Positions 1 to 63,682 of a DNA stretch of 63,682 nt are shown one piece after another (the first letter of the stretch is position 1; every line of letters starts with the position of its first letter). The DNA comes from Gammaproteobacteria bacterium. Lineage in GTDB: Bacteria; Pseudomonadota; Gammaproteobacteria; GRL18. The notes under the pieces were generated by a model that was not told where the DNA came from, did no database searches, and saw nothing but the letters and a program-made list of their open reading frames with translations. The stretch covers positions 1 to 63,682 of the forward strand of contig JADGAU010000002.1 of assembly GCA_015231865.1 (NCBI GenBank), given 5' to 3'. The translations under genes were made by a program, and so were the position numbers.

Positions 1-22
1 CCAATACCTTGAATCTTATAGC

Positions 23-694
23 TTATTCTTCACCACCCATAAAACCTAATAAGTGTAATAGGCTGGTAAAGAGGTTAAAAATTGATACAAATAGAGTCAC
101 AGTAGCCATAATATAATTGGTTTCGCCGCCATGAATAATATTGCTGGTTTCATATAAAATTAGCCCTGACATTAACAATACAAACATCGCAGAAACTGCT
201 AATGATAAGCTGGGTATTTCAAAGAAAATGGCCGCAAGACCTGCAATAAATGCCAGTAGAATACCAACCATCAAAAATCCACCCATAAAGCTAAAATCTT
301 TTTGAGTTGTCAGTGCATACCCGGATAATCCAAGGAATATGATACCTGTGCCACCCATTGCTAACATCACAATTTGAGCACCATTACCCAATGAAAGGTA
401 ATTGTTAATAATTGGCCCCAGGGTGTAACCCATAAAACCAGTTAAGGCAAAGACAAATACGATACCCAGAGATTGATTACGATATTTTGAGGTTAAAAAT
501 AATAAGCCAAAATAGCCAACTAAGGTCAAAATTATTCCTGGATGAGGTAAATTCAAGGCCATAGAAATACCAGCCATTAGCGCACTAAATAATAGAGTCA
601 TAGACAGTAGTGTATAGGTATTGCGTAAAACCTTATGACTTGACAATGCCGACGTTTGGCTAAATTCTGAATTTAGCGATTCAATATTGTTCAT
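23..694 (-). CDS. yccA: YccA-like Bax inhibitor-1 family inner-membrane protein
   Basis: Integral inner-membrane protein of the Bax inhibitor-1 (TMBIM) family. The sequence closely follows E. coli YccA: the cytosolic start with HKVLRNTYTLLS, seven hydrophobic segments, and the signature LYETSNIIHGGETNYI near the C terminus. In E. coli YccA is a substrate and modulator of the membrane protease FtsH; that role here is carried over from the family. I place the start at 694 (223 aa) because a strong AAAGGAG lies on the minus strand at 702-709, upstream of this ATG and inside the reading frame of an ATG at 712. The gene follows the HPF-like gene on the same strand, 33 bases downstream of it, and may be cotranscribed. 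Confidence 0.93.
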   Translation of the reverse strand: MNNIESLNSEFSQTSALSSHKVLRNTYTLLSMTLLFSALMAGISMALNLPHPGIILTLVGYFGLLFLTSKYRNQSLGIVFVFALTGFMGYTLGPIINNYLSLGNGAQIVMLAMGGTGIIFLGLSGYALTTQKDFSFMGGFLMVGILLAFIAGLAAIFFEIPSLSLAVSAMFVLLMSGLILYETSNIIHGGETNYIMATVTLFVSIFNLFTSLLHLLGFMGGEE

Positions 695-727
695 TTGTTG
701 CTCCTTTATCATTGATATATGCTTTAG

Positions 728-1090
728 CTAAGCTAAAACTTCACTTGTTTGTTCATTAAATACAAAAGGGTTTAGCTGTCTTTTATGCGATTGCTTTCGA
801 CCTATTTTTCTAACAACAGTACGGCTCGCTCGGTCACAGGCAAAATCAATTGCGGTATAGATATCTGTTTGTACATCTTCAATAACAACATCAGGTAATC
901 CATTTAAACTGATTAGTAAATGACAGCGTTTATCCGAGCCGCCTTTAGGTCCGTTGATATCAGACAAGCGCATATTGATTCTATGGATATGTTCGCTTTT
1001 ATTAGCTAAGGCAAAGTTGATACGTTTTTTTGCATAAGAAGATAAAGCCTCAGTTAAAGTAAATTTACGCGTAGAAATATTTATTTTCAT
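728..1090 (-). CDS. HPF/RaiA-family ribosome hibernation protein
   Basis: About 120-residue ribosome-associated protein of the HPF/RaiA fold, expected to bind the decoding region of the 30S subunit and promote hibernation in stationary phase. The start MKINISTRKFTLTEAL is the usual beginning of this family. The middle region, where conserved basic residues face rRNA, is followed by a YTAIDFACDRASRTV helix and a short C-terminal tail, so this is the short form without the dimerising long-HPF domain. The frame is open to 1264, but those extra 58 residues do not look like the family, and AAGGATATAG directly precedes the ATG at 1090. It is divergent from nhaR and is not in the usual rpoN-hpf-ptsN setting. 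Confidence 0.85.
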   Translation of the reverse strand: MKINISTRKFTLTEALSSYAKKRINFALANKSEHIHRINMRLSDINGPKGGSDKRCHLLISLNGLPDVVIEDVQTDIYTAIDFACDRASRTVVRKIGRKQSHKRQLNPFVFNEQTSEVLA

Positions 1091-1203
1091 ATCTATATCC
1101 TTATCAGTACATTTATAAGAGATGACATCATAAATTCCTTTATTAATAAATAAAAGTCGATTATAGTTTCTTAATACTTCGTAAAAAACGAATAATAAAT
1201 AAC

Positions 1204-2112
1204 ATGATGAATTATAAACACCTGCATTATTTTTGGACTGTGGCAAAGGAAGGTGGTATAGCACGTGCTAGTGAACGCTTACATATCACTCCGCAAACAA
1301 TTAGTGGACAGTTAAGCTTGCTTGAAGATTACTTAGGCGTAAGTCTCTTTAATCGAGTGGGACGAAACTTAGAAATTACAGAAACCGGGAGAATGATATT
1401 AAGTTATGCAGATGAAATATTCTCTCTGGGAAGTGAATTAGAAGATACTCTTCATCATTTGCCGGAAGGTAGGCCTCAGCTATTTAAAGTTGGCGTGGTT
1501 GATGTTGTACCCAAGTTTGTAGCACATCAAATTCTTAAAACTTCTTTAGAATTGAAAGAGCAAATTCGTTTACTCTGTAAAGAGGCAAGTATTGAAAATT
1601 TATTGGCAGAACTCTCGCTACATCATCTTGATTTAGTCATCGCTGATCGCCCAATCCCACCGAATGTCAGCACTCGTGCCTATAATCACAAATTAGGTGA
1701 AAGTGCTATCAGTTTCTTTTCAACAACAGAGATAAAAGAAAAATTAACACCACAATTTCCCAAATGCCTGGATAATGCGCCTTTATTATTACCATCAGCA
1801 GGTAGTCAGTTACGGGAAAATATTAATCAGTGGATTGATAAATATCATCTTCATCCAAAAATTGTTGCTGAATTTGATGATAGTGCTTTAATGAAAGCTT
1901 TTGGTCAGGCGGGGGCTGGTATTTTTATTGCTCCATCCGTTATTCAATCAGAAGTTGAACAACAATTTAATGTTGTTGCGATTGGTCAAACGACTGAAAT
2001 CAAAGAGCAGTTTTATGCCATTTCTACCTCAAGACATGTGGTTCACCCTGTTATTTCAGCCGTACTTGATGGAGCAAAAAATTCTTTATTTAAATCTGAA
2101 CACTTAAATTAA
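1204..2112 (+). CDS. nhaR: NhaR, LysR-type transcriptional activator
   Basis: LysR-family regulator of 302 residues. The N terminus has the LysR winged HTH with the NhaR-specific sequence YKHLHYFWTVAKEGGIARAS; residues from about 90 onward form the periplasmic-binding-like effector domain. In E. coli NhaR activates the sodium/proton antiporter gene nhaA in response to sodium. No nhaA is present here. Instead the gene is convergent, with a 6-base gap, to a CPA2-type antiporter and divergent from the HPF-like gene. A link between NhaR and that antiporter is plausible by position only. The start is the first of two adjacent ATGs; no clear Shine-Dalgarno separates the two choices. Confidence 0.9.
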   Translation: MMNYKHLHYFWTVAKEGGIARASERLHITPQTISGQLSLLEDYLGVSLFNRVGRNLEITETGRMILSYADEIFSLGSELEDTLHHLPEGRPQLFKVGVVDVVPKFVAHQILKTSLELKEQIRLLCKEASIENLLAELSLHHLDLVIADRPIPPNVSTRAYNHKLGESAISFFSTTEIKEKLTPQFPKCLDNAPLLLPSAGSQLRENINQWIDKYHLHPKIVAEFDDSALMKAFGQAGAGIFIAPSVIQSEVEQQFNVVAIGQTTEIKEQFYAISTSRHVVHPVISAVLDGAKNSLFKSEHLN

Positions 2113-2118
2113 GAATCG

Positions 2119-3729
2119 CTAATCATTTTTTTTCTGAAGTATTGTTTGTCTAACGTGTTCAGCGAAGCCTGTACCTGCTTCGGAATAGAAATTATAGACA
2201 GAATCTGCTCCTGCCGCATTTAAGTTTTCAATTTCATCTTCGTATAGAGCTATCGCTGCAATTTCGCCTTTAAAATTAATTTCCTTTAGCTTATTAATGA
2301 TAAATTCATTTTTTTCATAAGTAGGTAAATTTAAAAAAGCGACTTTGCAGTCATCCAGGTTAATCTTAGACCAAAAATCCTGATCCATTGTATCGGCATA
2401 AAGTACCTTCCTTTTATTACTAACGTGCTTAATCACAATATTTCGGTCGTAATCAATTCCAATGGTACTTTTAGTATCGTACTGAGACAAGTCATCATAG
2501 AGCCCGGTACCGATTCTTCCCATACCAAAGATAATATTTTGATAGCCTTCAACACTAACAGGTTTTTCATCCGTTAATCGATCGTTACTTTGAAAAAATC
2601 GTAATTTTTCGGCAAATTTTGCATAAATTGTATGTGCATGCAAATTTAAAGGAGAGGCAATAATAAAACTAAAAGTGAGGGCAATAGCAACAGAAATAAG
2701 CCAGTCGGCACTAATCCAACCATTGTTAACGGCAATAGCACCAACAATTAATCCAAATTCAGAATAATTGGCTAGACTAATCGAGGTTAAAAAAGACGTT
2801 CTTGATCTGAGTTTTGTTTTTACTAATAAATAGAAATAAGCAAATGTTTTGAGTAATAAAATCAAGGTAAGAATAGCTGCTACAAATAAATTATCGGTAT
2901 CTGGATCTCCAGCTAAGCCGATATTGATAAAGAAGGCGACTAAAAATAGATCTTTAAAGTTATAAAGAGTGGATGCAACTTCTTTAGATTTAGGATGGTT
3001 TGCAAGTAATATCCCAAAAATTAGGGCACCCAGATCCGCTTTCATATCCATAAATTCGAAAAGTCCTGCACCACCAATAGCCAGGAGTAATGAATATAGA
3101 ACCAGTAATTCACCATGTTCAACCTGATCCATAATCCGGTATAAAAGAGGGCGTATAAAAGGCAGTGATATGATAATGAAAGGAGCCCATAAAGAAGGTG
3201 GCTTTCCTGTTGAAGCGGTAAGGAAAATAACAGCAAAGATATCTTGAATAATTAAAATGCCAATAGCAATTTGAGCATAAAGGGCGCCCATTTCACGTTT
3301 GCTTTCTAATACTTTAATAGCAAACACGGTACTGGAGAAGCTTAAGGTAAATGCCAATAATAAAATATTCGATAAGTTCAGTTCTGCAAAAGAAAAGAGT
3401 TGAAGCCAACTCAGTGCAATGAAAATTAGGCTATAAAATAAAATACTAATCAGAATATGGGCGCTGGCGACACCCCAAATTTGTATTCGTAATAAACTCT
3501 TTAGATTCAGTTTTAAGCCTATAATAAAAAGCATTAAGGTGACACCAAGATCCGCAATTTCTCTTAATTCATGAGAGCTTTCATGGCCTGTAGATTTAAG
3601 CAGAAAACCTACACCAAGAAAGCCCAACATGGGCGGTAAGCCAAGTTTGTAGGCAATAAAACCCATTGCAAAAGTGATCAGCAACCATTCTGCTTCTTGT
3701 AAAGAGATTACAATAAAAGTGAGATCCAT
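2119..3729 (-). CDS. CPA2-family monovalent cation:proton antiporter (KefB/KefC/YbaL type)
   Basis: Membrane antiporter of 536 residues. Residues 1-385 make up about 12 transmembrane segments of the Na+/H+ exchanger fold (CPA2), with the conserved region LADLGVTLMLFIIGLKLN. Residues from about 400 hold a TrkA-N/RCK nucleotide-binding domain with the Rossmann signature GMGRIGTGLYDDL. Kef-type proteins of this architecture exchange K+ or Na+ for H+ under nucleotide or thiol control; the ion is not decidable from sequence. It lacks the long KefC C-terminal tail and is closer in size to YbaL. It is convergent with nhaR, with the stops 6 bases apart, and no terminator is visible between them. Confidence 0.88.
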   Translation of the reverse strand: MDLTFIVISLQEAEWLLITFAMGFIAYKLGLPPMLGFLGVGFLLKSTGHESSHELREIADLGVTLMLFIIGLKLNLKSLLRIQIWGVASAHILISILFYSLIFIALSWLQLFSFAELNLSNILLLAFTLSFSSTVFAIKVLESKREMGALYAQIAIGILIIQDIFAVIFLTASTGKPPSLWAPFIIISLPFIRPLLYRIMDQVEHGELLVLYSLLLAIGGAGLFEFMDMKADLGALIFGILLANHPKSKEVASTLYNFKDLFLVAFFINIGLAGDPDTDNLFVAAILTLILLLKTFAYFYLLVKTKLRSRTSFLTSISLANYSEFGLIVGAIAVNNGWISADWLISVAIALTFSFIIASPLNLHAHTIYAKFAEKLRFFQSNDRLTDEKPVSVEGYQNIIFGMGRIGTGLYDDLSQYDTKSTIGIDYDRNIVIKHVSNKRKVLYADTMDQDFWSKINLDDCKVAFLNLPTYEKNEFIINKLKEINFKGEIAAIALYEDEIENLNAAGADSVYNFYSEAGTGFAEHVRQTILQKKND

Positions 3730-3950
3730 ATTACTTATTTTTTACGCTTATGCATGTTCTAATTTGGCCATTTAATTATAAATATATCAGGTGTGATAGT
3801 TCATGATTATGAACAAAAAACTTACCATTCAGATACAATAAGTTTGCAAGGTAATTCAAACTTTTTCAATATTTATTTTAGTAAGTTTACAACGGAGATT
3901 TTAAGGATGCCAGTATAGAATTGATTAGTGCTGATCAATACACTCTAATA

Positions 3951-4145
3951 TTATCGGCGAGTAGAATTATTAAGCCTGTGGTAATCAGGGATTAAGGCAA
4001 AATCAGCTTTTTCTTCATGCTTTTGACTCAGACTCAATAGGTAAAGTATTTTTATTTGTTTCATTATTGCGATATAAATTTGGAAAAATAAAATAGCAAT
4101 AAGAGAGAGTAAGGCAAGTAACATAATTAAGGTACCGGTTGACAT
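3951..4145 (-). CDS. small single-pass membrane protein, function unknown
   Basis: Predicted 64-residue protein: one long N-terminal hydrophobic helix (residues 5-34) followed by a short basic, cytosolic-looking tail. I do not recognise the family. Support for a real gene is a good ribosome binding site (AAGGGTG ending five bases before the ATG) and a credible membrane-anchored composition. It stands alone on the minus strand, divergent from the iron transporter, with the Fur-like palindrome about 90 bases upstream of its start, so iron control of both directions is possible but unproven. Confidence 0.55.
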   Translation of the reverse strand: MSTGTLIMLLALLSLIAILFFQIYIAIMKQIKILYLLSLSQKHEEKADFALIPDYHRLNNSTRR

Positions 4146-4232
4146 ATCAACACCCTTATAAAAGTAGAAAAATCATCACAACAATTCATGTGCTTTATCG
4201 TAACTATGTTTTGATTATATCTATATTATCAT

Positions 4233-4267
4233 TTAATGCAAATAATAATAGTTATTATTTGCATTAA
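4233..4267. promoter_or_regulatory. candidate Fur box (35-bp palindrome)
   Basis: Palindrome with two perfectly complementary 16-base arms around a 3-base centre. The central 19 bases (4241-4259) match the classical 19-bp Fur box GATAATGATAATCATTATC at 14 positions by my hand alignment. It lies 53 bases before the fbpA start, where an operator overlapping the promoter would be expected, and also upstream of the divergent small gene at 4145. Assignment to Fur is inference from base pattern plus the iron-transport context. Confidence 0.75.
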
Positions 4268-4319
4268 GATTATCGTTACTCTAAAATGCAACGGTTTTTA
4301 AATTTTGGAGTGATAAATA

Positions 4320-5348
4320 ATGATGACAAAGTTATATAATTTTTTGATTTACGCTGTGCTTGTATCCATACTAGTATCCCCATCTCTAGCATTTTCTCAG
4401 GAACTAAATGTTTACTCTGCTAGAAAAGAAGCGTTAATTAAACCTATCTTGGATACATTTACAAAGCAAACGGGGATTAAGGTCAATTTAATTACAGCAA
4501 AAGCTGACGCCTTGTTAAAGCGAATTGAATCTGAAGGTCGTAATACCCATGCTGATGTCTTCATCACTACCGATGCTGGGCGCTTGTATCGTGCTAAGGA
4601 AGCGGGTGTTTTACAAGCATTTAACTCCGAAGTTTTGGAGAAAGCAATTCCTGAAAATTTAAGAGATCCAGAAGGTTATTGGTATGGGTTAAGTGTTCGT
4701 GCAAGAACAATTTTGTATGTTGATAAATATATTGATAAGTCAAAACTATCAACTTATGAAGCATTAGCCGAGCCAGAATTCAAAGGCAAAATATGTATAC
4801 GTTCTTCTAATAATATCTACAATCAATCATTAGTTGCATCAATGCTTGAGGCTAATGGTGAAGCTAAAACACAGCAATGGGCTAACAAATTTGTAAAAAA
4901 TCTAGCTCGTAAACCTAAAGGGGGTGATCGTGATCAGGTTAAAGCGGCAGCTTCTGGGCAATGTGATGTAGCGGTGGTTAATACTTATTATTTTGGCAAA
5001 ATGCTGAAGTCAAAAAAATCAAAAGAATTAAAAGCGGCTCAAGCAGTTAAAGTCTTTTGGCCTAATCAGCAAGATAGAGGCACACATGTGAATGTCAGTG
5101 GCGCGGCAATTGCAAAACATTCGAAAAACCCTGAAAATGCAAAACGCCTAATTGAATTTTTATCTTCAAAAGAAAGCCAGCAGTGGTATGCCAGTGTTAA
5201 TTATGAATACCCTGCAAGAGCAGATGTAGAACCTTCAGATTTATTAAAGTCCTGGGGTACATTTAAATCGGATACTTTAAACCTTGCTAAGTTGGGTGAG
5301 AATAATGCTAAGGCTGTGATGATTATGGATCGTGCTGGCTGGAAGTAA
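4320..5348 (+). CDS. fbpA: periplasmic ferric-iron binding protein of an ABC transporter
   Basis: Solute-binding protein (342 aa) that captures Fe(III) in the periplasm for the FbpBC transporter. A signal peptide runs to about residue 26 (hydrophobic core followed by LAFSQ). The mature protein begins ELNVYSARKEALIKP, typical of the FbpA/IdiA/FutA group. Adjacent tyrosines at 223-224 in NTYYFGKM correspond to the iron-ligand pair of the family. Two ATGs occur at 4320 and 4323; TGGAG lies nine bases upstream. The gene sits behind a Fur-like operator and is followed by permease and ATPase genes, so iron repression is expected. Confidence 0.93.
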   Translation: MMTKLYNFLIYAVLVSILVSPSLAFSQELNVYSARKEALIKPILDTFTKQTGIKVNLITAKADALLKRIESEGRNTHADVFITTDAGRLYRAKEAGVLQAFNSEVLEKAIPENLRDPEGYWYGLSVRARTILYVDKYIDKSKLSTYEALAEPEFKGKICIRSSNNIYNQSLVASMLEANGEAKTQQWANKFVKNLARKPKGGDRDQVKAAASGQCDVAVVNTYYFGKMLKSKKSKELKAAQAVKVFWPNQQDRGTHVNVSGAAIAKHSKNPENAKRLIEFLSSKESQQWYASVNYEYPARADVEPSDLLKSWGTFKSDTLNLAKLGENNAKAVMIMDRAGWK

Positions 5349-5366
5349 GTGGTGTGCAATAGTCAA

Positions 5367-5419
5367 GGAATCAATTTGATGATTCCAGCAAGCTCTCCCG
5401 AAGCTCTGAACCTGGAGAG
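5367..5419 (+). other. two hairpins in the fbpA-fbpB intergenic region
   Basis: First stem 5367-5373 with 5380-5386 (7 bp, 6-base loop); second stem 5393-5398 with 5414-5419 (6 bp, 15-base loop). No U-tract follows. Such structures between a binding-protein gene and its permease often protect the upstream transcript and lower downstream expression; that role is inferred. Confidence 0.4.
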
Positions 5420-5463
5420 GAAGTCATTTAATAAATTGAATGATAGATAATATACCCAACTAA

Positions 5464-7125
5464 ATGATAATGACCAAACAATTAAAAAATCTCCATTGGA
5501 ATTTCTGGCTGATCGGTGTATTGCTGCTTAGTCTGTTTTTCTCAACACCTGTTCTAACGGTATTTTTATCTTCCGTCTTTAGCAGTGGTCTGGGTGAGTC
5601 TGGTATCTGGCAGCATTTACTGGATACAGTATTAAAGGATTATATTCAAAATTCTTTATGGCTAATGATTGGTGTTGCTTTTGGCAGCTTGATCATTGGC
5701 GTTTCAACTGCCTGGTTAACTTCTGTTTGCGAATTTAGAGGTCGTAGAATTTTCCAGTGGTCTTTATTATTACCACTGGCATTTCCCGCCTATATTATTG
5801 CTTATACCTATACCGGTATGCTGGACTTTGCCGGTCCGGTGCAAACCGCTTTGCGTGATGTCACTGGATGGACTGCCAGAGATTATTGGTTTCCTGAGAT
5901 TCGTTCTATTGGTGGTGCCATTATCATGTTTTCGCTGGTGCTATACCCCTATGTTTATTTACTCGCCAGAGCTGCTTTTTTAGAACAATCGACCATTACT
6001 CTGGAAGCCAGTCGCAGTTTAGGCAAGGGCACATGGTATAGTTTTTTTAAAGTTGCATTACCCATGGCCAGGCCTGCCATTATTGCCGGACTTTCTTTGG
6101 CTTTAATGGAAACGCTGGCGGATTTTGGTACGGTAGAATATTTTGGTATTTCAACTTTTACCACCGGAATTTATCGCACCTGGTTTGGACTGGGAGATTC
6201 AGGCGCTGCAGCGCAACTTTCATCCTTGCTTTTATTTTTTGTTTTGGCTTTGCTACTGTTAGAACGCTGGTCAAGGCGTCAAAGTAAGTTTTATCAGCAA
6301 AGTGGTAAAAAAATGCAAAGTAAGCGCATCGTTTTGTCAGGTGCCCATGCCTGGGCAGCTTTTTTTGCGTGCTTATTACCGCTATTATTCGGATTTCTAC
6401 TGCCATTTTTTCAATTATCCATCTGGTCCTGGGAGACTGCTGATGAGATGATCAATAAGGAATTTTTTATTCTAGCCTATCATAGTTTGGAGTTAGCTTT
6501 AATCACGGCTTTCTTAGCTTTAGTTGTGGCCTTATTTATGGGCTATGGAAAACGTCTTCATGGCAATCGTCTTATGGGATCTTTAATTCGTATGACTTCA
6601 TTAGGTTATGCGGTGCCGGGAACTGTGATAGCAGTTGGCGTTCTGATCCCTTTTACCTGGATTGATAATACCATTGATAGTTTTAGTCGCGAGGTGTTTG
6701 ATTATTCAACCGGACTTATTTTTTCAGGCACTCTATTTGCCTTAGTTTTTGCCTACCTGGTCAGGTTTTTATCCGTTTCAATTGGTACCGTTGAATCAGC
6801 CCTTGAAAAAATTAAACCGTCAATTGATGATGCCTGTCGTTCTTTAGGAACAGGTGGTTTTAAAATGCTTGCTAAAGTACATCTGCCCATTATGCGAACC
6901 AGTTTATTAACTGCCTTGTTGTTAGTTTTTGTGGATATTTTAAAAGAGTTGCCAGCAACTTTATTATTAAGGCCATTTAACTTCAATACCTTAGCAGTCA
7001 GAGCTTATGAGCTTGCCGCAGATGAACGTTTACAAGATGCGGCGAGTGCATCAATTATGATTGTATTAACCGGAATTTTGCCAGTACTTTTACTTTCCTA
7101 TACTATTTCAAAGAATAAATCATGA
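5464..7125 (+). CDS. fbpB: ferric-iron ABC transporter permease
   Basis: Inner-membrane permease of 553 residues, built as two homologous halves of about six transmembrane segments each. Each half has its own EAA-type coupling loop: EASRSLGKGTW in the first and DDACRSLGTGG in the second, both followed by the usual LP turn. This fused two-domain layout is normal for FbpB/SfuB-type iron(III) permeases. An internal ATG two codons in (5470) could be the true start. The stop overlaps the fbpC start by four bases (ATGA), indicating translational coupling. Confidence 0.93.
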   Translation: MIMTKQLKNLHWNFWLIGVLLLSLFFSTPVLTVFLSSVFSSGLGESGIWQHLLDTVLKDYIQNSLWLMIGVAFGSLIIGVSTAWLTSVCEFRGRRIFQWSLLLPLAFPAYIIAYTYTGMLDFAGPVQTALRDVTGWTARDYWFPEIRSIGGAIIMFSLVLYPYVYLLARAAFLEQSTITLEASRSLGKGTWYSFFKVALPMARPAIIAGLSLALMETLADFGTVEYFGISTFTTGIYRTWFGLGDSGAAAQLSSLLLFFVLALLLLERWSRRQSKFYQQSGKKMQSKRIVLSGAHAWAAFFACLLPLLFGFLLPFFQLSIWSWETADEMINKEFFILAYHSLELALITAFLALVVALFMGYGKRLHGNRLMGSLIRMTSLGYAVPGTVIAVGVLIPFTWIDNTIDSFSREVFDYSTGLIFSGTLFALVFAYLVRFLSVSIGTVESALEKIKPSIDDACRSLGTGGFKMLAKVHLPIMRTSLLTALLLVFVDILKELPATLLLRPFNFNTLAVRAYELAADERLQDAASASIMIVLTGILPVLLLSYTISKNKS

Positions 7126-8318
7126 ATGTGAAAATAAAGAACATTGAACAAACTTATTTAAGTGTCAATGGCGTTAGTATGGCTTATGCTGACTTAAAGA
7201 TACTTGATAATCTTTCCATGAAATTGAAAAAAGGAGAAATTGGCTGTCTTCTGGGTTCTAGTGGCTGCGGTAAGACAACTTTACTACGTTCAATTGCTGG
7301 CTTTGAAAAGCCACAACAGGGCACTATTTCTCTTAATGATCAGACGCTAATAAGTGATGGACAATTTATTCCACCTGAGAAACGAGGAATCGGTCTGGTT
7401 TTTCAGGATTTTGCTTTGTTTCCTCATTTAACTATCGAAGCGAATATCAGTTTTGGCTTGAGCTCACTCAACCGTTCAGAACGAAAACAACGTGTTAATG
7501 AAATGCTGCAATTGATTGGACTGGAAGAAACTCGTCAACGATATCCTCATCAACTATCAGGTGGACAACAACAGAGAATTGCTTTGGCCAGAGCACTTGC
7601 ACCAAAGCCGCAATTATTATTGTTAGATGAACCATTTTCGAGTCTTGATGTAGAATTACGTGAACAATTAGCAATAGATATTCGTAATATTTTAAAACAA
7701 TTACATATCTCGGCAATTATGGTGACTCATGATCAAAATGAAGCTTTTATGGTGGCAGATAAAATTGGATTGATGAGAAACGGACAAATTGTCCAATGGA
7801 GTACGCCTTATGACCTGTATCATAAACCTCAAAATGATTATGTGGCTGGTTTTGTTGGCAAAGGCTCTATTATTCCTGGAATCATTATCGATGATGGAAC
7901 CGTTGAGACCGTTTTAGGTACATTAAAAGGCCATTTTGATATGCCTCCCTATTGTAAAACGGAAGCTTGTCACGAATATATGGACAATATTGATAGTTAT
8001 GATAAACACATTGGTGAAGGGATACGTACAATTGAATCAGCAATTGATTTCTCAATACCTGAGCCCTGTAAGAAAAAAGGCTGTGAAGTGAGTTTACTGA
8101 TTCGCCCGGATGATGTAATTCATGATGATGATAGTAGCCTGGCACTGGAAATTACTTCAAAAGTATTTAAAGGTGATGAGTTTTTATACCAGTTAAAAAT
8201 TGATGATGAACACCATCTTTTGTGTAATGTTCCCAGCCATCATAACCATGCTTTAAACTCTAAACTGGGAATTAAGATGGATGTAGAGCATATTATTTTA
8301 CTGAAAAAACAAACGTAA
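7122..8318 (+). CDS. fbpC: ferric-iron ABC transporter ATPase with cysteine-rich C-terminal insert
   Basis: ABC ATPase (398 aa) that energises FbpB. Walker A GSSGCGKTT (about residue 46), Q-loop in VFQDFALFPHL, signature LSGGQQQR, Walker B LLLLDEP and the switch histidine in VTHDQNEAF are all present. The C-terminal TOBE-like regulatory region is unusual: it carries C278-X4-C283-H284 and C316-X4-C321 in a segment between the ATPase core and the final beta domain. Two paired CX4C motifs suggest a metal or redox site, but I do not know this from described FbpC proteins. It overlaps fbpB by four bases and ends about 100 bases before the porin gene. Confidence 0.92.
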   Translation: MNVKIKNIEQTYLSVNGVSMAYADLKILDNLSMKLKKGEIGCLLGSSGCGKTTLLRSIAGFEKPQQGTISLNDQTLISDGQFIPPEKRGIGLVFQDFALFPHLTIEANISFGLSSLNRSERKQRVNEMLQLIGLEETRQRYPHQLSGGQQQRIALARALAPKPQLLLLDEPFSSLDVELREQLAIDIRNILKQLHISAIMVTHDQNEAFMVADKIGLMRNGQIVQWSTPYDLYHKPQNDYVAGFVGKGSIIPGIIIDDGTVETVLGTLKGHFDMPPYCKTEACHEYMDNIDSYDKHIGEGIRTIESAIDFSIPEPCKKKGCEVSLLIRPDDVIHDDDSSLALEITSKVFKGDEFLYQLKIDDEHHLLCNVPSHHNHALNSKLGIKMDVEHIILLKKQT

Positions 8319-8374
8319 TTGAAAATCATTATTATTTATGTTGAATTGATATAATATTTTCTTTAGAATCGCAA

Positions 8375-8390
8375 AATAATTGTAATTATT
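8375..8390. promoter_or_regulatory. possible Fur-like palindrome upstream of the LbtU-like porin gene
   Basis: AATAATT and AATTATT arms around a 2-base centre, 29 bases before the porin ATG. A second AT-rich match to Fur half-sites (GAAAATCATTATT) lies at 8321-8333, just past the fbpC stop. Each is weak alone in AT-rich DNA; the iron context makes separate iron control of the porin gene plausible. Confidence 0.4.
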
Positions 8391-8419
8391 GTTAATAACT
8401 TTATCTAAGGATATAAAAA

Positions 8420-9442
8420 ATGAAAAAACTTCCACTGGCATTTGCCGTTTCCTCTGCTTTAATTTTATCAACACAGACTCATGCTGAAGAGGTAATTTCT
8501 GTAATGGATGCGGTTGAGATTGGAGGATTAATTGAGGTTGAAGCACAAAATGTTTCCCCAGATGGTGCTGCAAGCAGCAGTGACATTTATGTTGCAACTG
8601 CCGAATTAGGTATTGGAGCTAAAATTAATAAAAATGTTACCGCCGATATGGTTTTATTATATGAAGGTCCTGATGCTACCTTAGAACTTGATGCTGCAAC
8701 TATTACTATTACACCCGATAGCATGCCTCTGTCTTTCACATTTGGTAAAACAGGTGTTCCTTTTGGTGTTTTTGACACAAATCTATTGTCAGATCCATTA
8801 ACAATGGCGCTAGCTGAAACGGCAGTAGATGCAGGTGCACAGGTTGCATTAGAAGCAGGTGGTTTTAATGCAGCAGTATTTGTGTTTAATGGTCCATCAA
8901 AATATGATGATGATACTGTTAATGACTATGCTGTTACAGCGGGATATGCCATCGAAGGAGATTTTTCTTTTGCTATGCAAGTTGGTTATATGAATAATAT
9001 TGGAAATACAGATACTCTCAGTGGATATGATAATGATGATGACGAGAGTAATGGTGTTTCTATGTCGGTGGTTAAGAATGATGTGGCTGCAATGACCGTT
9101 GCCTTATCTATGAGTTTTGCAAATTTTACACTTATTGGTGAATATGTTGCCGCTCAAGATGCTTTTGAAAATACTGAATTAGCTAACTGGAAGGGTGAAG
9201 GAGCCGAACCTAGTGCCTGGAATGCTGAATTAGCATATAGTTTGGGAAGTGCAACTGTCGCAATTGGGCGACAGCAGACAGATGATGCAATTAACCTTGG
9301 CTTATCAAAAGCCAGAAATTTATTTGCCTATTCAGTTGAACTTTATGAAAACACGACCCTTACTGTAGAATTCGCAAATGAAGAAGATTATGCCGGTTCG
9401 GAAACTAAAATAGTTACAGGACAATTAGCTGTTGAGTTTTAA
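8420..9442 (+). CDS. LbtU-like outer-membrane porin
   Basis: Outer-membrane beta-barrel of 340 residues with a clear signal peptide (AxA-type cleavage in THAEE, about residue 22). It has alternating-hydrophobicity strands, acidic loops (for example the Asp-rich turn near residue 205) and a terminal aromatic residue (LAVEF), as expected for BAM-assembled barrels. The early sequence VEIGGLIEVEAQ and the general layout fit the LbtU siderophore-porin group known from Legionella legiobactin uptake; no TonB box or plug domain is present. Position directly after fbpABC suggests it supplies iron or an iron chelate to the periplasm. A generic carboxylate or phosphate porin is the alternative. Confidence 0.75.
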   Translation: MKKLPLAFAVSSALILSTQTHAEEVISVMDAVEIGGLIEVEAQNVSPDGAASSSDIYVATAELGIGAKINKNVTADMVLLYEGPDATLELDAATITITPDSMPLSFTFGKTGVPFGVFDTNLLSDPLTMALAETAVDAGAQVALEAGGFNAAVFVFNGPSKYDDDTVNDYAVTAGYAIEGDFSFAMQVGYMNNIGNTDTLSGYDNDDDESNGVSMSVVKNDVAAMTVALSMSFANFTLIGEYVAAQDAFENTELANWKGEGAEPSAWNAELAYSLGSATVAIGRQQTDDAINLGLSKARNLFAYSVELYENTTLTVEFANEEDYAGSETKIVTGQLAVEF

Positions 9443-9584
9443 TCTAAAAGGCTAAATTATGCCTGTGATATTTGAAAATGCAGCAAGACTTCTTTAATTT
9501 TTTGTAATTGAGCAAAGAGATCTATGTAATTCAACCAATAATTAAAAGTAATGAAGCCTGCATTTTCAAAGGTTACTATTATAT

Positions 9585-9621
9585 AAATGCCATGGTCGAC
9601 AAATTCGGCCATGGCATTTTT
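9585..9621. terminator. bidirectional rho-independent terminator
   Basis: Perfect 11-bp stem (9585-9595 with 9609-9619), 13-base loop, T-rich on the plus-strand side and A-rich on the other. It separates the porin gene from the convergent small membrane protein gene and can serve both. Confidence 0.8.
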
Positions 9622-9647
9622 GTTTATAATTATAAACTCAGTGATAG

Positions 9648-9899
9648 TTATGAATTTAAAATATTACGAAAAGAAATAGTAACTCCTAAAGCACCAGCAA
9701 ATATTAAAAAGTGGAATTCAATTGAGTTAATAAAACTCTGACTAAGTATCGTTAGAGATGCAAGATCTTCGGGCGATTTATGTTCAATTATTCCTGCAAT
9801 ACCCATAAACATTATCAAGGCAGAAAAAGTTAGCAGTATGTAGTGCTGTTCCTTAAGAAAATCACTGATTATCAATTTGTTGCTGTGATGATGTACCAT
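9648..9899 (-). CDS. small two-helix membrane protein, function unknown
   Basis: Predicted 83-residue protein with two hydrophobic helices (about 20-38 and 60-77) separated by a short hydrophilic loop, and a His-rich start (MVHHHSN). A very good ribosome binding site, GGAGGTG, precedes the ATG. I do not recognise the family. It is convergent with the porin gene across the terminator at 9585-9621 and divergent from the Rrf2 regulator gene, so the two may share a regulatory region at 9900-10013. Confidence 0.65.
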   Translation of the reverse strand: MVHHHSNKLIISDFLKEQHYILLTFSALIMFMGIAGIIEHKSPEDLASLTILSQSFINSIEFHFLIFAGALGVTISFRNILNS

Positions 9900-10013
9900 G
9901 TTAACACCTCCATAAATTTCCTATAGTAAGAAAATTTTATTAATGAAATAAATCATACTGTTTTGGTATACTATAATGTATAATAATAAAAAATCAACTA
10001 TAAAGAGTAAAAA

Positions 10014-10454
10014 ATGATTAAAATAGGTAAATTAGCGGATTATGCATTATTGATTTCACATTTTATGAATCGGGTAGAGTCCGATGAAAAACGCTTTACT
10101 AATGATGAAATTAGTCATAATACAAAACTACCCATTGCGACTGTCAGAAAATTATTAAAAAAGTTGGTTGATGCTAAAATTGTTATCGCCTATAGAGGCA
10201 AACATGGCGGCTATCATCTGGCAAAATCTGCAAAAAATATAAGTTTATTGGATATAATTACAGCGGTGGAGGGGACTATTTCTATAACTGAATGCGCAAC
10301 TCAACAAAATGCCTGCGAATATTCTCAGCACTGCTCAATGCAAACCAATTGGCAAAGCATTAATCAATATTTAATCAATACTTTTAATGCAATTAGTTTG
10401 GCTGAGATGTCTCAGAATTTAGATCAAACTGTGATCCGTTCCAGATTTCAATAG
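10014..10454 (+). CDS. Rrf2-family regulator, SufR/IscR-like with cysteine triad
   Basis: Transcription regulator of 146 residues. The N-terminal winged HTH (KIGKLADYALLISHFM, then IATVRKLLKKLVDA and RGKHGGYHLA) is typical of Rrf2 proteins that control SUF iron-sulfur assembly genes. The cluster ligands C94, C101 and C107 (C-X6-C-X5-C) resemble the [2Fe-2S] site of IscR, so Fe-S or redox sensing is likely. SUF regulators of this type usually head a sufBCDS operon, but no suf gene is nearby; the next gene is a Tsx-like channel. It lies close to the iron uptake cluster. Confidence 0.85.
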   Translation: MIKIGKLADYALLISHFMNRVESDEKRFTNDEISHNTKLPIATVRKLLKKLVDAKIVIAYRGKHGGYHLAKSAKNISLLDIITAVEGTISITECATQQNACEYSQHCSMQTNWQSINQYLINTFNAISLAEMSQNLDQTVIRSRFQ

Positions 10455-10483
10455 TCTTGGCTCTGGTATATAATCCTTTAGTA

Positions 10484-10558
10484 GTTGCTACTCAGCGTAA
10501 TTACCTTTTACCTTAATTTCGGTGTTATTTTCGTCTAAACGCGCTTATTAGTAGCAAC
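10484..10558 (+). other. inverted repeat in the leader of the Tsx-like gene
   Basis: Nine-base perfect inverted repeat (10484-10492 with 10550-10558) enclosing 57 bases, in the space between the Rrf2 gene and the Tsx-like gene. It could form a long-range stem in the leader RNA or be an operator pair for the upstream regulator. Function unknown. Confidence 0.35.
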
Positions 10559-10598
10559 CGTACATATTACTTTTGTGGTTACTACATTGGAGAAATGA

Positions 10599-11327
10599 AT
10601 GAAATATTACCAATTTTTTGTTGCTGCTGTGGCATTGTTACTGATTACTTCCTCACTAACAGCTGCACCATTATGGCAAAGTAATGAAATTTTCTTACTT
10701 CATGGTAAAGGCTATGAAGTTAATTCGGACAAGCAAAGTGTGATGACATTGGAGCATGCAAGTGGCTGGTCATTTGGTGATGTTTTTGCTTTTGTTGATA
10801 TCAATAAATACCATCATTCAAATGAAAGCACTGATTATTATGGTGAAATAAGTCCGAGGCTGAGCTATAACAAGCTTAGTAATAATAAAATTAATGGCAC
10901 GCTACAGGATATTTTACTGGCGACAACGCTGGAATTTGGTAAAGGTGATGTTGAAGGATTATTATTGGGTGTTGGCTTTGATTTTAAGTTCCCGGGATTT
11001 AATTATGTAAATGTAAATATATATCGCCGTTTTATCAATACCGAACGTGATGGAGAAACAATACAAATAACGCCAGCATGGTCGCTTAATTTTAGTCAGA
11101 ATGTAAGCTTTGAAGGATATGCAGATTGGAATATTACCAGCGATGATAATTATAAGGAAAATTTTCATTTTAATCCGCGCTTAAAATACACTATCCCTGT
11201 TTTATCTAATAAGGCAGCAATTGGTTTGGAATATAGCTATTGGAAAAATAAATATGGTATAAAAAGTTCTTCAGCATTTAAAACAGATCAAGAAGCTATT
11301 AGTTTATTTATTAGCCTGATACTTTAG
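10599..11327 (+). CDS. Tsx/OmpK-like outer-membrane channel protein
   Basis: Outer-membrane beta-barrel of 242 residues with an N-terminal signal peptide (cleavage near LTAAPLW, residue 24). The motif EHASGWSFGDVFAFVDI is characteristic of the Tsx/OmpK nucleoside-channel family, and repeated amphipathic strands continue to the C terminus. Family members pass nucleosides or act as phage receptors; substrate here is unknown. A GGAG lies upstream of the ATG. The HAD phosphatase gene starts six bases after the stop, suggesting cotranscription. Confidence 0.82.
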   Translation: MKYYQFFVAAVALLLITSSLTAAPLWQSNEIFLLHGKGYEVNSDKQSVMTLEHASGWSFGDVFAFVDINKYHHSNESTDYYGEISPRLSYNKLSNNKINGTLQDILLATTLEFGKGDVEGLLLGVGFDFKFPGFNYVNVNIYRRFINTERDGETIQITPAWSLNFSQNVSFEGYADWNITSDDNYKENFHFNPRLKYTIPVLSNKAAIGLEYSYWKNKYGIKSSSAFKTDQEAISLFISLIL

Positions 11328-11333
11328 TTTTAA

Positions 11334-12149
11334 GTGATTAAGTTTAAAAATATATCAGCTTTTCTGCTGGATATGGATGGCGTGCTTTTCCATGGTATGA
11401 AGCCAATTGATGGCGCTGTGCAATTTATGGACGCTATCTATGATTACCCGCATGTTTTTATAACAAACAATCCCATTCGAACACCAGATGCTGTAGCGGA
11501 CAAGATGGAAGCGATAGGTTTTACTCGCCCTAATGAAGAGCAAATTATTACTTCCGGTGAAGCAACAGCACTTTGGTTATCTCAACAAAAAGCAAATTTC
11601 CGATATTTTGCTGTGGGAGCGGAAGGTCTTCATCAAAGTCTACAGAAATATGGTATTGAAGATAAAGATGATGCTGATTTTGTCATTGTTGGTGAAGGTG
11701 CAGGAATTGATTATGATGCAATTATCATTGGAATTAATCTTATTTTAAAATCCCGGGCAAAACTGATAAGCACAAATCCTGATAGTAGTGTTGATGATGT
11801 TTATCGAGGAAAACATGCGGTATTACCTGGAGGTGGTGCTCTTGTCGCACCTTTTACCATTGCCACTGGTCAACAAGCAATTACCATTGGTAAACCCAAC
11901 CCTTTGCTTTATGAAATAGCATTGCAATCATTTCTTCAACAGGACAATGCTCATGATTACCAATTTGAAGATTGCTTAATGATTGGAGATAGACCAGATA
12001 CAGATATTATTGGAGCACAAAAATTATCTATTCAAACAGCACTGGTGAGGACCGGACGTTTTGCTCCTGGTCAAAAATTACCAAAACATATGACTGCACC
12101 AGATTGGGATGTTGATTCTCTAAAAGAGCTCTTAAAATGCTTACAATAA
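11334..12149 (+). CDS. HAD-superfamily phosphatase of the NagD type
   Basis: HAD hydrolase (271 aa) with the nucleophile motif LLDMDGVLFHG (D13, D15), motif II in FITNNP and the metal-binding motif GDRPDTDIIG near the C terminus. The large C2-type cap between motifs II and III is the NagD/p-nitrophenyl phosphatase arrangement. Likely substrates are small phosphates such as nucleotides or sugar phosphates; a nucleotide link would fit the Tsx-like neighbour, but this is speculation. The start codon is GTG, six bases after the upstream stop. Confidence 0.85.
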   Translation: MIKFKNISAFLLDMDGVLFHGMKPIDGAVQFMDAIYDYPHVFITNNPIRTPDAVADKMEAIGFTRPNEEQIITSGEATALWLSQQKANFRYFAVGAEGLHQSLQKYGIEDKDDADFVIVGEGAGIDYDAIIIGINLILKSRAKLISTNPDSSVDDVYRGKHAVLPGGGALVAPFTIATGQQAITIGKPNPLLYEIALQSFLQQDNAHDYQFEDCLMIGDRPDTDIIGAQKLSIQTALVRTGRFAPGQKLPKHMTAPDWDVDSLKELLKCLQ

Positions 12150-12154
12150 GTATT

Positions 12155-12176
12155 GTTACTGTTTATAAACGGTAAC
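12155..12176. terminator. possible terminator between convergent genes
   Basis: Nine-base-pair stem (12155-12163 with 12168-12176, one G-T pair) with a tight loop, lying between the HAD phosphatase and cheV stops. There is no strong T-run, so terminator activity is uncertain. Confidence 0.4.
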
Positions 12177-12178
12177 TC

Positions 12179-13144
12179 TTATCTTGAGACATCTTTAGGT
12201 TCATTTAACAGCCCTGTTAATACCTCTGAAAGTTCCTTAGGCTGAAATTTTGGTACATAAGCATCAGCTCCAACACCTTTACCTAAACTTTGGTTTGCGT
12301 CTGCAGATAAAGATGAATGCATAATAACAGGAATATTGGAAAAACGAGGGTCTGATTTTATTTTCTTAGTTAGAACGTATCCATCCATTTCCGGCATTTC
12401 AACATCGGTTAATATTGCCTGTATATAATGATTCGTTGGTAATCCATTGGTTTCAGCACGACCTGCAATTTCCTGTAACTTTTCCCAGGCTCTCGCGCCA
12501 TTAATAGCACTAACATGTGCCACATGCATACGCTCTAAGGTTTGCTCAATTTGATGACGTGCCACAGATGAATCATCAGCAAATAATACCGTCATATTTT
12601 CGTTATCCAGGCTTTCAATGCTTTCAAGAGCACTAATTTCTTCTCCAAAGTCAGCAGTTTCAGCTAATACTCGTTCGACATCCATAATCATGACGATGCG
12701 TTCGTCTTTAAGTTCGGTAACCGCTGTAACCAACCCCCCCATTCGTTTTGCTAACATTTCAGGTGGAACCTTTATATCACTCCATTGTAAACGAAGAATA
12801 TTTTCAACTGAATGTACCAAAAAGCCTTGCATGTGTTTATTGTATTCAGTAACGATCAGAATTTCTGGTGGTGTGCTAACTGAAATACCACAAAAGTTTG
12901 CTAAATCAACAACGGGTACCATAATTCCACGAAGACTTGTCATGCCGATAACGGATGGAGGCATATCGGGCGCACGAGTAATTGGAGGTACATGCATAAC
13001 TTCACGAACCTTAAATACATTAATACCAAAAACTTCTTCCCGTTTAGTATTCACATCAGTTCCTAAGCTAAACAGTAGAACTTCAAGTTTATTAGTGCCT
13101 GCAAGATTTGTACGTTCATCAACAGATTGAATGAAATTAGCCAT
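12179..13144 (-). CDS. cheV: CheV, CheW-receiver coupling protein
   Basis: Chemotaxis adaptor of 321 residues. The N-terminal CheW domain (about 15-165; FKVREVMHVPPITRAPDMPP, then SLRGIMVPVVDL) couples receptors to CheA. The C-terminal receiver domain (about 180-310) has the acidic pocket FADDS, phosphorylatable Asp in LTDVEMPEMDG and the conserved Lys in VPKFQPKEL. It stands apart from the Wsp operon and would normally serve flagellar chemotaxis. AAAAAGG precedes the ATG. Confidence 0.95.
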   Translation of the reverse strand: MANFIQSVDERTNLAGTNKLEVLLFSLGTDVNTKREEVFGINVFKVREVMHVPPITRAPDMPPSVIGMTSLRGIMVPVVDLANFCGISVSTPPEILIVTEYNKHMQGFLVHSVENILRLQWSDIKVPPEMLAKRMGGLVTAVTELKDERIVMIMDVERVLAETADFGEEISALESIESLDNENMTVLFADDSSVARHQIEQTLERMHVAHVSAINGARAWEKLQEIAGRAETNGLPTNHYIQAILTDVEMPEMDGYVLTKKIKSDPRFSNIPVIMHSSLSADANQSLGKGVGADAYVPKFQPKELSEVLTGLLNEPKDVSR

Positions 13145-13370
13145 GCCTTTTTCCTAAAATAAAAGTTTTCCAATTAGGGATAATATAGTCTGATAAGTAT
13201 GAATAGTATAGTCTATTTAAAATGTATAACGACAACCCTTATGAAAACTTTAGGGAAATTATGATTTGTTAGCAAATAAAATTAAATTAAAGCGACCTTT
13301 TAGAACAGTTTTCTCGATGTAAATCTCTATGTTATACTTATTGTGTTTATCTTTTTTCAAATGGTTAATA

Positions 13371-13853
13371 ATGAATAATGACACGCTAGATACACCATCC
13401 GATATTATTGAAGAAGACTTTTCTTCTGATGCAGCGGTTGATGAAATTCTTAATTTAAAAGAAATAACGCGTTCTACTATTGATTCAAGAAATCATGCTT
13501 TATCTTTATATGCAGATGTTATGAATTATTTGTCTCAGGAACAAGGTAGTGAAGCAAGTGTTACCTTAAGAGAAGTTTTAGAAGACTTGTGTGAACAACT
13601 TGTTGATTATACTGGGAAAATCCATTTTAGCTTATCTACACTATTAGAGGATGATCCTCAAAATAAAGGTGTTTCTGATTTATTAATTGAAAACACTCAA
13701 AAAATACTAGATTTCCATGATAGCTATAATAGTGATGTGATAGAAATTAAAGTTGATAACTTGCCTGAAAAATTAAATCGTCTTGGTGAAGTTATGGCTG
13801 AACGAGCATTACTTGAAGATAAATTATTAGATGTGCTTTTACTGGAACAATAA
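13371..13853 (+). CDS. Rsd/AlgQ-like anti-sigma70 family protein
   Basis: Acidic, all-helical protein of 160 residues from the start I prefer at 13371 (MNNDTLDTPS); the frame opens at 13329 but that extension is hydrophobic and unlike the family. By recall it matches E. coli Rsd in order and spacing: LVDY (77-80) then HFS (85-87), ENTQKILDFHDS (107-118), and LGE...LEDKL near the C terminus. Rsd/AlgQ bind region 4 of sigma70 and shift promoter use in stationary phase. Its length is almost that of Rsd (158). The N-terminal 40 residues are acidic and not recognisable, so its sigma binding should be treated as inference. Confidence 0.65.
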   Translation: MNNDTLDTPSDIIEEDFSSDAAVDEILNLKEITRSTIDSRNHALSLYADVMNYLSQEQGSEASVTLREVLEDLCEQLVDYTGKIHFSLSTLLEDDPQNKGVSDLLIENTQKILDFHDSYNSDVIEIKVDNLPEKLNRLGEVMAERALLEDKLLDVLLLEQ

Positions 13854-13941
13854 CTAACTTATTACCGGCAATCACTTCCAATCATTACCGGCATAGTAAC
13901 AAATCAGGATAAATGATATCCCCCCTAAAAAAGGAATACCG

Positions 13942-15255
13942 ATGAATTTATTTAATAAATTAAACCTAAGCTTAGTAGCAATATGCAGTCTTTTTTTTAG
14001 TCAAAGCTTAATGGCTGCTGAAACTATTAGTGGTGCTGACACTGCTTGGATCATGACCTCAACGGCTTTAGTTTTATTTATGACTTTACCTGGACTGGCA
14101 CTTTTTTATGGTGGCCTGGTTCGTACCAAGAACGTGTTATCGATTCTTATGCAATGTTTTGCAATTACGGGCATTATGTCAATTATTTGGGTCATCGTTG
14201 GTTATTCATTGGCTTTTGGTGATGGTGGTAGTTTAAATGGTTTAATCGGTGGCTTTGATAAAATACTTTTTAGCGGCGTTTTAGAAGAAAGCATTTCTGG
14301 GTCAATTCCGGAATCTTCATTTGCCTTATTTCAAATGACTTTTGCGATTATTACCCCGGCACTGATAATTGGTGCTTATGCAGAACGCGCAAGATTTTCT
14401 GCGATGATGTTATTTAGTGCAGTTTGGTTAATTTTGGTTTACTTACCAATTACTCATTGGGTATGGGCCGAAGGTGGCTGGTTATTTGAAATGGGTTTAT
14501 TGGATTTCGCCGGTGGTACGGTTGTACACGTAACAGCAGGTGTTGCTGCTTTAGTTTCTGCCATTGTGTTGGGTAACCGTCGCGACTTTGGCAAACATGC
14601 AATGCCTCCACATAATATGACCATGACAGTAACAGGTGCGGGCATGCTATGGGTTGGCTGGTTTGGTTTTAATGGTGGTAGTGCATTAGCAGCTGATGGC
14701 AATGCTGCAATGGCAATGCTGGTGACACATATTTCAGCCGCAACTGGTGCAATTACCTGGGCTGCAATTGAATGGCTCCGCCATGGTAAACCTTCAGCTT
14801 TAGGTATCGTCACTGGTATGGTCGCAGGGCTTGGCACAATTACACCTGCATCAGGCTTTGTAGGCCCGGCAGGCGCACTTATTATCGGATTAAGTGCAGG
14901 CGCTGTTTGTTACTATGCTACTCAACTAATCAAGATTAAATATAAATTGGATGACTCTTTAGATGTTTTTCCTGTTCATGGCGTTGGCGGGATTCTGGGA
15001 ACAATTTTAGCCGGGATTTTTGCTTCTTCCAGTTTAGGGGTATTCAGTGGACAGGGTTATGCTGAGGGTATGACGATGATGAGCCAATTAACTGTGCAGT
15101 TTATTGGTGTGCTGGCTACTTTTGTATATACTCTGGTTGTGACCTATATCTTATTAAAAGTAATTGATAAGTTTGTTAATTTACGTCTGGATGCAGAAGA
15201 GGAGACTGAAGGTCTGGATATTGTGTCTCATGATGAACGTGGTTATGATTTTTAA
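13942..15255 (+). CDS. amtB: ammonium transporter AmtB
   Basis: Ammonium channel of 437 residues: cleaved signal peptide (to about residue 24) and eleven transmembrane helices. Conserved elements include ALFYGGLVRTKN, the pore twin-histidines in GGTVVHVTAG and FPVHGVGGILGT, and GWFGFNGGSAL. The protein conducts NH4+/NH3 and is normally gated by GlnK; the usual adjacent glnK is missing here on both sides. AAAAAAGGAA precedes the ATG. Upstream sequence (13854-13941) has two copies of ATTACCGGCA but no sigma54 consensus that I can see. Confidence 0.96.
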   Translation: MNLFNKLNLSLVAICSLFFSQSLMAAETISGADTAWIMTSTALVLFMTLPGLALFYGGLVRTKNVLSILMQCFAITGIMSIIWVIVGYSLAFGDGGSLNGLIGGFDKILFSGVLEESISGSIPESSFALFQMTFAIITPALIIGAYAERARFSAMMLFSAVWLILVYLPITHWVWAEGGWLFEMGLLDFAGGTVVHVTAGVAALVSAIVLGNRRDFGKHAMPPHNMTMTVTGAGMLWVGWFGFNGGSALAADGNAAMAMLVTHISAATGAITWAAIEWLRHGKPSALGIVTGMVAGLGTITPASGFVGPAGALIIGLSAGAVCYYATQLIKIKYKLDDSLDVFPVHGVGGILGTILAGIFASSSLGVFSGQGYAEGMTMMSQLTVQFIGVLATFVYTLVVTYILLKVIDKFVNLRLDAEEETEGLDIVSHDERGYDF

Positions 15256-15304
15256 TATATTTCAGTATTATCCGTATATAAAAGTGTAATAACTTAATAC
15301 TGTG

Positions 15305-15344
15305 GGGTCGAAGTCAATGAGGTTGGCTTCGGCCCTGTTGTTTT
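15305..15344 (+). terminator. rho-independent terminator after amtB
   Basis: Eleven-pair stem (15305-15315 with 15325-15335, two G-T pairs) and 9-base loop, followed by a T-rich run. Located about 50 bases after the amtB stop and before miaB. Confidence 0.7.
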
Positions 15345-15415
15345 ACAGGTATATCTCATGGTTTTTAAACGAATAGTGATAACAACCTATAGGTAGTTTT
15401 AAATAGAGAAAAGCT

Positions 15416-16756
15416 TTGGATACAAATAAAGAAAATAGTAAAAAATTATTTATTCAGACTTATGGTTGTCAAATGAATGAATATGATTCTGCCAAAATGG
15501 CCGATGTTTTGAAGGCTAATGACGGTACTCAGTTGACTGACAAGGTAGAGGATGCTGATATTATTCTACTTAATACCTGTTCGATTCGTGAAAAAGCACA
15601 GGAAAAAGTATTTTCCCAATTAGGTCGTTATCGTAAGCTTAAAGAAAAAAAACCTGATCTTATCATTGGTGTTGGTGGCTGTGTTGCCACTCAGGAAGGT
15701 GAGTTTATTCGCCAGCGTGCACCCTATGTCGATGTTATTTTTGGCCCACAAACTTTACATCGCCTTCCGGAACTGATTAAAGAAAACAAATATCAGCATC
15801 ATGCGGCAATTGATATTTCATTTCCTGAAATAGAAAAATTTGATTGCTTGCCTGAACCTAAAGCTGAAGGACCAACAGCATTTGTTTCTATTATGGAAGG
15901 CTGCAGCAAATATTGTACTTTTTGTGTGGTGCCTTATACCCGGGGAGAGGAAGTTTCCCGGCCATTGGACGACGTCATAACTGAAGTAGCCTTACTGGCA
16001 CAACAAGGAGTTAAGGAAGTTAATTTATTGGGTCAGAATGTTAATGCTTATCGAGGTCAAATGCATGATGGCGGAATTGCTGATTTAGCCTTATTAATTC
16101 ATTATGTAGACAAAATAGAAGGTATTGAACGGATTCGTTTCACCACCTCCCATCCTAATGAATTTTCAGATAATTTAATCGATGTGTATGCAGAAGTACC
16201 TAAACTAGTGAGCTTCTTACATTTACCGGTACAAAGCGGTTCGGATCGTATTCTTAATTTAATGAAACGAGGTCATACTGCCTTAGAATATAAAAGTAAA
16301 ATAAGACGATTAAAAGAAAAGCGTCCGGATATCCAAATTTCCTCCGACTTTATTATTGGTTTTCCCGGAGAAACCGATGCAGACTTTCAGGCAACAATGG
16401 ATTTAATCGAGCAGATACGCTTTGATCAAAGTTTTAGTTTTATTTATAGCGCAAGGCCAGGTACACCAGCTGAAACCATGCCTGATGATGTGCCATTACA
16501 GGTAAAAAAACAACGATTACAAATATTACAGGATAAAATTAAATCGTTTGCACTTGAATATTCACAGGCAATGATAGGCACAACTCAAACTATACTGGTT
16601 GAATCCCATGCGAAGAAGAATGACAAAGAATATTCCGGTAAAACAGAAAATAACCGCTGGGTTAATTTTGAAGCTGGAAGAGATCTGATTGGGCAAATGG
16701 TCGAGGTTAAAATCACCGAAGCCTTTCCTAATTCCCTACGTGGTCAACTTCTCTAA
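15416..16756 (+). CDS. miaB: tRNA-2-methylthio-N6-isopentenyladenosine synthase
   Basis: Radical-SAM methylthiotransferase (446 aa) that adds the methylthio group to i6A37 of tRNAs. The N-terminal domain has the auxiliary cluster cysteines C18 ([10 protein letters not shown]), C55 (NTCSIRE) and C89 (GGCVATQ). The radical-SAM CX3CX2C is C163/C167/C170 in [24 protein letters not shown]-binding domain closes the protein. The start appears to be TTG at 15416, preceded by AGAGAAAAG. It heads the conserved block with ybeZ and ybeY. Confidence 0.95.
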
Positions 16757-16769
16757 TTAGAATATTTTT

Positions 16770-17765
16770 ATGCTCTCAGAACAGTCTGTTTTACAAATAT
16801 CATTTACTCCCGTTGATAATAATCGCTTAGCCAATTTATGCGGTCATTTTGATAGTCATATTAAAATGATTGAGCAAAGAGTCGCTGTTAATATTTCCAA
16901 TCGTGCTGAAATTTTTAAGATTTCTGGTTTAGAAAAAGATATTCAATCTGCCGGTAAAATATTAAATAAACTTTATGATGAAACACAAAGTAATGCGATT
17001 AATAAAGAAATTGTGCATTTGAATATCCAGGAAGTTCTATCTGAAACTGTTCATCAAACGATAGAGCAAACTGACAATAAAACGCTAAGCCTTCATACGG
17101 GTAGAGGTATCGTTAAACCTCGTGGAGAAAATCAGGCGAATTATTTATCTCGAGTATTAAAGCACGACATTAGTTTTGGTATTGGACCAGCAGGCACCGG
17201 GAAAACCTATCTGGCGGTTGCTTGCGCTGTTCAGGCGCTTAATGAAAATCAGGTTAGGCGTTTAATTTTGACTCGACCCGCTGTAGAAGCCGGTGAAAAT
17301 TTAGGATTTTTGCCCGGTGACTTATCACAAAAAATAGACCCCTATTTACGTCCTTTATATGATGCACTTTACGATATGATGGGCTATGAAAAGGTTGCCA
17401 AACTAATCGAGCGAAATGTGATTGAGGTTGCTCCCTTAGCTTATATGCGTGGCAGAAGTCTTAATGAATCTTTTATTATTCTGGATGAGGCGCAAAATAC
17501 TACATCGCAACAAATGAAAATGTTTTTAACTCGTATTGGCTTTGGCTCTAAAGCAATTATTACCGGGGATCCAACCCAGGCAGATTTACCAAAACATGTC
17601 ACTAATGGCCTTGAACACAGCTTAAAGGTATTAAAAAAAGTTAAAGGTATTAGCTTTACTTATTTTGAATCTAAAGATATTGTTCGTCACCCTCTGGTTC
17701 AGAGAATCGTTAATGCTTATGAAGCACATACTAAAAAACAGATTGATAATGGTGAATCAGAATGA
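16770..17765 (+). CDS. ybeZ: PhoH-like ATPase YbeZ
   Basis: PhoH-family P-loop protein of 331 residues. Walker A is GPAGTGKTYLA, Walker B is FIILDEAQNT, and an N-terminal KH-like region precedes the ATPase core. YbeZ works with the endoribonuclease YbeY in rRNA processing and ribosome quality control. It begins 13 bases after miaB and overlaps ybeY by four bases (ATGA), the standard arrangement. Confidence 0.93.
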   Translation: MLSEQSVLQISFTPVDNNRLANLCGHFDSHIKMIEQRVAVNISNRAEIFKISGLEKDIQSAGKILNKLYDETQSNAINKEIVHLNIQEVLSETVHQTIEQTDNKTLSLHTGRGIVKPRGENQANYLSRVLKHDISFGIGPAGTGKTYLAVACAVQALNENQVRRLILTRPAVEAGENLGFLPGDLSQKIDPYLRPLYDALYDMMGYEKVAKLIERNVIEVAPLAYMRGRSLNESFIILDEAQNTTSQQMKMFLTRIGFGSKAIITGDPTQADLPKHVTNGLEHSLKVLKKVKGISFTYFESKDIVRHPLVQRIVNAYEAHTKKQIDNGESE

Positions 17766-18262
17766 ATCTTAATCTGACAATCGATACCCAATATGGCGAA
17801 GGAATTTCAGAAGATAATCCAAATTTACCTACGCTTAATGATTTAGATAAGTGGATTAGAAAGGCATTACTTGAGGAAGCTATTTATTTAAGTTTACTTG
17901 AACAAAAAGACAAAGATACCGTTGAAGTTGGTATTCGTTATACGGACACTCAGGAAATACAGGAATTAAATGCTGAATATCGTCAAATCGATAAAGCAAC
18001 CAATATTTTATCTTTTGCCTCAGAAGTCCCGGATTTTGTTGAAGATAATAATATTATTGGTGACTTGGTTGTTTGCCCGGAAATTATTGAAAAAGAAGCA
18101 AGAGAAGAATCTATTCCCTTAGTTGCTCATTGGGCTCATATTATTATTCATGGAATATTGCACCTTTTAGAATATGATCATGAGGATGATGATGAAGCAG
18201 AAATAATGGAAGCTCTTGAAGTTAAAATTTTAGAATCTTTAGATTTTGCTGATCCTTATTAA
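17762..18262 (+). CDS. ybeY: endoribonuclease YbeY
   Basis: Zinc-dependent endoribonuclease (166 aa) for 16S rRNA 3' maturation and ribosome quality control. The metal site HGILHLLEYDHEDD supplies three histidines; the usual Gly before Tyr-Asp-His is Glu here, a mild departure. The internal NILSFASE segment is also typical. In most gammaproteobacteria corC/ybeX and lnt follow; here the next genes are a pseudogene and the Wsp operon. Confidence 0.94.
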   Translation: MNLNLTIDTQYGEGISEDNPNLPTLNDLDKWIRKALLEEAIYLSLLEQKDKDTVEVGIRYTDTQEIQELNAEYRQIDKATNILSFASEVPDFVEDNNIIGDLVVCPEIIEKEAREESIPLVAHWAHIIIHGILHLLEYDHEDDDEAEIMEALEVKILESLDFADPY

Positions 18263-18366
18263 GCAGACAGTCCAACAGGGCTTACATCAATACCCATAGG
18301 GCACGTAGTAAAACCAATACCTTGGCTTTCAAAATATTTAGCGTATAAATTCTCATGTGATATTGA
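18259..18366 (-). pseudogene. possible coding remnant on the minus strand
   Basis: Reading the minus strand gives an open, protein-like C-terminal stretch (ending with YFESQGIGFTTCPMGIDV and a few more residues) whose stop overlaps the ybeY stop. There is no start codon in frame because the poly-C/hairpin element interrupts it. I do not recognise it. It may be the decayed end of a gene displaced by the neighbouring rearrangement, or chance. Confidence 0.25.
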
Positions 18367-18373
18367 GAACCCC

Positions 18374-18407
18374 CCCCCTATTGACACAAAATTGTGTCAA
18401 TAGGGGG
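18374..18407. repeat. perfect 16-bp inverted repeat next to a poly-C run
   Basis: Arms 18374-18389 and 18392-18407 are perfectly complementary around two bases; the left arm continues into a run of nine C (18370-18378) and the right arm ends in five G. It lies 14 bases before the hrcA fragment. It could terminate the miaB-ybeZ-ybeY transcript, although it lacks a T-run, or mark the edge of the inserted segment. Confidence 0.7.
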
Positions 18408-18421
18408 AAAGTCTTTTAAGT

Positions 18422-18733
18422 ATGAGTAGGCAACAAAATACCAAACGTGCCAATCATTTAATGAAAGTGCTGATAGTAAAGCATATTCATAATGGACTCC
18501 CGATTGGTTCTAAATTTTTACAACAATCATCCGGTTTAAATTTAAGTTTAAAGCATATTGAATTTGTAACCTTATCTTCACACCGCCTGCTTGTTGTGAT
18601 GGTGACCAGTGATGATGAAATTCATAATAAAGTGATTGAAACCTCTACAGCTATAATCATCTCTACGTATAAGAAAAAAAGAATATCACTGAAAAATTCA
18701 TGGCCATTCAAATGTTTTATTAATATTGCTTAG
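18422..18733 (+). pseudogene. truncated mosaic copy of hrcA
   Basis: A 103-codon reading frame that resembles the resident HrcA in two blocks. Codons 1-42 align with HrcA 1-42 at about 79% DNA identity (27 differences in 126 bases by my count), many at third positions. Bases 18538-18643 then match hrcA 30012-30117 with one difference in 106. Everything between (bases 29728-30011 of the parent) is missing. The junction falls at a shared AAATTTAAG. After 18643 the frame runs into unrelated sequence. The DNA-binding helix-turn-helix is cut, so function as a repressor is unlikely. It is in the same orientation as hrcA and bounds the Wsp operon on the left. Confidence 0.9.
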
Positions 18734-19080
18734 TATTAAATTAAAGAGTAGAAGTTTCAATGTTTAAAATACAGCTAGGCTTTATAAATTTACCAAGCTC
18801 AATTTTTAGAAATCTAGAATATCATTAATAATATCTAAGAATTTATTTAAAAGGATAGGAAATTCAACGTTACTTTGAAAGTTATAAAAATATGAATTTG
18901 GAAGAAACTGGCTTTAATTTTTATGGAATAGATAAATAAGATGTAGGGAAAATTTTAATTTTATATTTAAGTCTTCATTTTAACTTGAAAAACATCACTG
19001 AATTACCTATCCTTTAATCTTTATTAAACCTAAAATAAGTTTTTTAAACTTGCATAATCTTTTTTCTATAGGAATAAAGC
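18734..19080. other. AT-rich intergenic region upstream of the Wsp operon
   Basis: About 350 bases without a credible gene on either strand. Very AT-rich, no recognisable sigma28 or sigma54 promoter and no strong hairpin. It presumably holds the wspA promoter; GGAATAAAGC before the ATG supplies the ribosome binding site. Confidence 0.6.
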
Positions 19081-21336
19081 ATGAAATCATTGTTTCACAG
19101 ATTAAAATATATGGGAATCAAACAAAAAATGTTCTTTGCTTTTGGAGCAATGGTTCTGGTTATTGCTATTATCGGTTTTCAGACGATGTATAGTTTGTTG
19201 GGGATCAAGGCTTCCATACAGTCAGTTGTAGAAGAACATCAGGAATCTGCAATAACCGCTATGGAGTTATCGAAAACCATTGAATCAATGTTATCAGGCT
19301 TGAGTTTATATCTTCTTAGTAATGAAAAAATATTTAAAGATAATTTTACTTCTAACCTGAAACAGGTTGAAAACCTTCTCAAGGGGTTAAAAGCTCAGAC
19401 CACAATTGTTAATTCTGCTGCCAATATTGAGTTGGTTAAGAAAATAGAAACAGACTTTAATCACTTAAAATCTTATCAGGAACAACTACTTGAATTGCCA
19501 ACTAATAATGAAAAAAATTACCCCGGGCTCAGTTATTCGAATCAGTTTGTGAATCCCATTATTCAGGAAATATTACAAAATTTGCAGCAAATGATTGCCA
19601 GCGAACAGGAAAAATTTACAGAACAACAAATAAACGATGTTAAATTGTTCAATGAAATACAGGAGTTACGTTTTTATTGGGTAAGATTAATGAGTGGTAT
19701 CAGAGCTTACCTGGCTTTTCATAATCCAATTGCCCTAAATGATATTACTAATTACAAAGAAATTTTCGTCACTAAATTGTCTACATTGGAACAAAAGTCA
19801 GAGCAATTCTCTTTTACTCAGGAAGAATCCTATGCAAATATTAAACACAAACTTCCTACTTTTACTGAAGAGCTGAATAAAGTTTTAATTATTCAGGATG
19901 GAGGTGAATGGCGTACCGATGTGTTTATCATTCGCAGCAAATTAATGCCTATTTTAAAGAGTCTATTAAGTAATCTTGATAATTTATCAGATACTCAGGT
20001 TAAGGATATAAAAAGTATTAGTGTAAATTTAATGACGAATGCGAATAATACCATTGCCTCCATCATTTTTTATGCCTTATTGGCAATGGGCTGTATCGTT
20101 TTACTGGCTTATTTACTATTAACCGGAATTATTAATCCCATGAATCAAGCAGTTGAAAAAGGCATTATTTCAATTAAAAAAGTAATGGAAAACTTTTCCA
20201 GCGATGATATAGAAAACTTACAGAATAATATTGATGAAGACAAAGATCCTATCAGCAGTATTGAACTTACTCTCAACATTATGGGGCGTGCTTTAGAAAA
20301 TACGATTATTCGTGAACAGGAAATAAATGAAGAACTTAAGTCCAGAATTACAGTGATTCATGATGTTGTCAAACGTTCAGCTCAGGGTGATTTAAGCGGA
20401 CAAATGACGACTTTTACTGGTACCGAACCAATTGACTACCTGGCCAATGACACCCAGATGATGGTTACTAATCTGAGTGAACTGGTATCTAAGGTACAAC
20501 ATTCGGGTATCCAGGTTAATTCCAGTGCAACTGAAATAGCAGCGACATCAAAACAACAGGAAGCAACCGTCAGTGAACAGGCAGCCAGCACTAATGAAAT
20601 TATGGCGACAGTCACAGAAATATCGGCTACATCCAGAGAATTACTTCATACCATGGAAGAAATCAGTCATGTTGCTGAAAACACGGCTCATTCTGGTGAA
20701 AAAGGTCAGCTAGCTATCGTGCAGATGGAAAAAACCATGCAAAACATGAGTAAGTCAACCGAAACTATCGCATCCAAACTTGCCGTTTTAAATGAAAAAG
20801 CCAGTAATATCAACACGGTAGTAACAACTATCAACAAAGTGGCCGACCAAACCAATTTACTATCCCTAAATGCAGCTATCGAAGCAGAAAAAGCAGGTGA
20901 ATATGGCAAAGGTTTTGCTGTGGTTGCTACTGAAATTCGTCGCCTGGCTGATCAGACGGCTGTCGCTACCTGGGATATTGAACAAATGATTAAAGAAATG
21001 CAGAGAGCTGTTTCTGCTGGCGTCATGGGAATGGATAAGTTTACAGAAGATGTCAACCGCGGTGTTGAGGAAATAGGAGGAATTGGAGAACAATTAGGAC
21101 ATATTATTCATGAAGTACAGGCATTAACACCTCAAATAGAGCTGGTAACAGAAGGCATGCAATCTCAGTCTCTTGGCAGTGAACAAATTCGCGATAGTAT
21201 GACTCATTTAAATGATACAGCGCATCAGACAGCAGAGTCTTTAAAACAATCGAATCAATCGATTCAATTATTAAAAGGTGCAGCAAATGGACTGCAAACT
21301 GCCGTATCTATATTCAAAGTCAGAAAAAATGGCTAA
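19081..21336 (+). CDS. wspA: WspA-like methyl-accepting chemotaxis protein
   Basis: Chemoreceptor of 751 residues heading a Wsp-type operon. TM1 is about residues 17-39, a long helical periplasmic domain of about 280 residues follows, and TM2 is about 325-349. A HAMP-like segment with AQGDLSGQM lies near residue 435, so the linker after TM2 is longer than usual and could contain two HAMP units. The signalling hairpin tip is around 590-625 ([20 protein letters not shown]). In Pseudomonas WspA clusters on surface contact and activates WspE. Function by operon analogy is strong because all seven wsp genes follow in order. Confidence 0.92.
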
Positions 21337-21787
21337 AAACTTATTTTTATTATTTACTCTGGATGAGAACAGATTTGCCGTTACTACGGATTTAATTACT
21401 GAAATTATTCCTTTGGTGAGTTTAATAGAAGTACCAAAAACAGAACCTTATGTTTGCGGTCTGTTTAATTATCGGGGCTTAACCATACCGGTTATTGATA
21501 TGGTTACTTTACTTTATAACAAAACGCATCATAAAAAAATCTGTACCCGTATACTCATTGTATCCATAGAGCATGATGAGTGCACGACAAGAGTCGGGCT
21601 TATTGCAGAAAAAGTTCATAAGACAGAAGTTTTTGCTACTGAAGACATTGTTGAGCATGCTTTAAGTCAAAAGTCCGGACCTTACCTGGGCAGAACCATT
21701 AAAGATAAAAAAGGTGAAATACAAATAATAGATATAAAAAAACTATTACCTGATGAAGTCAAGTGTACTGCTATAGCCAGGGACTAA
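21329..21787 (+). CDS. wspB: CheW-like coupling protein (WspB position)
   Basis: CheW-domain adaptor of about 152 residues from the ATG at 21329 ([18 protein letters not shown]). The hallmark [15 protein letters not shown] is present. An upstream in-frame ATG at 21278 would extend it into wspA and is unlikely. The start overlaps the wspA stop by eight bases, indicating coupled translation. It should bridge WspA to WspE. Confidence 0.92.
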
Positions 21788-21818
21788 ATTTAATCAGTAT
21801 GAATCAAGAAAAACAGAT

Positions 21819-23198
21819 ATGGATTTAACAAAAATAATGGGCCTGGTTCGCTCTCACACAGGAATTGATGCAACAACAATTGGTGAATACCCATTTGTAT
21901 ATGCAATTAATAACGGTATGCAGAAATATAACTATGAAGATGAAAATACTTTTATCGACTTTCTAATCAATTCTGATTTGGCGCTGAAAGAATTCATAGA
22001 AGAAATTGTGGTACCTGAAACCTGGTTTTTTCGTGAACATAAAGCATTTGATGCTTTATTATTTGAGTTAAAAAAAATACAAATCAATTTGGGAGACATA
22101 CCACTTAGAATATTATGCTTACCCTGTTCCAGTGGAGAAGAAGCTTATAGTATTGCGATAAAAATGCTTGAAGATCAGGTTAGCCCTGATAGCTTTATTA
22201 TTGATGCCATTGATTTAAGTGAAAATAACATTATCAAAGCGAACCAGGGACTGTATAGTGCAAACTCATTTCGCGGCTATTCAAGTGAAGATATTTTATC
22301 CCGATATTTTATTAAGCAAAATGATCACTATGAGGTTTCTGCAGAAGTAAAACGGCTGGTTAACTTTTCCCAGGGTAATTTATTTGATGCATCAGTATTA
22401 AATTTTAAATCTTATTATGATGTTGTTTTTTGCCGAAATATGTTCATTTATTTTAATGCAGAGATGAAAAATAAGGCCTATCATAAATTAAATCAGGTTT
22501 TAAAAACAGGTGGAATTTTTTTTATTGGACATTCAGAGGCGGGAATTATACCTAAACAAAACTATAAAGCCTCGGATATTCCAGGCTCATTTGCCTATAT
22601 TAAGCAACATATTTCTAATAACACATCATTAAATAATAGTGCTCACAAACAGGCACTACTAAAAAATAAAAGTACCACAAAAAATAAAAGTATCACTAAA
22701 AATAGTGATTTAAGGCATAAAAAATTAACATCTAAAGCCGGTGTTTTTACTGCCGGAAAAGTTGGCACAATAACAGATTCAAAAATGAAAAAGGTACCAC
22801 CTGCAACGATAAGCAGGCCTGTTAAGGCTACACTACTTAAAGAAAATTTCAGCCAGCAGGATAATGAAATAGCACACAAAGATTTTGCTGTTCAGAATCA
22901 ACTTAAAATTGCACAAAAACTTGCTGATAGAGGGGATTTAGATGAAGCATTAGAACTTGCAAATACCATTAAAAATCAGGTGGTTTCCGTTGATTGTTTT
23001 AATTTACTGGGCAATATTTATAGTGCAACAGGTAAACTTGAAGAAGCACAAAAGTTATACAAAAAAGCTTTATACATTGATACCAAAAATTACCAGGCTT
23101 TACTCCACTTGTCGTTATTAATGGAAAAAGAGGGGGATTTAAAAAATGCTGAACTCTATCGTAAACGCGCATTGAAGCAGCAGATCAAAAATGGATAA
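21819..23198 (+). CDS. wspC: CheR methyltransferase with TPR tail (WspC)
   Basis: Chemoreceptor glutamate methyltransferase of 459 residues. The N-terminal half is a CheR domain: PETWFFREHKAFDAL, the SAM-binding LCLPCSSGEEAYS and the motif VVFCRNMFIYF. A Lys/Ser/Thr-rich linker (about 265-345) leads to TPR units at 365-459 (DLDEALELANTI, GKLEEAQKLYKKAL). The CheR-TPR layout is typical of WspC, which methylates WspA. The linker is longer than needed for a simple hinge. Confidence 0.93.
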   Translation: MDLTKIMGLVRSHTGIDATTIGEYPFVYAINNGMQKYNYEDENTFIDFLINSDLALKEFIEEIVVPETWFFREHKAFDALLFELKKIQINLGDIPLRILCLPCSSGEEAYSIAIKMLEDQVSPDSFIIDAIDLSENNIIKANQGLYSANSFRGYSSEDILSRYFIKQNDHYEVSAEVKRLVNFSQGNLFDASVLNFKSYYDVVFCRNMFIYFNAEMKNKAYHKLNQVLKTGGIFFIGHSEAGIIPKQNYKASDIPGSFAYIKQHISNNTSLNNSAHKQALLKNKSTTKNKSITKNSDLRHKKLTSKAGVFTAGKVGTITDSKMKKVPPATISRPVKATLLKENFSQQDNEIAHKDFAVQNQLKIAQKLADRGDLDEALELANTIKNQVVSVDCFNLLGNIYSATGKLEEAQKLYKKALYIDTKNYQALLHLSLLMEKEGDLKNAELYRKRALKQQIKNG

Positions 23199-23217
23199 CA
23201 GGATTGATTGGTGACAA

Positions 23218-23889
23218 ATGACTGAGCAAGATGAAACAATTATTAATTGCTGGAATAAAAAAGGTGTGTGGCGACAGCATGATAGTGAAGTTTGTTCTGA
23301 ACTGGAAGAGTTAAGACATTGTCATCATTGTGATGTATTTATTAATGCCGGTTTAAATTTACTGGATAGAGCGCTGCCTGAAAACTATCTTGAAGATAAT
23401 GCTCAGATTTACCATAAGGCCAAACAAAAGCTGGATGATTCACTCATTTCCTGTCTTTTTTTTAGATTAAAGTCTGAATGGTATGCGCTAAAAACCCTAT
23501 TACTCCAGGAAGTCATTCAGCTTTGTGACATTCATCCGCTACCACATAATCATAACAAACTGATTTCCGGAATCGTTAATGTCAGAGGGGAAATTGAGAT
23601 ATGTATCTCACTTGAACAAATTATTTCCGGAAATATTATTTCAAGTAATGAATCAAATGTGAAAAAACGTATGATAGTCATACAGCTGCAATCGGGTAAA
23701 TATGTGTTTCCAGCAGATGAAGTGATGGGTGTTTTCACTATCAAACAAGATGATATTCAAAAAACTTCGGATTCAATCTCCGGAACTAAAAAACAAGTCT
23801 GCAGTGGTATCTATGCTTATAAAGATAAGCATATCGGTTTACTGGATGAGTCACTATTAAATCATCACTTTCTGGAGATCATGCAATGA
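23218..23889 (+). CDS. wspD: CheW-like coupling protein with cysteine-rich N terminus (WspD)
   Basis: CheW-domain protein of 223 residues: the coupling domain starts near residue 75 (SCLFFRLKSEWYALKT) and contains ISGIVNVRGEIEICISL. The N-terminal extension has four cysteines, C11, C26, C35 and C38, with HCHHC making a CX2C pair; a metal or redox site is possible. Cysteine-bearing N termini occur in WspD-type proteins, as I recall them. It ends by overlapping wspE by four bases. Confidence 0.9.
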   Translation: MTEQDETIINCWNKKGVWRQHDSEVCSELEELRHCHHCDVFINAGLNLLDRALPENYLEDNAQIYHKAKQKLDDSLISCLFFRLKSEWYALKTLLLQEVIQLCDIHPLPHNHNKLISGIVNVRGEIEICISLEQIISGNIISSNESNVKKRMIVIQLQSGKYVFPADEVMGVFTIKQDDIQKTSDSISGTKKQVCSGIYAYKDKHIGLLDESLLNHHFLEIMQ

Positions 23890-26800
23890 CTTCAGCAGAT
23901 TTTAATATTGATGATAATCTGTATCAGTTATACCAACTTGATGCCACTGTCCATATCGAAAACTTAAACAAAATTTTTACAACTGCTGATGATAAATTAA
24001 ACCCGGAGGATCTGGAACAAGCGGTCAAACTTCTCCAATCTATTAATAGTGGTGCTCAGATTGCAGCATTGCCATTTATACCGGCTATCTGTGAAAGTTT
24101 ATCTCAACTATTTATCAATGCACTAAAATCCAATGCAATGTCTAATGAAGTAATGTTGAGTGAATTTAATTACGAAACGATTCAGGCAGTTATTGATCAT
24201 CTGCAACAATCTCTTAATCCGGCTGATGATATTAACACCTGGTTTAATACCGAGGAAGCGAACTTCAAGCAAATAATTAATCAGCTGAATAGCTCTTGTA
24301 AAACAGCTTCAGGAGACAATTTACAGACTCAACAGGATGCAGCCAAAGTAAATGCTGCAGAAGTCTTAGATTCTGAACCAGCAGAGGAAAATCAAAATCA
24401 TATGCTGGCAGCTCTTGATTTTTCTATGTTGGATTTGTTTAAAATGGAGGCTGAATTACAGGCAGGACAAATTAATGATAACTTGTTAATGCTGGAAAAT
24501 GATGCTGAAAATATGGATAGCCTGGAGCAATTAATGCGCTCTGCCCATTCCATTAAAGGTGCTGCCAGAATGATCGGCTTTGAGCTCATGGTTGACATGT
24601 TTCACCGCATGGAAGACTGCTTTGTGAATGCTCAAAGGGGAAAGCTTAACTTTAATAAAGCCAATATTGACCTGCTATTACAGTGTAATGATATATTACT
24701 TCATATTTCACAGACGGATAACAATGAACTGGCAGACTGGCTGTTATCTATTGAATCACAATACCATGACTATCTGTCTCAATTAACAACTTTGGCAGAT
24801 CAAAAATCGGATACCTTATCCGATAGTCATATAACAACGAATAAGACAGTAACGATAGAAAATGATAGCCGTGCAAATGAGCATAAAGAAGAGACAGGCA
24901 ACATTACAGACCAAACAACAGCAAATGAGTCAAAAGTAAAAATAGAACATTTTATTGATTTGAATCTTGATCTTTCCATGCTGGATTTATTTAAAACGGA
25001 AGCAGAGAGTCAGGCACAAATTATCGATGAAAATTTATTGAACCTTGAACAGGAGCCTGATAATAATAGTCTTTTAGAAGTGTTAATGCGTGCTTCTCAC
25101 TCCATAAAAGGTGCAGCCCGTATGATTGGCTTTATTCCAATTGTTGATTTGGCGCATAAAATGGAAGATTGTTTTGTTAATACCCAAAAAGGTAAGTGCC
25201 AGCTAAATAAAAATGCCATTGATTTACTATTAAAATGTAATGACTTTTTAATGGCCATACCACACATTGCAAATGATGACATTATAGACTGGCTCAGCAT
25301 TAATCAGGAAAATTATCAGCTTCATTTACGGGCTCTGGATAAACTTGCCGCCAACCAGGATAGTCATCTTGATGCTCTAAAAGCTTTCTTAAAACCCGGA
25401 GAAACGCCTGATCAGGACAAAACTTCAAAGCCTGATACTACTAAAGATACTAAAGATACTAAAGTTACAGAAAATGTAAATCGTCAAAACGAAGCATCAT
25501 CAATAGCAAAGCTTAAGCCTGAAAAGTCATTGATAAAAGATAAAACTCAGGCTAAAAGCAATAACCCTGTTGCTTCTGTCAGAATTCAATCTGAACAACT
25601 TAATCGAATGCTGGCTGTTTCCAATGAAATGGTGGTATCACAACAATGGATGCAAACACATTTAAATGAATTACACCAGTTAAAAAAGAAACAAATTGAT
25701 CTCGCATCCAGTCTCACGAATCTAAGAGAAATATTGGAGAATATGGGTATAAGTCATGAACAATTACCTGTTCTAAAGGAAACTGAAAAGAAACTCAGTC
25801 TTTTGCGTCAGGAATTACAGACTAATATTTCTGAAGTTGATGACTATGATAGAAAGTCCTACATTTTATCTTCAAGATTAAACAGAGAAGTCATTAGCAG
25901 TAGAATGCGAGGCTTTGTGGAGTGTACTCATGGCTTTAAACGTATGGTACGTGATGTCTCTCAGGCCTTGGGTAAACAGGTTAAGCTTAATATGGAAGGT
26001 CTGGACACGCTGGTGGATAGTGATATTCTGGATAAGATTGAAGCACCTTTGACTCACCTAATTCGCAATGCTATAGATCATGGTATAGAAATGCCTGAGG
26101 TAAGAAGTCAAAAAGGAAAGTCCCCCGAAGGTTTAATTAAACTTTCGGCCTATCATAATGCCGGGCATTTAAATATTACCATTAAAGACGATGGCCGGGG
26201 AGTTGATTTAGTTCAGTTAAAGACTAAAATTATTAATAAAGGTATGATTAATCAGCAAATGGCAGACCATTTGTCTGAATCCGAGTTATTGGACTTTTTG
26301 TTTTTACCCGGGTTTTCTACCCGCGAGGATGTCACAGAATTTTCCGGTCGCGGCGTCGGTCTGGATGTAGTGCATAGTGAAACTGTTGCTATGGGCGGAC
26401 AAATCAGAAGCAGCAGTCAAATTGATCAGGGGATATTAATTCAATTACAACTTCCCCTGACTTTATCTGTTATCCGCAGTCTGTTAACTCAAATAGGAGG
26501 CGCCTATTATGCTTTTCCACTGGCACGGATTCATGCGGTCATAAAGAAAAACATTAACGATATATTTTCTCTGGAAAAACAGCAGTTTATTACATTTAAT
26601 GAACATGAAATAAGTTTATGTGATGGAGGTCAAATTCTGGAGTTAAAAGATGCAGGCGTTTATTCAAAACCTGTTCTGGACATTGTGGTACTATCAGAAA
26701 GAGGTGAATATTTTGCTATTGTTGTCGATCAAATAATTAGTGAAGCCAGTTTAGCCTTACATAAAATAGATCCACGTCTGGGAAAAATTAAAGATATCAG

Positions 26801-27314
26801 TTCAGCTGCCATTGCGGATGATGGTAAGCTGGTTTTGGTGATTGATGTTGATGATTTATTCATTAGCATACAGGAGAAGGTTAACATTCATTCAATTCCG
26901 ATGAAGCAATCTGAAGCAAGGCATGAAAATCACCAATCAGGGAAAAGAGTATTAGTTGTTGATGACTCTATTACCATTAGAGAAGTTGAAAAAAACTTAC
27001 TGGAATCAAAAGGATACCTGGTAGATGTTGCGGTTGATGGTGCAGATGGATGGAATAGTGTCCGGGAAAACTATTATGATTTGGTCATTTCTGATATCGA
27101 TATGCCGCGAATGAATGGGATTGAATTTGTTTCATTGATTAAGAGTGATAGCAGACTCTGTAAGATCCCCGTTATGATTGTTTCCTATAAAGACAATGAA
27201 CAGGACAAGCGAATGGGCTTAGATGCCGGTGCAGATTATTATCTCACCAAGGGAAGTTTTCATGATGATACCATGATAGAAGCTGTAATTGATTTAATTG
27301 GAGAATCAACTTAA
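23886..27314 (+). CDS. wspE: hybrid CheA histidine kinase with two HPt domains (WspE)
   Basis: Hybrid kinase of 1142 residues, much longer than the roughly 750 I expect for WspE. A non-recognised helical N-terminal region (1-150) precedes two HPt domains with phospho-acceptor histidines H221 (SAHSIKGAARM) and H405 (SHSIKGAARM). The dimerisation and ATPase domains follow, with N box HLIRNAIDHGIE, G1 DDGRGVD and G2 GRGVGLDVV. After the CheW-like P5 domain comes a receiver with phosphorylatable D1070 (SDIDMPRMNG). The two HPt modules are clear internal duplicates. WspE phosphorylates WspR and WspF. Confidence 0.95.
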   Translation: MTSADFNIDDNLYQLYQLDATVHIENLNKIFTTADDKLNPEDLEQAVKLLQSINSGAQIAALPFIPAICESLSQLFINALKSNAMSNEVMLSEFNYETIQAVIDHLQQSLNPADDINTWFNTEEANFKQIINQLNSSCKTASGDNLQTQQDAAKVNAAEVLDSEPAEENQNHMLAALDFSMLDLFKMEAELQAGQINDNLLMLENDAENMDSLEQLMRSAHSIKGAARMIGFELMVDMFHRMEDCFVNAQRGKLNFNKANIDLLLQCNDILLHISQTDNNELADWLLSIESQYHDYLSQLTTLADQKSDTLSDSHITTNKTVTIENDSRANEHKEETGNITDQTTANESKVKIEHFIDLNLDLSMLDLFKTEAESQAQIIDENLLNLEQEPDNNSLLEVLMRASHSIKGAARMIGFIPIVDLAHKMEDCFVNTQKGKCQLNKNAIDLLLKCNDFLMAIPHIANDDIIDWLSINQENYQLHLRALDKLAANQDSHLDALKAFLKPGETPDQDKTSKPDTTKDTKDTKVTENVNRQNEASSIAKLKPEKSLIKDKTQAKSNNPVASVRIQSEQLNRMLAVSNEMVVSQQWMQTHLNELHQLKKKQIDLASSLTNLREILENMGISHEQLPVLKETEKKLSLLRQELQTNISEVDDYDRKSYILSSRLNREVISSRMRGFVECTHGFKRMVRDVSQALGKQVKLNMEGLDTLVDSDILDKIEAPLTHLIRNAIDHGIEMPEVRSQKGKSPEGLIKLSAYHNAGHLNITIKDDGRGVDLVQLKTKIINKGMINQQMADHLSESELLDFLFLPGFSTREDVTEFSGRGVGLDVVHSETVAMGGQIRSSSQIDQGILIQLQLPLTLSVIRSLLTQIGGAYYAFPLARIHAVIKKNINDIFSLEKQQFITFNEHEISLCDGGQILELKDAGVYSKPVLDIVVLSERGEYFAIVVDQIISEASLALHKIDPRLGKIKDISSAAIADDGKLVLVIDVDDLFISIQEKVNIHSIPMKQSEARHENHQSGKRVLVVDDSITIREVEKNLLESKGYLVDVAVDGADGWNSVRENYYDLVISDIDMPRMNGIEFVSLIKSDSRLCKIPVMIVSYKDNEQDKRMGLDAGADYYLTKGSFHDDTMIEAVIDLIGEST

Positions 27315-28333
27315 TGAACATAGCAATTGTCAATGATGTTTCTATGATCTGTACGATTTTAAAAAAAATCATTATCGAAAATAGTAATCATAAAGTTATC
27401 TGGACTGCCGAAGATGGGCGTATAGCGGTAGAAAAGGCTCAACAGGCTACACCGGATCTTATACTCATGGACTTGATTATGCCGGTAATGGATGGCGTAG
27501 AAGCCACCCGGGAAATTATGAAAGCAACGCCATGCGCGATAGTTTTGGTTACTGCCAGTGTTGATCAAAATGCTGATATGGTTTTTTCTGCCATGGCACA
27601 TGGTGCTCTGGATGCCATTTCTACTCCGAATTTGTCTGCTTCAGCAGATCAGGAGGGCATAACACCTTTATTGCATAAGCTCAAAATTATTGAAAGACTA
27701 GTTTCACCTGCTGGTGCTATTGCCCCGATTGAACAAACACCAAAATTGCCTATACTTAAAAATGAGAATAAAAATCAGTTTCCTTTAATCTGTATTGGTG
27801 CTTCAACAGGTGGCCCCGGTGCTTTAGATATCGTACTCTCTCATATACCTGCTGACCTGGGTGCAGCCATTGTTATTGTGCAGCATGTTGATGCTGATTT
27901 TACCCCGGGATTGGCTGACTGGTTAAATACTCAGGCGGCCTTAGAAGTTAAGGTTGCACAAACAAATATGAATATTGAAATTAATAAAGTCTATATTGCT
28001 GGTGGTGATGAACATTTATTAATTGATGTGAATGGAAAGTTTTACTTTAATGCAGAGCCCAGAGAGCTTTTTTACCGTCCATCGATTGATGTATTTTTTA
28101 ATAGTGTGGTGAGCCACTGGAATGGAACTTGCGTAGGGGTATTATTAACCGGTATGGGTGATGATGGAGCAAAGGGCTTATTGGCACTAAAAAACAAGTC
28201 GGCATTTACCATTGCCCAGGACGAGGCAAGCTCTGCTGTATATGGCATGCCGCGTGCGGCAGCCAAATTAAATGCGGCACAACAAATATTACCCATTGAA
28301 AAAATTTCTAATGCCATACTTAGCCATCTATAA
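27314..28333 (+). CDS. wspF: CheB methylesterase (WspF)
   Basis: Receptor methylesterase of 339 residues. The receiver domain (1-120) has its acceptor Asp in LILMDLIMPVMDG; the normal acidic pair near the start is reduced to a single Asp (VNDVS). The C-terminal esterase has the catalytic Ser164 in GASTGGPGALD, His in VQHVDADF and Asp in TGMGDDGAKG. It removes methyl groups from WspA and resets the pathway; loss of WspF in pseudomonads locks c-di-GMP high. Its ATG overlaps the wspE stop by one base. Confidence 0.94.
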   Translation: MNIAIVNDVSMICTILKKIIIENSNHKVIWTAEDGRIAVEKAQQATPDLILMDLIMPVMDGVEATREIMKATPCAIVLVTASVDQNADMVFSAMAHGALDAISTPNLSASADQEGITPLLHKLKIIERLVSPAGAIAPIEQTPKLPILKNENKNQFPLICIGASTGGPGALDIVLSHIPADLGAAIVIVQHVDADFTPGLADWLNTQAALEVKVAQTNMNIEINKVYIAGGDEHLLIDVNGKFYFNAEPRELFYRPSIDVFFNSVVSHWNGTCVGVLLTGMGDDGAKGLLALKNKSAFTIAQDEASSAVYGMPRAAAKLNAAQQILPIEKISNAILSHL

Positions 28334-28378
28334 AATGATTAAATTTAATAATATTTACATAGAAAGTCGAGCATAATA

Positions 28379-29410
28379 ATGTCAGATAATGAGTTTGATT
28401 TCGGTGTCGACAATATTGATAATAATATCATAAAAATTTTACTTGTTGATGATCAGCCGATAATCGCTGAAGGCATAAAACGTATGATTGCTGAAGAGAA
28501 AGATTTTGAGTTTCATTATTGTGAAGATCCAACCAAGGCAATCAATCTGGCAACAGAACTTCAGCCCACTATTATATTACAGGATTTGATATTACCCAAT
28601 ATTGACGGTATGACCCTGGTTCGTTTTTATCGTAAAAATGAAAAGACCAAGGATATTCCTGTCATTGTATTATCCAGTAAAGACGATCCGATAGTTAAAC
28701 GTGATGCGTTCCAATATGGGGCTAATGATTATCTGGTTAAACTACCAGACAAAATAGAGTTAATTGCGCGAATTCGCTCTCATGCCAAACATCATTTGCT
28801 TCAACAGGAAAGAAATGCAGCTTTTTTGGTTATGCGCGGAATGCAAAAACAAATTATCCAGGCCAATGCAGAACTTAAGAAACTTTCATCTCAGGATGCT
28901 TTAACCGGTATTGCCAATCGAAGAACATTTAATGAAACTCTGGAAAGAGAATGGAAATGCTCATTAAGAGACAGCACACCTTTAACTTTAATTATGATAG
29001 ATATTGACTATTTTAAACCCTACAATGATACCTATGGACACCTAATGGGCGATGATTGCCTGACGAAAGTTGCCACAGCCCTGGAAAAACATGCACGTCG
29101 CCCCTGCGACCTGATAGCACGTTATGGTGGAGAAGAGTTTGCATTTATTGCGCCGACAACCGATCATGATGGTGCAAAAAACATAGCTCAGAGCCTGAAA
29201 GATGATATCAATGCCTTAAAACTGGAGCACAAAGGCTCTAAAATCTCAGCAACTGTCACTATCAGTCAGGGCGTAATATCTTTGATTCCCACTCCTGATA
29301 TAACCATGATAAATATGATAGAAATGGCAGATAAGTGCCTCTATGAAGCCAAAGAAAGTGGGCGAGATCGTTATGTCATATTCCAGTATGATGATGACAA
29401 TGCAGATTAA
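28379..29410 (+). CDS. wspR: receiver-GGDEF diguanylate cyclase (WspR)
   Basis: Output of the Wsp pathway: a 343-residue diguanylate cyclase that makes c-di-GMP. The receiver domain has D69 as acceptor (ILQDLILPNIDG). The GGDEF domain has the active-site motif GGEEF at 250-254, and RPCD at 241-244 forms the RxxD inhibitory site five residues upstream, so product inhibition is expected. A short helical stalk (about 150-170) links the domains as in WspR. It closes the wsp operon; no strong terminator follows. Confidence 0.95.
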   Translation: MSDNEFDFGVDNIDNNIIKILLVDDQPIIAEGIKRMIAEEKDFEFHYCEDPTKAINLATELQPTIILQDLILPNIDGMTLVRFYRKNEKTKDIPVIVLSSKDDPIVKRDAFQYGANDYLVKLPDKIELIARIRSHAKHHLLQQERNAAFLVMRGMQKQIIQANAELKKLSSQDALTGIANRRTFNETLEREWKCSLRDSTPLTLIMIDIDYFKPYNDTYGHLMGDDCLTKVATALEKHARRPCDLIARYGGEEFAFIAPTTDHDGAKNIAQSLKDDINALKLEHKGSKISATVTISQGVISLIPTPDITMINMIEMADKCLYEAKESGRDRYVIFQYDDDNAD

Positions 29411-29537
29411 AGCTGCCGTTTTTACTCAATTAATTTATTATGAGTTTGAAAAATAAATCCAAATAAAATAAAACAAACATAATAAACCTGAATCCTGTAT
29501 CCAACAACATGGTCTGTTATTTTTAGAGTATCGTTAG

Positions 29538-29565
29538 CTTGAACTTTCCAGAAAAACCCCAATTT
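29538..29565 (+). promoter_or_regulatory. sigma32-like heat-shock promoter for hrcA
   Basis: CTTGAAC (29538-29544) and CCCCAATTT (29557-29565) separated by 12 bases resemble the sigma32 consensus CTTGAAA / CCCCATNT. It lies 36 bases upstream of the hrcA ATG, in the space after wspR. Confidence 0.6.
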
Positions 29566-29570
29566 ATAAA

Positions 29571-29599
29571 CGAGTTATATTAATTTGTTTTAGAACTCG
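29571..29599 (+). other. inverted repeat just before the hrcA start
   Basis: CGAGTT (29571-29576) and AACTCG (29594-29599) can pair two bases before the ATG, covering the position of any ribosome binding site. It does not match the CIRCE operator. A temperature- or HrcA-sensitive leader is conceivable but untested. Confidence 0.35.
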
Positions 29600-29601
29600 G
29601 T

Positions 29602-30654
29602 ATGGGCAAACAGCAAAACACAGAACGTGCTAATCATTTAATGAAAGTGCTGATAGAAAAGCACATTCATGATGGTTTGCCAGTGGGTTCAAAAGCATTA
29701 CAACAGTCTTCGGGTTTGAATTTAAGCTCTGCGACTATCAGAAATATCATGTCTGATCTGGAAAGACAGGGCTTGTTAAAATCACCGCATACTTCTGCCG
29801 GGCGAATTCCAACCAATAAAGGTTATCGCTTATTTGTAGATAATTTACTATCAGTTAAGCCTCTGGAAAATGTTCTGACACAACAGATTGAGAGCTCCAT
29901 TGCCTCTAAATCGATGCAAAACAGTGGTAAGCAATCATTAATACAATCAACCAGTGAATTCCTATCAGAAATGACAGGTATGGCCAGCGTTGTTTTTACT
30001 CCCCGATCTCAAAATTTAAGTTTAAAACATATTGAATTTGTAACCTTATCTTCACACCGCCTGCTTGTTGTGATGGTGACCAGTGATGATGAAATTCATA
30101 ATAAAGTGATTGAAACCAAAGAAGCCTTTTCAGTTAGTCAATTACATCAAATGGCTAATTTTTTGAATGAACAATTTTCAGGTCAATCAATTAATTCGGT
30201 CAAACAGCGCCTGATCTCTGAAATGCAAAATGCCAGGGCACATTTTGACCAGTTAATGTCAAATGCCATTGATCTCGCTAAAGATAGTTTAAGTCAATCA
30301 CCGGGTGCAGAACGGGAAAATCTTATTTATAGTGGTACAACGAATTTAATGCAGTACACAGAAATGGCTGATATGGAAAAAATGAGACAATTGTTCCAGG
30401 CTTTTCAAGAGAAACAGAAAATTATCAATATGCTTAACCATGTTAACCAGGCTCAGGGCGTTCAGATTTATATTGGTAAAGAATCTGGCTATGAGCCATT
30501 CTCATCTTGTTCGGTTGTCACTAAGTCATATCAAATCGATGATAATACCGTTGGAGTCCTCGGTGTCATTGGTCCAACCCGAATGTCTTATAACAAAATA
30601 ATCCCGATTGTTGATATAACCGCAAAAATTTTAGGTTCAACCTTGAACAAATAA
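29602..30654 (+). CDS. hrcA: heat-inducible repressor HrcA
   Basis: HrcA repressor (350 aa). Winged helix at the N terminus (SATIRNIMSDLERQGLLKSPHTSAGRIPT), followed by the GAF-like dimerisation domain and the C-terminal part with IGKESGYEPFSSCSVV. HrcA represses heat-shock genes by binding CIRCE (TTAGCACTC-N9-GAGTGCTAA). I see no CIRCE in its own leader or before grpE and dnaK. It is the parent of the fragment at 18422-18733. It opens the heat-shock cluster with grpE, dnaK and dnaJ. Confidence 0.95.
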   Translation: MGKQQNTERANHLMKVLIEKHIHDGLPVGSKALQQSSGLNLSSATIRNIMSDLERQGLLKSPHTSAGRIPTNKGYRLFVDNLLSVKPLENVLTQQIESSIASKSMQNSGKQSLIQSTSEFLSEMTGMASVVFTPRSQNLSLKHIEFVTLSSHRLLVVMVTSDDEIHNKVIETKEAFSVSQLHQMANFLNEQFSGQSINSVKQRLISEMQNARAHFDQLMSNAIDLAKDSLSQSPGAERENLIYSGTTNLMQYTEMADMEKMRQLFQAFQEKQKIINMLNHVNQAQGVQIYIGKESGYEPFSSCSVVTKSYQIDDNTVGVLGVIGPTRMSYNKIIPIVDITAKILGSTLNK

Positions 30655-30716
30655 AATTAATCCCAACTTTTAGCACAACTAATTTTTTATCTTAATATTC
30701 TGGGGAAGTTTAAGTC

Positions 30717-31373
30717 GTGAATGAAGAAATTAAAGATTCAAATGAATCAATGGAAACAGAACAAATTGTTGAACAAGCAAATACAGAAGAACAAATATCA
30801 GCAGCAGAAGCATCTGAACAGAAAGTGAATGAGTCTGAAGCAAGTGATTCAGATGAAAGTACTCTAGATAGTCCTGATGAAGATGCTCAGCTATCTTATG
30901 ATGAATTATTGGAAAAGCTTAAAACTGCTGAAGATAAGGCTAATGAAAACTGGGATCTGGCATTACGATCTAAAGCAGAGATGGAAAATGTCAGGAGACG
31001 TAGTGATAAAGATATAGAAAATGCCAGAAAATATGGTCTGGAAAAAATTGCTAACGAAATATTACCGGTTAAAGATTCATTAGATTTAGGTCTAAAAGCG
31101 GCTAAAGAAGCTGAATGTGATGATGAAACCGTTACTAAAATTGTTGAAGGTATGGAAATGACCATTCAACAAATGAATACGGCCTTAGATAAGGTTGGCA
31201 TCAAGGAAGTTGACCCACAAGAAGGTGAAAAATTCAATCATGAATTTCACCAGGCAATGTCTATGTTGGAAATGGAAGGCAAAGAAAGTAATACCATCGT
31301 ATCTGTCTTTCAAAAAGGTTATACCTTAAGCGGACGCTTATTACGTCCAGCTATGGTAGTCGTGGCAAAATAA
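30717..31373 (+). CDS. grpE: GrpE nucleotide exchange factor
   Basis: DnaK nucleotide exchange factor of 218 residues. The first 60 residues are acidic and disordered (Glu/Ser-rich), followed by a long coiled coil (ENWDLALRSKAEMENVRRR) and the C-terminal beta domain with VGIKEVDPQEGEKFNHEFHQAM. The acidic tail is longer than in E. coli GrpE (197 aa). The start is GTG, with GGGGAA about ten bases upstream. It lies 62 bases after hrcA. Confidence 0.95.
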   Translation: MNEEIKDSNESMETEQIVEQANTEEQISAAEASEQKVNESEASDSDESTLDSPDEDAQLSYDELLEKLKTAEDKANENWDLALRSKAEMENVRRRSDKDIENARKYGLEKIANEILPVKDSLDLGLKAAKEAECDDETVTKIVEGMEMTIQQMNTALDKVGIKEVDPQEGEKFNHEFHQAMSMLEMEGKESNTIVSVFQKGYTLSGRLLRPAMVVVAK

Positions 31374-31424
31374 ATTTTAATACATAATTTGTAATACATT
31401 TTTTGTAATACAAGGATAAGACCA

Positions 31425-31452
31425 CTTGAAAATTATGGCTTTGTCCACACCT
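31425..31452 (+). promoter_or_regulatory. possible sigma32-like promoter for dnaK
   Basis: A perfect CTTGAAA (31425-31431) is followed after 13 bases by CCACACCT (31445-31452), a partial match to the sigma32 -10 element. It lies in the 163-base gap between grpE and dnaK. Confidence 0.45.
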
Positions 31453-31536
31453 AACAACTAAATTAAAAAATTGTGATGTACCCTGACTTTTGTTTGATGA
31501 TGGGTATGCAATATCTAAATGATTGAGGAAAACAAA

Positions 31537-33471
31537 ATGGGAAAGATAATTGGTATTGATTTAGGAACAACTAATTCATGTGTTGCCGTAATGGATGGTA
31601 AAAATCCTAAAATTATTGAAAATGCTGAAGGCGATAGAACAACACCGTCCATTATTGCCTTTACTGATGACGAGGTTTTAGTTGGACAACCGGCAAAACG
31701 TCAGGCAGTAACAAACCCTGAAAACACACTATATGCAATTAAACGTCTTATTGGTCGTACTTTTGGTGAAGATGCCGTACAAAAAGATATTGACTTAGTA
31801 CCTTATAAAATTGTTAAAGCCGATAATGGTGATGCCTGGGTTGAAGCGAATGGTAAAAAAATGGCACCACCTGAAGTGTCTGCACATGTATTAATGAAAA
31901 TGAAAAAGACTGCAGAAGAATATTTAGGTGAACCAGTTACAGAAGCGGTTGTTACTGTGCCTGCATATTTTAATGATTCTCAGCGTCAAGCAACGAAAGA
32001 TGCGGGTAAAATTGCCGGTCTTGATGTTAAACGTATTATCAATGAGCCAACTGCTGCTGCATTAGCTTATGGTATGGATAAAGCTCATGGTGATTCAGTT
32101 GTTGCAGTTTATGACTTGGGTGGTGGTACTTTTGATGTTTCCATTATTGAAATAGCTGAAGTTGATGGTGAGTTCCAGTTTGAAGTATTATCGACCAATG
32201 GTGATACTTTCTTAGGGGGTGAAGATTTTGATACCCGTTTAATTGATTACCTGGCTGATGAGTTTAAGAAAGATCAGGGAATGGATTTACGCGGTGATCC
32301 TCTGGCTATGCAGCGTCTTAAAGAAGCGGCAGAAAAAGCTAAAATTGAATTATCGTCAACTCAGCAAACAGATGTTAACTTACCTTATGTTACTGCTGAT
32401 GCCAGTGGTCCTAAGCACTTAAATGTAAAAGTGACTCGTGCGAAACTTGAATCATTAGTTTCAGAATTAATTACTAAAACCATTGATCCATGTCGTACTG
32501 CTTTAAATGATGCAGGCTTATCGGTTAAAGATATCCATGATGTTATTTTAGTGGGTGGTCAGACACGTATGCCTAAAGTACAGGCAGAAGTTCAGGCTTT
32601 CTTTGGTAAAGAACCACGTAAGGATGTTAACCCTGATGAAGCAGTTGCAATCGGTGCGGCTATTCAGGGTGGTGTATTAGGTGGTGATGTTAAAGATGTC
32701 TTACTCTTAGACGTAACGCCTTTATCATTAGGTATCGAAACAGCTGGTGGTGTTATGACTAAGCTGGTTGAAAAGAATACAACAATTCCTACAAAAGCAT
32801 CACAAACTTTTACTACTGCAGATAATAACCAAACTGCTGTAACAGTCCATGTTCTTCAGGGTGAGCGTGAAGTAGCCTCGGGTAATAAATCATTAGGTCG
32901 TTTTGATTTGTCAGATATTCCACCAGCTCAACGTGGCGTGCCACAAATTGAAGTCTCATTCGATCTGGATGCCAATGGTATTTTAAATGTGTCTGCTAAA
33001 GATAAGGCTACGGGTAAAGAACAGTCTATTGTGATTAAGGCTTCTAGTGGTTTATCTGATGATGAAGTAGAACGTATGGTTCAGGATGCAGAAGCGCATA
33101 AGGAAGAAGATAAAAAATTCCATGAGCTTGTATCAGCTAAAAATACGGCTGAAAATATGATTAATGCAACAACGAAGTCACTTGAAGAAATGGGTGATAA
33201 GATTGGTGCAGAAGAAAAATCAGCAATAGAAGCAGCAGTTAAGGATCTTGAAGAAGCCCTTAAAGGTGACAATAAAGATGATATTGAAGCTAAGACTAAG
33301 GTATTAACAGATGCATCTGCCAAGATGGCTGAAAAAATGTATGCAGAGCAAGGTGCTGCTGGTGCTGCAGGTGCGGGCGCAGCAGGTTCTGCTGATGCAG
33401 GTGCTGGTGCAGCAGATGACGATGTTGTTGATGCAGAGTTTGAAGAAGTGGATGATGATAAAAAATCTTAA
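31537..33471 (+). CDS. dnaK: chaperone DnaK (Hsp70)
   Basis: Hsp70 chaperone of 644 residues from the ATG at 31537 ([15 protein letters not shown]), chosen over an ATG six codons upstream because GAGGAAA sits just before it. The ATPase domain has the phosphate loops DLGTTNS and YDLGGGTFD and the linker [12 protein letters not shown]. The substrate domain and helical lid end in an Ala/Gly-rich tail and the EEVDDDKK terminus, which binds co-chaperones. It works with GrpE and DnaJ encoded on either side. Confidence 0.97.
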
Positions 33472-33493
33472 TCAAAAACTTTTTTATTAATTG

Positions 33494-33528
33494 AAAACAC
33501 AGCTTGATGCTTCAGGCTGTGTTTTTTT
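33494..33528 (+). terminator. rho-independent terminator after dnaK
   Basis: Long stem (10 bp 33494-33503 with 33516-33525, extendable by four inner pairs) followed by seven T. It should reduce read-through into dnaJ, consistent with higher DnaK than DnaJ levels. Confidence 0.85.
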
Positions 33529-33570
33529 GCGTTTTAATTAAACATAAATGTAACTACACAGTCAGTAGCA

Positions 33571-33588
33571 TCCCCTTAGTAGAGGGGA
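33571..33588 (+). other. hairpin in the dnaJ leader
   Basis: TCCCCT (33571-33576) pairs with AGGGGA (33583-33588) around a six-base loop, about 40 bases before the dnaJ start and after the dnaK terminator. No T-run. Role unknown; an RNA-stability element is possible. Confidence 0.4.
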
Positions 33589-33628
33589 ATGAGCGTAAAG
33601 TTACACTTAAACAATATAAGAAAAAGCT

Positions 33629-34756
33629 ATGTCAAAAAGAGATTATTACGAAGTTCTTGGTGTTGATCGTTCTGCGGATGCAGCAACTTTAAAAAAAGCT
33701 TATCGACGTTTGGCTATGAAGCATCACCCCGATCGAAATGAAGGGAATACTGATGCAGAACAAATGTTTAAAGAAATTAAAGAAGCTTATGAAGTTTTAA
33801 CTGACCCCCAGAAAAAAGCAACCTATGATCAGTTTGGTCATGATGGCCTGCAAGGTGGTATGGGCGGCGGCGGTGCCGGTAACTTCAGTGATATTTTTGG
33901 CGATGTGTTTGGCGATATTTTTGGCGGTGGCGGCCGTGGCGGCGCTCAGGAGCGCGTTTATCGAGGTGCTGATTTACGTTATAACCTGGAAATGACACTG
34001 GAAGATGCGGTCAATGGTTCTTCAGTTAAGATTCGTGTTCCAAGCCAGGTATCTTGTAAAAAATGTAATGGTTCTGGTGCCAAGCCGGGTTCTTCTCCAG
34101 TAACCTGTGAAAGCTGTCATGGTGCTGGACAGGTAAGAATTCAACAGGGATTCTTTTCATTACAACAAACCTGTCCGACCTGTCATGGTGCCGGTAAAAT
34201 GATTAAAGATCCTTGTGATGCCTGTCATGGTGAAGGACGTATTCAGGAACATAAATCGTTATCAGTAAAGGTACCAGCAGGTGTTGATACGGGCGATAGA
34301 ATACGTTTATCAAATGAAGGTGAAGCAGGGCAAAATGGTGGCCCCCCGGGGGATTTATATGTTCATATTCATGTAAAAGAACACCCGATATTTACTCGCG
34401 ATGGTAGTGATTTGCATTGTGAAGTACCTATTGATATTGCTACAGCAGCCTTAGGTGGAAGCCTGGATGTGCCAACATTAGGTGGTAAAATCAATTTAAA
34501 AATTCCTAAAGAGTCGCAAACTGGTAAGATGTTCAGAATGAGAGGCAAGGGTGTTAAATCTGTTCGTGGAGGTTTACAAGGTGACTTAATTTGCCGCATT
34601 ATTGTTGAAACTCCGGTTAACCTGACTTCAAAACAGAAGAAACTCATGGAAGAGTTTCAGGAAACCTTTGCCACGGATGGTAATAAAAAACATTATCCTA
34701 AGTCTCACTCATGGCTTGATGGCGTTAAAGACTTTATCGAAGATCTTAAAAATTAG
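33629..34756 (+). CDS. dnaJ: chaperone DnaJ (Hsp40)
   Basis: Co-chaperone of 375 residues that delivers substrates to DnaK and stimulates its ATPase. The J domain has the HPD triad at 33-35 (KHHPDRN). A Gly/Phe-rich region with repeated [13 protein letters not shown] follows. Four CXXCXGXG zinc-finger repeats are present: [24 protein letters not shown] and CDACHGEG. The C-terminal substrate domains are complete. Confidence 0.97.
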
Positions 34757-34759
34757 GGC

Positions 34760-34790
34760 GAAGAAGGTATTGCTGCAATACCTTCTTCTT
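34760..34790 (+). terminator. strong hairpin after dnaJ, probable terminator
   Basis: A 13-bp perfect stem (34760-34772 with 34776-34788) with a three-base loop begins three bases after the dnaJ stop. The following T-run is only two bases, so it may act more as an RNA 3'-end stabiliser than an efficient terminator. Confidence 0.6.
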
Positions 34791-34814
34791 GGGATGGCTA
34801 GAGAATAATATTAA

Positions 34815-35639
<825 letters not shown>

Positions 35640-35649
35640 CGAGAATCAT

Positions 35650-36381
35650 TTGAAATTATATACGCTAGTATCTTGTTTAATTTTGATTGCTTACTCTAAT
35701 GCTAATGCTGAGAAAAAAGCGGTTAATAACGCTTCTTGCCAGTTAATGAGTAATTATGCAGCTGATATTTTATCACTAAGGTTAGCAGATATTAGTGACA
35801 CCAATATTTACCGGGTATTGCAAAATGAGAAAGAACAAGCTAACGCAACTAATTTATTAAATATACCACTAAAAAATAAAATTGTTGAAGGTGTTTATAA
35901 TATCAACCTTCAAGAGTTAGAAGTTTCTATTGATAGTAACGAACAAAAAAAAGAATCTGTTATTAATAAAATAAAACAGGGTATTAGTTTTCAATGTATG
36001 AGCGGTACTTATGATTTTGATAGTGACAATAGTAAGTTAGATTTTTCATCAGTTGGCTTAAATAATATTGTAGACATTGAACCTGTACTTGCCCCGGCAT
36101 CTGACCCTGGAACTGAACTTGAAGTACAAAAGAGTCCCCAGTCCCAGCATTATTATATTCAGGTTGGTTCTTTTTCATATAAAAAGCCAAACCAGGCATT
36201 ACTGAAATCTATTTCAGACAAAGGCTTTGACTACACGCTCCATGAAGAGCCTGATAATAAAAATCAGCAATATAAAATTCTTATTGGCCCCTTTCCTACT
36301 CGGGATAGAGCCAGTGGTCATTTACGTTTTGTAAGAGAGCAGATTAAAGAAGATGCATTCTTGCATGTGATAAATAACTAG
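35650..36381 (+). CDS. exported SPOR-domain protein
   Basis: Predicted periplasmic protein of 243 residues with a signal peptide (to about residue 20, NANAEKK). The central region is not recognised. The C-terminal SPOR domain (about 165-240; YYIQVGSFSYKKPNQAL, then YKILIGPFPTRDRA) binds denuded septal peptidoglycan. A role in cell-wall remodelling or division is inferred from that domain. The start is TTG at 35650. It is convergent with, and only three bases from, the CoA-binding protein gene. Confidence 0.8.
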   Translation: MKLYTLVSCLILIAYSNANAEKKAVNNASCQLMSNYAADILSLRLADISDTNIYRVLQNEKEQANATNLLNIPLKNKIVEGVYNINLQELEVSIDSNEQKKESVINKIKQGISFQCMSGTYDFDSDNSKLDFSSVGLNNIVDIEPVLAPASDPGTELEVQKSPQSQHYYIQVGSFSYKKPNQALLKSISDKGFDYTLHEEPDNKNQQYKILIGPFPTRDRASGHLRFVREQIKEDAFLHVINN

Positions 36382-36384
36382 CGA

Positions 36385-36759
36385 CTAAAACTGATTACAA
36401 TCAAGCATTATTAAGGTGCAATCTAAAATATAGGGGATTTTAGCCTGTTTCAGTTTTTGCTCCACTTTTTTTGATTCAGTGCCTGGGTTAAAAATAATCC
36501 GATCTGGTTTTAATTCAATGATTTCATCAATGATTGATTCACTGCGACCAGGACCAATATAAAGAGTCAATGTGTTAACAGGCTCTGTTATCTCTGACAA
36601 GGACGCTTTCACTTTTATGCCTTCAATTTCATCAAGTTTAGGATGTACTGGTATTATTGAATATTGTTGATTACGCAATTTAGTTAAAGCACGGTAGGCA
36701 TATCGGTCTGGTTTGTTACTGGCGCCAAGAATAACGACATTATGATGTTTATTATCCAT
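36385..36759 (-). CDS. CoA-binding domain protein
   Basis: Small single-domain Rossmann protein (124 aa) of the CoA-binding (YccU/succinyl-CoA-synthetase alpha-like) family. NVVILGASNKPDRYAY is the nucleotide/CoA loop, with VHPKLDEIEGI and IIFNPGTES following. Its cellular role is not known. AAAGG precedes the ATG. It is last in a minus-strand group after the small protein and the DyP peroxidase. Confidence 0.82.
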   Translation of the reverse strand: MDNKHHNVVILGASNKPDRYAYRALTKLRNQQYSIIPVHPKLDEIEGIKVKASLSEITEPVNTLTLYIGPGRSESIIDEIIELKPDRIIFNPGTESKKVEQKLKQAKIPYILDCTLIMLDCNQF

Positions 36760-36795
36760 TATTTTACCTTTAATTAATGCTTAAAATTATCTTTA

Positions 36796-36984
36796 TTATT
36801 GATACTTATCAATTAACTTCTGTGCAGCTTCTCCATATCGTTTGACCCATTGCTGCAGGACTTGCTGGCTAGGTCTTCTATTACTATTAAGTTGTTTCTC
36901 CAGCCGTTGTAAGCCTTCTTCAGAAATGCGATTACCACGATTAATGCCAGGCGAAGGTGTGCTCATTAGTTTTTCAATAACCAT
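36796..36984 (-). CDS. small basic helical protein, function unknown
   Basis: Predicted 62-residue protein, or 56 from the internal ATG at 36966 (MSTPSPGINRG). Rich in Arg, Gln and Leu with two likely helices (EEGLQRLEKQL and SQQVLQQWVKRYG). I recall similar short proteins in other gammaproteobacteria but no function. It lies between the peroxidase and the CoA-binding protein genes with short gaps, so is probably cotranscribed. No clear ribosome binding site distinguishes the two starts. Confidence 0.6.
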   Translation of the reverse strand: MVIEKLMSTPSPGINRGNRISEEGLQRLEKQLNSNRRPSQQVLQQWVKRYGEAAQKLIDKYQ

Positions 36985-37020
36985 TTAGAAACTATAATTC
37001 CCATGTTAAAAATACTTAGC

Positions 37021-37899
37021 TTATTCTATTGCCCTTAAATCCAATTGATTATTCTTCATTGGAGGACACCAGAAGTAAGCGCCACTAATAGGTCTGGTGA
37101 AGTTAAATAAAGCATCAGTAATATTGTCTTCATCTCCTAACATTCGTTTAAGTAGTGCTTCAAACGCATCAAAACTATGCCCAAAAGCAACAAACACAAG
37201 GCCGCCAGATTGCTCATCAGTCCATGGCATTGAACGTCTAAGAATAAAAGCTTCAGGAGAAAAGCTTTCCTGTGCTGTGCGCTTAACATGAGCAGACTCG
37301 GGAGCTTCATCAATTTCTTCGTTATCAGAAATTCTACGGCCGAAGGTATCATCCTGTTCTGATGTGCTCATGGCATTAAATAGTTTCATCTCATGCAGCC
37401 ATTTTTGTACCGCAACAAAGCTTGAACCATCTAAGCCTTCTCCCTGGTTTCTAACAATACCAGCATGAATGGCATCTTCACCCGTTGGGTTCTCTGTACC
37501 ATCTTCATAACCGGTCAGATCGCGACTATCTTTATATTGAAAGGCTTCAATTGTGGCCTCTAACTGAAAATAGTCACTAAGCTTTATCTCGGCTTCACGA
37601 GCCAGGTGAAATAATTCACCTTTATCTTCACCTCTTAACCATAGCCATAGCGCTGAAATAGTTGATGGAAGTGACAGCCCGGGGCCTGAATGGGCAGTGA
37701 AATCACGCATGCCAGAAACTTTTTTACCGGACTGTTTTAATAGTGGAGAACCAAGCCCTGCAACAATATTTTTTCCATCAACGATAGATTTTAAAATCTG
37801 TAGTGCCTTCTGAATATTACTATGGGGCAACAAATTAAATGTCATATAGCGGGCATGATTAGGGATATCAGATAGAATCCCGACTTGGATATTATCCAT
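37021..37899 (-). CDS. DyP-type haem peroxidase
   Basis: Dye-decolourising peroxidase of 292 residues. The distal catalytic motif appears as GYEDGTENPTG (GXXDG with the key Asp). The proximal haem ligand is likely the His in SAHVKRTAQE, and RRSMPW and FVAFGHSFDAFE are typical of the YfeX/P-type group. There is no signal peptide, so it is cytosolic; family roles include peroxide detoxification and haem chemistry. GGAG lies before the ATG. Confidence 0.92.
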   Translation of the reverse strand: MDNIQVGILSDIPNHARYMTFNLLPHSNIQKALQILKSIVDGKNIVAGLGSPLLKQSGKKVSGMRDFTAHSGPGLSLPSTISALWLWLRGEDKGELFHLAREAEIKLSDYFQLEATIEAFQYKDSRDLTGYEDGTENPTGEDAIHAGIVRNQGEGLDGSSFVAVQKWLHEMKLFNAMSTSEQDDTFGRRISDNEEIDEAPESAHVKRTAQESFSPEAFILRRSMPWTDEQSGGLVFVAFGHSFDAFEALLKRMLGDEDNITDALFNFTRPISGAYFWCPPMKNNQLDLRAIE

Positions 37900-38381
37900 T
37901 TTTTTCTCCGGTTTAAAAATTGTTCTGATTTATTTAGGTATATAATATATTGTACAATAATAATGTTAAATTAGATATTTAGGCTATTTTTCAATCTGGA
38001 TAATCACAGGATTTACTAAACCAAATTATATAGGTAATTATAAAAGTCAGTTAATAAAGTTGTTAACTAAAATTCTAATCCGAATTGATTGTTTCTAGAT
38101 GTATTAGGGTTGATAGAAATGGTAAAAGGGATTACAATTTTCGTAATTTAATAAACATTTTATTTAAAAATTTAACGCAACTTTTATTACAAAACTAATA
38201 AAAGAGCGTAAATATACCAGTAATCTTTCAAAATGCAGGCTTCGTTACTTTTTTTTAGCTCAATCATGTACTAAATGTACATCAATCGCTAAAAACAACC
38301 AAAAGCAGGGCCTATGAAGGCAAAAAGCCTCCCTGCATTTGAAATATCACAGGTATAAATAAAATTTTTCGTTCATAATGA
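37900..38381. other. 480-bp AT-rich intergenic region
   Basis: No credible gene. The first 300 bases are very AT-rich and hold the promoter of the DyP operon. The right part contains the nested inverted-repeat element at 38226-38344, described separately. Confidence 0.6.
38226..38344. repeat. nested inverted-repeat element upstream of the caspase-like gene
   Basis: Outer arms 38226-38243 and 38325-38344 are near-perfect reverse complements apart from three extra bases in the right arm and one in the left. Inside, ATGTAC (38266-38271) pairs with GTACAT (38277-38282), and TTTTTAGC pairs with GCTAAAAA on either side. The whole 119 bases can fold into one long imperfect hairpin. It looks like a miniature repeat element or structured RNA; copy number cannot be judged here, as I see only one. 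Confidence 0.6.
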
Positions 38382-39872
38382 TTGGTGATTTCATTGAATA
38401 ATAAAACTAATTTATTTACTTCATACTTAATTTTTTTCAAACTACTGATTGTTTCTTTGATACTGACTTTTTTTTATAGTAATTCATTATTAGCTAACGC
38501 GAGACATGCTTTAGTTATTGGCAATAGTGATTATGATTTTGGCCCTCTTGCGAATCCTGAAAATGATGCTAATGGCTTAGCAGAAACCTTAAAATCAGTT
38601 GGTTTTAAGGTTACTTTAAAAACAAATGCTAGCCAAATTGAAATGGAGGATGCCATTAGAGAATTTGGATTTAAATTAAGAAAGGGTGGCGTCGGTTTAT
38701 TTTACTTTGCCGGACATGGCGTACAGCTAGGTGGTCAAAATTATTTAATACCGATAGGTGCGAGAATTTCCAGTGCTAAAGATGTGAAATATCATGCTGT
38801 TGATATAGGCCAGGTATTAGATGAAATGGATGAAGCTAGAAATGGCTTAAATATTGTTGTACTAGATGCCTGTCGAAATAACCCATTTAAAGCCGAATCA
38901 CGCGCATTTAACACTAGAGGTTTAGCAAAAATAGACGGGCCAAGAGGCAGTTTAATTGCATATGCAACTGCGCCCGGTAGTGTTGCATCAGATGGCCAGG
39001 GGGATAATAGTCCCTATGCAAAACATTTAATGCAAGCAATTAAAACACCTGGTCTGCAACTGGAACAAGTATTTAAAAAAGTGTTAAGAGGCGTTGACAA
39101 AGAAACCGAACAAAAGCAGGTACCCTGGGTATCATCATCATATACCGGTGAATTTTATTTTATGGATAGCCCTTCCTCCATCCCTGAACCACCCATCCCT
39201 GAACCAGATATTTTGCCTATGCCAGTTTCAGATTCTAAACCACAAACAGATGAAATACCATCTATCGACAGAGAAACTTCAGTAAATGATAATAACGATG
39301 AAATTATTAATGATGTAGTAGTAATTTCTTCTAATCTGTCTGATATTATTGTCATTCCAACATTTTACAACCAATCTAATGGTCGAATACTTGACAAGTT
39401 AAGAAGAAATTATTCTGATTATGATTTTGATGTGCTGCCTTCTCTAATAAGTCAGAAAATAACATCTGAGCTTGTCAATAAGAGTAAAATGACAATAATT
39501 GAGTCAGGAACACTTAAAATAAACTCTTTAGCAAATATGGTCTCAGAAGCTAAAAAACAGGGGGCTAAATATCTTGTTGTTTCAGAAATTAAAGGAATTC
39601 ATATTGATAGCAAATTAAGCTCGGTGCCTTATATGCCTGTCAATAGGAAGCGATATACTGCTTCAATTAATATCAATACTAAGGTGATTGAATCAGCAAC
39701 TAAAAGAGTATTGTCGACTCAGATGAAAAATTATAAAAGTCAATATTCTTCAACATTAAAAGAAGGCAATGACGGATCAGATGAAGGTATTGTTATCTCT
39801 CAACTAATGAATGATTTAACAAATAAAATAGCCCTTAGTGAAGTACCATCTGTTTTAAAATCAATTAAGTAA
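38382..39872 (+). CDS. caspase-like (C14) protein with C-terminal CsgG/LpoB-like region
   Basis: Protein of about 496 residues from a TTG start; GTG at 38385 or TTG at 38394 are alternatives. A hydrophobic N-terminal segment (about 13-35) is a signal peptide or anchor. The caspase/metacaspase fold begins ARHALVIGNSDY; the catalytic dyad is H112 (FAGHGVQ) and C164 (LDACRNNPF). A proline-rich linker (about 267-285) leads to a C-terminal domain with alternating strands (IIVIPTF, KYLVVSEIKGI) that resembles CsgG/LpoB folds. It starts a run of four same-strand envelope genes. Substrate and trigger are unknown. Confidence 0.85.
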   Translation: MVISLNNKTNLFTSYLIFFKLLIVSLILTFFYSNSLLANARHALVIGNSDYDFGPLANPENDANGLAETLKSVGFKVTLKTNASQIEMEDAIREFGFKLRKGGVGLFYFAGHGVQLGGQNYLIPIGARISSAKDVKYHAVDIGQVLDEMDEARNGLNIVVLDACRNNPFKAESRAFNTRGLAKIDGPRGSLIAYATAPGSVASDGQGDNSPYAKHLMQAIKTPGLQLEQVFKKVLRGVDKETEQKQVPWVSSSYTGEFYFMDSPSSIPEPPIPEPDILPMPVSDSKPQTDEIPSIDRETSVNDNNDEIINDVVVISSNLSDIIVIPTFYNQSNGRILDKLRRNYSDYDFDVLPSLISQKITSELVNKSKMTIIESGTLKINSLANMVSEAKKQGAKYLVVSEIKGIHIDSKLSSVPYMPVNRKRYTASININTKVIESATKRVLSTQMKNYKSQYSSTLKEGNDGSDEGIVISQLMNDLTNKIALSEVPSVLKSIK

Positions 39873-39901
39873 TAATCCTAAAAACTCGTGAGAAGAATAT
39901 T

Positions 39902-40525
39902 ATGTTAAGAGCAGTTTATTTCAATATAATGACAATTTGTTGTGCCTTTACTTTAGTGGCCTGTAATTCAACAACTCAATCTTTCAGTAAAGATTCAAAT
40001 ATCGTGCTCAGCCAGAAAAGCAAAATAATAACGGCAAATATTGATTCGAAAGATTACAATAAAATTGCAAAGTTTTTACACCAGTCTCTTCAGGATAGCT
40101 CTAGAATAAAGCAAAAATCTACCGTTGCTTTGGGTCCTGTATCTTTAAAATTTGATAATGATGGTAAGATTGATATTGTACGTATGCAGGAAAAAATTCA
40201 AGTTCTTGCTCACAAAAGTGATACTTTTAATTTTTCTTTTGCGGTTGATGCTATTTCCGGTGAATCCGCAGCAATGGAGAGATATAAAATCATGGAACTA
40301 CAATGGGAACAGCAAAACACTATTGACCCTCTAAGTTTAAAAACCTTTGGAGATTTGGTTCCTGTTGATTACTTATTGTTTGGTAGAGTCTCATCAACTA
40401 CAGCAAAGTCCGTTCAAGGTGAAGAAACCACTTATGTCTATAATTGGAAATTAGGTGATTGTAAGACTGGACTTTTAGTCTGGACTGACGAAATGGAGTT
40501 GGTTAAACGCATCTATAAGAAATAG
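39902..40525 (+). CDS. LpoB-like lipoprotein
   Basis: Predicted lipoprotein of 207 residues with lipobox LVAC (Cys about residue 21). The mature domain, ending in FGDLVPVDYLLFGRVSS and YNWKLGDCKTGLLVWTDE, resembles the LpoB family of outer-membrane activators of penicillin-binding protein 1B. It is a clear paralogue of the first 200 residues of the next gene, sharing RYKIM-LQWE, FGRVSS and WKLGDCKTGLLVWTDE. It lies 29 bases after the caspase-like gene. A role in peptidoglycan synthesis is inferred from the fold only. Confidence 0.72.
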   Translation: MLRAVYFNIMTICCAFTLVACNSTTQSFSKDSNIVLSQKSKIITANIDSKDYNKIAKFLHQSLQDSSRIKQKSTVALGPVSLKFDNDGKIDIVRMQEKIQVLAHKSDTFNFSFAVDAISGESAAMERYKIMELQWEQQNTIDPLSLKTFGDLVPVDYLLFGRVSSTTAKSVQGEETTYVYNWKLGDCKTGLLVWTDEMELVKRIYKK

Positions 40526-40605
40526 TTACGTTCTATTTTTTATAGATATTATTTCTTTTTAAAATTATTTTATACTTTCAAATCAACTATATAGGAATAG
40601 CTTAA

Positions 40606-42360
40606 ATGTTTAATTTTCCTAAGCACTCATTTTTTTATAAACTTTTTTATTCCATTACTATATCACTATTGTTAATTTTAACATCCTGTAATAATTTACA
40701 CTCAGATGTTTCTCTTACAGGTTCACCTAAGTTGATAACTTTTAGAATCGATGCTGCTGACTATAATAATATTTCACAAAAATTATCGAGTAAATTACTA
40801 ACTGATAATAAAGTTCTTAATAATAAGGGTAAGGTTTTAGCTCTCGGGCCTGTTGATTTAAGTTCAACAATATATCGAATTGATCCTCGAACTCTTCAGG
40901 AAAAACTGCAAACAACTTTGCATAAATCTGGAAATTTACAGGTTACTTTTGCAGTAGATGCCATGAAAGATAATTCTGCGGCAGAAGCGAGATATAAAAT
41001 CATGCAACTACAATGGGAAAAAGAAAGCCTGGTCGATCCAAAAGATCTAAAAACGTTTGGGCAACTGGCAAATATTGATTATTTGTTATTTGGTCGAGTG
41101 TCATCCCAGCAAACAGTGCAAGGTGATAAAACAGAAGTGACCTATACGTATAACTGGAAACTGGGAGATTGTAAAACCGGCTTATTAGTTTGGACGGATG
41201 AAGAAGAAATTAATAAACGTGGAAATACGCCTTCTGTACCAGGCTGGGTGCTTGATAGAAGAAATGGTGAAGATGATCACTATTATTATGAAATAGGGCA
41301 TGCAAAAGAACAAAATACTTTAGAAAAGGCTCGTATTGCTGCTATGGAGAATGCAAAGGAGCTTATAGCTAATAGAAACCAGCACCTTCTTCCTATGGAT
41401 GAAACCGGACTGGTTCATCCGATACAAGGAAAAGAACTTAAAGTTCAGATGTTGCCACAGGGCTTATATACGAATAAAACGTCAAAAGGTTTTCAAGCCT
41501 GGATAATCGTTAAACATAAAAAAGAAAGTTATGAAAAATTACTTAAAGAACGCAATAAAATTTTAAGCTTATCACTTGAAGCAGAAAAACTTACTAGAGA
41601 GGCTTTACAGTCTTCAAAGCAATTTCAACGTAGAAAATACTATAACCAGGCAATTGCTCAATTAAATTCTATAAAGGTGACTTATCCAATTGCAAATAGT
41701 AATGGTGTTAATACCGAACGATTACTTTTTAATCTGGCAGATTTATATAAACAGGTTGATGGTTCCTGTGCTGCACAGGATATATATCAATCAATAATTG
41801 ATCGTTCATCAAAATCTGAATGGATAGATAAATCTCATGCTCAATTAAAACAAGTGAATTGTGGTAAAAAAGAAAGAGCACAATTTTTATTATCTAAGCG
41901 TTTTTCGGGAAAAAAAGTTTCGGTTCTGGCTGCATATCGTACAAATGGAAAAATTCACTATTGGAAAAAGATAGATCAGTTAATGATTAAATATTTAAAT
42001 GGATTGGGTAGTCAAATATCCTCTGCTAGTAAAAAAGTTGGTGCCAATAAAATTATTAAGATTAGTAATGCTAATGGCAAATTTAATAATTCAAGTGATA
42101 TCTCTCTTGTCGTCGCAGCGATTGGAGAAATGATTCAGCGTAGTAATAAAAACAACCCTAATGGCAAAGATTTTCGTTTTAAGGGGGAAATCAAAACTTA
42201 TACGATTGATGCGGGGCAATTAACTTTTATCGATGAATATAATGGTCTATCAGGTTGGAACCCAATTAGTGAATCCATGGTTATGGAGGTTGTAGCGATT
42301 CAAGCCTTTAATCGGTGGAAGAAGGAATATAAAAGATATCTGGGCACACAGGATAACTAA
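40606..42360 (+). CDS. LpoB-like lipoprotein with LPP20-like and helical extensions
   Basis: Predicted lipoprotein of 584 residues: lipobox LTSC near residue 28, an LpoB-like domain (about 40-200) paralogous to the preceding gene, then an LPP20-like domain (about 207-310; PGWVLDRR, YYYEIGHAKEQ, KARIAAMENAKEL), then a TPR-like helical region (about 320-420) and a C-terminal domain I do not recognise. The combination suggests a multi-domain scaffold at the inner face of the outer membrane. Gaps to the neighbours are 80 and 31 bases. Confidence 0.7.
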   Translation: MFNFPKHSFFYKLFYSITISLLLILTSCNNLHSDVSLTGSPKLITFRIDAADYNNISQKLSSKLLTDNKVLNNKGKVLALGPVDLSSTIYRIDPRTLQEKLQTTLHKSGNLQVTFAVDAMKDNSAAEARYKIMQLQWEKESLVDPKDLKTFGQLANIDYLLFGRVSSQQTVQGDKTEVTYTYNWKLGDCKTGLLVWTDEEEINKRGNTPSVPGWVLDRRNGEDDHYYYEIGHAKEQNTLEKARIAAMENAKELIANRNQHLLPMDETGLVHPIQGKELKVQMLPQGLYTNKTSKGFQAWIIVKHKKESYEKLLKERNKILSLSLEAEKLTREALQSSKQFQRRKYYNQAIAQLNSIKVTYPIANSNGVNTERLLFNLADLYKQVDGSCAAQDIYQSIIDRSSKSEWIDKSHAQLKQVNCGKKERAQFLLSKRFSGKKVSVLAAYRTNGKIHYWKKIDQLMIKYLNGLGSQISSASKKVGANKIIKISNANGKFNNSSDISLVVAAIGEMIQRSNKNNPNGKDFRFKGEIKTYTIDAGQLTFIDEYNGLSGWNPISESMVMEVVAIQAFNRWKKEYKRYLGTQDN

Positions 42361-42391
42361 AAGAATAATGTATTAATGATAGGGAGTTAAT

Positions 42392-43549
42392 ATGAAGTCA
42401 AAGCATAATAAACTTACTCAGCCGCTACTGTTTTTATTTTTGATTGTTGGTTTTATGCAAATTTGTATGGCCAATACTGCTTTTTCACTGGCAGAGTTAA
42501 AAGAAAAAAAAGTGGCTATTGCTGTATTTTCCCAGGACAAAGCATCAAAGAAATTTGAACGTATGGTGCAGTCACGTTTAGAAGATATCCTATCCGATAA
42601 TGAGGTGGAAGTTTTAGATAGAGATAAGGTTAAGGATTTAAAAAATGTCTGGAAAAACCTTGAGGATCCTGGGTATTTTGTAACTGCCGAAGATTTTGTT
42701 AACAATGCAGCTAGTTATGAATTAGATGGGCTGATTCGAGTTTATTTAGGTGCCGATGTAGAGAAAGGACTTGCGGATTATTATTCGGCTACCGGTAGTG
42801 TTGATATTCGAGTCGTTAAAGCGGATGCAAAAGTATCTTCGGCTACAAATACCCCAATGGGCGGACCAGGAAAACCTCCATCTGATGGACTAACAAAGTC
42901 AAGTGCCATTAAAAATGCTTTACAAAGAGCTCTCGATGAAGCTGTAATGAAAGTTGGCTTTAAGGTGTTTGATGAAGCAAGCCCACGTTCATTTGTACTT
43001 AATCTGGGGGAACCATCCACCACAAATGAAAAACTATTATCAGATTATTCCATGAGCAATGATGAATCATTATGGAAACATGTTGAACTAATTGATAAAA
43101 CATGGACTTGGGAAGTTATTACCGGAACAGTTGTATCGCCAGGTAATAGTACAGCAGCTCTTGCCGGTTATATAACAGACGGAGGACCTCGTTCAAGGAC
43201 ATATTCTTCCAAAATTCACTTGCTGGATGTCAAAGAAGGAAAAGAAATTTCAACCTATAACTCAACTACGAAAGCAAAAAAAGCTAGAGGTTTCTTTGAT
43301 CTTGGTGTTGGAATAAGCAGTAAGGTTTTAGATATGATGTTCTTAGGTAATTGGCGTTATTTAGCGGCAGTTTCGGCACATGGATTAATTATTTGGGATA
43401 CTGAAAGAGGAAGAGTTATTTCATCCGTTGAATTGCCAAAACCGGCAAAAATGGCTCAATTGTTGACTAAGAATGATGAGGAAGGTAGTCAATTGATAGT
43501 AAAAACGAATAATGAATCTTATAAATATGCTTTGACTTTGAAAAAGTAA
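42392..43549 (+). CDS. CsgG-like exported protein with beta-propeller-like C terminus
   Basis: Predicted exported protein of 385 residues (signal peptide to about residue 29, no lipobox). Residues 35-195 follow the CsgG/FlgT-like pattern: KKVAIAVFSQD, EVLDRDKVKDL, DGLIRVYLG, SVDIRVVKADAKV and a helix NALQRALDEAV. Residues about 230-385 contain strand motifs like WD-type blades (WKHVELIDKTWTWEV, LAAVSAHGLIIWDTERGRV). GGGAG precedes the ATG. It closes the four-gene cluster. Confidence 0.65.
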   Translation: MKSKHNKLTQPLLFLFLIVGFMQICMANTAFSLAELKEKKVAIAVFSQDKASKKFERMVQSRLEDILSDNEVEVLDRDKVKDLKNVWKNLEDPGYFVTAEDFVNNAASYELDGLIRVYLGADVEKGLADYYSATGSVDIRVVKADAKVSSATNTPMGGPGKPPSDGLTKSSAIKNALQRALDEAVMKVGFKVFDEASPRSFVLNLGEPSTTNEKLLSDYSMSNDESLWKHVELIDKTWTWEVITGTVVSPGNSTAALAGYITDGGPRSRTYSSKIHLLDVKEGKEISTYNSTTKAKKARGFFDLGVGISSKVLDMMFLGNWRYLAAVSAHGLIIWDTERGRVISSVELPKPAKMAQLLTKNDEEGSQLIVKTNNESYKYALTLKK

Positions 43550-43607
43550 AGTTAAAAATGTTTATGACGGATACAGAAAATATTGACAATAAAGAAAATC
43601 TTTAGCT

Positions 43608-43656
43608 ATATTCTAAGCTAGCCTTAACTTAGCAAAAACAAGGCAACTTAGAATAT
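43608..43656. terminator. bidirectional terminator-like hairpin
   Basis: Outer 10-bp perfect stem (43608-43617 with 43647-43656) with an inner 5-bp stem (43621-43625 with 43640-43644), between the CsgG-like gene and the convergent barrel gene, followed by TGTTGTTT. Confidence 0.65.
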
Positions 43657-43670
43657 TGTTGTTTATCAAA

Positions 43671-44162
43671 TTAGTATTGGATTTCAACACCAACGTTAAG
43701 TCCAACCTGGCTAGTGGAACCTCCGGTAAATGACATATCGTCATATCTTAGTTGAGTATTAATATTGACATTTTCTGATACGAAAGATTTAAGTCCACCA
43801 AGAACTGAAATTATGCTGAAATCAGTATCACCATCTCCAACACTTTGACCATAGGCAGTTCCAACATAAGGAACAGTAGTTGAACGAGTTGCAAAGTGAT
43901 AATTAGCACCGCCATAAACAAACCCATTCATTGTTTCTCCAATTGAAGTAGAGAATTGACCATTTATTTCTATTGCATCAGAAATGAAATAACCAGCTGT
44001 TATAGCTCCGTAACCTGAGGCATCATCAGCATCTTCCATCTTCGAATAGTTTAAGAAAATACCAATTGTTTTATCGCCAGCTTCAGTACCAGCAAAAGAA
44101 ATTGAAGGAATTGCTATGGCACCAGCAACGGCAACGCTTAATAAAAGATTATTTTTCATCAT
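43671..44162 (-). CDS. small outer-membrane beta-barrel protein
   Basis: Predicted eight-strand-type barrel of 163 residues: signal peptide to about residue 24 (ISFAGTEAG), alternating strands such as IGIFLNYSK, GAITAGYFI and FVYGGANYHF, and a terminal aromatic (VEIQY). It resembles the OmpA/OmpW-like small barrel superfamily; no OmpA peptidoglycan domain. Two adjacent ATGs exist at 44162 and 44159. A TATAAT appears on the minus strand at 44224-44229. Confidence 0.75.
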   Translation of the reverse strand: MMKNNLLLSVAVAGAIAIPSISFAGTEAGDKTIGIFLNYSKMEDADDASGYGAITAGYFISDAIEINGQFSTSIGETMNGFVYGGANYHFATRSTTVPYVGTAYGQSVGDGDTDFSIISVLGGLKSFVSENVNINTQLRYDDMSFTGGSTSQVGLNVGVEIQY

Positions 44163-44497
44163 TAGGGGGCTCTCTAGTTAATTAATTAATTGTAAAGCTT
44201 ATTTTTTAAGCCGATTAATCTTGATTATACCTTTTATAACTATATAAATAAAGCATATTTTTTTCATAACTTAGTAATAAACCAGTCTGTTTGTGACAGA
44301 AAAGCAATTAGACAGTAATTTTTTATATATTAGGTTTGATAAAACCATCATTATTTAAACGTGATCGAGTTATCAAAATTAATATTCTTTATGTTGGCAA
44401 TTCAACAATGTGAACAGTGTCCGATTGTTGATGATATATTAGTGCTATTGTTTACTTATCAGACTTATTAACAAATTATTTAAGGAGGGGAATTAAT
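44163..44497. other. AT-rich divergent intergenic region
   Basis: 335 bases between two divergent genes; holds their promoters. I see no repeat, operator or RNA gene that I can support. Confidence 0.5.
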
Positions 44498-44779
44498 ATG
44501 GATCAGGTTACTTCTGAAATTATTAACATTTCTCATACTTTAAAAAAACTTATCTATGCCAGAGAAAAATTTACCGATGATGAAAAGTTGTTGCATGCGC
44601 TGGCTAAAGCAAGAGCATCATTGATTAGATTGGATAAAACCATTAATAATAGTAATGCGGTAAAATTTCATGATCAAGATAATGAGTCAAAATTAAAAAA
44701 AGTTCTCTTTAGTGATGTATCAGAACTGCTTCATTATGAAATACCATTGGATAAAATAATACCTACTAAAAGAGCTTAA
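44498..44779 (+). CDS. small helical protein, function unknown
   Basis: Predicted cytosolic protein of 93 residues, mainly helical and charged (ISHTLKKLIYAREKFTDDEKLL, then ARASLIRLDKTI). No family recognised. The ribosome binding site is near ideal (AAGGAGGGG), which argues that it is expressed. It stands alone and is convergent with the giant VCBS protein gene across a hairpin and REP-like motif. Confidence 0.6.
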   Translation: MDQVTSEIINISHTLKKLIYAREKFTDDEKLLHALAKARASLIRLDKTINNSNAVKFHDQDNESKLKKVLFSDVSELLHYEIPLDKIIPTKRA

Positions 44780-44795
44780 GTAAAATATCAAAGGT

Positions 44796-44838
44796 GTCAG
44801 AGATGTTGATTTTAACATCAACTACTCTGACCCCATTG
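44796..44838. repeat. REP-like hairpin motif, copy 1
   Basis: GTCAGAG (44796-44802) and CTCTGAC lie in an inverted arrangement around GTTGAT...ATCAAC, forming a stem-loop. The right part (44817-44838) contains a 22-base motif that recurs at 49683-49704 with one mismatch. The GGGTCAGAGTA core is like REP sequences often seen with REP-associated tyrosine transposases; no transposase is here. Confidence 0.65.
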
Positions 44839-44840
44839 AT

Positions 44841-47800
44841 TCACACTTGATCTTGCACACCGACAAGTTGTACATCAATTTTATTGTCTTCGATAGTTTC
44901 TGTGCCAATATCCATCTCAAAACGTGATTCATACACATCAATGTCAAGACCATTCATTGCCCAGTCAATTTCTAGTAGAGGGCCAAAACTATAATCAATT
45001 GGAACCTCAAGTGTTGGCCAGAGGCTATTGGGGTTATCACTATCCAACAGTTCGGCAAGTGGTAATTTAATTTTTGCTTCTAGGGCTGCAGCTAGAAAGT
45101 CAAGTTCTAACCCAAGGTTAAGACCAAGTTCAGTATCGTTGGAGAACATGGCTGTTGGTACTAATTGCAGATCATATTCGACGATTCCATCACCATCCAC
45201 ATCGAATTTCTCTGCTGCACTTTCTATGACAAGGTTATCAGCGTCACTTGCAGAAAAAGAAAATACTGTCTCATCCTCCATTGTTACAATATAACTCATA
45301 TCATCAACGGTTAGTGTAAAGTCCTGAGAAAAGTCAGCTGAAGCGATAACATCTGCATCAACCCTGGTATAGGTGTATTCTAGATTGAGAAAGTCTGTAA
45401 TTTGATCAACTGTTTCTGCAGGAACTTCAGCTATTTTTAGTAAAGTCTCAAGCCCCAATTTTTGCTCAAAGGGATTAAGTAGTTCATCTGGAATTGCTTC
45501 CAGAACACTTGCAGCACCGGCAGATGCCGCAGTAGCTACTTTTTTAAGAATCTGTGAAATAACGACAGCAGCAATAGCATCTACATCAATGGTAATAGAA
45601 ACAAAGGGATCACTTTCACCAGAAGAAGCATAGAGACCAAGAGATGCTGTATCTTCATCAATGTCACTTTGATAATCATATAGTGCTGTTTCCAGATTAC
45701 CTTCAACAAGGCCCTGGATTAATTTATCTGTATTGAAATCCCAGGTATTGTAATGAAATAGAGCTTCACTGGTGGTATTTGTTAAGTCAACCATGATAAT
45801 CGTACCAGTTTCATATTGACCATCAATGAAGTCAAGAAACTCATTCCCCACATTCTCTGCCATACCCATTGCCACACCAAGTATGATTTCATCCAACTCA
45901 GCCTCGCTCACAAATTCATCTAGACTACCGTATTCTGAAATAAAAGCCGTCGAAGTGTTGAGAATGTTGGTGACTTTTTCACCCAGTTCAATGGTTGCAT
46001 TTTCAAATGCACTAGTAAGCTGTTCAAGATTGACGACTTCGAAGATATCAGAGGCTTCATCAATAGCCTCATCAAAATAGTAATCATCAATATTTTCACC
46101 AAAAGTCTGTTCAAGAGGATCATCCGCTACACCAAACAAATCCTTTAATTGGTAGGAATAAGAATTGGTAATAGCATTTATCACATCTTGTTCACTCACA
46201 TAGGCAGCTTCTGTTTCAACGGTTGGAATCTTCACCTCAACTTTCTCAATAATTCCTTTGGTTAGATCATCGAGACCGGGAACAGCTACCGCTTCGGCAT
46301 CTTTTGAGTCAAGGTCCAGAATAACAAGTTCCCCCGGATTTTCAGGGAGTCCAAGATCAATTTCGATTCCGTATTCATCCATCATATCCTGGTAACTTTT
46401 AACCTCATCAAGTTGTGCTATGTATGGAATACCATTTTCATCGTATTCAAACATATAGTTAGCTCCGGTTGTTGAGATGGTTGGTGAAAAGTTGATGCCT
46501 CCCAGATCGAAGATAGGATAATCAGCTATCGCTAGTGAACCATCAATGTATAAATCCAGGTCAGCACCCACATCATAAAGCAGAGCTGCATAGATAGAAG
46601 CATTGGGACTCACTGTACTAAATGGTGTCAATGTGTCATCGTCAAGATTATAGAGTGAGGGAGTGATTGCCAGTTGATCGCTAGACTGGTTGTATTCAGT
46701 TACCGAGGTCAACTTATATTGAACATCGGTATCGACTGAACCGGCATCAAGGATAAAGTCCAGTTGTAAGCCTGCTCTGGCAAAGAGGTCGGCATCAACA
46801 GTGATCTCACTATTGACATCAATAGTATTGGCCAGGCTAAGTATATTATCTATTCCGGCCGAAACACCGTCATATACCACTTGTGCTGCTGCTTCAACTG
46901 CTGCTTTAGCCGTATCATAGACAAGTTTCGCACCATCATAAACGTCTTGTGCGGTATCAAAAATAGCTTCAGCAGCATTATAAATACCTTGCTTAACCCC
47001 TTCATACACATTATATGCAGTGTTATATGTAGCGATTGCAGCGTTATAAATATCTTCTGCCGCAGAATATATTCCATCTTTTACAGCTTGGTAAGCATCT
47101 GCAGCTGTATTCCAGACCCCTCTGGCCAGCTCATATGCAGCATTGATCTCATCAGTTAAGACATTAAGAAAATCAGCTGCATGTGCCACATCACGTGCAG
47201 TTGTAGCCGTCTCATAAAATGCGTAATGAGCGGCATCATAAATTGCTTTTTCTGTACTATTAACTAGATATCGGGTATCTAAAAATGTTTGATATGCCGT
47301 ATCAAAAACCAGTTTAGCAGCATCAAAAGTGGCTTTTGCACCTGTATCTATAGCATAAGCCGTATTATAAAATGTCTGCTTAGCCGTATCATAAACCAAC
47401 TGAGCAGCATTAAATGTGGCTTGTACTCCCGCATCAACCACATAGGCTGTTGTATCAAAAACTTCTTTAGCACCATCTATAACATCTTGTGCATAAGCAG
47501 CAATCATTGTATTTAACTCAATACTGGAGTAGTTAATATCTACAACATTAAACTCTCCGCTTCGCCAATACTCTGCTCCGGTATCCTGCCAACCGTTTTG
47601 TTTATCCCATTGCATAAAGTCATTACCTAACATGGGGTAATATTCATGAAACTGAAAATTCAGGTTTTCTAAATCCACATACAGGCCGTAATCCTGCATA
47701 TCTTCCCAAATGCTAAGTTCGCTGACTTCTCCAAAGTCAAAGTTTCCCCACATACTTTGATCAACATTGGTAAATGCTATATTGGTATTGGAAATATTTT

Positions 47801-49211
47801 TATCATAGAGTAATTCAACTGTCTGAATATTTTCACCAATTACAGTACCATTCGTTTCTATACCTGCGACGGTAATATCAACAGGTTCTAGCACATCATC
47901 ATTCATGATCAGGGTAAAAAGATGGTCGCCCAGATAGTCTGAATTAGTATAAAAATTGGCTATACCATTGGTCACATCATTACCATTGGTATCATAAACT
48001 CTGGCATTGGAACTGAGCTTATCAAAACGTAATTGCACCTTCTCATCTCGTGCCGGTTCACTTTTTATTTGTAACAACAGGGTATTTACTTTATCACCTG
48101 CCGAGGTGATAACCTCGATCGATGGCGCATCTGTATAGCCTTCAATATCAACTGTTAATGACTGCTCTACTATTGCACCATGTTCATCAACAATGTCATA
48201 GTTAAAAAGCAATTGTCCCCATTCGTCATCGTTTAATTCATCAAAATGGTTCTGATTAATCGTTACGCTATCACCATTTATATTATAACCACCCAGTGTA
48301 AATGACTCAGTAATTCCATCAGCTTTTTTAAAAGCTTTAACCTTAACGTTAGCTATATGCAATATTGCATTATTATCAATATCTGATGCTCCATCGAGAA
48401 GATCAATTGTATAGGGTACAAGCTCTTCATGAGTAATGCTTGTCAATGGAGAAGCAATAGTTGGAGTATCATTGATTCCTGTAATAGTTAGTTTAACTTC
48501 ATCTAAATTACTGAAAGCTGCATGTGAATCCTCAGCCTTCCAGTTGAATGAATAACTTTGTGTTTCTCCAAAAGCTAAACTCTGGTAGTGCTCTATGCTC
48601 GCATCAAGGCTATAGTTACCATCAGCATTAAACGAAAACCCTGGAATATTTGTATTAGAAAAATGATAAGTTAATGTTGTACTATCATCATCACTATCAA
48701 TATCATAGGCAATCAACTGATTGGATAATATTTTATCTTCTAAAATATTCTGGTCTTCTTCATTAATCATTTCAGGTGCTTCATTGGTTCCAGTTACCTC
48801 AATGGTTACTTCTCGAACTACCTGAGTTGAGCTATCTTTGCCATTTTCTACCAGATAGCTAAATGAAAATTCAGCTACTTCATCTTGCGCCAATTTTTCA
48901 AAATCTTCATTGTAAATAGAAAAAGTACCGTCAGAATTAAAAAGTATTTGTGTCTTAGTGGGGTCGATAAGTTCAGAGGTCGTTGACATAAAGACCTCTT
49001 GCTTTCCTTTATATATAGACTTCAATAAAGAGAAAAAATTGACTTTTTCATCACCTTTATTAAAGTCAAACATGCTTGATGGAATAACTTCTGAAAATGT
49101 AATGTCATTTTTATTAAATAAAGGAGTTATTCCGTCTGAATGAAATGGTATAAAAATATTAGGATCTTTTAGGACTTTATGGGTTTGTCCAAGAATTTTT
49201 GCAGTTGCCAT
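44841..49211 (-). CDS. giant VCBS-type surface or secreted protein with helical repeats
   Basis: Predicted protein of 1456 residues from the ATG at 49211 (MATAKILGQ), which has AGGAGA upstream; the frame is open to 49295 but that part is membrane-like and lacks support. Residues about 40-400 are VCBS/cadherin-like modules (VTGTNEAPEM, LTITGINDTPTI, NADGNYSLDA). Residues 584-785 are a block of Ala/Tyr/Asp-rich helical repeats of about 29 residues. The remainder is acidic beta-rich sequence. No signal peptide and no RTX nonapeptides are visible; VCBS proteins are usually exported by type I secretion, but no such genes are adjacent. Substrate or adhesive target unknown. Confidence 0.8.
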   Translation of the reverse strand: MATAKILGQTHKVLKDPNIFIPFHSDGITPLFNKNDITFSEVIPSSMFDFNKGDEKVNFFSLLKSIYKGKQEVFMSTTSELIDPTKTQILFNSDGTFSIYNEDFEKLAQDEVAEFSFSYLVENGKDSSTQVVREVTIEVTGTNEAPEMINEEDQNILEDKILSNQLIAYDIDSDDDSTTLTYHFSNTNIPGFSFNADGNYSLDASIEHYQSLAFGETQSYSFNWKAEDSHAAFSNLDEVKLTITGINDTPTIASPLTSITHEELVPYTIDLLDGASDIDNNAILHIANVKVKAFKKADGITESFTLGGYNINGDSVTINQNHFDELNDDEWGQLLFNYDIVDEHGAIVEQSLTVDIEGYTDAPSIEVITSAGDKVNTLLLQIKSEPARDEKVQLRFDKLSSNARVYDTNGNDVTNGIANFYTNSDYLGDHLFTLIMNDDVLEPVDITVAGIETNGTVIGENIQTVELLYDKNISNTNIAFTNVDQSMWGNFDFGEVSELSIWEDMQDYGLYVDLENLNFQFHEYYPMLGNDFMQWDKQNGWQDTGAEYWRSGEFNVVDINYSSIELNTMIAAYAQDVIDGAKEVFDTTAYVVDAGVQATFNAAQLVYDTAKQTFYNTAYAIDTGAKATFDAAKLVFDTAYQTFLDTRYLVNSTEKAIYDAAHYAFYETATTARDVAHAADFLNVLTDEINAAYELARGVWNTAADAYQAVKDGIYSAAEDIYNAAIATYNTAYNVYEGVKQGIYNAAEAIFDTAQDVYDGAKLVYDTAKAAVEAAAQVVYDGVSAGIDNILSLANTIDVNSEITVDADLFARAGLQLDFILDAGSVDTDVQYKLTSVTEYNQSSDQLAITPSLYNLDDDTLTPFSTVSPNASIYAALLYDVGADLDLYIDGSLAIADYPIFDLGGINFSPTISTTGANYMFEYDENGIPYIAQLDEVKSYQDMMDEYGIEIDLGLPENPGELVILDLDSKDAEAVAVPGLDDLTKGIIEKVEVKIPTVETEAAYVSEQDVINAITNSYSYQLKDLFGVADDPLEQTFGENIDDYYFDEAIDEASDIFEVVNLEQLTSAFENATIELGEKVTNILNTSTAFISEYGSLDEFVSEAELDEIILGVAMGMAENVGNEFLDFIDGQYETGTIIMVDLTNTTSEALFHYNTWDFNTDKLIQGLVEGNLETALYDYQSDIDEDTASLGLYASSGESDPFVSITIDVDAIAAVVISQILKKVATAASAGAASVLEAIPDELLNPFEQKLGLETLLKIAEVPAETVDQITDFLNLEYTYTRVDADVIASADFSQDFTLTVDDMSYIVTMEDETVFSFSASDADNLVIESAAEKFDVDGDGIVEYDLQLVPTAMFSNDTELGLNLGLELDFLAAALEAKIKLPLAELLDSDNPNSLWPTLEVPIDYSFGPLLEIDWAMNGLDIDVYESRFEMDIGTETIEDNKIDVQLVGVQDQV
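46857..47462 (-). repeat. tandem 87-base / 29-residue helical repeats inside the VCBS gene
   Basis: Encodes residues 584-785. The units alternate 14- and 15-residue half repeats with the pattern hydrophobic-Tyr/Phe-Asp-x-Ala near the start, for example TFNAAQLVYDTAKQ, TFDAAKLVFDTAYQ and GIYNAAEAIFDTAQD. Three units, a 27-residue spacer (671-697), then three more diverged units. Confidence 0.8.
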
Positions 49212-49718
49212 AATATATTCTCCTAATAATAAAACATTATGTAGAAGCATACAAAATAGTAATCTAGCAAGCTTTAATAACAATAAGAAAATCAAGAAAA
49301 CATAAATAGCTATCTGCGATTATTATTTAAAAGTAATATTTTCTTATCTATTATTCACAGGGTGTTGGAGTACATATTTCGATAGGGCTCCTAGTTATTT
49401 TTCTTAGTTAAGAATAATAATCAGGTAACCCAGTCATCTAATATTGACAAGATCTGTGGCTTTCTTACTTCATGCAGAGCAAGGAGTAGGCTTTTTCTGA
49501 AAATTTACCAGTTATATATAAGTAATATATCTTTTTATAAAAATATATATACTACATAATGGGTGTAATTGAAAATAAATAGAGGTATTATTGATTATGA
49601 ATAATGTGGTTAGTGATCAGAGGGGCAGTGTAAATTGAAATTAGCTTATCCTAGAATCAGCCTAAAAGACCTTGATAATAAAATCAATTACTCTGACCCC
49701 ATTGGTCTAAGCATAAAA
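49212..49718. other. AT-rich intergenic region with REP-like motif
   Basis: About 500 bases holding the promoter region of the giant gene. No credible gene. The rluA-proximal end contains the second REP-like motif. Confidence 0.5.
49683..49704. repeat. REP-like motif, copy 2
   Basis: Matches 44817-44838 at 21 of 22 bases, in the same orientation. Together the two copies bracket the giant VCBS gene. A weaker related pair lies at 55826-55836 and 55913-55924. Confidence 0.65.
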
Positions 49719-50360
49719 TTAAAAAGGACAGCTTACCTGAAAATCTTTCCATTCATAGCTTCTTGGGTGATGAAAGCCTAAACAACTGGCATGTAGTTCC
49801 AGACGGCTTGATAGTTCCAGGGCAATATCATTGGCATATAAGGTGTCACCCAATATTGGATAACCGATATATTTCATATGTAATCTTAATTGATGTGAAC
49901 GACCGGTTGCGGGTGTTAGATGAATTCTGCTAACTAGATAGTTTTTATGGCTATGTTTATCTTTTATTGGTTCTATTTTTATACTTTTCCATTGTGTTAA
50001 AGCGTATTTTCCTTCAATAAAATCAATTTTCTGTAATGGTCGATTGGGCCAGTCAACTATCATAGGCACTTCAATTTGCCCTTGTCCTTTTAATGAACCT
50101 AAGACTCGACAAAGATATTCTTTCTTAACCAGTCTTTCCATAAATTGTTTATTTAAAACTCTTAATGCCGTTTTATTTTTAGCAAATACCATCAAGCCAG
50201 AAGTTTTCCAGTCCAGGCGGTGGCAGACATGAATTTCTCCAAATTGTTGATGTAGGCGGTAGGAGACCGAATCAAGTTTATCAGGACCTTTGCCAGGAAC
50301 AGAAAGAAGCATTGTCGGTTTGTTTACAACAACAATATCCTGATCGTCATAAAGGATCAT
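49719..50360 (-). CDS. rluA: RluA-family pseudouridine synthase
   Basis: Pseudouridine synthase of 213 residues, the short RluA type without an S4 domain. The catalytic Asp is D50 in CHRLDWKTSG. The N-terminal LLSVPGKG and C-terminal RIHLTPATGRSHQLRLHM are typical of RluA, which modifies 23S rRNA U746 and tRNA U32. It follows truD on the same strand with a four-base gap; both are pseudouridine synthases. Confidence 0.92.
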   Translation of the reverse strand: MILYDDQDIVVVNKPTMLLSVPGKGPDKLDSVSYRLHQQFGEIHVCHRLDWKTSGLMVFAKNKTALRVLNKQFMERLVKKEYLCRVLGSLKGQGQIEVPMIVDWPNRPLQKIDFIEGKYALTQWKSIKIEPIKDKHSHKNYLVSRIHLTPATGRSHQLRLHMKYIGYPILGDTLYANDIALELSSRLELHASCLGFHHPRSYEWKDFQVSCPF

Positions 50361-50364
50361 AAAT

Positions 50365-51426
50365 TTACTCTCTATTAGGTTGTTGTAAGTAAAACATCTC
50401 TCTTAGTAACATAGTCGCATATGAACCACTGGGTAACAAAAATTCAAGTTGATAAGTTTGCTTACTTTCAATATATTGACTTTTTAATTCTTTAGGTATT
50501 ACTCGTATTGCCCGACGATCTTGTTTTAATCCTTTATCAATTAAATGTTTCGCCCAAAATGAAGCTTGTTCTGCTTGAGCTAATTCAAAGGTCTTTAATT
50601 CACTTGCTGATGCAGGCTCACCTTGTCCCCAAAGACATAGGCTGGGATGTATGTCGCCTTGTAAGAAGCGGTGTCTAATTTCATCAGTAATTTTCTCAGC
50701 TGTAAAAAATGAACGGTTACCATCAAGTAACATGACTTCTCCGTTAATAAGCTGGTTAAAGCCAAACTGTTCTATTCTTGACGATAAAAAAGTATTAAAA
50801 AGCATAGAACGTGCAGCAGATAAGTAGAGTGATTTTTTGCTTTTTTGTTTTACTTTATACTGGCCATTAAACCACTTTCTTGCTTTGACAATATTTTGTT
50901 CGTCAATGCCAAAACGTTGTTCGCCAAAATAATTAGCAAAGCCGTTTGATTGTATTTGAGATTGTATTTTTTCGACGGTATCAAGGTGCTCTGGCGAAAC
51001 ATTTTTTAAACGAATTATAAAGTGGTTTGAATCAATAGTACCAATCTTTAACTTTCGAGGATGATAACAGTGTTCGATAATTTCAATATTGTCGACATTG
51101 AACTTATCCCAATCCGGTTCGGTGATGCCTTCTAAATTGACACTAAACCATTGTGTGGTGATGGCATGTCTATCTTTTAATCCTGCATAGCCAATGGATT
51201 TTTCAGGTACCTGACAGAATTTAGCAAGCTCCTTGATAACCCATTGGGTATTAGTGGATTTTTTTTGAATTTTTAAAAAGGCATGAGTGCCACGGTTTTC
51301 AGGCTCAAAACTTATGTTTTCAGTTACAATGAAATCATTGGCAGATTGTTTAAATAATACGCTTGGCCTAGGACCGTTATAGGCCGTGTTAAGATTATTA
51401 ATGTCGAAATTACCAGAAGTATTCAT
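50365..51426 (-). CDS. truD: tRNA pseudouridine(13) synthase
   Basis: TruD (353 aa), which makes pseudouridine at tRNA position 13. The signature GYAGLKDRHAITTQWFSV contains the catalytic D85. The TRUD insertion domain and the closing FLLPSGSYATMLLREMF are present. Ten bases upstream of the ATG lie five exact copies of a heptamer, which replace a normal ribosome binding site region. Confidence 0.95.
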   Translation of the reverse strand: MNTSGNFDINNLNTAYNGPRPSVLFKQSANDFIVTENISFEPENRGTHAFLKIQKKSTNTQWVIKELAKFCQVPEKSIGYAGLKDRHAITTQWFSVNLEGITEPDWDKFNVDNIEIIEHCYHPRKLKIGTIDSNHFIIRLKNVSPEHLDTVEKIQSQIQSNGFANYFGEQRFGIDEQNIVKARKWFNGQYKVKQKSKKSLYLSAARSMLFNTFLSSRIEQFGFNQLINGEVMLLDGNRSFFTAEKITDEIRHRFLQGDIHPSLCLWGQGEPASASELKTFELAQAEQASFWAKHLIDKGLKQDRRAIRVIPKELKSQYIESKQTYQLEFLLPSGSYATMLLREMFYLQQPNRE

Positions 51427-51435
51427 ACTTATTTA

Positions 51436-51473
51436 CTAATCCCTAATCCCTAATCCCTAATCCCTAATCCCTA
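51436..51473. repeat. telomere-like heptamer array, five copies
   Basis: CTAATCC repeated five times without error (51436-51470) plus three bases, read as GGATTAG toward truD on the minus strand. It ends nine bases before the truD start codon. Short perfect arrays of this kind can change copy number by slippage. Confidence 0.9.
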
Positions 51474-51488
51474 GCCACTGTCTTCTGT

Positions 51489-51887
51489 TTATTGATTTCT
51501 CATATGCATTGCTGTTTGCAAAAAAGATTGTTCAAGAAATTCTCTTAAACGCCCATTTATTTCCATTTTATCCATGGCTTGTTGCATACATTTAACCCAT
51601 TGCCCGGCCTCTAGATCACCTATTTTAAAAGGCATATGCCGTCTGCGCAACCTGGGATGTCCATACTTTTCAATATAAAGATTGGGCCCACCAAGCCAGC
51701 CGGAAAGAAATAAAAATAACTTTTCTCGAGAGGCTTTCAATGACTTGGCATGTAATTGGCGCAATTGAGAAAAGTCACTATTGTCATCCATAATATCATA
51801 AAAATGGTCAACTAATTGTTGAACCTTTTCTTCCCCACCGATTAATTCATAAGCGGTTTTTTCAATTATGTTGTCTTTATTTTCCAT
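51489..51887 (-). CDS. group II truncated haemoglobin
   Basis: Truncated globin of 132 residues. The start YELIGGEEKVQQLVDHFY, the FLSGWLGGPNLYIEKYGHPRLRRRHMPF stretch (written here only by its key parts: GWLGGP and HPRLRRRH, with the proximal haem His) and the C-terminal QWVKCMQQAMD are typical of group II (TrbO/YjbI-like) globins. Likely roles are oxygen or NO chemistry. It sits between truD and the Nif3-like gene. Confidence 0.93.
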   Translation of the reverse strand: MENKDNIIEKTAYELIGGEEKVQQLVDHFYDIMDDNSDFSQLRQLHAKSLKASREKLFLFLSGWLGGPNLYIEKYGHPRLRRRHMPFKIGDLEAGQWVKCMQQAMDKMEINGRLREFLEQSFLQTAMHMRNQ

Positions 51888-51938
51888 AGCTATAATAATG
51901 TTTTAACACTTAATAAACTGCCCACTGCCCACTATTCT

Positions 51939-52685
51939 TTATACCGGATTATCAATATCTACAAACTGATGCTGCAAATCAAATTTAAGCGCTAAATGCT
52001 GCCCTAATGCATCTGCACCAAAGCGTTCTGTTGCATGATGTCCGGCTGAATAATAATGAATATTATTTTCTCTGGCAATATGAACAATTGATTCCGATAT
52101 TTCACCACTGATATAGGCATCAACACCTTGCAAAATTGCATCGTCAATAAAGTTATGGGCGGCGCCGGTACAAAGGCCGATGGTTCTGATTTCTTTAGTT
52201 GCAGAAATATGCATTGCGGGACGCTTTAATGTATCCGTTAGTAGTTTATTTAGTTGTTCACCGGAAGTAGTCTCAATTGTACCTTTTAAAGCCAGTTGAT
52301 TGGGCCCAAATTTACCGTCAATAATAATACCTAATGCCTTAGCTAATAAAGCATTGTTGCCAACTTCCGGATGTGCATCTAATGGCAAGTGATAGGCAAT
52401 GAGGTTGATATTATGTTTGATCAGTTTTTGGATACGCTGATATTTGATACCGGTAATGCTTGGATTTTCATTTTTCCAGAAGTAGCCATGATGCACCAAA
52501 ATAGCATCAGCATTAGCTTCTATGGCCCGGTCAATCAGAGCCTGTGAGGCGGTAACGCCCGAGACAATTGATTTTATGCTTTCCTTACCCTGCACTTGCA
52601 GGCCATTAGGGCAGTAATCGCTGAAATTAAAAACTTCAAGATAATTATCGCAATATTGAATCAGTTCATTGGTGTTAATTGACAT
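51939..52685 (-). CDS. Nif3-like dinuclear metal protein (YbgI family)
   Basis: Member of the Nif3/YbgI family (248 aa), ring-forming proteins with a dinuclear metal site and, in some, GTP cyclohydrolase-I-like annotation that is doubtful. Metal-binding motifs are VHHGYFW, AYHLPLDAHPEVGNN and the C-terminal SAGHHATERFG. The start is ATG at 52685. Precise reaction not known. Confidence 0.9.
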   Translation of the reverse strand: MSINTNELIQYCDNYLEVFNFSDYCPNGLQVQGKESIKSIVSGVTASQALIDRAIEANADAILVHHGYFWKNENPSITGIKYQRIQKLIKHNINLIAYHLPLDAHPEVGNNALLAKALGIIIDGKFGPNQLALKGTIETTSGEQLNKLLTDTLKRPAMHISATKEIRTIGLCTGAAHNFIDDAILQGVDAYISGEISESIVHIARENNIHYYSAGHHATERFGADALGQHLALKFDLQHQFVDIDNPV

Positions 52686-52696
52686 ATTAACAGCCT

Positions 52697-55171
52697 CTAA
52701 TCATTTTTATCATATTTGTGTTGTTCCTGATGTTTAGTCAAAGAATAATTTTCCAGGCTTTGGATAATACAATCATTAATTGAATCTGGTGTATAAGTAC
52801 CGTCTTTTGACAGTTTCCCCATGTTTCTGCCCATCAAGATACTTAAAGCTTGTTCAACATGTGAAACAGCATAAATTGTAAATAAATCATTTTCACAGGC
52901 TTCAACGACACTATTATTGAGCATTAAATTATCAACATTAGACTGAGGAATAATAACACCATGCTGACCATTTAGACCTCTCGCCTGACAAATCGAAAAG
53001 AAACCTTCAATTTTTTCATTGACACCACCAATTGCCTGTACTTCACCAAGCTGATTAATGGAACCGGTAACCGCTAAAGATTGTTTTATTGGGAGTTCCG
53101 AAATCGCAGATAATAAGGCCGCTAATTCAGCAATGGATGCACTATCACCATCAACCATGCCATAGTTTTGCTCAAAAGTAAGCGTGGCATCTAATGATAA
53201 GGATGATTTTTTAGCATAAACATGGGTCAGGTAGGCAGTTAAAATCATCACACCTTTACTGTGCAGATCTCCGCCTAAATCAACTTCACGCTCAATATCA
53301 ACAATACCGCCATCTCCCAACCTCACTGTTGCCGTTATTCTGGAGGGTTGACCAAATGAAAACTCAGCAATTTGTAACACAGAAAGTCCATTTACCTGGC
53401 CGACTTTTTCCTGCTCGGTATCAATTAAAATAATATTGTTTAAGATATCTTCATAAATCTTTTCACGATATTGATCATCTCGATACATTCTGGCATCTAA
53501 AGCCTTTTGTATATCTTCAGGGCGAATTAAGGTACCTTTTTTAGCTTTGCGTAATTGGTAATAATATTCAGACTCTAAAATTAAGTCACGTAAATCGCCT
53601 ATGTGCAATGAAATATGTTGATTGCTATCAACCATGCGAGAAGCATGTTCAATAATTCGTTCAACCGCTTTGATAGATAATGGTGTGGTTCCTTCTTCTC
53701 TTTGAATACCTACAACCAGTTTGGCATAGTTGAGTACATTTTCATCATCGCGTTCAAATTCTTCAGAGAAATCAACATTGACCTTAAAGAGTTTATTAAA
53801 TTCAGGATCATTATTTTTTAGTAAATGATAAATATTACGATCACCGATTAGGATAATTTTAGTGGTTAAAGGAATGGCCTGAGGTTCCAGAGTTAAATAA
53901 CGCGAGAAGCCATGTAATTCATCCAAAGGTTCAATATTTAATTGACTGGCTTTTAATGCACGTTTAAGACCATCCCAGGCATAAGGATTGATGAGTAATT
54001 TTTCAGCATCCAATAATAAATAACCATGATTAGCCCTATGAAGTGCGCCTGGTTTTATTAAGGTAAACGCCGTTAATAAATTACCTAAGCCCAGGGTGTT
54101 ATCGGTATTATCTTCTTTTTCCTTTGGGTTATATGTGGCAAGATATTCAATTCGCCCCAATAGATTTGAATAGGTCGGATTATCTTCAAAAATAATCGGT
54201 GCGCCTTCGGTAGTCGAGTGGTCAACAAGCACATTAACCAAATAACGATGAAAATTAGCAGTTTTAGAAATATGTTTGCGTTTTTCTCTACTACTTTCTG
54301 AAGTAATATCTTCTTCATAAAATTCATCAAGATGATTAATAATATCTTCTTTGACTTCATCTAAAAATCCGGTCACCGATTCAATTGACTTAAAGTCTTC
54401 ATATAACTCTGCCATAGCCTGTGTGACTAATTGTGTCGCAATGCTTTTATCAAGACCATCCAGTGCTTCGTGTCCTTTTTGTTCTAATAGCGGAATTCGG
54501 CCTAGTAATTCATGCAGTTTATCCTGATACTGTTCTATTAATTTGTTTCTTTTTTCCTGTTCATCTTCGGGTAATTGTTTAAATTCCTGAAGATCAACAA
54601 TTTGTCCTTTAACTAATGCTGATAAGGTATAACCACTCGGCGTTCTGATTACCGCAATATCCTTTTCTTTCGCTTCCTTAATTAAATCCCTAAGTTGCTT
54701 TTCACTGGTTTCATTGATTTCGCGATCAATTTCCTGAACTTTTTCTACATATTCATCACTTTGAAAAGCGGCTGAAATTAACTCAGAAATTAATTTAAGT
54801 AACTTCTCCATGGATTCGCTTAAAGATTTTGCTCTTCCAGCGGGTAATTGCAAAAACTTAGGATGTTGAGGGTATTCAAAGTTATTGATATAGCACCAGT
54901 CATAGGCAGACTGGCCATGGCTATATTGTTTTTTTAACAGATTTTTAATCAGAGCTGTTTTACCTATGCCCTCAGAACCCAGAACGAAAAGGTTATATCC
55001 TTTGTGTGGAATTTTAAGACCAAAATCAATGGCTTTAAGGGCTCGGTCCTGTCCAATGACTTCTTCAAGTGCATCTAATTGCGTTGTTTTAGATATATTT
55101 AATTTACATTTTTTGTACAGTTGCGTTGGTTTTAACTGACATTTTTTTTCGATAGTTTTTAGTTTATTCAT
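52697..55171 (-). CDS. Lon-family AAA+ protease (LonB/YcbZ-like)
   Basis: ATP-dependent protease of 824 residues with the substrate domain and AAA module arranged as in YcbZ-like Lon proteins rather than classical LonA. Walker A is VLGSEGIGKTALIK near residue 65, and the helical linker spans about 110-290. The C-terminal Lon catalytic dyad is the Ser in GMVDGDSASIAEL and the Lys in GGVNEKIEGFF. Its substrates are unknown. It begins a minus-strand group with the Nif3-like protein 11 bases downstream. Confidence 0.92.
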   Translation of the reverse strand: MNKLKTIEKKCQLKPTQLYKKCKLNISKTTQLDALEEVIGQDRALKAIDFGLKIPHKGYNLFVLGSEGIGKTALIKNLLKKQYSHGQSAYDWCYINNFEYPQHPKFLQLPAGRAKSLSESMEKLLKLISELISAAFQSDEYVEKVQEIDREINETSEKQLRDLIKEAKEKDIAVIRTPSGYTLSALVKGQIVDLQEFKQLPEDEQEKRNKLIEQYQDKLHELLGRIPLLEQKGHEALDGLDKSIATQLVTQAMAELYEDFKSIESVTGFLDEVKEDIINHLDEFYEEDITSESSREKRKHISKTANFHRYLVNVLVDHSTTEGAPIIFEDNPTYSNLLGRIEYLATYNPKEKEDNTDNTLGLGNLLTAFTLIKPGALHRANHGYLLLDAEKLLINPYAWDGLKRALKASQLNIEPLDELHGFSRYLTLEPQAIPLTTKIILIGDRNIYHLLKNNDPEFNKLFKVNVDFSEEFERDDENVLNYAKLVVGIQREEGTTPLSIKAVERIIEHASRMVDSNQHISLHIGDLRDLILESEYYYQLRKAKKGTLIRPEDIQKALDARMYRDDQYREKIYEDILNNIILIDTEQEKVGQVNGLSVLQIAEFSFGQPSRITATVRLGDGGIVDIEREVDLGGDLHSKGVMILTAYLTHVYAKKSSLSLDATLTFEQNYGMVDGDSASIAELAALLSAISELPIKQSLAVTGSINQLGEVQAIGGVNEKIEGFFSICQARGLNGQHGVIIPQSNVDNLMLNNSVVEACENDLFTIYAVSHVEQALSILMGRNMGKLSKDGTYTPDSINDCIIQSLENYSLTKHQEQHKYDKND

Positions 55172-55366
55172 AGGATCCGAGCTTTAATTAACGTCGTTTT
55201 GATTACAGCGATAAGATATTGAATATATGAAAATTAATTTTCATATATTCATGACTATTTAGATTCACCTTTTTGATAAATACCATTATAATCTAGCCAG
55301 AAAGTATAGCAAATTTGGTAATTGAACAACATCATTGCTTTGTAACTATTTAATTAAGAGAGAGAT

Positions 55367-55783
55367 ATGACTAAAAAATTAACGCGTCAGGAACTTGAGC
55401 AATGGGCAAGGACATTGGATGAAGAGAATGCGCCTTATTCATCACAAATTCAGGCAGAAAATTCTTTCTTTGTTAATCAGTTAACAACAAGGCCGGGAGA
55501 TACCTACGAAGATATTCGAACTGAAGCAGAAAAAGATTTTACAGAAAAAAAAGTTGAAGCAAAAAAATGGAAAAATGCCAGCTGGGGTAGTTTGGGTGTT
55601 GGTATCGGAGTTAACCTGGTTACCGGTGGCGCTGTTGGCCTTGCTGCCTTAGTAGGAGGTTTTGCAGGCATGTTATACAGTAGCTCACGGGCATCGAAAG
55701 ATGAAATACAAGGGCATGAAGGTGAACACTTTGTCGTACAGCTGGATGATGTGGCTAAGGATCTTGAGAAGAAAACTTCTTAG
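55367..55783 (+). CDS. small protein with glycine-zipper membrane segment
   Basis: Protein of 138 residues: an acidic helical N terminus, then a Gly-rich hydrophobic stretch (about 76-106; GSLGVGIGVNLVTGGAVGLAAL) compatible with a glycine-zipper membrane hairpin, and an acidic tail. I do not recognise the family and there is no signal peptide. GAGAGAG lies before the ATG. It is alone on the plus strand between the Lon-like and lspA genes. Confidence 0.65.
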   Translation: MTKKLTRQELEQWARTLDEENAPYSSQIQAENSFFVNQLTTRPGDTYEDIRTEAEKDFTEKKVEAKKWKNASWGSLGVGIGVNLVTGGAVGLAALVGGFAGMLYSSSRASKDEIQGHEGEHFVVQLDDVAKDLEKKTS

Positions 55784-55825
55784 AATAAATACTTTAACTA
55801 TTTATTAATAGATGAGTATTAGCAA

Positions 55826-55924
55826 GGGTCGGAGTCAAAGATAGACGGTATTTATAATTAATTCATCATTATTTTTAAATATTGAATTTTAAATTTACTT
55901 TAAGCTTAAATCGACTCTAACCCC
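55826..55924. repeat. inverted pair of REP-like motifs
   Basis: GGGTCGGAGTC (55826-55836) and GACTCTAACCC (55913-55923) are reverse complements apart from two positions, and share the core GACTC/CTCTGACCCC pattern of the motifs at 44.8 and 49.7 kb. They lie between two convergent genes. Confidence 0.5.
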
Positions 55925-55935
55925 CTAACTAAAAC

Positions 55936-56448
55936 TCAGGCTGATTTAACTTCTTCAGGCTTAGAAAACGTATCAATGATAAGTAAAACCGCGCCTATAA
56001 AAATAGCAGAATCGGCAATATTAAAAGCCGGCCAGTGTTGTTCTTTATCATTAAATACAATAAAGACATCCAGAAAATCAACCACATAACCCAGAGTAAC
56101 TCTATCCCATAAGTTGCCAATGGCGCCACCTAAAACAAAGGCTAATGCAATCGCTAAAAGTTTTTCATCCGCTTTTAAACGCATGATCCAGATCAATAAA
56201 ACCAGGCTCATAACACTGGAAATAATGGTAAAAAACCATCGTTGCCAACCGGGTTGATCGGCAAGGAAGCTAAATGCAGCACCATAGTTATGTAATAGTG
56301 TAAAATTAAAAAAACCATCAATCAAAGGAATCGATTGATATAGCTGCATACTGGAACTAATTAAACTTTTTGACCATAGATCAAGCACAATAACGATAAT
56401 TGTCAATAATAGCCATTTCATCATTGGAAAACGAGTCTGAGAATCCAT
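55936..56448 (-). CDS. lspA: lipoprotein signal peptidase (signal peptidase II)
   Basis: Inner-membrane aspartic peptidase (170 aa) that removes signal peptides from prolipoproteins, including the LpoB-like lipoproteins in this window. Four transmembrane helices. The catalytic aspartates are in GYVVDFLDVF and FNIADSAIF, with GGAIGNLWDR preceding. It lies 39 bases downstream of ileS, the standard order. Confidence 0.96.
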   Translation of the reverse strand: MDSQTRFPMMKWLLLTIIVIVLDLWSKSLISSSMQLYQSIPLIDGFFNFTLLHNYGAAFSFLADQPGWQRWFFTIISSVMSLVLLIWIMRLKADEKLLAIALAFVLGGAIGNLWDRVTLGYVVDFLDVFIVFNDKEQHWPAFNIADSAIFIGAVLLIIDTFSKPEEVKSA

Positions 56449-56487
56449 AGATTAAGGCTCTAATTAACAGAAGTGTCATTGAATAAT

Positions 56488-59331
56488 TTACGCATAGGTT
56501 CGTTGCTCACCAACACCATCGTCGTCAATATTCTCAACACAACGACCACAGAGTTCAGGGTGTTCTGAAACAGTCCCTACATCTTCACGATGATGCCAGC
56601 AGCGAACACATTTTTGATGTTCGCTAGCTTTAGCTGTTAATGCCAAACCATCAATATCGGTTTTTACAGCATTTTCAGGGGCTTCATTTTGTAAGTGGAG
56701 ATGAACATAAGAACAAATCAGAATAAATCTTAGTTCATCAGCAAATGGCTGCAGAGCATCAAATAAATTCTGATCGCAATACAAATCAATTTCAGCATCT
56801 AATGAAGAACCAATGGTTTTTTCATTTCTCAGCTTTTCCAATTCTTTACTACTGGCAAGCCTAATCTGGCTAAATAATTCCCAGGTTTCATTATCAACTT
56901 TTGCATGCGTGCTAAAATCGGGTAATTTATACCATTGCTCAAAAAAAACCGATTTTTCATCAGAAACTTTGGGTAAAGATTGCCAGATTTCTTCTGCGGT
57001 AAAAGATAAAATGGGTGCAATCCAACGGACAAAGGCTTCACTGATATGATACAAAGCCGTCTGTGCTGAGCGGCGCGCCAGGCTATCGGTTTTAGTGGTG
57101 TATTGTCTGTCTTTGATAATATCCAGATAAAAAGCCCCTAATGTTTCCGAGCAGAAGTGATGAACTTGCTGATAAATAAAGCGGAATTCATATTTCTTAT
57201 AATTGGCAATAATTTCCTTCTGTAATGATTTTGCCTGTTCTATAATCCAACGATCCAATGGTAATAAATCATCCGCAGCAATCTGATGTGATTTAGGATC
57301 AAACTCAGACATATTGGCTAACATAAAACGTGCGGTATTACGGATCCGACGATAAGTATCTGCTGTGCGTTTTAAAATTTCATCAGAAATTGTAATTTCA
57401 CCGGCATAATCGGTTGATGCAACCCATAAACGAAGAATATCTGCACCTAATTGATTAACCACTTTTTGCGGTGAAACTACATTGCCTTTAGATTTGGACA
57501 TTTTCTTGCCCTTGGCATCAACCACAAAACCATGCGTTAACACCTGCTGATAGGGCGCAACACCATTCATAGCAGTAGACGTTAATAAAGAAGATTGAAA
57601 CCAGCCACGATGTTGATCAGAACCCTCTAAATAGAGATTAGCAGGGAAGTGCAATTCTTCACGTTGATTAATCACACAGGCATGAGTAACACCGGAGTCA
57701 AACCAGACATCTAAGGTATCATTTACCTTAAGATAATCCTGAGCATCTTGTCCTAATAAATCGTCACTGGCGATATCTTCTTCTGTTAATTCAAACCAGG
57801 CATCAATACCTTGTTTTTCAACACGCAAGGCAATTTTTTCAAATAAGGCTTGTGTCTCAGGGTGAAGCTCTGAAGTTTCCTTATGTACGAAAATGGTAAT
57901 CGGCACCCCCCAGGTTCTTTGACGTGAAATACACCAGTCCGGACGATTTTCAATCATACCCTTAATACGAGCACTGCCCCAATCCGGGATCCAGGTCGTT
58001 TTTTCAACTTCTGCAAGCGCTGTTTCACGTAAGTGATTTTGATCCATACTAATAAACCACTGTGGCGTTGCTCTAAAAATAATAGGCGTTTTATGGCGCC
58101 AGCAATGAGGGTAACTATGAAACAGTTTTTCCAGGCACATTAAAGCCTGATTATTTTTAAGCACTTCCAGTACAGAATCATTGGCCTTAAAGACATGCTC
58201 GCCAGCAAATAATGGCGTACCTTCAACAAAGGTACCATTAGCTGCAACAGGATTATCAATGGCTAAATTATATTGCTTACCAACAATATAATCTTCCTGA
58301 CCATGTCCGGGTGCCGTATGTACCGCACCGGTACCTGCATCTGTTGTGACATGATCGCCTAAAATAATAGGCACTTTACGATCATAAAATGGATGCTGTA
58401 GCAGACAATTCTCTAATACCTGGCCGGTACATCTTGATAAAATAGTATAGTCAGTAATTTCATAACGTTTAAGAGCGCCTTCAAATAAAGCTTCAGCCAG
58501 TAATAAACGCTCATCTCCGGCCTGAATCAGTACATAATCCAATTGTGGATGTAAACAGACTGCCTGATTGGCAGGAAGAGTCCAGGGCGTTGTCGTCCAG
58601 ATAATGCTGTAAATCTTGCCATGACCTAAATTATCATCCGAAGGAAAAGCCGCTAAAAATTTTTCTTCATCCAGGACTTCAAATTTAACATCAATTGCCG
58701 GTGAATGTTTATCTTCATATTCCACCTCGGCTTCAGCCAGGGCAGAACCACATTCGGTACACCAATGTACCGGCTTTGAACCTTTGTGCAGATGCTTATT
58801 AGCAATGATTTTACCTAAAGAGCGAATAATATCAGCTTCAAACTGAAAATCCATACTCAGATAAGGATTGTCCCAATCGCCTAAAACACCTAGACGTTGA
58901 AAGTCTTTCATCTGACCTTCAACCTGTTTTTTTGCGTAGGCTCTACACTCATCCCTAAAGGCTTTATGAGAAATTTTCTGACCCGGTTTGCCTTTTTTCT
59001 TTTCGACGTTTAATTCAATGGGTAAACCATGGCAATCCCAGCCCGGGACATAGGGTGCATCAAAACCACTGATAGTGGCAGATTTAAGAATAATATCTTT
59101 TAAGATTTTATTAACAGCATGGCCAATATGAATGTCGCCATTGGCATAAGGAGGACCATCATGCAAAATAAACTTAGGACGACCTTGAGATTTTTCTCTT
59201 AACTTCTGGTACAAATCGTCCTGTTCCCAATCTTTCAACATTTGCGGTTCACGATTGGCAAGATTGCCCTTCATAGCAAAATCAGTTTTGGGTAGATTTA
59301 AAGTCTGTTTGTAGATATTTTCTTTGCTCAC
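56488..59331 (-). CDS. ileS: isoleucyl-tRNA synthetase
   Basis: Class I aminoacyl-tRNA synthetase (947 aa) that charges tRNA-Ile. HIGH motif at 68-71 ([10 protein letters not shown]), KMSKS at 610-614 (KKMSKSKGN), editing domain between them, and a C-terminal zinc finger with CVRCWHH and CGRCVEN. The start codon is GTG at 59331. It lies between ribF and lspA on the minus strand. Confidence 0.97.
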
Positions 59332-59401
59332 TTAATTTAGTCTCGTGTAAAATTTATCCATTATAACCTGAGCCATGGATAAGAAAAAATAATTTCAGGT
59401 T

Positions 59402-60346
59402 CTATATCTTGAAGTAATCTTTTGCGATAACCACATCATCCATTATTTGCTGTTTTAAAGCATCAAAAGATTCAAATTTTTGTTCATCTCTTATTTTTTT
59501 TAAGAATTCAACATGGACATATTGACCATAGAGATCCTCATTAAAGTTAAAAATGTGTACCTCCAATAAAGCTGTTTTGCCATCAACCGTAGGACGATAG
59601 CCAATATTGGCAATACCTTCAACTTTTTTATCCAATTTTGTTAAACATAACACAACAGCATAGACACCGGTAAGAGCAGGGCGCTGGCAGGGCAGTCGAA
59701 TATTTGCAGTAGGAAAACCAATGGTTCGACCTTTTTTAGCACCATGTTGTACATGGCCACTGACAGAGTATGGATGGCTTAATAATTTTTTTGCCGTATC
59801 AATATCACCGGTATTTAAAACTTCTCGAATGCGTGTACTGCTAACACGTATTCTTTCATATAAACATGTTGGTGTTGCTTCTAATTCAAAACCAAATTGC
59901 TGTGATTTTTGTTTTAAATGCTGATAATTTCCTTGTCTTTGCATACCATAGCAAAAATCATCACCAATTTGAATATAATGAATACCAAGTTGTTTAACCA
60001 AAAGTTGCTCAACAAATTCATCGGCTGTTAGCGAAGCAAAGGAAGAATTAAAGTTAATGACTAAAACATAATCCACATCTAATGTTTGTAATAAACGAAT
60101 TTTATCTCTAAAGCGGCACAAACGAATAGGAGCTTCTTCAGCCTTAGGATTATTGGCTGCAAAAAACTCTTTTGGATGAGGTTCAAACATCATTACCAGG
60201 CTAGGAAGTTGATATTCTTTCGCCTTCACATTCAGTTGTTTAATGATTTCCTGATGGCCAAGATGAACGCCATCAAAATTACCTATGGTTGTAACACAGG
60301 CAAAATTTGTAAAGTTGAAATTATGTAGGCCTCGAATAATTTTCAT
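59402..60346 (-). CDS. ribF: bifunctional riboflavin kinase / FAD synthetase
   Basis: Makes FMN and FAD from riboflavin (314 aa). The N-terminal nucleotidyltransferase domain has GNFDGVHLGHQEII and the motif SSTRIREVL; the C-terminal kinase domain has GRTIGFPTANIRLP and GYRPTVDGK. ribF-ileS-lspA is the normal order, but murJ is separated from it by an extra plus-strand gene. Confidence 0.96.
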   Translation of the reverse strand: MKIIRGLHNFNFTNFACVTTIGNFDGVHLGHQEIIKQLNVKAKEYQLPSLVMMFEPHPKEFFAANNPKAEEAPIRLCRFRDKIRLLQTLDVDYVLVINFNSSFASLTADEFVEQLLVKQLGIHYIQIGDDFCYGMQRQGNYQHLKQKSQQFGFELEATPTCLYERIRVSSTRIREVLNTGDIDTAKKLLSHPYSVSGHVQHGAKKGRTIGFPTANIRLPCQRPALTGVYAVVLCLTKLDKKVEGIANIGYRPTVDGKTALLEVHIFNFNEDLYGQYVHVEFLKKIRDEQKFESFDALKQQIMDDVVIAKDYFKI

Positions 60347-60518
60347 ATTGTCATGTAAGTCATATCATATTTTATATGTTGTCAGCTATACTGATGCATT
60401 TTCAAAGATTAGTCGTATATTTTACTATGAATTATAAGTGATTACTTATTATTAACTTGAAAAAGAAAGTTTTTTTATTTAGTATCCAGTGAATACAAAA
60501 CTTAACAGATTTTAATTT

Positions 60519-61097
60519 ATGAAAATAATCGTTTTTAGCAAGCAATCACATACTCTTGAGCAATTACAGGAAAAGATTAGCAATATTGCCAATGTTGAAG
60601 AAGTGCCAGTTTGTAATTCTTTTCATGACATTGATATCGAAGTTAAAAAGCCGCACGATATTTTGGTTTATCATTTATCACCTGATGAACAAGAAGAAAA
60701 GGTTTTATACCAATTTCTAGATCTGTATCAGCAGTCTAATAAAGTTTTTGTCGTATCCAATATACCTACGGCCGAACAAGGTAAGAGAATACTCTCAGCT
60801 GGAGTTTTGGCCTACACAAATACTTATATTTCACCAGAAAAATTAACCCTTGCATTAAATGCGATTAGCCAGGGAAAAATCTGGATGGGGGATGAAATTG
60901 CCAGAGTATTTAAAGAATTAGGTGTTAATGCTGATGAAGCAGCCGCTTCTGTGTCTCAGAATACTGAATCAGAGCAGGAACAAGTTAAAGATGATGAAGC
61001 ACAAGTTGAATCTTCTCCAGAACCAACGGAGCAAACAATTTCAGAACCTAAGCCTAGTCAGGGTATTTTTTCTAAGATTAAAAGTTTTTTTAGTTAG
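60519..61097 (+). CDS. degenerate response-regulator receiver with acidic tail
   Basis: Protein of 192 residues. Residues 1-130 follow a NarL-type receiver: KIIVFSKQS at the N terminus, DILVYHLSP where the phosphorylation loop belongs, VFVVSNIPTAEQ, AGVLAYTNTYISPEKL and GKIWMGDEIARVF, the linker that normally leads to the LuxR-type HTH. The acceptor Asp is replaced by His52 and the N-terminal acid pair is absent. Instead of an HTH it has an acidic low-complexity tail and a hydrophobic end (GIFSKIKSFF). A phosphorylation-independent partner protein is a reasonable guess. Confidence 0.7.
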   Translation: MKIIVFSKQSHTLEQLQEKISNIANVEEVPVCNSFHDIDIEVKKPHDILVYHLSPDEQEEKVLYQFLDLYQQSNKVFVVSNIPTAEQGKRILSAGVLAYTNTYISPEKLTLALNAISQGKIWMGDEIARVFKELGVNADEAAASVSQNTESEQEQVKDDEAQVESSPEPTEQTISEPKPSQGIFSKIKSFFS

Positions 61098-61256
61098 TCG
61101 TACTCTAAAAATAAATATTCCAAAGTAGCTGTGTTGCATGATTCAGTCCCTCCCTCCTCCCCTCGTAGGGCCTACTTGTAAGGGTTAAGGGACTATTTGT
61201 GCAAAATATATAGAACATACAGTTGTCATCAACCTAGTTGAATAAACTTTATCCCA

Positions 61257-62828
61257 TCACCCCTTCCGATAAAAATAACTCAACTTAACACCCATCAGCC
61301 ATAAAGTTGCCAAATAAATAAAAGCAGCAATACCAATCCATCCAAGTAGCAAATAAACTTGTCCCCATGCATCCAGGTTCAACCAATAATTAATAGACGT
61401 ATTGAGACAAAGCAGAGTGAAAATCATTAAACTGGTGGATACACCAATTTGAACAAACACTTTTCTCCATCCTGGCTGGGGTATATATATTTCACTAGTA
61501 ATCAAACCTCGATATAGTAAAAGCGCATTGATAATCGCTGAAAGAGAGGTTGCAATTGCAAGACCTGCATGAGCACCAACCGCGCCACTAAAATACCAGG
61601 GCAAAACAATAATCAAATTAAAAAACATACCAACTGAAAGCGAGATAATACCAATTTTCACAGGTGTTTTTGTATCTTGACGAGAATAATAGGCTGGTAG
61701 TAAAACTTTAACTAAGATAAAGCCAACAAGACCAAAGCTATAGGCCATTAAGCCATAGCTTGACATTAAAATATCATTTCTTTGGAATTGTTCACTGCCA
61801 AATAAGGTTGCGATAATGGGTACGGACAATAAAAATAAACCAATAGCGGAAGGAATACCAAGATAGACTGCCCAACGTAAAGCCTTATCCAGGGTTCTTG
61901 AAAAAGCCACTTTTGATTCACTATGATGATCTTTACTAAGCGCTGGTAGAATAACAGTTGCCAGAGCCACACCAAGAATACCTAAAGGAAATTCCATTAA
62001 GCGATCCGAATAATAAAGCCAGGAAATACTGCCACTGACCAATAAAGACGCTAACATAATATCGAGCAATAAACTGATTTGAGAAATCGAAGCTCCAAAT
62101 AATGCCGGTAGCATCAATTTTAAAATCTTTCTAACCCCTGAATGCTGTCGATTCCATTGAGGTCGAACCAATAAACCTTTTTTAGCTAAAAACGGAATTT
62201 GTAATAGTAATTGACATAAGCCAGCAATAAAAACACCAATGGCCAAAGCCATAATCGGCTCTTCCATCATTGGAGCTAAAAACAATGCCGAAGAAATTAA
62301 AACAATATTGAGTATAACCGGAGTAAATGCGGGTAAAGCAAATTCTCCATAGGTATTTAAAATACCACCAGCAAAGGCAACTAACGAGATAAAAAAGATA
62401 TAAGGATAGGTAACGCGAAGTAACTCAATGGTTAATTCATATTGTGATGTATTTTCATCATTAAAGGCATAACCCGGCGCAAAAATCATGACTAATATAG
62501 GCGCAAGCATCATACCGATAGCAGTAATAATGAGCAAATATCCACCTAGTGTACCCGATACATGGGCAATTAAATCTTTAACATGTTCTTTATCTTCTGT
62601 AGCTTTAGTCTCGCCAATGGTTGGTACAAAGGCCTGATTAAATGCACCTTCAGCAAATAAACGGCGCATAAAGTTGGGAATTTTAAAAGCAATTAAAAAG
62701 GCATCCATTTCAGGTGAAGCCGCAAATATCCGAGCAAAAATTACATCACGTACGAACCCTAAAATTCGCGATAAAAAGGTCATAGATGCAACAACTAAAC
62801 TGGATTTTAAAAGACTGGGCTTTGACAT
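61257..62828 (-). CDS. murJ: lipid II flippase MurJ
   Basis: Inner-membrane flippase (523 aa) that exports lipid II for peptidoglycan synthesis. About 14 transmembrane helices of the MOP/MviN fold. Conserved early sequence MTFLSRILGFVRDVIFARIFA and FRRLFAEGAFNQAFVP-like segment (here RRLFAEGAFNQAFVP) are diagnostic. The start ATG is at 62828. Confidence 0.95.
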   Translation of the reverse strand: MSKPSLLKSSLVVASMTFLSRILGFVRDVIFARIFAASPEMDAFLIAFKIPNFMRRLFAEGAFNQAFVPTIGETKATEDKEHVKDLIAHVSGTLGGYLLIITAIGMMLAPILVMIFAPGYAFNDENTSQYELTIELLRVTYPYIFFISLVAFAGGILNTYGEFALPAFTPVILNIVLISSALFLAPMMEEPIMALAIGVFIAGLCQLLLQIPFLAKKGLLVRPQWNRQHSGVRKILKLMLPALFGASISQISLLLDIMLASLLVSGSISWLYYSDRLMEFPLGILGVALATVILPALSKDHHSESKVAFSRTLDKALRWAVYLGIPSAIGLFLLSVPIIATLFGSEQFQRNDILMSSYGLMAYSFGLVGFILVKVLLPAYYSRQDTKTPVKIGIISLSVGMFFNLIIVLPWYFSGAVGAHAGLAIATSLSAIINALLLYRGLITSEIYIPQPGWRKVFVQIGVSTSLMIFTLLCLNTSINYWLNLDAWGQVYLLLGWIGIAAFIYLATLWLMGVKLSYFYRKG

Positions 62829-62948
62829 AGAGCCTTTTAGTTTTGATAAGTTTGAAAGGTTTGTTAGAAGATATTAAGTATACTATAATTAAAAAAATAG
62901 CAAAATGCTATCAAAATGCAACCGTATAAATGCTGATGGAGTTATCTG

Positions 62949-63191
62949 ATGCCAGCTTTAACCATTAAAAATATGCCGGATGAGCTTTATAATGAACTTA
63001 AATCAGTTGCTTCTAAGCATCATCGGAGCATAAATAGCGAAGTCATCGTGCGGCTGAAACAATCTGTTTTCCCTGACAAAATATCACCAAATCAATTTTT
63101 AGCTAATATTCAGCATTTGCGTTCAACAATTAAAGATAATGTTTTGACGGCTGAAGATATAGATAAAGCAATTGAAGATGGTAGGGCATGA
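62949..63191 (+). CDS. FitA/VapB-like ribbon-helix-helix antitoxin
   Basis: Antitoxin of 80 residues. The N-terminal ALTIKNMPDELYNELKSVA with HHRSINSEVIVRL forms a ribbon-helix-helix DNA-binding domain of the FitA/Arc type; the C-terminal tail (VLTAEDIDKAIEDG) should wrap the toxin. It overlaps the toxin gene by four bases and likely represses its own promoter. Confidence 0.88.
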   Translation: MPALTIKNMPDELYNELKSVASKHHRSINSEVIVRLKQSVFPDKISPNQFLANIQHLRSTIKDNVLTAEDIDKAIEDGRA

Positions 63192-63601
63192 TAGTTGCTG
63201 ATACCAATATAATTTCTTATTTTTTATTACCAACATCATTTTCCGAATCAGTCGATAAGCTCTATAAATCAGATTCTCACTGGACTGCTCCAATGTTATG
63301 GAGAAGTGAGTTTAGAAATATTCTGGCTCTTTATTTAAGAAAAGATCTGATTAGTTTTGAGAAAGCAATTCAACTGCAAGACTCGGCTGAATTATTGATG
63401 CAGGATAATGAATATAATGTCACTTCAACACAAGTATTATCATTAGTTAGGAAAAGTAATTGTTCAGCCTATGATTGTGAATTCATCTCTATGGCTCAAT
63501 ACCTTAATACAAAGCTGGTAACACAGGATAAAAAAATATTAAAAGAATTTCCTTCTATCGCAATTTCAGTGGCACAATACCTTACAGTGTTCGAAGATTG
63601 A
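63188..63601 (+). CDS. PIN-domain toxin (FitB/VapC type)
   Basis: PIN ribonuclease toxin of 137 residues. Metal-binding acids are D5 (VADTN), E41 (WRSEF), D96 (SAYDCEF) and D114 (VTQDKK), the normal four-acid set, so it looks active. VapC-type toxins cut specific tRNA or rRNA. ATGA overlap with the antitoxin gene indicates coupled translation. Confidence 0.9.
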   Translation: MIVADTNIISYFLLPTSFSESVDKLYKSDSHWTAPMLWRSEFRNILALYLRKDLISFEKAIQLQDSAELLMQDNEYNVTSTQVLSLVRKSNCSAYDCEFISMAQYLNTKLVTQDKKILKEFPSIAISVAQYLTVFED

Positions 63602-63620
63602 ATTGATTTACGATAAGCAA

Positions 63621-63650
63621 AAAAAAACCAACTCGTAAGTTGGTTTTTTT
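63621..63650. terminator. strong bidirectional terminator after the toxin gene
   Basis: Perfect 13-bp stem (63621-63633 with 63638-63650), four-base loop, poly-A on one side and seven T on the other. It can end transcription from both directions. Confidence 0.9.
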
Positions 63651-63682
63651 AGAATATAAATCAGTAAAAATTAAGCAAGAGA

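Follow-up and report, generated by a model that had tools for sequence, protein, structure and literature searches.

A Wsp operon between ybeY and hrcA, bordered by a decayed partial hrcA copy, in a gammaproteobacterium outside Pseudomonas

Results

Gene Content of the Interval Between ybeY and hrcA

The window, that is, the whole 63.7-kb stretch of DNA analysed here, carries a Wsp operon between the genes miaB, phoH and ybeY on the left and the genes hrcA, grpE, dnaK and dnaJ on the right, the latter followed by dapB. The coordinates of the features are listed in Table 1. A sequence-only reading of this DNA had described a complete wspABCDEFR operon between a scrap of hrcA and an intact hrcA on the same strand. 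The coordinates agree with this description, and the domains of WspA to WspF, WspR and HrcA were all matched. The intact HrcA scores 319 bits over residues 7-346 against TIGR00331, above the curated cut-off of 197 bits. A CIRCE operator was sought in the window and was not found, and a search of positions 17700-30700 against Rfam gave no match.

Table 1. Features of the ybeY-hrcA interval and its borders (positions in the window)
Feature	Position	Strand	Remarks
miaB - phoH (ybeZ) - ybeY	15416..18262	+	left flank of the interval
Short intergenic repeat	18270..18339		also present as partial copies on contigs C121 and C20
Hairpin + AAAGTCTTTT	18374..18407	+	perfect, 15-bp stem; terminator-like end of the ybeY operon
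hrcA relic, block 1	18420..18546	+	codons 1-42; 80% identity to 29600-29726
hrcA relic, block 2	18538..18643	+	codons ~138-172; 99% identity to 30012-30117
Histidine-kinase gene shred, decayed	18785..18888	-	IINDILDF motif; resembles many kinase genes in the genome
wspA, wspB, wspC, wspD, wspE, wspF, wspR	19081..29410	+	gene coordinates and domain matches
Intact hrcA	29602..30654	+	first gene of hrcA-grpE-dnaK-dnaJ

The conserved order wspA-B-C-D-E-F, plus wspR, is present, and the order is identical in the genomes of family f44 discussed below. The best matches of WspR are solved chains of Pseudomonas WspR over the full length (3bre, E-value 5e-101; 3i5a, E-value 2e-97). It is an orthologue of this REC + GGDEF diguanylate cyclase, and the motif RYGGEEF is found in its translation. 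WspE (23886-27314) contains two Hpt domains; one is found in the f44 relatives tested, and two are found in the genomes G228 and G078. Judged by homology, this appears to be a c-di-GMP surface-sensing operon of the ordinary kind.

Anatomy of the hrcA Relic

The hrcA copy upstream of wspA is designated as the relic. The near-identical block of 106 nt with one mismatch, noticed in the sequence-only reading at a distance of about 11.5 kb, corresponds to block 2, and its spacing is 11,474 bp. The sole mismatch, at 18553/30027, is synonymous. A second homologous block of 127 nt (block 1) was found with a spacing of 11,180 bp. The relic thus contains two same-strand homologous blocks, which bears out the proposed partial direct duplication of hrcA. 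The blocks are fused in frame and 98 codons are gone; at their junction 294 bp are missing at a shared AATTTAAG microhomology. The hrcA codons are followed by ~90 nt of an unrelated reading frame. Protein and DNA searches of the genome revealed no further hrcA-like sequence beyond the relic and the intact gene.

The two relic blocks are the only direct-repeat families of at least 50 nt in the window, and the chance expectation of the exact 90-mer repeat is ~1e-42. The genome is a draft of 299 contigs, and the 90 bp of exact identity fall within the word lengths used in assembly. A wrong join might therefore have been made through the near-identical repeat of 90-106 bp, or through the scrap-rich gap between ybeY and wspA, which holds repeats present elsewhere in the genome. 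Such an assembly artefact is very unlikely, as one base within the block distinguishes the two copies, their flanks are unique, GC content is alike (0.36-0.39) in the left flank, the Wsp operon and the hrcA operon, and Ns are absent.

The relic reading frame encodes 103 aa. Its start is intact, the deletion is in frame, no internal stop is present, and the lone change in block 2 is synonymous, as might be expected if a functional mini-HrcA had been retained. It is scarcely credible, however, that such a protein has been maintained. Residues 43-140 are absent, so that the winged-helix and C-terminal domains are not complete, and the relic scores only 39 bits against TIGR00331. The lost part includes the segment SSATIRN, which aligns with the solved HrcA 1stz and is presumably the DNA-recognition helix. 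The frame also ends in unrelated sequence, and residues conserved in the family are lost in block 1.

Age and History of the Relic

The two blocks differ from the intact gene to very different extents, 27/126 for block 1 and 1/106 for block 2 (Fisher p 3e-7). Divergence this unequal requires a later homogenisation if the two blocks began to diverge at the same time. A fresh duplicate of hrcA is ruled out by the divergence of block 1. In this block, 18 of the 27 changes are at third positions, with dN 0.11 and dS 1.4. Over the N-terminal 42 residues, the intact HrcA outscores the relic against 76 of 76 other HrcA loci.

The changes in block 1 were polarised with five family members as outgroup. 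Although the numbers are small, each of the 7 changes that could be scored at the first and second codon positions lies on the branch of the relic. Third-position changes are found on both branches: the relic is ancestral at 5, the intact gene is ancestral at 3, and 5 are unclear. The polarised changes fit an old duplicate that may have decayed beside a gene under selection. The low dN/dS ratio does not make the relic necessarily a foreign allele, since an old local duplicate fits equally well once the changes are polarised.

An exchange of alleles could produce a similar pattern. DNA from a congener with Wsp beside its own hrcA would have recombined at the resident hrcA. The relic would then descend from one of the two alleles and the intact gene from the other, with the crossover or the conversion tract marked by the 106-bp block. 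The divergence of block 1 is at the between-species level with a selective ratio, synonymous changes lie on both branches, and an identical tract within a diverged pair is consistent with a recombination tract. This exchange is nevertheless unlikely: the amino-acid-changing substitutions that could be scored are confined to the relic, the ratio is explained equally by an old duplicate, and no other hrcA found resembles the relic more than it does the intact gene. Under the preferred reading of an old local duplicate, block 2 most likely owes its recent near-identity to the intact hrcA, copied over by gene conversion or template switching, judging from this one short block.

Neighbourhoods of ybeY and hrcA in Related Genomes

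Among ~90 gammaproteobacterial hrcA loci, recN and nadK are mostly found upstream of hrcA on the opposite strand, and neither a Wsp operon nor ybeY adjoins hrcA in any of them. In the family relatives examined, corC-lnt mostly comes next after ybeY. In the host genome, corC-lnt is found on contig C122 and recN on contig C11, and therefore both ancestral neighbourhoods are broken. The relatives examined are without Wsp, yet ybeY and hrcA are not adjacent there; in one of them (G015), phoH and hrcA are 245 kb apart. Judging from these gene orders, the ybeY-wsp-hrcA layout is derived.

In the family's other 23 genomes, no match to WspE above 31% identity and no full-length orthologue of WspC were found. 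Together with the ~90 hrcA loci, this agrees with the earlier expectation that the ancestral layout had no Wsp at hrcA.

Two further observations were made on these neighbourhoods. The nadK-like match in the host genome (G000, contig C244:6989-7507) is weak (~34%), and hrcA lacks its usual neighbour nadK, perhaps owing to a gap in the draft. In one relative (G008, locus L072), an MCP gene that matches WspA at 29% is located between ybeY and corC.

Origin of the Wsp Operon

The nearest Wsp operons are found in family f44, and most proteins match at 55-65% in the closest genome, G206. In the tree of hrcA-grpE-dnaK-dnaJ-dapB, the host is placed within its own family, f1, and a clade of the host and f44 is rejected (p 1e-38). 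In the Wsp tree, the host is grouped with f44 with support of 100/100. The tip distances for host-G206 versus G206-G312 are 1.17 versus 0.24 for the housekeeping genes, and 1.11 versus 1.26 for Wsp; by this measure, the host Wsp is about as close to f44 as f44 species are to one another. The discordant trees and the tip distances make it likely that Wsp was horizontally acquired from an f44-like donor in another family. The donor is designated only as f44-like because the Wsp data are compatible with a monophyletic f44 (p 0.39), a value that gives no proof of strict nesting of the host Wsp inside f44.

The Wsp operon of f44 lies between mutS and fdxA in three species (L090, L091, and L092), and its site is similar in f56 (L097). 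The mutS of the host is located elsewhere in the genome, without Wsp. Import of the relic together with Wsp from an f44-like donor was considered and rejected: HrcA of f44 is 45-46% identical to the host HrcA, compared with 83% for the N-terminus of the relic, and no hrcA scrap is present at the f44 Wsp loci.

Complete Wsp-like operons, the present one and those at loci L090-L102 and L201, are found in several families of the GTDB class Gammaproteobacteria. This class takes in the former Betaproteobacteria.

The Gap Between ybeY and wspA

The gap between ybeY and wspA is 0.8 kb long with 29% GC, and it contains a dispersed repeat, a hairpin, the hrcA relic and a histidine-kinase shred. The hairpin is strong, has a T-rich tail, and is predicted to end the ybeY transcript. 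It was also considered as a pair of transposon ends, but its half-site has no second exact copy in the genome. The segment 18263-18370 was considered as transposase-like and rejected, as it has no Pfam match. The short intergenic repeat is located around CTGTCCAACAGGGCTTACATCAATA. Intact relatives of the kinase shred are numerous in the host genome. From its composition, the gap reads as a rearrangement junction or scar, not as an att site.

The sequence-only reading had proposed a specific integration event at hrcA. If a mobile element carrying Wsp had used hrcA as its attachment gene, the direct orientation, the incomplete gene copy at the distal end and the horizontally acquired cargo between the copies would be accounted for. 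The details of the locus speak against it. Of the ORFs that lie between ybeY and hrcA (18263-29601), none was recognised as an integrase or a transposase, and those that bear a name are only the relic and the wsp genes. There is no single att core; the blocks, at 80% and 99% identity, lie in different registers with an offset of 294 bp, and they are of very different age by the Fisher test above. The scraps in the gap are unrelated, and the arrangement was found in none of the ~90 hrcA loci. The proposal was thus abandoned, and site-specific integration is considered quite improbable.

Predicted Products of Recombination Between the Repeats

It had also been proposed that the near-identical blocks could recombine and delete the Wsp operon. 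Such a deletion is possible in principle, through a crossover in the 106-bp block, but the predicted product is then an HrcA of 252 residues lacking residues 43-140. A crossover in an identical run of 25 bp (18452-18476 / 29632-29656) would in principle leave a full-length hrcA, and this run is the only tract whose recombination could do so. On these alignments, the long block offers no clean way to lose Wsp, since it would cost HrcA its DNA-binding domain.

It is extremely unlikely that the repeat works as a naturally occurring switch in one direction, in which a crossover in the 106-bp block removes Wsp and makes an HrcA without the DNA-recognition region. If this were true, loss of surface sensing and constitutive expression of chaperones would arise together in a subpopulation.

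Discussion

The ybeY-hrcA interval is probably a lineage-specific rearrangement scar with an acquired Wsp operon, a decayed hrcA duplicate and a later homogenisation of block 2. The following course of events is proposed. The ancestral ybeY/corC and nadK/hrcA neighbourhoods were broken, as the comparison of relatives shows, and a Wsp operon with its kin in another gammaproteobacterial family, and with a horizontal origin indicated by the trees, became the immediate upstream neighbour of hrcA. A duplication of the 5' part of hrcA may have accompanied the arrival of Wsp or preceded it. The left copy would then have decayed, losing the 294 bp between the microhomologies as well as its 3' end. It also accumulated substitutions that alter amino acids, whereas changes in the intact gene were limited to third positions, as seen at the scored sites. 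The 3' block of the relic was most probably re-matched to the intact hrcA later, through gene conversion or template switching. On this reconstruction, the hrcA repeat arose as a by-product and is neither an attachment site nor a dedicated switch. The host genus is represented by one genome in the comparison set, and Wsp arrival, hrcA duplication and operon relocation may have followed one another in any order.

The locus provides a worked case of a horizontally acquired surface-sensing operon settled in a housekeeping neighbourhood. It also corrects an attractive idea about loss: the direct repeat gives no clean route, and the feature is otherwise an ordinary scar.

The R-type Wsp surface-sensing operon is known from Pseudomonas and Betaproteobacteria, and its horizontal transfer is documented (PMC8552884). 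Pseudomonas is the only gammaproteobacterial genus reported with Wsp (PMC8552884). The operon described here shares with the R-type the order wspABCDEFR and the components, i.e., an MCP, two CheW-like proteins, a CheR-TPR protein, a CheA-RR hybrid, a CheB and an RR-GGDEF protein, and the structures best matched by its WspR are those from P. aeruginosa and P. syringae. It differs in its host, a gammaproteobacterium outside Pseudomonas, so that a full Wsp operon in this family goes beyond the distribution in PMC8552884, and in the ybeY-wsp-hrcA location, which is new among the loci examined. Its WspE also differs from that of the nearest f44 operons in the number of Hpt domains.

The interval resembles a genomic island with direct repeats of the target gene, in that the cargo is missing from relatives and a partial copy of the neighbouring gene lies in direct orientation on the far side. 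It differs from such an island in the lack of a recombinase and of a single att core, in the internal deletion of the scrap and in its mixed age. The other comparison is with a pseudogene relic at a rearrangement junction with gene conversion. Only the particular genes involved are different; the truncated copy, the microhomology deletion, the homogenised segment and the neighbouring scraps are alike.

Follow-up and report, generated by a model that had tools for sequence, protein, structure and literature searches.

A caspase-like protease gene beside LpoB-family lipoprotein genes in a gammaproteobacterial genome: a candidate envelope module

A set of four neighbouring genes in a Gammaproteobacteria bacterium of the GTDB lineage GRL18 (assembly GCA_015231865.1) joins an exported caspase-like protease, itself ending in a CsgG-like region, with two LpoB-family lipoproteins and an orphan protein that is also exported. 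The set could tentatively be read as a lineage-specific envelope module in which a platform of LpoB type at the outer membrane would hold the caspase-like protease, a functional reading to which we give somewhat less than an even chance. Within the samples searched, the exact four-gene set is an orphan of its own genome. The pairing of exported caspases with envelope proteins of CsgG, LpoB or LPP20 type looks like a looser theme, assembled several times and in varied compositions.

Architecture of the locus and domain assignments

The window, meaning the whole stretch of 63,682 nucleotides analysed (contig JADGAU010000002.1), contains the following features.

38382-39872, + strand: gene 1, 496 aa, TTG start; exported caspase-like protease, no lipobox seen; Peptidase_C14 at residues 41-259, a Pro/Asp-rich linker and a CsgG-like region at about residues 350-483
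39902-40525, + strand: gene 2, 207 aa; lipoprotein, LpoB family
40606-42360, + strand: gene 3, 584 aa; lipoprotein with an LpoB-family core at residues 56-202, then an LPP20-reminiscent motif (not significant), TPR-like helices at about 311-426 (low-confidence model) and a C-terminus without domain assignment at about 430-584
42392-43549, + strand: gene 4, 385 aa; exported orphan of no family, C-terminus strand-rich

The ORF coordinates bear out the same-strand arrangement with intergenic gaps of 29, 80 and 31 bases that an earlier note on this DNA had described, and from spacing and strand the four genes probably form one operon. The export signals claimed for all four were likewise recovered: inspection by eye found a Sec-type signal without lipobox at the N-terminus of gene 1 and lipobox-like motifs (LVAC and LTSC) in genes 2 and 3, and gene 4 was classed as exported. 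A promoter scan of the locus gave candidates at chance level only, and a terminator scan found none. Horizontal gain was considered and set aside, since the base composition gives no sign of it (GC of 0.336-0.370 in the four genes, 0.361 in the window). The divergent upstream neighbour carries a DyP-peroxidase C-terminal domain by family profile search; a synteny test through this gene yielded nothing, since in genome G006 the DyP-peroxidase gene has different neighbours. The downstream neighbour, encoded on the opposite strand, may be a small outer-membrane barrel (it matches Opacity and OMP_b-brl, both below their cut-offs), and a repeat-like protein of 1484 aa is encoded just past the operon, also on the opposite strand (44841-49295).

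Gene 1 matches PF00656 (Peptidase_C14) over residues 41-259 with an E-value of 1.5e-40 (139.8 bits, cut-off 21.4), and its closest solved structures are the MALT1 paracaspases (E 3.8e-15). His112 and Cys164 align on the His and Cys stretches of human MALT1 and are kept in all 19 aligned caspase sequences (gene 1 and 18 homologues), in agreement with the intact His-Cys dyad of the earlier description. Judged from its sequence, the gene 1 product is thus predicted to be exported to the periplasm and to be a caspase-like cysteine protease, of MALT1/metacaspase type, that retains its dyad. Passages of PMC6426788 describe cleavage after positively charged residues for bacterial orthocaspases. Relatives of gene 1 were found in 47 of 369 genomes of the class (own genome counted), mostly along the caspase domain alone, and among 268 matching plasmid records none covers 80% of the gene.

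For the C-terminal tail of gene 1 (residues 286-496), Pfam gave no family above cut-off, nor did a fragment scan give a Pfam CsgG match. Its first clue was a phmmer match (1.1e-4, small fetched protein set) to a protein with CsgG/FlgT_C repeats from a genome of the same family. With a CsgG profile of 22 domain pieces built for this analysis, hhalign gave the tail a probability of 90.2% (score 44.9; 40 shuffles at or below 17.3). Because the first phmmer match had come from the same-family genome, the profile was rebuilt minus four pieces of that origin (locus L106); the tail then reached 68.9% at a score of 36.6, against 17.6 in shuffles, and 0 of 30 shuffles attained it. The C-terminal region, which the earlier note had called CsgG/LpoB-like, is accordingly CsgG-like by profile comparison, and since genes 2 and 3 score only 11-13% against the same CsgG profile, the tail lies nearer to CsgG than they do.

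The two paralogous lipoproteins with an LpoB-like core proved sound. PF13036 (LpoB; cut-off 22.3) matches gene 2 at E 2.4e-8 (34.5 bits) and gene 3 at E 1.3e-15 (58 bits), and the two are 49% identical over the core. The NCBIfam equivalog TIGR02722 gives 50.3 and 74.0 bits, respectively, both below its cut-off of 110.55, and they are therefore regarded as family-level relatives and not filed as LpoB itself. They are the sole LpoB-family matches in their own genome, whose assembly is 94.5% complete and so no proof of absence; gene 3 shares at most 32% identity with LpoB-type proteins elsewhere among the matches listed.

The additions proposed for gene 3 fared less well. Its LPP20-like part could not be confirmed: a Pfam search gave neither an LPP20 match nor a family for the helical part, 3 of 995 shuffles outscored it in hmmsearch with the LPP20 profile, hhalign gave 3.5%, a value that 1 of 60 shuffles equalled or exceeded, and the likeness comes down to a motif for which the pattern was written after the motif had been noticed. 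The helical part stands in so far as a model of residues 206-584 built without relatives (mean pLDDT 47) has, after residue 206, a strand-helix-strand-strand order followed by helices resembling TPR arrays. The stretch at about 311-426 superposes on the ideal TPR 1na3 with a Z of 9.6 (rmsd 2.0 over 84 residues), a value short of the caution level that the tool sets for helical repeats, and Foldseek with the gene 3 model returned no match at E <= 0.001; the TPR likeness is subject to the cautions of both tools. A derivation of gene 3 as LpoB fused to the LPP20 and TPR proteins of another operon type was rejected on failed profile tests.

For gene 4, Pfam and NCBIfam searches gave no family over cut-off. 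Neither of the folds proposed for it was confirmed. Its probability against the CsgG profile was 0.7% (6 of 40 shuffles equal or higher) and 0.6% in a second test (0 of 30), the first of these values thus lying among those of the shuffles; the propeller-like strands were sought in a single-sequence model with mean pLDDT 41, in which residues 312-385 alone reach 60-77, all of them strands. PDB sequence searches with whole gene 3, its middle, gene 4 and the gene 1 tail found no convincing match. The CsgG and LpoB families belong to one broad fold group. The shared fold that had been suggested across all four proteins is supported for the gene 1 C-terminus and genes 2 and 3, and is not supported for gene 4.

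Distribution of the set and recurring caspase-envelope pairings

Full-length relatives of gene 3 or gene 4 were absent from 23 other genomes of the order and from the class sample of 369, and those of gene 3 also from 398 genomes of the phylum, a sample that overlaps with that of the class. Gene 3 matched 28 of the 369 class and 39 of the 398 phylum genomes (own genome counted in both); among the matches listed, all foreign ones lie inside about residues 11-246 of 584, essentially the LpoB part. Neither gene 3 nor gene 4 had a full-length relative on plasmids, viral contigs held no relative of gene 4, and scans of genome contigs with short peptide patterns (six for gene 3, two for genes 2 and 3), by which near relatives alone are detectable, returned none. 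Three weak gene 4 matches in three foreign genomes of the class were judged to be chance, as they look by eye like binding proteins of amino-acid ABC transporters with permease-like neighbours. With no such relatives for genes 3 and 4, the whole operon is known from one genome and has no demonstrable co-travel.

The co-occurrence check proposed earlier thus came out divided: the exact set was not found together elsewhere, and the caspase-envelope pairing recurs at the level of domain families. Matches to Peptidase_C14, CsgG, LpoB and LPP20 were located in the 47 genomes matched by gene 1, and clusters within 5 kb were counted. Six pairs were observed against 0.6 expected, or 5 against 0.5 without the own genome; at 8 kb, 5 were found against 0.79. 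One pair (G138:C327) was left out, its CsgG match being below cut-off. Of the 46 caspase-bearing class genomes besides the own one, this leaves 4 in which a caspase gene and a CsgG, LpoB or LPP20 gene lie no more than 5 kb apart (about 0.5 expected). Four pairs against an expectation of 0.79 give a Poisson tail of 0.009; the expectation takes positions as uniform and uses genome sizes that are approximate. These pairs are as follows.

G010 (same-family genome): caspase-PEGA-FGE gene, then a CsgG/FlgT_C gene 91 bases on, same strand; further on, a gene with repeated CsgG/FlgT_C domains
G075: caspase gene, then an LPP20 gene, same strand, 3-base gap
G227 (L131): CsgG gene divergent from a caspase gene
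G191: a row of LPP20-LPP20-LpoB-TPR-LPP20 genes close to a caspase gene, which lies on the other strand

The pairs of G227 and G191 lie on opposite strands and are therefore not operons. Closer at hand, the own genome encodes on contig C111 (L123:6525-8132) one lipoprotein chain with a CsgG-like N-terminus (95.9% and 94.4% with two profiles) and a caspase C-terminus (4.9e-28). Its caspase is 47% identical to the G227 caspase that adjoins the CsgG gene, and in a quick tree these two and a G010 caspase group with full support. Among the independent signs of a joint role for caspases and CsgG-like domains, the L123 fusion with its G227 and G010 kin appears, on sequence grounds, to be the strongest, and it makes the link between them concrete within the own genome.

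Caspase genes are numerous in that genome: its 3.5 Mb hold 12, namely 11 Peptidase_C14 matches and L118:4381-6804 (8.7e-14), on contigs C13, C14, C37, C50 (two), C91, C99, C101, C111, C222, C282 and C284. Their tails vary, and several cluster in the tree, likely reflecting a recent expansion. Excerpts of PMC3501461 give 0.03 caspase homologues per 1000 proteins for Gammaproteobacteria and 28 in Haliscomenobacter, and a passage of PMC4853749 gives 59 in a Thiomargarita genome, the latter two being more than here. Three further loci were observed in passing. On C50 of the own genome, a same-strand row (L118:1823-6804) holds a WD40-like/caspase protein of 807 aa, a weak hydrolase-like lipoprotein and a second caspase whose tail looks FGE-like by eye. 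In G199 (L113:6708-15700), three caspase genes alternate with two serpin genes (Pfam Serpin 4.6e-104 and 5.6e-116) and an OmpA-domain gene, possibly protease-inhibitor pairs in a bacterium. On Parasedimentitalea and Leisingera plasmids (L183, L184), a caspase gene is divergent from an OmpA-family gene, with DUF4384 and ExbB/ExbD genes also adjoining in L183.

Such abundance gives room to the strongest rival explanation, in which two unrelated units, a caspase from a lineage-specific expansion on one side and gene 4 with an LpoB pair resembling PBP activators on the other, are neighbours without joint function, the CsgG-like tail being a generic periplasmic adaptor. With many caspase genes of varied tails in the genome, chance neighbours become likelier here; in the stretches fetched, a CsgG-like part or partner goes with only 2 of the 12, gene 1 and L123. 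Outside this genome, most of the caspase homologues fetched have other tails and other neighbours, and LpoB-type genes mostly have no caspase nearby in the pair count. Against this stand the 29-base same-strand gap between genes 1 and 2, a gene 1 tail that falls into the broad fold group of its neighbours, the excess of caspase-envelope pairs in other genomes and the separate fusion in L123. We consider chance neighbourhood somewhat unlikely.

Candidate mechanism and further alternatives

In the tethered-protease reading, gene 1 would be exported to the periplasm, where its CsgG-like domain would probably dock on an outer-membrane platform formed by both LpoB-family lipoproteins, perhaps with gene 4 as a further part. 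By analogy with LpoB and PBP1B, the lipoproteins may contact or monitor the machinery of cell-wall synthesis; a signal would make them gather the protease or set it free, and the protease could then cut a substrate in the envelope, conceivably one of the set's own proteins. A single outer-membrane assembly with a protease as its effector, as the earlier note had it, stays an inference. A wider proposal holds that a periplasmic caspase, held at the outer membrane through contact of CsgG/LpoB folds and switched by cell-wall sensing through LpoB-like lipoproteins, is in its logic the envelope counterpart of scaffold-activated cytoplasmic caspases and was built repeatedly in different bacteria; this is speculative and, as a whole, unlikely.

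A cell-death or anti-phage module, in which the lipoproteins would sense envelope damage and the caspase would execute death, draws on the PADLOC caspase model PDLC02987, which matches gene 1 at 3e-9, and on passages of PMC3501461 that discuss prokaryotic caspases as cell-death agents. That match spans only part of the caspase domain, however, genes 2-4 match no PADLOC model at E 0.01, and the gene 1 protein is exported, so that we hold this explanation to be quite improbable. A curli-like or other secretion apparatus, with a CsgG/LpoB-fold pore and a protease processing the exported substrate, would agree with the CsgG-like domain of gene 1 but is very improbable, as Pfam CsgG has no match over cut-off anywhere in the own genome or in gene 1 fragments, no secretion substrate was recognised by eye beside the genes, and LpoB is not known to form pores.

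Most prokaryotic caspase homologues have no known role. The partners here come from a family with a known job, the outer-membrane control of peptidoglycan synthases, which would give one such caspase a testable place and substrate class. The gene set is a hint that caspases may, in some bacteria, be anchored at the outer membrane.

Comparison with known systems

Among the class genomes, LPP20-LpoB-TPR-LPP20 and TPR-DUF1425-LpoB clusters resemble the present set in combining LpoB-family lipoproteins with helical-repeat operon partners. They lack a caspase, and the profiles built for this analysis did not link the extra region of gene 3 to their LPP20 or TPR proteins. The cluster of LPP20, LpoB, TPR-like and LPP20 genes recurs in L114, L173, L174 and L175; the TPR-DUF1425-LpoB type, distinct from it, was seen in L035 and, by eye, in L041 and L140. 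According to a passage of PMC11394524, a Helicobacter LpoB homologue adjoins another envelope lipoprotein gene, and no caspase is mentioned there.

According to PMC3060616, LpoB itself is a lipoprotein of the outer membrane which binds PBP1B and stimulates it. Genes 2 and 3 are alike to LpoB (PF13036; TIGR02722) in their lipoprotein signal (by eye) and Pfam domain over cut-off; they differ in falling below the equivalog cut-off, in being two copies beside a caspase and in the length of gene 3, which is about 380 residues longer. The gene 1 C-terminus is similarly related by profile to the CsgG/FlgT family (PF03783, PF16538), from which it departs in having no Pfam CsgG match, in being fused to a protease and in that no pore region was identified in it.

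A literature search that covered few subscription papers found no paper on an envelope system of caspase and CsgG/LpoB proteins, and the term CsgG is absent from the main text of PMC3501461. Excerpts of that source report N-terminal helices, maybe signal peptides, in some prokaryotic caspases, tails of WD40, TPR or FGE-sulfatase type, and OmpA in 14 of their operons. With the prokaryotic caspases (metacaspase, orthocaspase and paracaspase; PF00656), gene 1 shares the domain, the dyad, an N-terminal export signal and an accessory C-terminal domain; unlike those described, it has a CsgG-like tail and operon partners of the LpoB type.
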